Source: a virus. Taken from it: a DNA stretch of 27,593 nt. The translations under genes and the position numbers were made by a program. Positions 1 through 27,593 of this stretch are shown one piece after another. Numbering within the stretch: position 1 is the stretch's first letter; every line of letters begins with the position of its first letter. The DNA is taken from positions 1-27,593 of IMG/VR virus record IMGVR_UViG_3300033978_000539; one strand, given 5' to 3'. The notes beneath the pieces were generated by a model that was not told the origin of the DNA, searched no databases, and saw only the letters and a program-made list of their open reading frames with translations.

Positions 1-750
1 GGTGCTGTTTGCGATGACCGGCGCGGCGGCGGTGCCGTCGCCGGCCATAATCATGGCGCCGCTTGAATTTAGCGTCATGCGCGTGACCGCTGCCGCAGAG
101 CCGCTCGGCGACGTGCCGAAGGTAAGGTTGCTGCTAATGTTGGTCGCGCTCGTGTACGCCACGACGTTCGCCGCGATGCTCGACACGACGTTGCCGCCCG
201 TGCCGTACGCGGAAAACTGCACCGTGCCGATGGTGTCGCCGCTGGTGACGGCCGAAGGGGCCGCACGAGTTCCGCCCGCTTTGCGCAGAGTAAGCGACGC
301 GCCAGTTGCGTTGCTCGAATTTTGAAAAATGCCGATGTTTGCCAGCGTGTCACTGCTCGCACGGATGCCGCTCGCCGTGCTTGCGTACGTTTCCAGGGTG
401 TTCCCCGGATCGGTGCAGCCGACGCCGAGGAGCCCGCCCGCGATGATGCGCGCGGCCTCTACGCCGTCGCGCTGGAGCACGAGGTCGTTGCTTAGGCCGC
501 TGCTCATCGTGCTGATGCGCGAGCTCACCGCGTCGATGCGGCCGACGATGTTCGTGTCGCCGTTGACGCTGAGCTTGAAGCCGACACTCGGGGACATGTC
601 GATCGACACGTCCGTGCCGTTGTCGCGCACGAGGGAGTTGCCGATAGACGTGCCTCCGGTGAACTTGGCGACGTAGCCTGCGGTCCCACTGCCGCCGATC
701 GGGCTGCCGCCGCCAACAGGCGCGGGTGGGCTGATCTCTGGTGCGCTCAT
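1..750 (-). CDS. Tail fibre / spike protein, 3' end cut by window edge
   Basis: An ATG at 750, one base after the previous stop, opens a frame running off the left edge with 250 codons visible and no stop. Residues 1-20 are Pro/Gly-rich (PEISPPAPVGGGSPIGG), followed by a segment typical of phage tail fibres (GTAGYVAKFTGGTSIGNSLV, then RDNGTDVSIDMSPSVGFKLS), after which Ser/Thr/Gly/Asn/Ala-rich beta repeats continue. Such proteins trimerise and bind the host surface; the receptor-binding tip is outside the window. The order after the ejection genes is usual. The gene is real despite lacking a stop here. Confidence 0.75.
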   Translation of the reverse strand, partial: MSAPEISPPAPVGGGSPIGGSGTAGYVAKFTGGTSIGNSLVRDNGTDVSIDMSPSVGFKLSVNGDTNIVGRIDAVSSRISTMSSGLSNDLVLQRDGVEAARIIAGGLLGVGCTDPGNTLETYASTASGIRASSDTLANIGIFQNSSNATGASLTLRKAGGTRAAPSAVTSGDTIGTVQFSAYGTGGNVVSSIAANVVAYTSATNISSNLTFGTSPSGSAAAVTRMTLNSSGAMIMAGDGTAAAPVIANST

Positions 751-751
751 G

Positions 752-1135
752 TCAAACCCCCAAGATCCGCACGGTCGGCGTGCCGGATGCCGAGAAAAGA
801 AACACGTCGTCGCCGCGATTCATGTCGAGGCGCAGCGATGCGCCGGCCACGATCGGGAACGCGACGGCCGCAACGCCGCTGGCGTCGGTCGTCACGTAGA
901 CGGTGATCGCTGCGTCTGCGTTGGCGATCGTCAGGCCCTGCACGTAGAATCGGCCGGGATTGACGGGACCGGTCGCGAGGCTGCGCGCGGTGGAGCTCGA
1001 GGGGCTTTGCGAGGTGAGCGCGCCCACGGGCGAGCCTACGGGGATGCCCGTCTCGAGCTGCCTCGGCGTCGTCGAGAGGGTGACGGCGTACTGTGTGATT
1101 TCGGCGTTTGCGCCGGTTCCGATCCGTTGGGTCAT
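752..1135 (-). CDS. Small structural protein, probably tail-associated (127 aa)
   Basis: ATG 1135 overlaps the previous stop as ATGA. The 127-residue protein is beta-rich and low in charge (TQYAVTLSTTPRQLETGIPV, then RFYVQGLTIANADAAITVYV, and VFLFSASGTPTVRILGV), resembling small head or tail adaptor or fibre-base proteins. It sits directly before the tail fibre gene, so it may join the fibre to the tail. Function beyond the virion role is not evident. Confidence 0.62.
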   Translation of the reverse strand: MTQRIGTGANAEITQYAVTLSTTPRQLETGIPVGSPVGALTSQSPSSSTARSLATGPVNPGRFYVQGLTIANADAAITVYVTTDASGVAAVAFPIVAGASLRLDMNRGDDVFLFSASGTPTVRILGV

Positions 1136-4100
1136 GGCTGGCCTCTGCGCGCGGCACGTGTCTCGGGAGGGAGCCGCAAGCCTGCCGCGAAGCTGCCTGC
1201 GTATCCGCCCGGCCCCGATGCTTTGAACGCCGGATTTGGCGCCTTCGGGGTCGGCATGAAAGTCTGCTGCACGGCGGCGATGTTTGCCGGCGTGAGGGTC
1301 GGGTCAACGGCGGTGCCGAACAAGGTGAAAAGCAGCACGCGCTTGTCGTAGTCGATGGGGCGCTTAGACGCGCGAAGGCCTTCTAGCACCTTCGTTTGCA
1401 TTGTCGTGTAGATCGCGGGGAACACAACGCGGAGCGTTTCGACTTGCTCGCGCGAGATTGTGCCTTGGGCGAGATCGTCGGCGACGGATAGCGGGTCGCT
1501 CACGGTCTTGACGTAGGTTTTCCACTTGGCGAGGTCGCTGTCTGTGAGGCGCGGCGCTGCGAATTGTGGTTGCGCGTTGCTGGGGTCGCCGTTGGCAACG
1601 CTTGGCGGCACCTTGCGCGCCAGGAACGCCTGGGCGCGGGCCATGGCATTAGCGGCCGTGACGGCGAGGCGGTCGTCATTGGGCGAAGCCATGGGTGTTA
1701 CGGCGTCGGCGACGAGCTTTGCAGCGTTGTCGCCTTGGGTTGCGGCCATGACGGTCGCCATTTGGCGCACGGCTTCGGCTTGGTTGACGCCTTCTTCGCC
1801 GAGTGCCGTGGCCTTCACGGGCTTTTGCGCCGAGGCTCGAGGCTCCGGCGGGACCGGGCGCCCGCCGCGCGTCGTCGCCGGGATGGCCTTGAGCGCAGCG
1901 GCCTCGGCGACAAGTTGGCCGGGGCGGGCTCCGCCGGCGAGGAACTTTGTCACCGCGGCGTTCATCCGGCTTTCGCTGCGCGCAACCACGCGCTCCGTCG
2001 CCTGCATCATAATCACGCGCTTTTGCACGTCGGCAAATTGCTCAACCAGTTTGCCCACCATGGGGATGGCGCCTTGGGCTTGGCCGATGAACTTTGACAC
2101 GGCGTCTGTCTGCAAGAGCTCGGCGGCCTTCTCGGCGTTGTAGAATCCCTGAGCTTCCTCTAGCGAAGCAAGGATGCGCTTCCCCGAGGCGATGCCGCTG
2201 GCGATGCGGTCTGCGTGCACGCCGGGCTTGTAGAGCCGTTGCATGGTCTCCATGAGCGTCACGCCATTCTGAACGGTCTCCTTGAAAATGCGCGCGTCAA
2301 GCTGGTTCTCCAGGCTGCCAATGTCCCGCACGAACCCAGGCACAACCTTGGTTTCCGCTACTGTGCGCTCTTTGAACGGGTCGAAGATGTCCCGATCGGC
2401 GGCGGTCGTGAACTTCTGGAATCGCTTGGAGTTGGTGAGGTAGTCCGTCCACGCGACGTTGCCCATGCGCTGGGCCTCCGCGATTTGCGTGCCGAACACT
2501 TCCGGCGATTGCAAAAACTGCCGCATGGGTTCGTATGCGCGCGTTTTCAAAGTTTCCTCGGCGAACTTGTCGGCGGCGTTTGCCATGCGGCCGAACCCTC
2601 GCACGGCATAGTTGCCGATTTCTCGCTTGAGGTCGTCGATGCGCGCCGCCATGTGTCCCGCGTCAATTGCCTCATTCCCCATTTTCGAGATCGCGTCGTA
2701 CTCTTGCTCGAGGCGGCGCGAGAGTTTGTTGATCGCGCCTTTGGCTTCGGAAATGCCCTCGTGCTCAAGGGCTTCGTCGAGGGCGTTTTGGATCTGCGTG
2801 AGGTGCTCAAGCGAGGCGGCTTTGACGGCGGCACCGTCGAGGGCGTCCACCTCGGCAAAACTCTCAAGCGTCGCGGCTTTGCTTTTGCCGGTGCTTGTCA
2901 CATGGCTTGCGCGCGCGCCTTCGAAAAAATCGTTAAGGTCCGAGACAATCGAGCCGGCTACGCGCTCTTTGCCTTCCTTGGCGGTCGCGAGCTGCTCGCG
3001 AACCATTCGGCCCTGCGGGCTCTCGGGGTCTTGTAGGGCCTTGGCGGTCTTCTCGATTTCCGCAAACCGGTCTTGCACGGCGCCCATGTTGGCGCTCGTG
3101 ATGTTGTCCGCGGCCTCGGCGATCTGCTTGGTGTAGGCCTCACGCTCCTCGAGGCTCGCCGTTGCCGGCGGCGGGTTGGCGTGGAGCTGCTCGAGGTAGG
3201 CCTGTTGCTCCTCGATGGTCTTCGGCACGTTTCGCGCGGCGGCGATTTCGTCCGGGGTGAGGGGCGAGCCGGGCTTGGGCTTCTGCGCCGCGGCCGCGGC
3301 TTCTGCGGCGGCGCGCGTCTCGGCTTCACCGACGGAAAGCGATGCGAGGCGGCGCACCTCTTCGCTCATGAGGCTAGCGCGGCGGCCGGCGTACGCGCCC
3401 GCGGCTGCGCCCGCGGCTGCGCCCGCGGGGCCGGCTGTCACGCCTCCAATGATGCCCCCAAGGGTTCCGCCGGCCACGCCGCCCACGCGCAAAGATCGCG
3501 CTGCGGCACCGAGGCCCGTAAACAGTGCACCGGCCCCGGCGCCCACGAGGACGGCTTCGCCTGCGCGGCGCCCGGCCTCAAGCGCCAGCGAGCCGTCCGA
3601 CAAATGGGACGCAATGTATTCGGCCGATAGCTGATCGTTTAGCGTCACGTCTTTTGCGGCCGTCGTGACCGCGAGACCTGATGCTTCGCCGATGCCGCGT
3701 GCGACGGCTTGACCGATGCGCGTTTGCACCGCGCGTTGTGCGAGCTCGCTGCCTGTCTTCTCGGCGATGCCCTCGGCAATGCTGATGCCCTTGGCGCCGG
3801 CGGCCTCGAGGGCACGTGCGCCGAACCCGAGCGCGGTCTTGGCTGCGCCGGCCTCGGCGGCACGCCCTGCGGCCGCTGCGGCGGCACGAGCGGGGGCTTC
3901 TGCCAAAGCCTTGGTGCCGGCGCTGGCAATGAGGGACGCGCCAAAGCCTGCGGCCTCGGCGGCGAGGTCGATGCCTTTGTTCTCCTCGGCGCGAAGCTTG
4001 ATGCGCTCGGCGGCCTGGGCTTGGGCCTGCTTGGCGCCTTCGACGCCGCCCGTGGCGAAGCCGATTAGGCCTGAGCCGGCGCGCTCGATTGCTTCGCCGA

Positions 4101-4323
4101 TGGGGAGACCGAACGCCACGCCACGAATGCCGCTCTCTACCGCTTGCACGGCGGCTGGCACGGCGCCCGTTTGGCTTTCGCGCACGGCGTTCACGCGCGC
4201 GATTTCCGTGGCTTGGTCCGGCGTCACCTGCTTTGCGCCGGGGTTGGCTGCAATGTACGCCTCGAGGTCGGCTTCCGGGCCTTCGACGAGCTGGCCCGTC
4301 GATGTTTGAACGTAGGCCGTCAC
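1132..4323 (-). CDS. Large internal virion / ejection-type protein 4 (1063 aa)
   Basis: GTG 4323 overlaps the previous stop as GTGA. The 1063-residue protein is the largest of the ejection set. The N-terminal part has an opening YVQTSTGQLVEGPEADLEAY, then Ala/Gly-rich helices, a hydrophobic stretch at 255-275 and a glycine zipper at 281-313 (GGVAGGTLGGIIGGVTAGPA), part of it encoded by a tandem 12-bp repeat (3395-3430). The middle has long charged helices, and the C-terminal half (about 640-1063) is helical and acidic. T7-type gp15/16 proteins have this size and helical character and form a conduit for DNA. A transglycosylase motif was not recognised. Confidence 0.6.
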   Translation of the reverse strand: MTAYVQTSTGQLVEGPEADLEAYIAANPGAKQVTPDQATEIARVNAVRESQTGAVPAAVQAVESGIRGVAFGLPIGEAIERAGSGLIGFATGGVEGAKQAQAQAAERIKLRAEENKGIDLAAEAAGFGASLIASAGTKALAEAPARAAAAAAGRAAEAGAAKTALGFGARALEAAGAKGISIAEGIAEKTGSELAQRAVQTRIGQAVARGIGEASGLAVTTAAKDVTLNDQLSAEYIASHLSDGSLALEAGRRAGEAVLVGAGAGALFTGLGAAARSLRVGGVAGGTLGGIIGGVTAGPAGAAAGAAAGAYAGRRASLMSEEVRRLASLSVGEAETRAAAEAAAAAQKPKPGSPLTPDEIAAARNVPKTIEEQQAYLEQLHANPPPATASLEEREAYTKQIAEAADNITSANMGAVQDRFAEIEKTAKALQDPESPQGRMVREQLATAKEGKERVAGSIVSDLNDFFEGARASHVTSTGKSKAATLESFAEVDALDGAAVKAASLEHLTQIQNALDEALEHEGISEAKGAINKLSRRLEQEYDAISKMGNEAIDAGHMAARIDDLKREIGNYAVRGFGRMANAADKFAEETLKTRAYEPMRQFLQSPEVFGTQIAEAQRMGNVAWTDYLTNSKRFQKFTTAADRDIFDPFKERTVAETKVVPGFVRDIGSLENQLDARIFKETVQNGVTLMETMQRLYKPGVHADRIASGIASGKRILASLEEAQGFYNAEKAAELLQTDAVSKFIGQAQGAIPMVGKLVEQFADVQKRVIMMQATERVVARSESRMNAAVTKFLAGGARPGQLVAEAAALKAIPATTRGGRPVPPEPRASAQKPVKATALGEEGVNQAEAVRQMATVMAATQGDNAAKLVADAVTPMASPNDDRLAVTAANAMARAQAFLARKVPPSVANGDPSNAQPQFAAPRLTDSDLAKWKTYVKTVSDPLSVADDLAQGTISREQVETLRVVFPAIYTTMQTKVLEGLRASKRPIDYDKRVLLFTLFGTAVDPTLTPANIAAVQQTFMPTPKAPNPAFKASGPGGYAGSFAAGLRLPPETRAARRGQP
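3395..3430. repeat. Three tandem copies of a 12-bp unit
   Basis: GCGCCCGCGGCT is present at 3395-3406 and 3407-3418; the third copy (3419-3430) ends in GG instead of CT. On the minus strand it encodes part of the Gly/Ala-rich zipper segment, so it may reflect slippage in low-complexity coding DNA. Confidence 0.6.
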
Positions 4324-6308
4324 TTCGGCCCCTTAGATGGGCCGAACGTCGGCGGGGCGCTGCCCGCGCGTGCGTAGATCGCTGCGCGCACCGCCGCGCG
4401 CTGGTTTGGTGGGACCGTTTGGAGCGCAAGGTCCACGCGGCGATCGATTAGTTTGCGCTGCTCATTGATCCATGCCTGATTTCGCACCGGGTCGCCGCCG
4501 CCTGCGGACTGAGCAATTTTTGCGTCCTCGCTCTCGCTGCCCGCGGCGCCGGTTAGATCGCGGCGGTAATTTAGCGTCGAGGTTAGGCGCGCTTGATCGA
4601 GCGCCCGTGCTGCCTCGGCGACCGATGGCATGGCGGACATAATCCCAGCGCCGATTCGGCTGCCTGCCACGTTGAGGCCGGCGCCTGGGGCCTCGGCTGC
4701 CGATCCATATGCTTTGATCGCGTTCTCAAATGAGTCGAGGTTTGACAATAGCGCCGGCAAGTCTTTTACCCCTACGGCCGATTTGGCGAGCTCGTCGAGG
4801 GCCTTGGACACGGCCTTTGGGTTTGCTGCTGCGGACGTTTGCGCGGCGGCGCCCGTCGCGGCCGATAGCTCGCCGGACTCAATGCCCTTCTCCATCGCGC
4901 TCTTGGTTAGGTCCGCTTCTTCTTTTTGCGTTTGCAGCGCGCGCTCCCGATCAAATTTGATCGTTGCCTGTCGCTCGTCGTAGGCGCGCTTCGCTGCCAA
5001 TGCTGCTGCGGCTTGGTTGGCCTTCACACGCGCTTGGTAGCGTGCGGCGTCGGCCTCGAGCGGGAGGCCTTCGCGGCGCGTCTGCACGTCAAGGATCGAG
5101 TTGCGAACGTCTTTCATCGACTCGGCGGCGCGGGCCTGCAAGTCGTCGAGCACCATCGCGCCCCTGGGGCCGGCGGCGGCGAACGCCGTCGAGGCCTTGG
5201 CTTGGTTGCGCAGTGCGGTGTAGCTCTGCGCGAGGGTGAGGTTGCGCGCGGCCTGAGCGTCGCCGAGCAACCGTTCATTTCGCTCGAGCATCCTGCCAAG
5301 CTCGGTTACTTTGCCTTTCTTCTTGTCGATCTCGCTTTTTTGCGCGTCAAGCTCGCGATTGATGCGATCGTTTACGATCTGCATGGCGTAATTCGGGCCG
5401 CCGCTGAGCGACGCGCCGAAAGAGCCAAGGGCAACCGCGAGACCCGCAAAGATGCGTCCGGCGGCGCCACCATAGGCTTTGTCCACGTCGATCGACGTGC
5501 TGTCGAGCTCCTTTTGCGCGAGCTGATAGGAGTCGTCGGCCTTTTTGGCGGCGTCGTTGCGTTGCTGTAGGCGCTCTTCAGCGGCCTTGTACTCTGCCGC
5601 GACGGCCGCCGCTTCCTTGGTGGCAAGGTCTTTTTCGGCTCGCAGGCCTTCTTCCTCGGCTTGCAGCACGTTGGCCTGATCGGTCAGTTTGGCGCCGAAC
5701 CGCGCGCTAGTGCTTTCAAGCTGCTCGCGAAGCTCGGTTTCCTGGCGCTTCAGCGCGCCCGTTTGGAATTCCTCGAGCTTCTCCTGCGGCGTCATTTTGG
5801 CGCGCTGTTTTTCGAGCGTCGCGAGCTGCTTCCGCAAGTCGGCGGGCATAACCTCGCCCCCAACGACGTTGAGCGCGCCGGCGGGCTCCGCTGGCGCCAC
5901 GCCTGGAGCCGTGGGGCCGGTCACATTCATTTCGGGCATCGTGAGCCGCCGCGCTTGGCCCGTCACGTCGGTTTCGGGCATGACCACGCCCGGAACACGC
6001 GGCATGTTCAAAGGGGCCTTGGCGAGGCTCCCAGGGGCCGCAGCGGGGCCGCCAAGCACGGGCACGGCTTCGCCCATGAAGCCCTGCGCCGGGGTACTGA
6101 CGCCGCCGAGCTCGAGCGCGCCCGGCGATGGTGCCGGCATCCGCGATCCGAGCACGGCGGGGTTTGTCAGGCTCGTGTCGAGCTGCATTGGTGGAAGTGC
6201 GGCCGGCGCAAACGGCGCAGCCGGAATCACGCTTCCGAGCACGCTTCGGGCGTCGAAAGTGTCCTCACTGTGCGCGGGCGTGTTGACGCTCCCTATGTTC
6301 AGTGCCAT
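4320..6308 (-). CDS. Internal virion / ejection-type protein 3 with coiled coils (662 aa)
   Basis: ATG 6308 overlaps the previous stop (TAATG). The N-terminal 150 residues are Pro/Ala-rich and low in structure, with a short internal repeat (MPETDVTGQ at 110-118 and MPEMNVTGP at 124-132). Residues about 155-270 are coiled coil (LRKQLATLEKQRAKMTPQEK and onward), 281-303 is a hydrophobic Gly/Ala stretch (GRIFAGLAVALGSFGASLSG) that may insert in membrane, and 310-350 and 420-490 are further helices. The end is a globular part with LTSTLNYRRDLTGAAGSESE. It belongs with its neighbours to the ejection set. No lysozyme motif is apparent. Confidence 0.6.
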   Translation of the reverse strand: MALNIGSVNTPAHSEDTFDARSVLGSVIPAAPFAPAALPPMQLDTSLTNPAVLGSRMPAPSPGALELGGVSTPAQGFMGEAVPVLGGPAAAPGSLAKAPLNMPRVPGVVMPETDVTGQARRLTMPEMNVTGPTAPGVAPAEPAGALNVVGGEVMPADLRKQLATLEKQRAKMTPQEKLEEFQTGALKRQETELREQLESTSARFGAKLTDQANVLQAEEEGLRAEKDLATKEAAAVAAEYKAAEERLQQRNDAAKKADDSYQLAQKELDSTSIDVDKAYGGAAGRIFAGLAVALGSFGASLSGGPNYAMQIVNDRINRELDAQKSEIDKKKGKVTELGRMLERNERLLGDAQAARNLTLAQSYTALRNQAKASTAFAAAGPRGAMVLDDLQARAAESMKDVRNSILDVQTRREGLPLEADAARYQARVKANQAAAALAAKRAYDERQATIKFDRERALQTQKEEADLTKSAMEKGIESGELSAATGAAAQTSAAANPKAVSKALDELAKSAVGVKDLPALLSNLDSFENAIKAYGSAAEAPGAGLNVAGSRIGAGIMSAMPSVAEAARALDQARLTSTLNYRRDLTGAAGSESEDAKIAQSAGGGDPVRNQAWINEQRKLIDRRVDLALQTVPPNQRAAVRAAIYARAGSAPPTFGPSKGPK

Positions 6309-7057
6309 TAGCCGATCTTTCCGCCAAGGGTTGCGCCTGCGGCGGCGCCACCGGGACCGCCCACGAGGCCGCCGATAATTGCCCCGCCCACGGTGCCGAT
6401 GCGGGCGAGGCCGGCGGCGCTCTCTTGGGCCTGCTGCTCGCGCTGGCCGCCGGCGAGGCGCTGAGCTGCGAGGAATCGCGTTTGCATGTCGCGCAGAATT
6501 TCTTGCTCCGTGGCGCGGCGCGCTTCGGCTTCGCTCATGAGGCCTTGGCCGAGCGATGCCACGCTGCGGAGGTAGGCGGCTTGACGCGCGGCGGCTTCCT
6601 GCTCGAGCGCGCCCATTTGCGCGGCGGCGGCTTGGCCGAGCTGCCCGCCAAGAATTGCGGCTTCAGGGCCTGCACCTCTGGCTCCGTAGGGTGTGCGGCC
6701 TATAACCATGGCTCGAGCCTGCGCGGCCTCTGCGGCCTGCTGGCCGGCCATCATGGCGGCGCTGCCGCTCAGCGTCGCGGCGCGCTCGCCGAGCACACCG
6801 GCGGCGGCCTCCTGCGGAGCTCGGGCGGCGGCAAAGCGCGCGTCTGCACCCTGCTGCAATGCTTGGAGGCCTTGCATCTGCTGCCGGTAGAATTCCTCTT
6901 CCTGCTGCTGCGGCGTGCGGTAGGCGCGCTCAGCCTGCTGTTGTGCGAGCTCCTGCGCGTTTGGCGCGACGTATTGTGCGCCGGATTCGGCCCACGACGT
7001 GGGATTGACGCGGTTTTCGCGGCCGGGGCTGAACGGGGACGGGGGCTCGTAGGGCAT
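6308..7057 (-). CDS. Internal virion / ejection-type protein 2 with glycine zipper (249 aa)
   Basis: ATG 7057 overlaps the previous stop as TAATG. The protein begins with a Pro/Ser-rich segment, continues in Gln/Ala/Glu helices (ELAQQQAERAYRTPQQQEEE, then MGALEQEAAARQAAYLRSV), and ends in a glycine-zipper-like stretch at about 221-249 (GTVGGAIIGGLVGGPGGAAA), which is the kind of segment that packs in a membrane. The layout suggests a pore-forming ejection protein acting in the host envelope. No catalytic site is evident. Confidence 0.6.
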   Translation of the reverse strand: MPYEPPSPFSPGRENRVNPTSWAESGAQYVAPNAQELAQQQAERAYRTPQQQEEEFYRQQMQGLQALQQGADARFAAARAPQEAAAGVLGERAATLSGSAAMMAGQQAAEAAQARAMVIGRTPYGARGAGPEAAILGGQLGQAAAAQMGALEQEAAARQAAYLRSVASLGQGLMSEAEARRATEQEILRDMQTRFLAAQRLAGGQREQQAQESAAGLARIGTVGGAIIGGLVGGPGGAAAGATLGGKIG

Positions 7058-7734
7058 TAGGTCTTGCTCCGGATGAGGTAGGGCACGCCGGCGGCGGCGG
7101 CGCCCGTCGCGGCGCCAAAGAGGCGCTGTTGCCGCTGCGCCTCGGCTTGGGCGTAGGCTTGGCCGATCTCAAGCTCCGGCGCGAGCGTGGCGCGCTGCGC
7201 TCCGAGGGCCTGGGCGAAGTCGGCGCGCTCGAGGCCGTATTGGGCCATTTGCTGCTGGCGCAAGAGCTCCGCCATTTGCGCGGCGGCGAGGGCGTTGCGC
7301 TGCTGCTCTTGGGCCTGCACCTGCGCGGCCTCTTGGAGACCGTATTGCTGGGCCTGCCCGGCACCAAGAGCACCTAGTGCGGCCGTCTGCACACCTGCGA
7401 TGCCTCCGACGCTGGAAGCCGCGCCAAGGGTCTGCTGCGCGCTCTGCATGGCCTGCGTGCGCGCGGCTTGGCTTGCGGCCTGGGTGCCGGCCATCGCGCC
7501 GAGAATGCGTTGCTCCTGCTGCCCTTGGGTGAAGCGTTCTTCGGCGCGCTGCTGCTGCCCGTACATTTGCCGGATGCGGCGCTGGTACTCGGCGGCAACG
7601 GCCTCGGGGTCTTCGCCGATGTTGCCGACGCCGGTCACGCGGGTGGTCGGCACGTCGCGACCCGTGAAGGCCTCGGTGGTGGCTTTGCCGACGTTGCCAA
7701 AGAAATTGCCGATGTCTTCGCCGATGCTTGCCAT
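7057..7734 (-). CDS. Internal virion / ejection-type protein 1 (225 aa)
   Basis: The 225-residue protein is dominated by Gln and Ala in long helices (EEYQRR-like AVAAEYQRRIRQMYGQQQRA, then QAMQSAQQTLGAASSVGGIA, and AQVQAQEQQRNALAAAQMAE), with a Gly-rich N terminus (GEDIGNFFGNVGKATTEAF) and a C-terminal hydrophobic patch (LFGAATGAAAAGVPYLI). Gln/Ala-rich helical proteins after the nozzle gene are typical of T7-like internal virion proteins that enter the host envelope to carry DNA. ATG 7734 is 8 bases after the nozzle stop. No enzymatic motif is seen. Confidence 0.6.
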   Translation of the reverse strand: MASIGEDIGNFFGNVGKATTEAFTGRDVPTTRVTGVGNIGEDPEAVAAEYQRRIRQMYGQQQRAEERFTQGQQEQRILGAMAGTQAASQAARTQAMQSAQQTLGAASSVGGIAGVQTAALGALGAGQAQQYGLQEAAQVQAQEQQRNALAAAQMAELLRQQQMAQYGLERADFAQALGAQRATLAPELEIGQAYAQAEAQRQQRLFGAATGAAAAGVPYLIRSKT

Positions 7735-7742
7735 GGAGTACC

Positions 7743-10700
7743 CTACTGCTTGCGCGCTGCTGGGAGTCGCTTGGTGCCACCGAGCGGGAGCACCTCGATG
7801 GCGAGGCCGACAAGCTGGGGGCCTTCGCCAGTCGATACCACGAGGGGATCGGTGTCGCTGATCGTAATTTTGACCGCCTGCGTTTTTTGGCTGCCCACCT
7901 GAAGCTTAACCTGCTCGGGCCATGAGCTCCCCGGCGACGGTGCAAGCTGCGCCGGCGACCATGAGCCGGTCGCGCGGACGGTGGACTCGTCGAAGTCGGT
8001 GTAGACGTTGATCGCAAGGTAGTGGTCCGCCTTGGAGCGTCCGAGGAACTGGCAATTGCGGAAACGCGCGTAATCCTGCGAGCCGCCGGGCTGAATCCAT
8101 GCGGTCTTGGCCGTCATGCTCAGGTAATTGCCGAACTCGAAGAACGTGCTGCGGTCGTCGTAGATCCACCGGCTGTTACTGGTGTTGTTGTCGCACGCGA
8201 GCACGCCAAAGGCGTTGCTGCTTGTCGCTGCGGTCCATGTGCCGTCTTCGCGGAAGCGTAGCACGTCGCGGCTCCACTGGTTTACGCCGTAGTTATAGAC
8301 GAGCACCTGTTTTTGGCCCGCCGTCGAGCTCTGGACGTAGAAGCGAACCTCGCGCTCCTCGGCGATGTGCACGGCGGCGATCACGGCGTCGTACGGGTAC
8401 TGGCCCGAGGTGATGTCCTGCACCGGGAGGCCGATGGGCTGCAAATCGAGGCGCTCGCCGATGAGGTAGAAAATGTTGTCGCTGCCAAAGAATAGCAGAC
8501 CCGGCGGGATGCTCACGACGCTGGCGGGGGATGTGCACCCGAGGTAATCGTGAATCGACTCGGGGTCGCTGAGCGCGGAGCCTGCGCCGGTCTCGTCGCG
8601 AAATTGGCCGTACGCGGCGTAAACCGAGCTCTCAGTGAACAGGATCAATTTGTCGTTCAGGGTGCCGGCGGCGGTGCAGCCGCCGTCGTGCTCCATGCGG
8701 ATGACGTTGCCCACGGCGAACGAGGGGGCCTGATTTGCGACGGGGGCGTTGGAGTAGTAGATGCTCCGCGGGTCGTCGGCCCCGCCCACAAGGAGCCGGT
8801 TGCGGTAGTTGACGGCAAAGCGCGCGCTGGCGACGGGCACGAATGGGAGCACGCCTCCGGTCGTGTAGATGGTCGGAGCGTCAAGGTCCGGGAGGCCGAG
8901 CGAGGTAGCCGCGAGCGTGCCCGCGTCGCGAATGGTGGTCGCGCCGTAGCCGGCCACGCTCGAGGCTGCGATGGAAGTCCAGCGGCGGAGGATCGTGCCG
9001 TCGGGCTCCGTGACGTAGAATTCGATCGTGGCGTCGTCGCGGTTCAAGTAGCTGGCGCCGGAATGGTAGATCGTCCAAGTGTCCTGCGCGCCGCTGACGG
9101 TCACGCGGCACGGGTCGGACGGCGTAGAGCGGTGGATGTTGCCTTGAGCGTCGCGGTAGGCGAGCACGGCTTGCAGCAAATAGTCGCCGTCCTGGAAGTC
9201 TACTTGCACGCCGCCGGCGCTTTGGCGCACGCTGCCGATGTACGGGCGGTCAATGATAGCCGTTTCGGCGGCCTGCTGGCCGTCGATGGTTTGCACGAGC
9301 CCGCCGGCGGTTTGCAGGCTTGCGCCGTAGGCGGTGCCGAGGGCGTCACCGGGCGCGCGCGGCTCGAGCGTGACGACGGCGAAGGCGAAGCCGCCGGAAC
9401 CGTCCACGGCGAAGCGGTGCGGGATGTGCCACCGGTTGGCGCGGTAGAATGGGCGAGGCGGGGCGGTCGGAAGAAGGCGCGGGATGAGCGTTTGCGCGGG
9501 CGAGCTCGCGAGCGTCGTGCGGTGGTCGTTTGGCCCGGTGACGACCATGGTGCCGATGTCGCCGGGGTAGTTCGCAAACTTCTCGGTCTCGAGGACGTTG
9601 CTCGCGTCGCGGCCCTGCCACGTCGAATAGGACGATCCGAGGCCAAGCGGGAGGCGCACCGGGAGGCGGTTCGTTTGCGTGACCTTGGCAAAGTATGTGA
9701 GCCGGAACGCGCGCGCGGTGGGCGTTGCGGCGCTCATGTTCTGGTCTTGGACGGTCGCGCCGGTGTCGGTGCGCGTCGAAAAATGGTGCACGTAGCGCGC
9801 GAGCACGTTCTCCGGCGCCGTCTGGTCGATCTGGATGAGCTCGGCGAAGACCGCGGCCTCGTCGTAGCCAAGGCTCAGGTTCTCGAGCGTTTGCGCCACG
9901 GTGACCGTGCCCACGACGGGGCACGAGCCGGCGCGCACGAGCGGGATCGCCGTGCTGCCTGATGACACGAGGGCGAGGCCGGTGGTCGTGATGACGTGCA
10001 TTTGCAGCACGCCGGCGGTCGGCTGCCACGGAAGCGCGGCTGCGAGGTTGACCGATAGGGCCACGCCGCCGAGGTAGAGACGGTTTCCAAAGAGCTCGAG
10101 CGACACGGCCACGACGGCGAGCGCGCCGACTTTGGCGGTGTTGGCTTGCGCGCTAAGGGCGAGCGAGCCGGCGGTGACCGTCCACCGTTGCAGCCGGTAG
10201 GTCGTCGTGCGGGACGAGTAGACGGCGAGAAAAAGGTTCACGCCGTCGCTCGCGATGTCGTAGGGGCAAAGGGGCCGGTATCGCTCCGCGGTCGTGTAGC
10301 GGAACGCCGTGAGCTCCCACCAGTCGCAATCGAGCGCGCCGGCGCTCGAGTAGCCGTTGACGAGCGAGCCGAGGCCGGATGCGGCATACGTGCACGTGTA
10401 GAGGTCCACCGTTGCCGGCGTGACGGCGCCGGGGAACCCGCCGAACGTGCGATCGGGGAACGCGACCGAAACCACGAGCGTGCTGACGCTCTGGTACGCG
10501 AGGACCTTAGGGTAGACGCGGCCGGTCACGTTAGTGCTCGCCGAGTCGATTAGCGCGCGCGTCTGCGCGTCGTATTGGCTCACGGTGAGCGTCACGGTGG
10601 TGCCGGTTGCGCCTGTCACCTGCTTTGCGCGCGTGATGCGGGCGACGAAAACGAAATCCTCTGTGGCGGCAATGTCCCAGGCGTCGTCGAAGTTGGCGGC

Positions 10701-11120
10701 GCCGGCGTCGTAGCTGGTCACGTCACCGATCACGTCCGACACGGCGCCCACGGTCACCCAATCGTTTGTGCTGCTGGGTGCGTATTGACGCGCCACGTAG
10801 CCGCACTCGTTAAGGATGCGCGCCGAGGCGCTTGAGCCACTCGCGCCGTCGTCGATGGCGTTGTCACGCGCGGCGTCGAGCACGACCGTTTGATCGCGCA
10901 ACGCAAGCGCGGCGATGGGTGCGCCGGCGTCGTTGAGCGGCGGGGTGGTCGTCTGGTAGCCGTAGCGTTTGCGCACGCTGCCGGGCGTGTCGAGGCGCCC
11001 GTTAGTGAGATCGGAGAGCTGACTAGGCGGCACGCGCCATGCGTCGAGGCTCTGATCGATGCCACCGCCAAAGTCGGCGCGAACGATGGCGCCTTCGCCC
11101 GGTTTGGATGCGTCAGCCAT
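7743..11120 (-). CDS. Large tail protein, probable tail nozzle (tubular protein B-like)
   Basis: This 1125-residue protein is the biggest tail component. It opens with a short segment typical of podovirus nozzle proteins (DFGGGIDQSLDAWRVPPSQL, then LTNGRLDTPGSVRKRYGY), where strands bind the adaptor, and then runs as a long beta-rich protein with many Val/Thr/Asp strands and no transmembrane segment. The last third contains ILFTESSVYAAYGQ and then LYFYSGVNQ-like segments (VLVYNYGVNQWSRDV) suggesting beta-propeller-like repeats. Position after the adaptor and before the ejection proteins matches T7-type gp12 in role. ATG 11120 lies 3 bases after the previous stop. The nozzle call is inferred from layout and the N-terminal pattern. 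Confidence 0.65.
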   Translation of the reverse strand: MADASKPGEGAIVRADFGGGIDQSLDAWRVPPSQLSDLTNGRLDTPGSVRKRYGYQTTTPPLNDAGAPIAALALRDQTVVLDAARDNAIDDGASGSSASARILNECGYVARQYAPSSTNDWVTVGAVSDVIGDVTSYDAGAANFDDAWDIAATEDFVFVARITRAKQVTGATGTTVTLTVSQYDAQTRALIDSASTNVTGRVYPKVLAYQSVSTLVVSVAFPDRTFGGFPGAVTPATVDLYTCTYAASGLGSLVNGYSSAGALDCDWWELTAFRYTTAERYRPLCPYDIASDGVNLFLAVYSSRTTTYRLQRWTVTAGSLALSAQANTAKVGALAVVAVSLELFGNRLYLGGVALSVNLAAALPWQPTAGVLQMHVITTTGLALVSSGSTAIPLVRAGSCPVVGTVTVAQTLENLSLGYDEAAVFAELIQIDQTAPENVLARYVHHFSTRTDTGATVQDQNMSAATPTARAFRLTYFAKVTQTNRLPVRLPLGLGSSYSTWQGRDASNVLETEKFANYPGDIGTMVVTGPNDHRTTLASSPAQTLIPRLLPTAPPRPFYRANRWHIPHRFAVDGSGGFAFAVVTLEPRAPGDALGTAYGASLQTAGGLVQTIDGQQAAETAIIDRPYIGSVRQSAGGVQVDFQDGDYLLQAVLAYRDAQGNIHRSTPSDPCRVTVSGAQDTWTIYHSGASYLNRDDATIEFYVTEPDGTILRRWTSIAASSVAGYGATTIRDAGTLAATSLGLPDLDAPTIYTTGGVLPFVPVASARFAVNYRNRLLVGGADDPRSIYYSNAPVANQAPSFAVGNVIRMEHDGGCTAAGTLNDKLILFTESSVYAAYGQFRDETGAGSALSDPESIHDYLGCTSPASVVSIPPGLLFFGSDNIFYLIGERLDLQPIGLPVQDITSGQYPYDAVIAAVHIAEEREVRFYVQSSTAGQKQVLVYNYGVNQWSRDVLRFREDGTWTAATSSNAFGVLACDNNTSNSRWIYDDRSTFFEFGNYLSMTAKTAWIQPGGSQDYARFRNCQFLGRSKADHYLAINVYTDFDESTVRATGSWSPAQLAPSPGSSWPEQVKLQVGSQKTQAVKITISDTDPLVVSTGEGPQLVGLAIEVLPLGGTKRLPAARKQ

Positions 11121-11123
11121 GCG

Positions 11124-11561
11124 TCACCATACCCAAATTTTCAGTTCGCACGCGGCCTGCACGTGGAGCTCGATTGTTTTCTCGTCGGCGCTGCGTGACT
11201 GCGCGACGCGGTGCGTGCGGTGGTTGCCGCTGGTCTGCGTGTCCACCACGATGAATCCCTCGACGGGGCGGCCGAGGGTGTGCGGGAGGAAATAGGTTCC
11301 CGGCGCCGCAAAGGTAATGAGCTCGTTCCGCCCACCCTTGCCGTCCGGCACGGTCAAGAACTGCCCGGCGCCGAACGGCACTTGCTTCAGCGCGTTGATC
11401 GCGTCGATCGCCTCGTTGGTGCGCGTGAAGCCGGCTTGGGATTGACGCTGCGCGTCCGTCGTCGCGGCCTCCTCGGTGCGCAGCACGCGCGTCGGGATGG
11501 TTTTGAGGGTGCTCGTGAGCTGGGCGAGGAGCTGCGGCCGTCTGGTGAGCGGGGCGGCCAT
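11124..11561 (-). CDS. Virion-associated protein between adaptor and nozzle (145 aa)
   Basis: ATG 11561 follows the previous stop without a gap. The N-terminal 65 residues are helical and basic (LLAQLTSTLKTIPTRVLRTE, then FTRTNEAIDAINALKQVPF); the second half is beta-rich (FLTVPDGKGGRNELITFAAP, VEGFIVVDTQTSG, IELHVQAACELKIWVW), like a small jelly-roll or tail-associated domain. Short proteins of this shape sit before tail proteins in similar phages and are often minor tail or fibre-attachment parts. I cannot name a specific role. Confidence 0.65.
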   Translation of the reverse strand: MAAPLTRRPQLLAQLTSTLKTIPTRVLRTEEAATTDAQRQSQAGFTRTNEAIDAINALKQVPFGAGQFLTVPDGKGGRNELITFAAPGTYFLPHTLGRPVEGFIVVDTQTSGNHRTHRVAQSRSADEKTIELHVQAACELKIWVW

Positions 11562-12251
11562 TTAGGGCCTCGGAAGCAAGCGGCTAGGGTCGCCGTCGAG
11601 CGTGCGCGAGCCATAGACGTTGGTCACACGCTCGGTGTTCTGCGTCGCGCGGAACGGGGCTAGGCGGTCGATGCGCGCGCCGAGCTGCTGAACCATCCCC
11701 ATCGCAAACGAAACATCGAGCTGCTCTTTTTGCTGGCAGTAGGCCACGGCGCGCCAAATGGCATACTCTTCCCAGCCGTCTACGCCGTCCCATGTGTCGG
11801 CGTCGAGGGTGAGCCGCGGCGAGGCGGGCGCGTACCAGTGCCGGATCGTGTAGCCGGCGGCCGGCGCCGGAAGAAAGGTGATGTTGCCCGCGATGATGCG
11901 GAACGCCACCGGGCGGCCTGGGTTCGGCGCCGAGGTGCCGAGGAGCCTTGCGCGCTCGTGGAAGCTGTACGAACCGAGCCGGACGCGGGCGCCGCTGTCC
12001 TCGAGTTCGACGTAGAGCGTCTCGTAGTGCGTCGCCGGGAGCGCGTAGGACTCGGCGCCGGTCGTCGTGATGACCTGCTCGGTGGCGTAGTACTCTTGGC
12101 CTCGAGCGCCCACAAGCCGATCGTAGAATTCGGCGAGGGCTTGGTTGAGGTACTCGTCAATTTCCGAGTCGGTGACGAACTGATTTCCGACGAGATCGGC
12201 ACGCAGCCGAACGTCTGAGCGCATATCACCAAGCGTTCGACTGCGTGCCAT
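11562..12251 (-). CDS. Putative head-tail adaptor protein (229 aa)
   Basis: The 229-residue product has the layout of podovirus head-to-tail adaptors, which bind the portal and start the tail: helical N terminus (LGDMRSDVRLRADLVGNQFV, then TDSEIDEYLNQALAEFYDRL), a beta domain (ESYALPATHYETLYVELED, then SYSFHERARL), a strand with ITFLPAPAAGYTIRHWYAP, and C-terminal helices (WEEYAIWRAVAYCQQKEQLD). It lies after the capsid genes and before the nozzle, as expected. A 4-base gap from the previous stop and the ATG at 12251 (no strong Shine-Dalgarno) set the start. Family assignment is from pattern, not alignment. Confidence 0.68.
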   Translation of the reverse strand: MARSRTLGDMRSDVRLRADLVGNQFVTDSEIDEYLNQALAEFYDRLVGARGQEYYATEQVITTTGAESYALPATHYETLYVELEDSGARVRLGSYSFHERARLLGTSAPNPGRPVAFRIIAGNITFLPAPAAGYTIRHWYAPASPRLTLDADTWDGVDGWEEYAIWRAVAYCQQKEQLDVSFAMGMVQQLGARIDRLAPFRATQNTERVTNVYGSRTLDGDPSRLLPRP

Positions 12252-12255
12252 TGTC

Positions 12256-12462
12256 TCACTCCTCCATGCAAGCCATGGTGAACGCCTCGAGGGCGTCCGC
12301 CAGGGCTGTCTTGTCGCCGGCCTTCACCGCGTCGAGCACGTCACCGGCGAGGGCTTTCTTTTCCTCGGGCGAGTAGCCGCGCTCTGAGGCGGGCGCCTCC
12401 TCTTCGTCTTCTCCGCCCTTTGGGCCACGGCCGAGGGCGATAAGCAGCGCGGGCTTTTTCAT
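12256..12462 (-). CDS. Small acidic protein in head operon (68 aa)
   Basis: ATG 12462 overlaps the preceding stop as TAATG. The protein has a short basic/hydrophobic start (KKPALLIALGRG), an acidic loop (GGEDEEEAPASERG) and two amphipathic helices (PEEKKALAGDVLDAVKAGDK, then LADALEAFTMACM). Small proteins of this type lie between capsid and connector genes in many phages. No function can be assigned. Confidence 0.68.
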   Translation of the reverse strand: MKKPALLIALGRGPKGGEDEEEAPASERGYSPEEKKALAGDVLDAVKAGDKTALADALEAFTMACMEE

Positions 12463-12848
12463 TAGGCGCTCGAATTCTTCAGCACGAGGAGAAGGTTCAC
12501 TCGGTTGCCCGTGGCTGCCGCGACGTTGGCGAGTGCGGCCGACGAAATGTCGAAGATGCGCACTTGGAACGTCTTGGCGCTAAGGTCAACGGCGCCGATT
12601 TGGCTGGTAACCTTGTCGTCGCTGCTGGCGAGTTGCAGCGTCGCCGTCGCGGACAAGAGGCTCGTGTACACGTCTTGGAGCGTCACGGTGTAGACGCCGG
12701 TGGACGCGAGCGCGACGGATGCCACGCCGCGGCCGAGGATGGTCGTCGCGACGGGATCGGACGCGCCGTTGGTGCTCCACGAGATCGGGAGCACAACGAC
12801 GCCGGGATCGAGAGCTCCGAGGAGCTGAATGAAGGAACGCCCGGCCAT
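12462..12848 (-). CDS. Capsid-associated structural protein (128 aa)
   Basis: ATG 12848 overlaps the capsid stop as TGATG. The 128-residue protein is beta-rich with many Ala/Val/Ser/Thr (GRGVASVALASTGVYTVTLQ, then DVYTSLLSATATLQLA) and lacks charged helices. A short, beta-strand protein directly after the major capsid gene is often a decoration or cement protein, or a head fibre base. The repeating G-x-Y-T-V-T-L-x-D pattern resembles virion proteins of unknown role in similar phages. Assignment to the virion is likely; decoration is inference. Confidence 0.72.
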   Translation of the reverse strand: MAGRSFIQLLGALDPGVVVLPISWSTNGASDPVATTILGRGVASVALASTGVYTVTLQDVYTSLLSATATLQLASSDDKVTSQIGAVDLSAKTFQVRIFDISSAALANVAAATGNRVNLLLVLKNSSA

Positions 12849-14170
12849 CAGTACACCGTTGCCGCGAGGAAGTTTTTGCCGCGGCCGTTGAAGCCGGGCG
12901 CGCGACAACGCAGGTTGCCGTAGCTGCCGACGCGGATTTGGTAGGCGTCGTCATCGCTCACGCGGAGGAACTGGTTGGTATCGTAGTCGAGAATGTGGGG
13001 TGCGGCATTGAGCGAGAAGAGATCCCACGTGTCCATTTGGACCGCGAAGATCTCAGACTGCGGCACGTTGATGTCAGCCACGCACTTGACCGGGCCGGTG
13101 TCGCCCATGAGCACGATCGACTGAAAGCCGATCTCCGCGTCCTCGATGCTCACGGCGCGGTCGTAGACGGTGCGCGAGCCAAGGAACTTGTTGAGTGCCG
13201 CGAAGTCGCGCGGGTGCATGAAGCAATGGTCCGGGCGACCACCTTCCGCGGCGATGTCGCTCACGAGCTGAATGATCGCTTCGTCCGGCGAGGCGCCGGT
13301 GCAATCGAGGAGCGAGCCGCCAAGGCTGGTCTTGTCCGAGGTACGGGTGAGGCCGTAGATGTCCGCCGGGAAGAACGCCGAGGTCGAGAGGCCGGTTGCT
13401 ACGCCGAGGTCGGAACCGGCGATCCACTGCTTCATGCCGGTGACGACGTTCGAGTTCGTGAAGACGGTCGCGTTCGAGGTCGCGACGGTGCGATCGGTCG
13501 CGCGCGCGAGGTAGTGGCCCGCGGCGATGCTGGTGCCGTCGTTGACGGTGATGGTGCCGGCCTTGCGGTCAACGGCGGTGACGCGGATCGGCGTCGTGAC
13601 CGTGGAGTTGATCACGGTGTCGTACATGAACGCCGTGCCGCCGGTGCCCGAGAAGACGCTAAGGCGCTCGCCGAGGCTGAAATTGTAGGCGTCGCTCGGG
13701 GTCGCGAGCGTGATCGTCGCGGTGGCGATGCTGCCGACCTTGCCGATCGTGCCCGTGCCGTCGCGGAAGAGGTGGCGTGCGATCGAACGCATCGCGGTAA
13801 ACATCGCGAGGTCCATCGTATCCTGGAAAAGGTCCACCATGGCGCCCTCATCCATGACGGCCGCCTTCATCGCCTCGCCGCTGATGGTCGCGAGCGAGTA
13901 GTCGCTCTTGCGCGTGAGCGTGAAGGTCTTGTAGGTGTCGTTGTAGGCCTGGGAGGTTTCCGAGGCGGCCTTAGCGCCGCTGAAGGTCGCACCGCCACCC
14001 TGGATCGAGTTGATCGTGAGCGGAACGTCCACGCTCTTACCGACGAAATTCGTCTTCTTGGCGAGCATCGCGAAGAAGGGGTTATTTTTGCGGAGCTCGC
14101 GCGGGACCGTGTAGTCCGGGTAGAGGAACTTGATGATAGAGGCGGCGGATGCAGTGTCCAAAACGGGCAT
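12848..14170 (-). CDS. Major capsid protein
   Basis: The 440-residue protein follows the scaffold, as expected for the main shell protein. It begins MPVLDTASAASIIKFLYPDY and has the low-Lys, beta-rich composition of phage shell proteins, with a long helix around MVDLFQDTMDLAMFTAMRSI and a C-terminal part (FAVQMDTWDLFSLNAAPHIL, then GSYGNLRCRAPGFNGRG) typical of the axial domain end. An inserted Ig-like beta region (about 170-230, with IRVTAVDRKAGTITV) is likely. ATG 14170 with AGGA 7 bases upstream is preferred to an in-frame ATG at 14212 that would begin inside the leader hairpin. No processing site is evident. HK97 fold is inferred from context. Confidence 0.85.
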   Translation of the reverse strand: MPVLDTASAASIIKFLYPDYTVPRELRKNNPFFAMLAKKTNFVGKSVDVPLTINSIQGGGATFSGAKAASETSQAYNDTYKTFTLTRKSDYSLATISGEAMKAAVMDEGAMVDLFQDTMDLAMFTAMRSIARHLFRDGTGTIGKVGSIATATITLATPSDAYNFSLGERLSVFSGTGGTAFMYDTVINSTVTTPIRVTAVDRKAGTITVNDGTSIAAGHYLARATDRTVATSNATVFTNSNVVTGMKQWIAGSDLGVATGLSTSAFFPADIYGLTRTSDKTSLGGSLLDCTGASPDEAIIQLVSDIAAEGGRPDHCFMHPRDFAALNKFLGSRTVYDRAVSIEDAEIGFQSIVLMGDTGPVKCVADINVPQSEIFAVQMDTWDLFSLNAAPHILDYDTNQFLRVSDDDAYQIRVGSYGNLRCRAPGFNGRGKNFLAATVY

Positions 14171-14183
14171 GATGGTCCTAGTA

Positions 14184-14210
14184 GGCGGGAGGTTGGTGGT
14201 TCCTCCCGCC
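14184..14210. repeat. 9-bp perfect hairpin upstream of major capsid gene
   Basis: GGCGGGAGG (14184-14192) pairs perfectly with CCTCCCGCC (14202-14210) around a 9-base loop in the 51-base gap between scaffold and capsid genes. There is no T run in either direction, so it is not a simple intrinsic terminator. A stem just upstream of the most expressed gene could be an RNA-processing or stability element. Confidence 0.6.
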
Positions 14211-14221
14211 ACCGGTCACCG

Positions 14222-15232
14222 TCAGCCGTTGAGGCGCCCCGCCTTCAACATGCCCACGATGTAATCCCTTCGGGCATCGCGCGACATGTGCGCCGTGTCT
14301 GGCGCAGCGGAACTCTTCTCGCCGGCTCTCGACGTGCTCAACGTGCGGGAGGGCTTCGGTTTGCCTGCTGCGGATACCGTTCCGGTGCGCGGCGTGCTGG
14401 TGCCGCGGCGAGCTGCGCGCTCGTTAACGTGACGATACTCTTCGGACGCGAGGTAGTCCAGGGCTTCCGCGATGTCGTTCAGGCTCGGGACTTTGCCGGT
14501 CTGCTTGTAGTAGTCGTCTTGGAGCTGGTAGGCCTGTTGTTTGACGAGCTCGGGGTGCAATTCGGCGCGCGCGGCGAGGTACGGGAACGCCTCTTCATCC
14601 CGTGCGAGCGCGAAGAATTGGCCCTCTGCCGCGGCGCGCTGTTGGCTCATCTCCCGCTGGGCTTGGCCGGTGCGGTAGTCCTCGAGCTCCTTGGCCTGCT
14701 TGGCAATCTGCTCTTGGAGCGCGCGGAACTGCGCTTCCGGCGTGCCGTCCATGGCGGCGCGCTCCGTGAGGTCGCGAAGGTCCACGCCGAGCTCTTTGAG
14801 GCCGGCGATGGGGTCGCGCTGCATGGCCTCTCGAGCTCGGCGCAGTTGCTCCACCTCGCGGCGCTCGAGGTCGAGGCGCATCCGGTCGCGCTCCACCTCG
14901 GCGCGCTGCGCTTCGGCCTCGCGGCGCAGCCGGTTGGCCTTCTCGCGCGCGCGCACCACGGCGCTGATACGGTCCTCGGGCTCGTCGTGTTCTTCGGCCT
15001 CTGGGGCCTGTAGCATTGCCGGGCGCTCGTCGGGCGTGTCGTCGTCCGTCTGCGCCGCGGCGGGCTCTTGGCGAGGCGCTGGGGCCTGCTGCGCGGGCTC
15101 TTTGTTTGCGGCGCGGAGCGCGGCCAATGCGGCGGCGCGTCGGTCGTTGCGCTCGTTGCCATTGATGCCGGCGAATTGCGCTGCGGGCTCTGCTGGGGCT
15201 TGCGCTATCGGCGCGCTTTGTTCGAGGTTCAT
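14222..15232 (-). CDS. Scaffolding protein
   Basis: The 336-residue product sits between portal and major capsid, the standard place for the scaffold that guides prohead assembly. It is highly charged, without cysteines, and mostly helical: an Ala/Gln/Pro-rich N terminus, an acidic segment (TDDDTPDERPAMLQAPEAEE), a long coiled coil at about residues 85-195 (REKANRLRREAEAQRAEVER and onward), a region ending LNDIAEALDYLASEEY, then a basic Ser/Thr/Arg-rich tail (about 270-336) that could bind the capsid protein. ATG 15232 has AAAGGA about 6 bases upstream. No protease gene is visible nearby. Confidence 0.82.
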   Translation of the reverse strand: MNLEQSAPIAQAPAEPAAQFAGINGNERNDRRAAALAALRAANKEPAQQAPAPRQEPAAAQTDDDTPDERPAMLQAPEAEEHDEPEDRISAVVRAREKANRLRREAEAQRAEVERDRMRLDLERREVEQLRRAREAMQRDPIAGLKELGVDLRDLTERAAMDGTPEAQFRALQEQIAKQAKELEDYRTGQAQREMSQQRAAAEGQFFALARDEEAFPYLAARAELHPELVKQQAYQLQDDYYKQTGKVPSLNDIAEALDYLASEEYRHVNERAARRGTSTPRTGTVSAAGKPKPSRTLSTSRAGEKSSAAPDTAHMSRDARRDYIVGMLKAGRLNG

Positions 15233-15254
15233 GGGCTGTCCTTTGGTTGTCCGC

Positions 15255-17060
15255 TCAGGCTAGTGCGGGTGCCGGGCCTGCCATCTGTGCGAGCTCCGGC
15301 GGGAGACCTCCGCCAGGAGCGGCGGGAGGCGGTGGCGGTTGCATGGCCTGCGTGAGGTCTTGGGCGCTCGTGATGTAGCGGCGCAAGAGCTCGAGGCTCA
15401 CGGGGTCGGCGTCCTCGAGGCGGGCAAGGTTGTAGGCCTTGGCGCCACGCGCGACGATCATGCCGAGGTTGTCGAATGGCTCGGCGATAACGGGCATTTG
15501 GCGCGCCAGGATCGCTTCGATGTTGCGATCGATGATGTGCTGGTCGCTGAGGTCCATGTCGTTCTGCGCTTGCAGGTCGGCAAGGTCGAGCACCTCGCGG
15601 AATTCGGGAATCCCGATGGCTCCGAGCTGCAAGAGCTTCTCCGCTTGGTCGATGCGGCTCGCAAGGTCGCGGGCAAACTGCGAGATCGGCATGACGCGGA
15701 TCGCGTAGTCGTCCTCGTCCATCGCCACTTCGCGCCACCGCATGACGGACGCGCGGCTTTTGCCCACGATGCGCACGGAAAACTTGGGGTCGTCTTCGGC
15801 CACGCGCGCGGCGGCGTCGATGGCGAGCTTGGCAATCTGGATGTGCCAGTCCGTCCATGCGCGGTGCATTGCAAGGAATCCCTCGGCCTCTACGTCGTCG
15901 AGCGTCTGGATGGCGATGCCGCTCGTCACGCCGCCGGGCTTTTGGTTTGCCACGCTCATGGCGCTTGCGCCCGACATCTCGGTCATCATGGGGCCGAGGT
16001 CGGTGAAGTAGCGGTACAGGTCCGCGGCCACGGACGGCGGCGCGAAGGGCTGAATTTGTCCAGGGTTGGCGCGCCAAATTGTGCCGGGCTCGTTGGTCAT
16101 TTGCTCCGTCGTGAACTCGACGCCGGGCGCCACGATAAAATGCGCGTGGCTCATGAGCTTGAACGTCTGCTGAAGCTTCACGGCCGTGAACTCGAGCTCG
16201 CGTTGAATCGGGAGGATGAGCTTGGCGAGGCTGACGGGGTAGAATCCTACCGGCGGCGCGTAGAATCGCAGGATCGCCACCGGGAACGTCTCGGCGGTCC
16301 ACTCCTCGTCGAGCAAAGTGTGCCCTTCGATGCTGATGTGGTGGCGTCCGGGGCTGTCGGCGGTGCCGATGGCCCACGCTTCGCACACACGCACGGCCTG
16401 CGGGTTGTAGGCGTCCGTGAGCCGCGTTGCGCCGATGTTCGACGGCGGCGGCGCGCTCATGATGGCGCCCTCGGACTCGGGGAACATGTCCGCGAGCACG
16501 CCGCGATCGAAGTCGTCCACGTAGTAAAGCCGGCGGGGCGTTCCTCCGTTGCACTCGGCCTCGCGGAGCTTCAGGCACCACGGCTTGAGCCGCTCGAAAC
16601 TCACGCGGCTGGGCTCGTCGTAAACTTTCACGGCGGCGAGGCCCGTGAGCAGCGCGTCACGGCACGCCATGTCCGCGATCGTGTCGATGCGCTCCGTCGC
16701 GAAAAGGCCCTCGAGGAAAAGGCTTAGGCCCTTGGCGCGCGTGCGCGTCGAGTAGTCGCCACCGGTCGAAACCGTCTGCGGGAGTATTTTGTTGCGAATG
16801 ATTTTCGCATGGATCGTGTCGAGAATGCGCCGGTACTTGTTGGGGACCAAGGCCTCCTCGTCGATGCGCCGGTACGGGCTGCCTTTGCGGCCCTGCGTCG
16901 GGAGCTCGACGCCGTAGGCCTCGATGTAGCGCGCCCATGCGTCGAGGCGCGTCTGATCGAGCGTGTCGAGCTCGCGCACCGTGGACCATACGCCGTCCAG
17001 CGCGGTGCGTGATTCGATTGGAAGGGTCCACCACCTGATACTCTGCGTCTGCGTCGTCAT
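15255..17060 (-). CDS. Portal (head-tail connector) protein
   Basis: The 601-residue product should form the dodecameric channel at the capsid vertex for DNA entry and exit. Size and position (directly after terL, before scaffold and capsid) fit. Features: IHAKIIRNKILP near the N terminus, a wing region around residues 130-280 with repeated aromatic segments (LYYVDDFDRG), a long helical stem with RELEFTAVKLQQTFKLM (about 315-331), the typical SGIAIQTLDDVEAEGF segment (about 410-425), and a C-terminal crown ending in a Pro/Gly/Ala-rich tail. ATG 17060 has GGAG about 9 bases upstream. It resembles podovirus-type portals more than the long-tailed HK97 type; this is judgement, not a search. Confidence 0.88.
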   Translation of the reverse strand: MTTQTQSIRWWTLPIESRTALDGVWSTVRELDTLDQTRLDAWARYIEAYGVELPTQGRKGSPYRRIDEEALVPNKYRRILDTIHAKIIRNKILPQTVSTGGDYSTRTRAKGLSLFLEGLFATERIDTIADMACRDALLTGLAAVKVYDEPSRVSFERLKPWCLKLREAECNGGTPRRLYYVDDFDRGVLADMFPESEGAIMSAPPPSNIGATRLTDAYNPQAVRVCEAWAIGTADSPGRHHISIEGHTLLDEEWTAETFPVAILRFYAPPVGFYPVSLAKLILPIQRELEFTAVKLQQTFKLMSHAHFIVAPGVEFTTEQMTNEPGTIWRANPGQIQPFAPPSVAADLYRYFTDLGPMMTEMSGASAMSVANQKPGGVTSGIAIQTLDDVEAEGFLAMHRAWTDWHIQIAKLAIDAAARVAEDDPKFSVRIVGKSRASVMRWREVAMDEDDYAIRVMPISQFARDLASRIDQAEKLLQLGAIGIPEFREVLDLADLQAQNDMDLSDQHIIDRNIEAILARQMPVIAEPFDNLGMIVARGAKAYNLARLEDADPVSLELLRRYITSAQDLTQAMQPPPPPAAPGGGLPPELAQMAGPAPALA

Positions 17061-17061
17061 G

Positions 17062-18678
17062 TCACCATCTCCGGCGCGCGGCACGTCTGCCGGCGTCCTC
17101 TGCGGCACGCTCAATGCGCGCGGCCTCTGCGTCGTACCACGCCTCGGTGTTCCGTTCATGCGGCGCCGGCCTCCGGTCGGGCACGAACTGCGCGCTGGCG
17201 AGCATGAGGCTTGGAACGAAGTCGCAATGGCGGCCGTCGCCGGCGGTCGGTAGCTCGAGGCGCACGCCCTGCATGGTCGTGGCGCGCTTGACGCGGAGCA
17301 CGTCCTCCCGCATGGCGGGGTGAGGGTGTAGCTCGAGGCGGCCCTCGAGGAGCTCGGAGCGGAAGCGCGCGGCCTGTTCCCACCGCTCGCGGCTTGGGGT
17401 CATGCGCGGGAGGAGCGTGAGGCCCTGTTGCAACGCGAGCTCACTTAGCGGGTCGGCGCTCCACTGATCGCACCATACGGCGGGCACGCGGTAACGCGCG
17501 GCGATGACGGCAATGTCGCGCAGCACGGTGGTTGCGCTCAGCGGCGCGTTTTTGCTGCCCACCCACTCACGCGCCACGTCGATGCGGCGCTTGTCGCCGT
17601 CGCGGCTCATGATCACGAGCGTCCATGCGTTGCCGCGGGTTGCGGCGTCCATTGCGGCCACGTAGGACCGCAGCGGGTCGGGCTCGAGGTCGCCCTGTGT
17701 GCGCGTCGCAGCGGCCACGGCATCCGGCGGCACGAGCGCGGACTCCGGCGCGGCGAACTCGGCGGCGCAGTCTACGCGGTAGGCGTCGGGGTCGCTCGCG
17801 CGGAGCTCCTCGATGCGCTCGGGCGTCCAGTAGTCCGGGTTCATGGCCCATCCGGGCGCACGCACGACCACGCGCGCGGCCGTTGGCTTTTTCCACGATT
17901 CCTGCACCTGCTCGAACACGGGACCGAACGGCGCCCACGGCGAACCGATGGCGATAAGCTGCGCGCCGGGGAGCATACGGCCGAGGACCACGCGGCGGGT
18001 CTCGTCGAAATTCACGGCGGCGTCGCCCTCGCCGGCCATGCGTGGCGCCTCGTCCACGATGACGCCGGCCATCCAGCGTGAAATGAGCGACGAGCCGGCA
18101 CGTTTGCCGGCCACGGTGCAAATCTCGATAGGCCGGCCCGATGGGTGACGCAGCATGAGCGAGTCGGCGCGGGGCTCGTCCACGAGGAGTTCGCGCAGCA
18201 CCGGGCTAGCCATGATGCTCCCGGCAAGGTGCGAATGCGCCACCTGCGCGAGGTCGAGGTCGAGCGATAAAATCGACACGCGCGGAATCTCGCCGGCCTT
18301 CAAATGCTCGCACGCAACGACCTGCGTAGCCCTGATGGCTGCGGCCGCGGCGAGCATGGTCTTGGCGGAACGAATCGACGCGACGACGGTCACCTCTCGA
18401 GGCCGCACGCCCACGAGCGCGGCCGCGTCGCCCACGGCCTCGAGGAGCTCAGGATTCGACGGGTCGAGTGTTGGATCGCCGTCCACGAGGCGTGCGAGCT
18501 GGCGCTGTAGCGGCGTCGCCGTCGTCAGCGCGAACCCCAGCCGGTGCGTCAGTAGGCTCTCGAGGCTCCCTAGCACCTCCCTCCGCTGATGCGACCAATA
18601 GGCCTGGAGGAGCGGCGAGCCGGATGTGCTCGATTCGCGCCCACGGGATGAGCGTGCCCGCGTCGCTGCCCACGTCAC
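17062..18678 (-). CDS. terL: Terminase large subunit (packaging ATPase and nuclease)
   Basis: The product pumps DNA into the prohead and cuts the concatemer. With GTG 18678 as start it has 538 residues: a Walker-A-like SIRSAKT (101-107, with Arg/Ser in place of the usual glycines, as in several phage terminases), Walker B with catalytic acid GVIVDEAPRM (205-214), a C-motif-like IAIGSPWAP (242-250), and nuclease-domain acids in AAMDAATRG (341-349, Asp344) and VWCDQW (401-406, Asp404). A SATPLQR-like TATPLQRQLARLVDG stretch (53-67) marks the N-terminal region. The start is uncertain: GTG 18678 forms GTGA with the upstream stop, but GTG 18576 is also possible and the frame overlaps the 18793 gene. 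The portal follows after one base. Confidence 0.9.
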   Translation of the reverse strand: MTWAATRARSSRGRESSTSGSPLLQAYWSHQRREVLGSLESLLTHRLGFALTTATPLQRQLARLVDGDPTLDPSNPELLEAVGDAAALVGVRPREVTVVASIRSAKTMLAAAAAIRATQVVACEHLKAGEIPRVSILSLDLDLAQVAHSHLAGSIMASPVLRELLVDEPRADSLMLRHPSGRPIEICTVAGKRAGSSLISRWMAGVIVDEAPRMAGEGDAAVNFDETRRVVLGRMLPGAQLIAIGSPWAPFGPVFEQVQESWKKPTAARVVVRAPGWAMNPDYWTPERIEELRASDPDAYRVDCAAEFAAPESALVPPDAVAAATRTQGDLEPDPLRSYVAAMDAATRGNAWTLVIMSRDGDKRRIDVAREWVGSKNAPLSATTVLRDIAVIAARYRVPAVWCDQWSADPLSELALQQGLTLLPRMTPSRERWEQAARFRSELLEGRLELHPHPAMREDVLRVKRATTMQGVRLELPTAGDGRHCDFVPSLMLASAQFVPDRRPAPHERNTEAWYDAEAARIERAAEDAGRRAARRRW

Positions 18679-18793
18679 GAATGAACGCCCCGAACGAACC
18701 CAAGTCGAGCCGCGACGACGGCAAGCGAATCGTCTCCTGCATCCGGTTGTCGATGTGAAGGCCGCTCACTAGCCGGATCAATACCTCGTCCAC
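18449..18793 (-). CDS. Small protein overlapping terminase start (up to 114 aa)
   Basis: GTG 18793 has a good ribosome-binding site (GAGGTG, 4 bases before). The first about 62 residues look like a real small protein (DEVLIRLVSGLHIDNRMQ, then FGAFIRDVG, ending IPWARIEHIRLA) and have G/C-rich third codon positions. After about residue 63 (near 18605) third positions lose that bias and the large-terminase frame gains it, so the last 50 residues (SAEGGAREPREPTDAPAG and on) may be a non-functional read-through. Either this gene truly overlaps terL by 230 bases, or there is a frameshift joining the two. No known domain is recognised. Confidence 0.55.
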   Translation of the reverse strand: MDEVLIRLVSGLHIDNRMQETIRLPSSRLDLGSFGAFIRDVGSDAGTLIPWARIEHIRLAAPPGLLVASAEGGAREPREPTDAPAGVRADDGDAATAPARTPRGRRSNTRPVES

Positions 18794-19076
18794 GTGTCAC
18801 CTCGAGGCGCAGACGTGCGCCGATACCGTGCCCGCGGAGCTCGCGGGCCACGAAACAGAACCACGGCACGCCGCCCACTGCGGCGCACCAACCAAAAAGC
18901 GTGTCATCGTCGGTCTCGGAGCACGCGACCACGATCGCGCTCTCGTTGAGCATGGCCCGCACGACGAGCTCGAGCTCCTCGCGGGTCACGTGCCTGACGA
19001 ACCGGTGCACCTGATGCAGCGCGGTGGCGGCGATGTACGCCGCGTCCGTGTCTCGAGCTGCGCGCGTCGCGATCAT
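18675..19076 (-). CDS. GNAT-like acetyltransferase protein beside terminase
   Basis: ATG 19076 overlaps the upstream stop as ATGA. The 133 residues show a GNAT-like layout: an N-terminal MIATRAARDTDAAYIAATAL segment, a beta hairpin (AIVVACSETDDDTLFGWCA), FCFVARELRGHGIGARL with RGHGIG (81-86) matching the R/Q-x-x-G-x-G/A acetyl-CoA loop, and a C-terminal AARLGFVRG resembling the last GNAT strand. Such GNAT-like proteins recur next to phage terminases; their substrate is unknown. The last 118 bases overlap the gene starting at 18793 in another frame, where third-position G+C drops in this frame, so the true end or the dual coding needs care. Confidence 0.65.
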   Translation of the reverse strand: MIATRAARDTDAAYIAATALHQVHRFVRHVTREELELVVRAMLNESAIVVACSETDDDTLFGWCAAVGGVPWFCFVARELRGHGIGARLRLEVTRGRGIDPASERPSHRQPDAGDDSLAVVAARLGFVRGVHS

Positions 19077-19204
19077 GCGTCCACCAGGTGTGCGAGCGTC
19101 AGCGCCACGACGAGCACGTGCGCCACACGGCCACGGTCCACGCCGACGCCAAGCGCGGCGAACCCAAGCACGTGCACGCCGGCGACAATCGCGAGCCGCG
19201 TCAC
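19073..19204 (-). CDS. Small membrane peptide (43 aa)
   Basis: GTG 19204 overlaps the small terminase stop, and the TGA at 19073 overlaps the next ATG, so both ends are coupled. The peptide has two hydrophobic stretches (LAIVAGVHVLGFAALGVGV and HVLVVALTLAHLV) split by DRGR, which suggests a two-pass hairpin in the membrane with a short turn. Holins and spanins are often small membrane proteins, but no lysis gene is adjacent, so this is only one option; a membrane-anchored packaging accessory or a chance ORF are others. Confidence 0.5.
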   Translation of the reverse strand: MTRLAIVAGVHVLGFAALGVGVDRGRVAHVLVVALTLAHLVDA

Positions 19205-19668
19205 TGGAGCGCGCCCACGTCCGAGGCCTTCGCCGCGGCCTCTCGAGCTCGCCGCGCCTTCTCGCCGGCGACCATGCGCTCGAGCTCGTCGAGCGGGATC
19301 TCCGCGAGCTCCGCGATTTGCGCGGCGCGCTTCTCGCGTTTCTGATTTTCCCAGGACATATCTCGACGGCCCCACTTCGGCGCGTGCTTGCGCTCGAGGA
19401 GCCACGCCGCTGCGGTCCACGTGTCGTTCGCGGCCCTGCGAATTGTCGCGACAAGCGAGGCTTCCGCCTCGCCTTCGGCGGCTTTCATGCGGTCGAGCAA
19501 GTCAAGAAATGGCTGCTCGCCCTTGTTGGCGCGCGTAACCCAGAGCTTCAGCGTGCCCACCTCGACGCCGGCATACTTCGCGGCTGCGCTGCGATAGTTG
19601 CCCATCTTCAGCGCGTTCACGATCTTGTCAGCCGTCTCCGGCGTCAGTGTCAGCGGTCGCCCTGCCAT
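19201..19668 (-). CDS. terS: Terminase small subunit
   Basis: The 155-residue product recognises phage DNA and presents it to the large terminase for packaging. Residues 8-45 form an N-terminal helix-turn-helix (ETADKIVNALKMGNYRSAA, then YAGVEVGTLKLWV), a layout typical of small terminases. Residues 50-95 contain the oligomerisation helices (EGEAEASLVATIRRAANDTWTAAAW is the core) and then WLLERKHAPKWGRRD, a pattern I associate with TerS-like phage proteins. The C-terminal third is charged and helical. GAGGGG 3 bases upstream marks ATG 19668. It lies four genes before terL in the usual order. The stop overlaps a GTG (GTGA). Confidence 0.82.
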   Translation of the reverse strand: MAGRPLTLTPETADKIVNALKMGNYRSAAAKYAGVEVGTLKLWVTRANKGEQPFLDLLDRMKAAEGEAEASLVATIRRAANDTWTAAAWLLERKHAPKWGRRDMSWENQKREKRAAQIAELAEIPLDELERMVAGEKARRAREAAAKASDVGALQ

Positions 19669-19675
19669 GGTCCCC

Positions 19676-19807
19676 TCAGAATGGTACGGCGGCTTGCGCG
19701 GCTTTGCGCTCCGCTACTCGGCGCTGCGCGTTCATTCGTGCGACTCGGCGCCCACCTGCGCCGCGTTTGCCCTTGTACTGTTCGCTCCCGCTCTTTGCCA
19801 TGCTCAT
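19676..19807 (-). CDS. Small basic protein (43 aa)
   Basis: ATG 19807 overlaps the preceding stop as ATGA, and the 43-codon frame ends in TGA at 19676, a few bases before the small terminase with its GAGGGG ribosome-binding site in between. The product is strongly basic (Lys/Arg-rich, starting MSMAKSGSEQYKGKRGAGG), with a helical second half ending AQAAVPF. It fills an otherwise empty 135-base gap. A nucleic-acid-binding role is plausible from charge only. A second ATG lies two codons in. Confidence 0.55.
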   Translation of the reverse strand: MSMAKSGSEQYKGKRGAGGRRVARMNAQRRVAERKAAQAAVPF

Positions 19808-20613
19808 ACTCCGGTGACTGCGGCCCACGTTGCCGCGTTGCCCATGTTAGCACGGTCCGTGAGCTCGAACCGCTCCACGATGCGGTCAATCCACTTCGCG
19901 TGGAATCTCACGGCCTCCGGGTCGCCGATGCTCACGGTAATCTGCTCGAGGTTCTGGCAACTGCGCAAGTTTGCGCTGCCCTCGATGCACCATGGCGCTG
20001 CGCCGTTATCGGGGATGAGGAGCGCCACTTTGGCGTGCGTGCCGGCCACGGCGTAGCGGCACGCCTTGCGCGGTAGGTTGGTGACGAGCGCCCGCCAAAG
20101 GGTCTCACGATAGTGCGAATAAAAGAAGTGACTTGTCACGAAGTCGAGGCCCGTCAGCGCCCCCTCGTCGAACGCGGTCCAAAGCGCGTCCACGTTCTCG
20201 ATCGAGTAGCTGAGCGTGGCGATCTTGGCTTTGCACGGCCCGATGAGCTTGGCGGCCTCCATGATGAGGTCGCCGAAAATGAACGTCCCTCGAAGGATGC
20301 ACCGCGTCGTACCCTCGCCGGCCTCGTGAAGCTGGTGCGCGAGGTTGCTCGCGTGCGTCGCCGCCATGCCGCCCGTCTGCGTGATGCGGCGCGGCTTTGT
20401 CATGAGCTCGAGCGGGTTGAGTCCGTCGAGCTGGTCCACCGCTCGCACCGGCCCCACGTCGGCGAATAGGTCGCCGCTCGCCTCCTCGAAGTCGAGCTCC
20501 GGCATGACGAATTCATCGCCGAGGGCGAAGCCGTCCACGGCCTCGAGCTCCTCGCGCTTCGGGCGGAAGCCTTTCTCGCCCTCGAACATCTGGATTTTCT
20601 TGGTGGCTTTCAT
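19804..20613 (-). CDS. Phospholipase-D-like (HKD superfamily) protein at head of late operon
   Basis: The 269-residue product resembles phage proteins with a single PLD-type active site: a THAK segment gives His193-x-Lys195, followed by CIEGSANLRS (209-218) with the Gly-Ser-x-Asn pattern, and NLEQ with Glu223. In the PLD superfamily two such motifs form a phosphodiesterase site that cleaves DNA or lipids; a protein with one motif would work as a dimer. The first 70 residues are a charged extension. ATG 20613 has AGGGA about 10 bases upstream; an ATG at 20787 is in frame but would run through the putative promoter. It lies next to the small terminase, so a nuclease role in packaging or host DNA breakdown is possible. 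The Asp of a full HKD motif is not clear. Confidence 0.65.
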   Translation of the reverse strand: MKATKKIQMFEGEKGFRPKREELEAVDGFALGDEFVMPELDFEEASGDLFADVGPVRAVDQLDGLNPLELMTKPRRITQTGGMAATHASNLAHQLHEAGEGTTRCILRGTFIFGDLIMEAAKLIGPCKAKIATLSYSIENVDALWTAFDEGALTGLDFVTSHFFYSHYRETLWRALVTNLPRKACRYAVAGTHAKVALLIPDNGAAPWCIEGSANLRSCQNLEQITVSIGDPEAVRFHAKWIDRIVERFELTDRANMGNAATWAAVTGV

Positions 20614-20647
20614 CTGGCGCCGTCCCTCGGGCTGGTGAGGTTGCGAG

Positions 20648-20679
20648 CCGGAAGGCCTCGTTGCGTCAAGGCCTCCCGG
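20648..20679 (-). promoter_or_regulatory. Leader hairpin before the late genes
   Basis: Arms 20648-20658 and 20669-20679 pair over 11 positions around a 10-base loop; the one imperfect position (20652/20675) is A-C on the plus strand but a G-U pair in minus-strand RNA, so the hairpin is fully paired in the sense of the genes. There is no following T run, so it is not an intrinsic terminator. It could protect the 5' end of the late mRNA. Confidence 0.45.
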
Positions 20680-20689
20680 TGCACGATTT

Positions 20690-20717
20690 CTGTTAGCACA
20701 ATCGCTGCCGGAATCAA
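20690..20717 (-). promoter_or_regulatory. Candidate late-operon promoter
   Basis: On the minus strand, TTGATT (20717-20712) is followed after 16 bases by TGCTAACAG, an extended -10-like element with TAACAG at 20695-20690. The match to the sigma-70 consensus is partial. Support comes mainly from position: it is in the only sizeable gap between the replication module and the packaging/virion genes. The predicted transcript would begin near 20683 and start almost at once with the hairpin at 20648-20679. Confidence 0.35.
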
Positions 20718-20794
20718 TCGCGATCGCTTTTGTGCTTGACGGTTCCCTCTCTCTCCCCTCACACTCCCCTCTCACTTCCTCCGGCATGCGAACC

Positions 20795-20819
20795 GATCTT
20801 CGATGATCGATCTGCGATC
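20795..20819. promoter_or_regulatory. Cluster of four GATC sites
   Basis: GATC occurs at 20795, 20805, 20809 and 20816, with a fifth at 20722 inside the palindrome GCGATCGC (20720-20727). The cluster lies in the gap before the late genes, beside a purine-rich minus-strand tract (about 20745-20782). Since the phage encodes a Dam-like enzyme, methylation-sensitive control is conceivable, but specificity is unproven. Confidence 0.35.
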
Positions 20820-20835
20820 GCGGGCGCGCGCGAGG

Positions 20836-21198
20836 CTAGTGGTCGTCCATCAGCGCGGCGAGCTCTCGGCGAAGGGCGGTGCACTCGGTCGCGAGCCCGC
20901 GCACCATCTCCACCACGTCGAACGAGTCGAGCGCGGGGATCGGTGTGCTTGGAAGCGCGTCGGTCAACGCGCCGTGGATGGCTCGTAGGATGGCGTGGGA
21001 GCGCACGTAGCCGTCGCACTCCGCCTCCAGCTCCCGCACGCGCGCCGCAAGTTGAGGCGCGGCAAGCGCGTCAGCCATCGCGCGTTCGCGGAGCGGGTCA
21101 ACGTGGCCCCTTCCACGCGCGAACGGGTCGCCCTTTGGGATCTGGTCAACGTTGGCCATGATTTCCTCGAACGTCACCACGTCTTTTCGATGGGTCAT
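20836..21198 (-). CDS. Hypothetical helical protein, last gene of the early module (120 aa)
   Basis: Start ATG 21198 overlaps the previous stop (ATGA). The protein begins with a conserved-looking segment (THRKDVVTFEEIMANVD, then IPKGDPFARGRGH), followed by the shared helix AARVRELEAEC and a final leucine-rich coiled-coil-like part (VEMVRGLATECTALRRELAAL). The shared VRELEAEC segment with the upstream gene suggests partial duplication or recombination. Function unknown. A 222-base gap follows, the largest without a supported gene. Confidence 0.68.
   Translation of the reverse strand: MTHRKDVVTFEEIMANVDQIPKGDPFARGRGHVDPLRERAMADALAAPQLAARVRELEAECDGYVRSHAILRAIHGALTDALPSTPIPALDSFDVVEMVRGLATECTALRRELAALMDDH
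21016..21039. repeat. 24-bp direct repeat, copy 2
   Basis: Identical to 21396-21419, 380 bases away, in the neighbouring gene. Flanking bases diverge quickly, so it is a short exact patch and not a whole-gene duplication at DNA level. Confidence 0.75.
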
Positions 21199-21560
21199 TT
21201 GCTCATATCCTCCGCCATTGCCCGCGCTGCGGCGCGAATCAGGTCCATCAATTTCCCGAACGAGATCTCCCCGTCGTTGTACTCGTGGAGCACCTTCCGC
21301 ACGCCCTCGTAGCTGAGGCCGTAGGCGCGCATTTGCTCGGCCTCCTGACGAATCATCGCGGAGAAGTTCAGCGCCGCGAAGGTCTTCATGCGCTTGCACT
21401 CCGCCTCCAGCTCCCGCACTCGTGCGATGAGCGCGGGGACGTCGGTGCGGGCAAATCTGTCGGCTCGTTTGCAGTACCCGCGCGCAGCCGACTCGGTGTC
21501 GATGTAGTCTGCGGCGAGTGTTGACCTGCAAAACGCTTCGATTTCGTCGAGGTTGATCAT
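21195..21560 (-). CDS. Hypothetical helical protein sharing a segment with its neighbour (121 aa)
   Basis: Start ATG 21560 overlaps the methyltransferase stop as ATGA. The N-terminal 35 residues (LDEIEAFCRSTLAADYID) are globular; residues 40-56 (DVPALIARVRELEAECKR) form a helix of a kind common in phage early proteins; the rest is helical with a DGEISFGKLMDLI segment that could be a second small domain. The DNA coding for VRELEAEC is identical over 24 bases to a segment in the next gene. No function is recognised. Confidence 0.7.
   Translation of the reverse strand: MINLDEIEAFCRSTLAADYIDTESAARGYCKRADRFARTDVPALIARVRELEAECKRMKTFAALNFSAMIRQEAEQMRAYGLSYEGVRKVLHEYNDGEISFGKLMDLIRAAARAMAEDMSK
21396..21419. 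repeat. 24-bp direct repeat, copy 1
   Basis: The 24 bases beginning GCACTCCGCCTCC are identical to 21016-21039. Both copies lie in the same reading frame of adjacent genes and code for VRELEAEC, so they could serve as a site for homologous recombination between the genes. Confidence 0.75.
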
Positions 21561-22270
21561 GCGCCTGCTCCGTCGTTCGTCCAAATTGCTTCGCGGTTTG
21601 TCGTGCCCGGTCGCATGGCGCTTTTTGCATCGACGAACGGCCGAAACGGCAACCAATCTGCGCCGACGTTTTCGCAAACCATGACTTGGCCCGACAACGA
21701 TCGGCACCAATCGCCGAGCGCGTAAAAATCGCTCGGTTGGGCTTTGTAAGATTTTCCGGCTACCTGATACGGCGGATCGATAAACCAAGTCGCTTTGATT
21801 GCTGGCGCAGACGTGTAATCGCCTTCAGTAATTTTCCAGTGGCGAATCAGATCAACTTGACGCGCGACGCATTCCCGATGCGCGTCGGTCCATCCCTCAT
21901 ATTTCCGACCGCGATCGCGCAAACGTTTTCTTCCAGCGGACAACTGTTTTCGAGGTTCTGTAGTTGCGTCATTCATCGAAAAACCGACGAGCCATCGCGC
22001 CCCCTGGCAAACCCATCCAGGCAATTCGTCAACGTGCTCGACGTACGGTATGCGCCGGATCTCGTCCGATGTCGCCCCGATCAAAAACCGCCAAATCTCG
22101 CAAATGATCGGGCTTCGATCGATCAAAATAACCTCTCGCTCGTGATTGCGCAAAGCGTAACCGGCCGCGCCTGCAAAAGGCTCCACGATGGTCTCAAACC
22201 TTGGCGCGGCGTAACGCGGAGCAAGTCGGAATTTGCCGCCGTAGTAACGCCAGAATGGACGAAGTTTCAT
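21557..22270 (-). CDS. Dam-like N6-adenine DNA methyltransferase (D12 class)
   Basis: The 237-residue product should transfer methyl from S-adenosylmethionine to adenine in DNA. Visible motifs in Dam order: RYYGGK (8-13, motif X), EPFAGAAGY (30-38, motif I, cofactor binding), LIDRSP (49-54, motif II with Asp51) and DPPY (165-168, catalytic motif IV). It is slightly shorter than E. coli Dam (278 aa). ATG 22270 overlaps the upstream stop (ATGA). Base composition differs from its neighbours: for example 21721-21780 is 50% G+C while helicase segments reach about 68%, suggesting recent acquisition. Target specificity is unknown; GATC is possible. Likely roles are protecting phage DNA from host restriction or timing of transcription or packaging. 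Confidence 0.9.
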   Translation of the reverse strand: MKLRPFWRYYGGKFRLAPRYAAPRFETIVEPFAGAAGYALRNHEREVILIDRSPIICEIWRFLIGATSDEIRRIPYVEHVDELPGWVCQGARWLVGFSMNDATTEPRKQLSAGRKRLRDRGRKYEGWTDAHRECVARQVDLIRHWKITEGDYTSAPAIKATWFIDPPYQVAGKSYKAQPSDFYALGDWCRSLSGQVMVCENVGADWLPFRPFVDAKSAMRPGTTNREAIWTNDGAGA

Positions 22271-22497
22271 GGCTCCGCTCCCTTCTGCTCGTTGCGCCGG
22301 CACGCGCCGCACGCCGTGACCTTGGCCTTCAGGTCCGCTTCCCACTTGGTGGACGCATACCCGCACTTGCATCGCACCGCCCATTTGCGGCTCAAATTGT
22401 TTGGCCCGTCCTGCACGAGCTCGACGAGCGTCCAGTCATTGTGCCGGTCGCCGGGCTGGCGCGTGCGCTTTCGCAGGCATCTGCGCTTGATGGTCAT
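22267..22497 (-). CDS. Small zinc-binding phage protein (76 aa)
   Basis: Start ATG 22497 overlaps the rusA stop. A very basic N terminus (KRRCLRKRTRQPGD) is followed by a compact domain with CKCG and CGAC Cys pairs about 20 residues apart, with W and R residues before the first pair (RKWAVRCKCG). This Cys layout is common in short phage proteins and in the N-terminal part of some HNH or AP2-type phage proteins, where it binds zinc and probably nucleic acid. No nuclease domain is present. Its stop overlaps the methyltransferase start (ATGA). Confidence 0.72.
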   Translation of the reverse strand: MTIKRRCLRKRTRQPGDRHNDWTLVELVQDGPNNLSRKWAVRCKCGYASTKWEADLKAKVTACGACRRNEQKGAEP

Positions 22498-23108
22498 TGC
22501 TGCGCCTCCTTTGCACCTTTACGGGCCTTTGGTGCGCTCGGGCTACCTGCGGTCGTTTTCTTCCGCTTAGGCGCGTCTAGGCCCCACGACGGCGGAGGAA
22601 ACCCCCTACCCGTCTCGGATAGGCGCCGCACGCGAATCACGAGCTGATGCCATTCGGCTTCGTCGGTCTGGATGAAGTCCACCGTCAAAGAGCGAATTTG
22701 CGAGTCGTTGCGCCAGAGCTCGGCACCGGGCGCCTCGCCGCGGTGAAGCTGCCCGGCGTCCATGACGGTCTTAGCGGCGTTGTCGAGGTCGCCGCTTTGC
22801 TTCGGCGCCCAAAACGCGAGGTCGAGGCGCATCGGCCCGGCGCTCTGCCATGGCGCGGCTTCGCCAAAGTGCCCGGCCTCGAGGATGCCGCGTGCGTACG
22901 CGAGCGAGGCCGCCAGCTTGGCGCAGTGCCTGCGGTAGGTCGTCGGCATGAACGTGCCGCGGCCGGTCACGCGCGGGCGCGGGCTCGGGACCATGGGCGC
23001 GTAGACGTGCGCGACGAGATCCCACCCGAGCTCCTCGGTGACGTGTACCTCGTAGCCGCCGGGCACCTCGTGCGCGTAGGCGGGGACGTTGATTGATTCG
23101 TGCTTCAT
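22494..23108 (-). CDS. rusA: RusA-family Holliday-junction resolvase
   Basis: The product resolves four-way DNA junctions or branched replication intermediates before packaging. The RusA signature is visible: PMVPSPRPRVTGRGTFM near residues 38-54 (substrate-binding N-terminal strand region), a basic helix, GDLDN at 106-110 carrying the two catalytic aspartates (Asp107, Asp109), then MDAGQL and WRNDSQI with Asp135, the third metal-binding acid. At 204 residues it is longer than E. coli RusA (about 120): the extra length is an N-terminal 30-residue extension and a Lys/Ala/Pro-rich tail after residue 165. AAAGGA about 6 bases upstream supports ATG 23108. The stop overlaps the next gene by ATGA. 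Confidence 0.9.
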   Translation of the reverse strand: MKHESINVPAYAHEVPGGYEVHVTEELGWDLVAHVYAPMVPSPRPRVTGRGTFMPTTYRRHCAKLAASLAYARGILEAGHFGEAAPWQSAGPMRLDLAFWAPKQSGDLDNAAKTVMDAGQLHRGEAPGAELWRNDSQIRSLTVDFIQTDEAEWHQLVIRVRRLSETGRGFPPPSWGLDAPKRKKTTAGSPSAPKARKGAKEAQQ

Positions 23109-23123
23109 CGTGTTTCCTTTGGG

Positions 23124-23402
23124 CTAGTCGAGCTCTGCAATTTCGATGGCTGCCTCACTGTCGCGCCACGCGGCCTCGAGGGCCTGCCACGCCGCCACGC
23201 TCTGCGCGCGGTCGTGGAAGTTGGACGGGCGCTCGATGCCGGTCTTGACGCACTCGGACCAGAGCCACGCGGCAATCTGGCCGGGGCTTGGCGTGGCGCC
23301 GAGGTCCATGAGCATGGCGGCGACGATGGTTTCAGCCGGGCGCTGGCGAGCGTCGGCGAGGCGGACAATGCGGGCGAGGTGGTGCGGGTGAATGTCGATC
23401 AT
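23124..23402 (-). CDS. Hypothetical protein between helicase and resolvase (92 aa)
   Basis: Start ATG 23402 overlaps the helicase stop as ATGA. The 92 residues are mostly helical: a His-rich N terminus (MIDIHPHHLARIVRLA), a central helix (AETIVAAMLMDLGA), a segment with two Trp residues (IAAWLWSECV) and an acidic C terminus. I do not recognise the family. Its place between helicase and resolvase suggests an accessory role in DNA metabolism, not shown by sequence. A 15-base gap with an AAAGGA ribosome-binding site separates it from the next gene. Confidence 0.7.
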   Translation of the reverse strand: MIDIHPHHLARIVRLADARQRPAETIVAAMLMDLGATPSPGQIAAWLWSECVKTGIERPSNFHDRAQSVAAWQALEAAWRDSEAAIEIAELD

Positions 23403-24742
23403 GGCGTCATGCTGTAGGTTTCGCGGGTCGCATCCCATGTCATGCGAAAGAAGGCGGCGCGACCATCGCGCGCCTTTTGGATGCTTAGCGCCGGCTCGGC
23501 TTGCGGACCGGGCTCCGCTCCGGGGAGCGGGCGCGAGAAGAGAAGCACGGTGTCAGCGTGCCGCAGGATCGCGTAGCTGTCGCCGATCATGCCGCGCGTG
23601 GCCTTGGCCCCGGCCTTTTCGGCCTCGCGGTTGAGTTGCGCCAGGGCGAGCACGGGTGCGCCAATGGTGCGCGCGAGGATCTTCAGCCGGCGCGCGTACT
23701 CGCCGAGGAGCTCGTGTTTTTCCATGCGTCGGCGCGCGTCGTCGCCGGTCGGGTCGAGAATGCCGAGGTAGTCCACGACAATGAGGCCGAGGCGCTCGCC
23801 GCGCTCCTCGAGGCGTGCCTTGAAGGCCTTTGCTCTCATGGCGACGTGGTCCGTGCTCTGCCCGGCGTCGCACGACCACTCGACGCGCAGGCCTCGGCCC
23901 ACGAGCGAGCTGATGCCGCGAATGAGCTCGGCGTAGGCCTGCGACTGAAGCTGCGGCGGGAGGACCTCGGGGCGGTGCTCGCAGCCGTACTCCTGCCGCG
24001 CCACGCGGGCGAGGTTGGCGCTCGCGGGCATTTCGAGGCCCACGAACATGCACCAAGAGCCGGCGGCGGCGCACGCTCGCGCGTACTGGATCGCGAGGAC
24101 GGTCTTACCCACGCCGGTTGCGGCGGCGAGCACGGTGAGGCTGCCGGGGCTGAGCTGCACGCAGGCATCGAGGCCCGGCCATGGGCTCGGGGTTGCGGCG
24201 ACGGTGCGAGCCGTGAGGCGTTTGACAAGCTCGTTGGCGGCGTCCTTTGTGCTGATGAGGCCTTGCGCGCCATCGGCCACGCGCGGCGTCACACGCTCGA
24301 GGAGCTCGGCGCGGAGCTGCTCGCCGTTCTCGATCATGCCCTCGGCGCGTCCGGCCACCTCGGCGCACACGCGGCGAAGCTCTCGGAGCTCGTGCGCGTT
24401 GGTGAGCTCGCGCACCAATTCCTCGGCGCGCTCGTCGTTGTCGAGGCGCCCACGCTCGAGGTAGCCGGCGGCCTGCTCGCGAACGGTGAGCCACCAGCCG
24501 CGCCACCCGTCCGGGCTCGCGGGCACGGATGCTTTGGCGGCAATGAGGCGCTCGAGCACGTTCCACCCGGCGGGGCCTTCGCCGTCCGCCTCGAGGCGCT
24601 TGGCCTCGCGCCACCAGTCGGCGCAAGGGCTCTGCGCGAAGTGCTCGGGCTCGAGGGCCTCGAGCATGTAGGCCCGCGCGGCGGCCTTGGCCTCGCACAC
24701 GAACACGCATGCGGCGAGCTCGGCCTGTACGGCGACCATCAT
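23399..24742 (-). CDS. Replicative DNA helicase, DnaB family
   Basis: The 447-residue product unwinds DNA ahead of the phage replication fork. The C-terminal RecA-like core shows Walker A ATGVGKT (208-214), GLEM (235-238) with the Glu at the catalytic position, Walker B LIVVDY (320-325), the QLNR motif (369-372) and a C-terminal RHADTVLLFSR (394-404) then KARDGR (423-428) region typical of DnaB. Residues 1-150 are a helical N-terminal domain as in DnaB, with SPCADWWREA resembling the HxxIw part. Length is near the usual 450-480. I chose ATG 24742, which overlaps the previous stop (ATGA); a second ATG follows immediately, and an upstream ATG at 24787 would overlap the previous gene by about 50 bases. 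The short gene after it overlaps by ATGA. Confidence 0.93.
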   Translation of the reverse strand: MMVAVQAELAACVFVCEAKAAARAYMLEALEPEHFAQSPCADWWREAKRLEADGEGPAGWNVLERLIAAKASVPASPDGWRGWWLTVREQAAGYLERGRLDNDERAEELVRELTNAHELRELRRVCAEVAGRAEGMIENGEQLRAELLERVTPRVADGAQGLISTKDAANELVKRLTARTVAATPSPWPGLDACVQLSPGSLTVLAAATGVGKTVLAIQYARACAAAGSWCMFVGLEMPASANLARVARQEYGCEHRPEVLPPQLQSQAYAELIRGISSLVGRGLRVEWSCDAGQSTDHVAMRAKAFKARLEERGERLGLIVVDYLGILDPTGDDARRRMEKHELLGEYARRLKILARTIGAPVLALAQLNREAEKAGAKATRGMIGDSYAILRHADTVLLFSRPLPGAEPGPQAEPALSIQKARDGRAAFFRMTWDATRETYSMTP

Positions 24743-25437
24743 CGGCGCACCTGCGAATGATGAGGGATGCCGACGCTCGCGAACCACTCTTCCTGGGTCT
24801 GCGTCTTGGCCGTCTTAGGCCCGGAACGCTCGATGTCGTTTGCGTAGTCGTTCATGGTCCAATGCAGGTTGAGGCTTTGGCCGTTTAGCCGGCGACGGCG
24901 CACCACGTCGGCAAACGTCTCGCCGTTGGCGTAAACGGCGCGATGGAACTGCTGCGCCTTGGTTGCCATGGCTGCGCCGGTCACGCACGACGGCGTGCCG
25001 GTCACTTCGGTGATCGCGGCGTTCCACTGTCCGAGGCAAGTGCTCTTGGACGAGGCGTAGCGAGGCGCCGCAGGCGCCTTTGTCTTCTCCGAAGGAGAAG
25101 TGCTGTTGTGTTGTGTTGTGATATCCGTGACGTCACGTGACGACACGTTAGGTCGCGTGTCGTCACGTGACGTCACGTGACGTTTTGAGCGAGCGGTGCG
25201 CGAGCGTGCACGGTCGGCGAGCTGCTTTGTGATGAGCTCGTCGAGGGGGCGCCAAAGCCCAAGTTTGCGGAGCTGTTCGATCTGCTCCGGCGTGATGCCC
25301 GGAACGTCGTCGCTCTCCTCCGTGACACGATACTCCGTCGCGAGGAGGAATGTCTTTGCAAGGTCTACTTGGCCAAGCTCAAGGAGCATGCGCACCCGCG
25401 CATCGTCGGCGACTTCCCTACGGGACCAGCCGGCCAT
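24739..25437 (-). CDS. Putative replication initiator / helicase-loader protein with internal origin-like repeats
   Basis: This 232-residue protein directly precedes, and overlaps, the replicative helicase gene, the position held by initiator or loader genes in many phages (as lambda O and P precede helicase recruitment). Residues 1-75 are helical (DDARVRMLLELGQVDLAKTF, then ITPEQIEQLRKLGLW). Residues 76-130 form a low-complexity Arg/Ser/Thr linker encoded by the palindromic DNA at 25126-25182. Residues 131-232 form a second domain (GQWNAAITEVTG, then FADVVRRRRLNGQSLNLHW). Start ATG 25437 overlaps the upstream stop as TGATG. I recognise no diagnostic family motif and see no Walker A, so an ATPase loader of DnaC type is unlikely. 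The initiator call is from context and the embedded repeats. Confidence 0.5.
   Translation of the reverse strand: MAGWSRREVADDARVRMLLELGQVDLAKTFLLATEYRVTEESDDVPGITPEQIEQLRKLGLWRPLDELITKQLADRARSRTARSKRHVTSRDDTRPNVSSRDVTDITTQHNSTSPSEKTKAPAAPRYASSKSTCLGQWNAAITEVTGTPSCVTGAAMATKAQQFHRAVYANGETFADVVRRRRLNGQSLNLHWTMNDYANDIERSGPKTAKTQTQEEWFASVGIPHHSQVRR
25063..25079. repeat. 7-bp inverted repeat (AGGCGCC / GGCGCCT)
   Basis: AGGCGCC (25063-25069) and GGCGCCT (25073-25079) are perfect reverse complements around GCA. It is the outermost of three inverted repeats packed into about 120 bases of the putative initiator gene. Confidence 0.5.
25084..25100. repeat. 7-bp inverted repeat with 3-base loop
   Basis: CTTCTCC (25084-25090) and GGAGAAG (25094-25100) are perfect reverse complements around GAA. 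The hairpin lies between the GGCGCC hairpin at 25063-25079 and the large palindrome block, in the linker-coding part of the putative initiator gene. Confidence 0.5.
25126..25177. repeat. Perfect 22-bp inverted repeat with nested CGTCACGTGACG palindromes (candidate replication origin)
   Basis: Left arm 25126-25147 and right arm 25156-25177 are perfect reverse complements across an 8-base spacer (TTAGGTCG). Each arm contains the 12-bp palindrome CGTCACGTGACG (25131-25142 and 25161-25172); a third copy at 25171-25182 overlaps the second with a 10-bp period. The palindrome GTGACGTCAC also occurs twice (25127-25136, 25167-25176). The block encodes residues 86-104 of the putative initiator. Such density is not expected from coding constraint alone and suits a protein-binding site or origin. 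Origin function is inferred from position inside the gene just upstream of the helicase. Confidence 0.6.
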
Positions 25438-25658
25438 CACTGCGCCTCGGGGATGCGACGAAGAAGGCGCAGCAGGTCGAGCGCAAACGCGCGAAGCTCC
25501 TCGTGGCTGAGCGTCGAATCCACGTGCCGCGATCCTGACCGCGTGTGAACAAACGCGACGCTCGAATTTACGCTGATTTCGATCGTGATAATGTCGCTCG
25601 GATCGCCGGTCGCGTCGTCGTGCTTTAGCGTGATGCCGATTTGGTTTGCGATGATCAT
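25437..25658 (-). CDS. Hypothetical protein (73 aa)
   Basis: The ATG at 25658 has GAGGA about 8 bases upstream and overlaps the preceding small ORF's stop. The 73 residues alternate beta-prone segments (ANQIGITLKH, IITIEISVNSSVAFVHT) with a C-terminal amphipathic helix (EELRAFALDLLRLLRRI), suggesting a small alpha/beta fold. No motif is recognised. Its TGA overlaps the start of the putative replication initiator (TGATG), so the two are probably made together; a role as a partner of that protein is only a guess. Confidence 0.7.
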   Translation of the reverse strand: MIIANQIGITLKHDDATGDPSDIITIEISVNSSVAFVHTRSGSRHVDSTLSHEELRAFALDLLRLLRRIPEAQ

Positions 25659-25819
25659 GCTTCGTCCTCGTGATGCGCGGCAACGCACTCGACGAACGCG
25701 GTGAGTCGCGCTAGCCTGATCGCTGCCTCGTGTTTTTGCCCTCGGACGTTGGTCGCGTTCCGGGGGCTCGTTTTTTGTAGACGATCGCTCGCACCGTGGC
25801 AAGCTGCGTGCCCCTGCAT
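25655..25819 (-). CDS. Small hypothetical protein (54 aa)
   Basis: An ATG at 25819 opens a 54-codon frame ending in TGA at 25655, and that TGA overlaps the ATG of the next gene exactly as ATGA. This junction, identical in style to its neighbours, is the main support. The N-terminal half is polar (His, Arg, Asn-rich) and the C-terminal half is a plausible helix (AAIRLARLTAFVECVAAHH) with an acidic end. There is no well-spaced Shine-Dalgarno sequence: AGGAGG occurs about 16 bases upstream but inside a stem. Without this ORF the 25659-25876 stretch would be a 218-base gap. No function can be suggested. Confidence 0.5.
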   Translation of the reverse strand: MQGHAACHGASDRLQKTSPRNATNVRGQKHEAAIRLARLTAFVECVAAHHEDEA

Positions 25820-25827
25820 GGTGCAGG
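25813..25827 (-). repeat. Short hairpin enclosing a start codon
   Basis: CCTGCA (25813-25818) and TGCAGG (25822-25827) are perfect inverted repeats around a 3-base loop. On the minus-strand mRNA the ATG of the 54-aa ORF (25819-25817) straddles the loop and the descending arm, and the larger GC-rich stem at 25829-25868 lies directly upstream. This arrangement could limit ribosome access to that start. Confidence 0.45.
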
Positions 25828-25828
25828 T

Positions 25829-25877
25829 GCGGCGCCTCCTCGTGCTTGATTCGTGCGGGAGGCGCCGCCTTTTTTTT
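25829..25877 (+). terminator. Intrinsic-terminator-like hairpin on plus strand
   Basis: Reading the plus strand, an 11-base arm (25829-25839, GCGGCGCCTCC) pairs perfectly with 25858-25868 around an 18-base loop, one C follows, then eight T residues (25870-25877). This is a textbook rho-independent terminator for plus-strand RNA. On the minus strand, where all the genes lie, the same hairpin is preceded by A8 and not followed by a T run, so it should not stop the operon. It could stop antisense RNA or mark the end of a small plus-strand transcript. I found no convincing plus-strand promoter just upstream. Confidence 0.55.
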
Positions 25878-26062
25878 CAGAACGGTCCGCTTGGCCGGTC
25901 CTGGGCCTTGCATTGCGCGTGTCGCGTCGCGAAGGCCTGCGCGGCTTCCATGAGCTCGGCGACGGGCACGGGGAGCGCGAGGCGCAACGTGCCCGCGCAG
26001 TGCCCGCAATAGACGGCCACGATGCGGCCGGGGAGCTCGTGGACGGTGACGTGCGGTGTCAT
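25877..26062 (-). CDS. Zinc-ribbon-like small phage protein (61 aa)
   Basis: Start ATG 26062 overlaps the upstream stop as ATGA. The 61-residue protein has a CGHC pair (Cys19, Cys22) and an HAQC pair (His48, Cys51) separated by a hydrophobic strand and a helix (PVPVAELMEAAQAF). The C-x2-C ... H-x2-C spacing is what a small treble-clef or zinc-ribbon protein needs, and similar short proteins are common in phage early regions. The zinc ligand assignment is inference; the target is unknown. The stop codon lies inside an 8-base T run (plus strand) that belongs to a strong plus-strand terminator-like hairpin at 25829-25877. Confidence 0.68.
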   Translation of the reverse strand: MTPHVTVHELPGRIVAVYCGHCAGTLRLALPVPVAELMEAAQAFATRHAQCKAQDRPSGPF

Positions 26063-26226
26063 GCCTGCACCTTCGCTGCGTGCCATCGGGCGCGGGCTTG
26101 GTGCTGCTCGGCGTAGAGGCGCACCTCTGCCGCTCGGATGGCGTGCGCGCGGTCCTCGAGGCGCATGATGCGCTCAAAGGTCCAGTCACCGATTATGGCG
26201 CGCGCTTGGCGCTCGTCCGCGTTCAT
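26059..26226 (-). CDS. Small hypothetical protein (55 aa)
   Basis: The ATG at 26226 overlaps the stop of the HTH gene (ATGA), and the TGA at 26059 overlaps the next start in the same way, so the frame is bracketed by two coupled junctions. The protein is highly charged and predicted helical throughout, with many Arg, Ala and Glu residues (DERQARAIIGDWTFERIM, then a second helix rich in Arg). I recognise no motif. It could be a small accessory DNA-binding or anti-host protein, but nothing in the sequence shows that. Confidence 0.62.
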   Translation of the reverse strand: MNADERQARAIIGDWTFERIMRLEDRAHAIRAAEVRLYAEQHQARARWHAAKVQA

Positions 26227-26504
26227 CGCGCGGCCTCGATGGCGCGCTCGAAGGCGGCGCGGTCGCGGAAGATCGTGGCCTCGGTTTCGGCCGGGAGCTT
26301 CCGGGCCTCGAAGAGCGCGTCGAGCGTCTCGGATGCCGTGGCGCCGAGGCCGTTGCAGATCCGCTCGATGGTCTGCGCCTTGACCGAGATGCCCTTGGTG
26401 CCGAGCTCGATGGCGTTGATGGTGGTGTGCGACGTGGCGCACCGCACCGACGCCTCGCGAAGCGAATAGCCGGCACGGGCGCGAAGCATGGCGATCGTGC
26501 TCAA
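26223..26504 (-). CDS. Small HTH transcriptional regulator, Cro/C1 (XRE) type
   Basis: This 93-residue protein starts at TTG (26504), which overlaps the previous stop as TTGA. Residues about 4-62 match the five-helix Cro/C1-type helix-turn-helix layout: YSLREASVRCATSHTTINAIE supplies helices 2 and 3 (the recognition helix is near SHTTINAIELG), and KAQTIERICNGLGATASETLDAL the last helices. The remaining 30 residues form a charged helix. Family members bind operator DNA as dimers. Here the gene is buried in a one-direction operon with no divergent partner or integrase nearby, so a role as an early-to-late switch or autoregulator is more likely than a lysogeny repressor; that is inference. Confidence 0.8.
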   Translation of the reverse strand: MSTIAMLRARAGYSLREASVRCATSHTTINAIELGTKGISVKAQTIERICNGLGATASETLDALFEARKLPAETEATIFRDRAAFERAIEAAR

Positions 26505-26905
26505 AACGGCATGTCCGCTTCATCGATGGGGCCTTCGCCCGCGTTGCGCTTGCGCGCTGCCCACGCGAGCGCCTTGGCGGCGTCGCGTCGGTCCATCGCG
26601 GCGTACTTGGCCTTTTGCTCGTCGCCTTGGCTGTCCTTCCACTCGGCGCTGCGCGTGAGCTCGCCGGCGAGAAACTCGAGGAAATGAACGGGACACCCGC
26701 TGAATCGGTAGCCGACGAACGAGGGACCGTCCCATTTCTTCGGGACATACTTCACCTCGGGGTCGCCCCACCGAGGGTCGTCGATGTCCACGGCCATCGG
26801 CTTGGCGCCGGGGCCGGCCTTGGTGCTCGTGGAGCTCGTGGCCAGCGCGTGCAAGCGGGCCTCGAGGGCCGTGATGCGGATTTCGAGTTCGTCAATTTTT
26901 GCCAT
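26501..26905 (-). CDS. Conserved phage protein of replication module (134 aa)
   Basis: The ATG at 26905 has a good ribosome-binding site (GAGGA, about 5 bases upstream). An N-terminal short coiled coil (residues 3-22, IDELEIRITALEARL) is followed by a Thr/Ser/Gly linker and then a compact domain with aromatic residues (KYVPKKWDGPSFVGYRF at 52-68, then HFLEFLAGEL). The C-terminal part is rich in Ala/Arg/Lys and ends in an acidic tail (IDEADMPF), a tail type seen in some single-stranded-DNA-binding proteins. The pattern of W/F residues followed by a DRRDAAKALAWAARKR helix resembles a small phage protein I have seen next to replication genes, but I cannot name its activity. Its TGA overlaps the TTG start of the next gene. 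Confidence 0.72.
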   Translation of the reverse strand: MAKIDELEIRITALEARLHALATSSTSTKAGPGAKPMAVDIDDPRWGDPEVKYVPKKWDGPSFVGYRFSGCPVHFLEFLAGELTRSAEWKDSQGDEQKAKYAAMDRRDAAKALAWAARKRNAGEGPIDEADMPF

Positions 26906-26912
26906 GGTATCC

Positions 26913-27308
26913 TCAGAACAGTTCGATTTGGGCTTCTACTTCTTTAATCTTCTGCTGGAGCTCCAACATGCGTTGAAGCTCGAGTAGCTTGGCCTCCATT
27001 CGTTCAATGGTGGACGCGGGGCGCGCCGGCTCCGACACCGGCGCGGGCGGCGGTGGGCTGAACGATGCAGCGGCGGGCGTCTGCATGTACTTCGTCAGAT
27101 CATGCAGGTGTTCGCCAATCTGACGGCATCCGGCGGCGTTAAGGCGCTGCCCAAGTTTCTTCCACGAGTAGTTGTTGAACGGGCGTTTTGCGTCTGCGTG
27201 CCCGTAGCGGCTCCGGTAAAGCATTGCGAACTCCCGGAGGGTGAACGCTTGTGGTGCGATCGCGAGCATAAGTTGCACGCGGTTTTGTGGGAATTCGTTT
27301 GTCTTCAC
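26913..27308 (-). CDS. Hypothetical protein with C-terminal coiled coil (131 aa)
   Basis: I chose the GTG at 27308 because it overlaps the TGA of the upstream gene as GTGA, the junction style used throughout this operon; an ATG 13 codons later is possible. Residues 1-75 look globular and basic (TLREFAMLYRSRYG, then KRPFNNYSWKKLGQRL), possibly a small DNA-binding fold, though no family is recognised. Residues 80-100 are Pro/Ala-rich and act as a linker. Residues 100-131 form a clear amphipathic heptad-like helix (IERMEAKLLELQRMLELQQ), suggesting oligomerisation. It ends 7 bases before the next start. Function unknown; the location in the early module suggests a DNA-metabolism or regulatory role, which is inference. 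Confidence 0.7.
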   Translation of the reverse strand: MKTNEFPQNRVQLMLAIAPQAFTLREFAMLYRSRYGHADAKRPFNNYSWKKLGQRLNAAGCRQIGEHLHDLTKYMQTPAAASFSPPPPAPVSEPARPASTIERMEAKLLELQRMLELQQKIKEVEAQIELF

Positions 27309-27593
27309 TTGATTTCCTGCATGGTGCTGTAGGTGGTCGTTCGTGCGCACGCGGCGATCTCGTCGCTCGTGGCGCCGTGCTGGCGCGCAACGGCCTCGAG
27401 GGCCTTCGCGTCCACGGTCGTGCGGTTGCGCGTCGTCGCCACGAGGCGCTTGCCGCCGGGTAGCGGAAGGCCTTCGGGGAGCTCGGCGGCCATGGCCTTG
27501 CATGCGTCCTCGATGGCCTCGAGGCGCTTCTTGGCTTGGCGGAGCTCGAGCCATATCGCACCGGCTCGGTCCGGCGTAATCGGTCCGGGGCCG
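27305..27593 (-). CDS. Hypothetical phage protein, 5' end cut by window edge
   Basis: The reading frame is open from the right edge of the window to a TGA at 27305, giving 95 visible residues; the true start lies outside. An internal ATG at 27493 would give 62 residues, but the frame reads through well upstream of it with good codon usage, so I treat the gene as truncated by the window. The visible part begins with a charged helix (about residues 12-34), followed by an ELPEGLPLPGGKRLV segment and an Arg/Thr-rich stretch, then a short helical tail. I do not recognise a catalytic motif and assign no function. Its TGA overlaps the GTG of the next gene (GTGA), so the two are probably translationally coupled. 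Confidence 0.75.
   Translation of the reverse strand, partial: GPGPITPDRAGAIWLELRQAKKRLEAIEDACKAMAAELPEGLPLPGGKRLVATTRNRTTVDAKALEAVARQHGATSDEIAACARTTTYSTMQEIK

Follow-up and report, generated by a model that had tools for sequence, protein, structure and literature searches.

The window, by which we mean the whole stretch of 27,593 bases analysed here, is an IMG/VR virus record and an incomplete linear fragment. Its main genes all lie on the minus strand, and its profile matches include a SU10-type major capsid protein (12848-14212, PF17236) and a RusA-like resolvase (22494-23108, PF05866). On the minus strand the called gene of a putative 232-residue, replisome-organizer-like initiator (24739-25437) comes first and that of a DnaB-type replicative helicase (23399-24742; DnaB_C PF03796, 1.4e-28; PHROG_19, 2.1e-32) comes next. 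The initiator gene contains the array that is the subject of this work, and a sequence-only reading of the same DNA had rightly placed it there, just before the helicase.

This origin-like array (25123-25182), recognised from the sequence and from counterparts in relatives, comprises six units of 8 bp, each exactly 10 bp from the next. On the gene strand they read, in order, TCACGTGA (25173-25180), TCACGTGA (25163-25170), the decayed units ACACGCGA (25153-25160) and TAACGTGT (25143-25150), a third perfect TCACGTGA (25133-25140) and TCACGGAT (25123-25130), of which half is kept. The units have G/C flanks, and since 10 is not a multiple of 3, successive units are read in different frames. Because each unit is itself a palindrome, the array contains an inverted repeat whose arms (25126-25147 and 25156-25177) are perfect over 22 nt around an 8-nt spacer. 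In a search of the whole window (arms of at least 12, spacer of at most 30) this was the longest perfect inverted repeat, the other ones listed being registers of it, and in five block-shuffled windows such repeats reach 12 bp at most. The sequence-only reading had also described three nested palindromes, two of them overlapping with a 10-bp period, and CGTCACGTGACG does occur exactly three times in the window, always within the array (25131, 25161 and 25171). With two mismatches allowed it has six matches where 3.4 are expected, which is not striking, so the signal lies in the clustering. The palindromes and their period stand as first described and go far beyond what chance would give; what seems to function as the unit is not the 22-bp repeat but TCACGTGA, set on a lattice of 10 bp.

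Located some 260 bp into the gene, the array falls in the part that encodes a linker and is followed by a strand-asymmetric, A/C-rich ATATCACAACACAACACAACAG tract (25103-25125, minus strand), a candidate element for unwinding or for loading onto single-stranded DNA. With 48% AT in the 60 nt beyond the last perfect unit, compared with 34% over the whole window, the AT-richness is slight, and GC skew makes no turn at the array in this incomplete linear fragment.

Searched alone, the 232-residue protein matched no Pfam, PHROG or NCBIfam family and found no close relatives. It has no match to the PF09681 Phage_rep_org_N profile, and profile-profile comparison gave a probability of 17. Of the eight proteins of its group, four match PHROG replication initiation proteins (best 5.6e-11), and members weakly match the DnaT DNA-binding domain. 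In the AlphaFold model, one helical part at the N-terminus ends in a helix at residues 65-85 (N-domain helices at pLDDT 85-90; overall pTM 0.33) and another helical part forms the C-terminus; Foldseek found no match to the model in the PDB. Between the two parts, residues 89-155 are of low confidence and include most of the residues that the array encodes, in agreement with the linker placement first suggested. The basic end of helix 65-85, DRARSRTAR (codons 75-83; 25189-25215, minus strand), is the proposed DNA reader. A motif N/D/T/E-R-x-R-x4-R adjoins the sites in other initiators, and DRARSRTAR fits its frame with D at position 0 and R at positions 3 and 8; in the window, positions 4 and 7 are S and A, neither of which is among the residues seen in PF09681.

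Relatives of the phage

Searching with the helicase gave nine loci, seven of which have a complete gene before a helicase that is 62-99% identical to that of the window. Six of the seven carry pairs or triples of TCACGTGA in the linker-coding part, at spacings of 20+10 bp (L006 and L011), 30 bp (L008 and L009), 40 bp (L007) and 33 bp (L005), with decayed units filling the 10-bp lattice (an 11-bp lattice in L005). The seventh, L010, has CGTGACG repeats at the array's place and no TCACGTGA pair. Where the window has ATATCACAACACAACACAACAG after the array, relatives have AAGACAAGACAAG or AGAGAGAGCAGAG tracts, whose asymmetry is stronger. The initiator proteins themselves are only 18-50% identical to that of the window, and the palindromes persist although the protein around them is changed or shuffled. 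The comparison among relatives that the sequence-only reading had called for thus came out as the reverse of what would have counted against an origin, namely a conserved protein without its palindromes.

L005 is a nearly identical phage: it has a 99% identical helicase and the C-terminal end of the initiator in common with the window, and a different N-terminal half with a TCACGTGA pair of its own. Aligned against positions 769-1392 of L005, the window gene (24739-25437) has its N-terminal half and origin-like array replaced together, a natural module swap.

ACGT palindromes in other viral contigs

Scanning IMG/VR viral contigs for two copies of TCACGTGA within 10-40 bp gave at least 120 loci, and the control palindrome AGTGCACT gave 105 in all. 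The TCACGTGA clusters split into two classes by their flanks, G/C or T/A. Among the matches listed there are 88 G/C-flanked clusters that an ORF covers, and 75 of these belong to a single BLAST component made up of initiator-like genes, with the T/A-flanked clusters outside it; only a single control locus has an ORF similar to these genes. When 40 sequences (the window's and 39 picked from the G/C-flanked set) were scanned for annotation, the leading annotations were PHROG 'replication initiation protein' families, with 18 matches, and Phage_rep_org_N, with 10. Unrelated phages share the layout of the array in their initiator genes. The adjoining helicase, the initiation families matched by relatives and a motif that marks initiator genes all support the origin role that had been suggested from the sequence, and replication would start here.

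The site parS, TGTTTCACGTGAAACA, contains the TCACGTGA core, and the T/A-flanked clusters are probably parS sites of a ParB partition system. That a T/A-flanked class exists among viral clusters, with the core in common, raises the question of whether the array in the window is a partition site of the ParB/parS type; its units are flanked by G/C and not by T/A (TTTCACGTGAAA), however, and the T/A-flanked clusters are neither part of the initiator component nor helically phased, which makes a partition site extremely improbable. T/A-flanked TTTCACGTGAAA clusters were seen on viral or prophage contigs in L023, L040, L056, L117 and others, and L023 has four, spaced exactly 30 bp apart, inside an ORF.

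Non-redundant TCACGTGA spacings among the matches listed are 10-12, 20-24, 30-33 and 40 bp, and a Rayleigh test at a period of 10.5 bp gave R=0.75 (p=5e-12, n=47), compared with R=0.25 for the control palindrome and R=0.25, not significant, for parS-type sites. The earlier suggestion that a 10-bp spacing puts the copies on one face of the helix fits this period well. In the same non-redundant set there is no 3-bp preference. Of 33 genes compared for reading frame, 20 use both of the frames open to the sites; what is kept is therefore the DNA and not a repeated peptide.

These results bear on two readings that would do without a protein-binding array. According to one, the repeats are low-complexity coding sequence for VTSRD-type linker peptides and have no function as DNA, which would suit a linker that is modelled as disordered and would tolerate repeats. 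Sites in two frames encode different peptides, though, the spacings are helical and not multiples of 3, and only two of the 256 possible palindromes are enriched in the gene set described below, so that we regard this reading as very improbable. According to the other, the 22-bp inverted repeat forms an RNA hairpin (a terminator, attenuator or processing site) in an early transcript, as its perfect arms and 8-nt loop would permit. Against a hairpin stand the lack of a U-run after the repeat in the gene sense, the variable spacings at which relatives keep their palindromes, a DNA-turn phasing that would be meaningless for RNA, and Staphylococcus-type units that lie 10 bp apart without a long inverted repeat; we hold it to be highly unlikely.

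PF09681 initiators and residue-base covariation

To look at initiators chosen without the motif, 80 Firmicutes PF09681 genes were fetched by protein patterns, not by palindrome, from species-level genomes, which were used because a PF09681 profile scan of viral contigs had given 80 near-identical loci. When all 256 palindromic 8-mers were counted as pairs within these 80 genes, TAACGTTA was paired in 15, TCACGTGA in 12, CGGATCCG in three and ATATATAT in one, and no palindromic 8-mer of the 256 was paired in flanks of equal length. When TAACGTTA pairs were scanned for separately, PF09681 genes turned up once more at spacings of 11-12 bp. PF09681/TIGR01714 initiators with TCACGTGA or TAACGTTA pairs resemble the window in the order of their parts: a basic helix, phased palindromes with an ACGT core immediately after it in the linker, next a tract that is acidic or rich in proline, and last a C-terminal domain. 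They differ in the N-domain, a winged helix in PF09681 (Foldseek found only weak winged-helix resemblances for the model) and a different, all-helical fold in the window. AlphaFold places the basic segment of a PF09681 initiator in a helix at residues 106-132, and in both families the model passes from the basic helix straight into a linker of low confidence, at residue 85 in the window protein and 132 in PF09681, with no leucine zipper to continue the basic region.

Just upstream of the array, PF09681 proteins have N/T-R-x-R-x4-R in this helix, and its position 4 covaries with the palindrome. In the 80 PF09681 genes taken with 13 phage homologues (92 usable, 8 not classed), position 4 is K or N in 37 of 37 genes rich in GTCAC/GTGAC half-sites and V, Q or A in 47 of 47 genes rich in GTAAC/GTTAC half-sites, with half-site purities of 153:7 and 226:10, respectively. 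Counting distinct motifs only, the association is 17/17 versus 0/32 (p=1.5e-13), a figure inflated by co-inheritance because reader and site are neighbours; such co-inheritance could itself give the covariation. An N-domain tree shows 18 changes of site and 18 of residue, which agree with each other, and the four independent switches on well-supported branches are all concordant. The N subgroup (NAERNRRYR) is better described by GTGACGTCAC and is perhaps a third specificity. Staphylococcus phages 832 and 29 have 103 of the first 104 initiator residues identical and differ in both the basic segment and the palindrome, which points away from the winged helix as the determinant of specificity. 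The basic helix is probably the reader in PF09681 and also, by analogy, in the window; the code was derived in PF09681, and the window's S4 and A7 lie outside the residues seen there, so its transfer is analogy as well. The sequence-only reading had proposed that the gene's own product binds the array, and this we retain, with the likely reader narrowed from the whole protein to the basic helix encoded just upstream.

The covariation also bears on a further reading, in which the array is an operator through which the initiator or the HTH protein encoded at 26223-26504 would regulate the operon while replication starts elsewhere. Palindromes phased to the helical turn suit repressors too, and the window does encode such an HTH_31 protein. 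The array, however, is about 260 bp inside the gene and away from a promoter, its counterparts in other phages lie in initiator genes that are differently composed, and the residue covariation links it to the initiator; an operator in place of an origin is accordingly unlikely. Autoregulation by the initiator could exist alongside an origin role.

Discussion

We consider it very likely that the array is an intragenic replication origin of the lambda O kind, bound by the product of the gene that contains it, which would load the neighbouring helicase. Copies of the 232-residue initiator would bind along one face of the helix to the TCACGTGA palindromes, reading the DNA with the arginine-rich end of the last N-terminal helix. 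The A/C-rich tract beside the array would then open, and loading of the DnaB-type helicase encoded next door may be aided by the protein's C-terminal part, which in relatives is DnaT-like. The coding sequence of the reader helix precedes its own sites by some 10-30 bp, so reader and site would travel as a cassette.

Intragenic phage origins are already known. The lambda origin consists of repeated dyad-symmetric sites in the linker-coding part of gene O, adjoined by an asymmetric A-rich tract, and its iterons of about 19 bp are read by the N-domain of O. The window resembles it in having repeated sites in the linker-coding DNA of a putative initiator, an asymmetric tract beside them and a helicase function encoded next; it differs in that its lattice of 10-bp steps is built from 8-bp palindromes with an ACGT core and that the phage encodes the helicase itself, and no sequence relation was found between the window protein and lambda O. 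For phage 80alpha, genetic evidence places the origin inside ORF20, which is not complemented in trans, and the origin oriL of SPP1 is likewise reported within its replisome-organizer gene, gene 38 (both in PMC5499656). 80alpha has in common with the window an origin in a replisome-organizer gene and palindromes in the linker, but these palindromes are CCAACGTTGG and CCGTTAACGG and the ORF20 protein is without the WIKL..NRxR pattern. Neither of two experimentally studied origin genes, TP901-1 rep and 80alpha ORF20, has TCACGTGA/TAACGTTA palindromes or the basic motif. A further parallel is found in phage initiators of proteobacterial and actinobacterial type (PHROG 1408, 1032, 2447 and others), in which RRRxxDRxRQxRRR stands beside TCACGTGA pairs that encode HVTSRD; their profile matches that of the window group (probability 98, E 1.8e-14), while their N-terminal part cannot be aligned to the window's.

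The proposed mode of reading recalls eukaryotic bZIP proteins, which contact bases from offsets 0, 3, 4, 7 and 8 of their basic region and whose plant sites typically have an ACGT core (G-box, C-box, T-box). The key offsets of the phage basic helix are the same, and its main site types are all ACGT-core palindromes; the differences are that the phage initiators have no leucine zipper and show no evidence of homology. We propose that the likeness is convergence in how reading works and not membership of a family. To a more general proposal we would give an even chance: that many tailed phages of unrelated hosts carry a portable cassette of a bZIP-like basic helix (N/D-R-x-R-x4-R) with its own phased ACGT-core palindromes within about 100 bp, in which residue 4 sets the flanking base (K for CACGTG; V, Q or A for AACGTT; N probably for GACGTC), and that reader and site are exchanged together, so that related phages do not fire each other's origins.

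In the open-access literature, supplements aside, we found no report that links TCACGTGA, GTCACGTGAC or GTAACGTTAC to phage origins, and none that describes the TCACGTGA/TAACGTTA motif, the way it is phased or the residue-base code. Few phage origins have been mapped, and a generic name is all that most initiator genes bear. If the proposal holds, many phage and prophage origins could be located from sequence alone, and a single residue would predict their site; a bacterial virus would then have a compact protein-DNA code resembling the eukaryotic bZIP solution. With reader and site as one cassette, the way in which phages exchange initiator modules and yet keep their origin would be explained as well. 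The covariation suggests a simple, testable code by which many phages would recognise the start of replication.

Several further observations were made among related genes. In two PF09681 genes (L486 and L509) an HNH-nuclease-like segment (CPYCGKHTKLTIDHIIPLTKRG and CVYCGSNKDLCMDHL) follows the basic segment in place of the palindromes, none of which are present there. Two Paenibacillus prophages (L522 and L526) have the segment ERKRKAEQR followed by GTCCCGG-type repeats, which are not ACGT palindromes. The distant initiators of Streptococcus phages Javan214, Javan44 and Javan371 (L334, L335 and L336) have DRxR-type segments, and the other repeated palindromic sequences in their linker region, TGTACAAATGTACA and TTGTCCGGACAA, hint at further specificities. 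Finally, TAACGTTA pairs 21 or 24 bp apart occur just after the HTH in genes resembling terminase small subunits (L348, L373, L381, L383, L396, L399, L406, L419, L429, L446, L449, L450, L455 and L456), whose proteins follow the pattern ..IRKWKSQDKW..GNVTKSNSNVT..GGAPSGNKNA; perhaps the same principle underlies intragenic packaging sites here.
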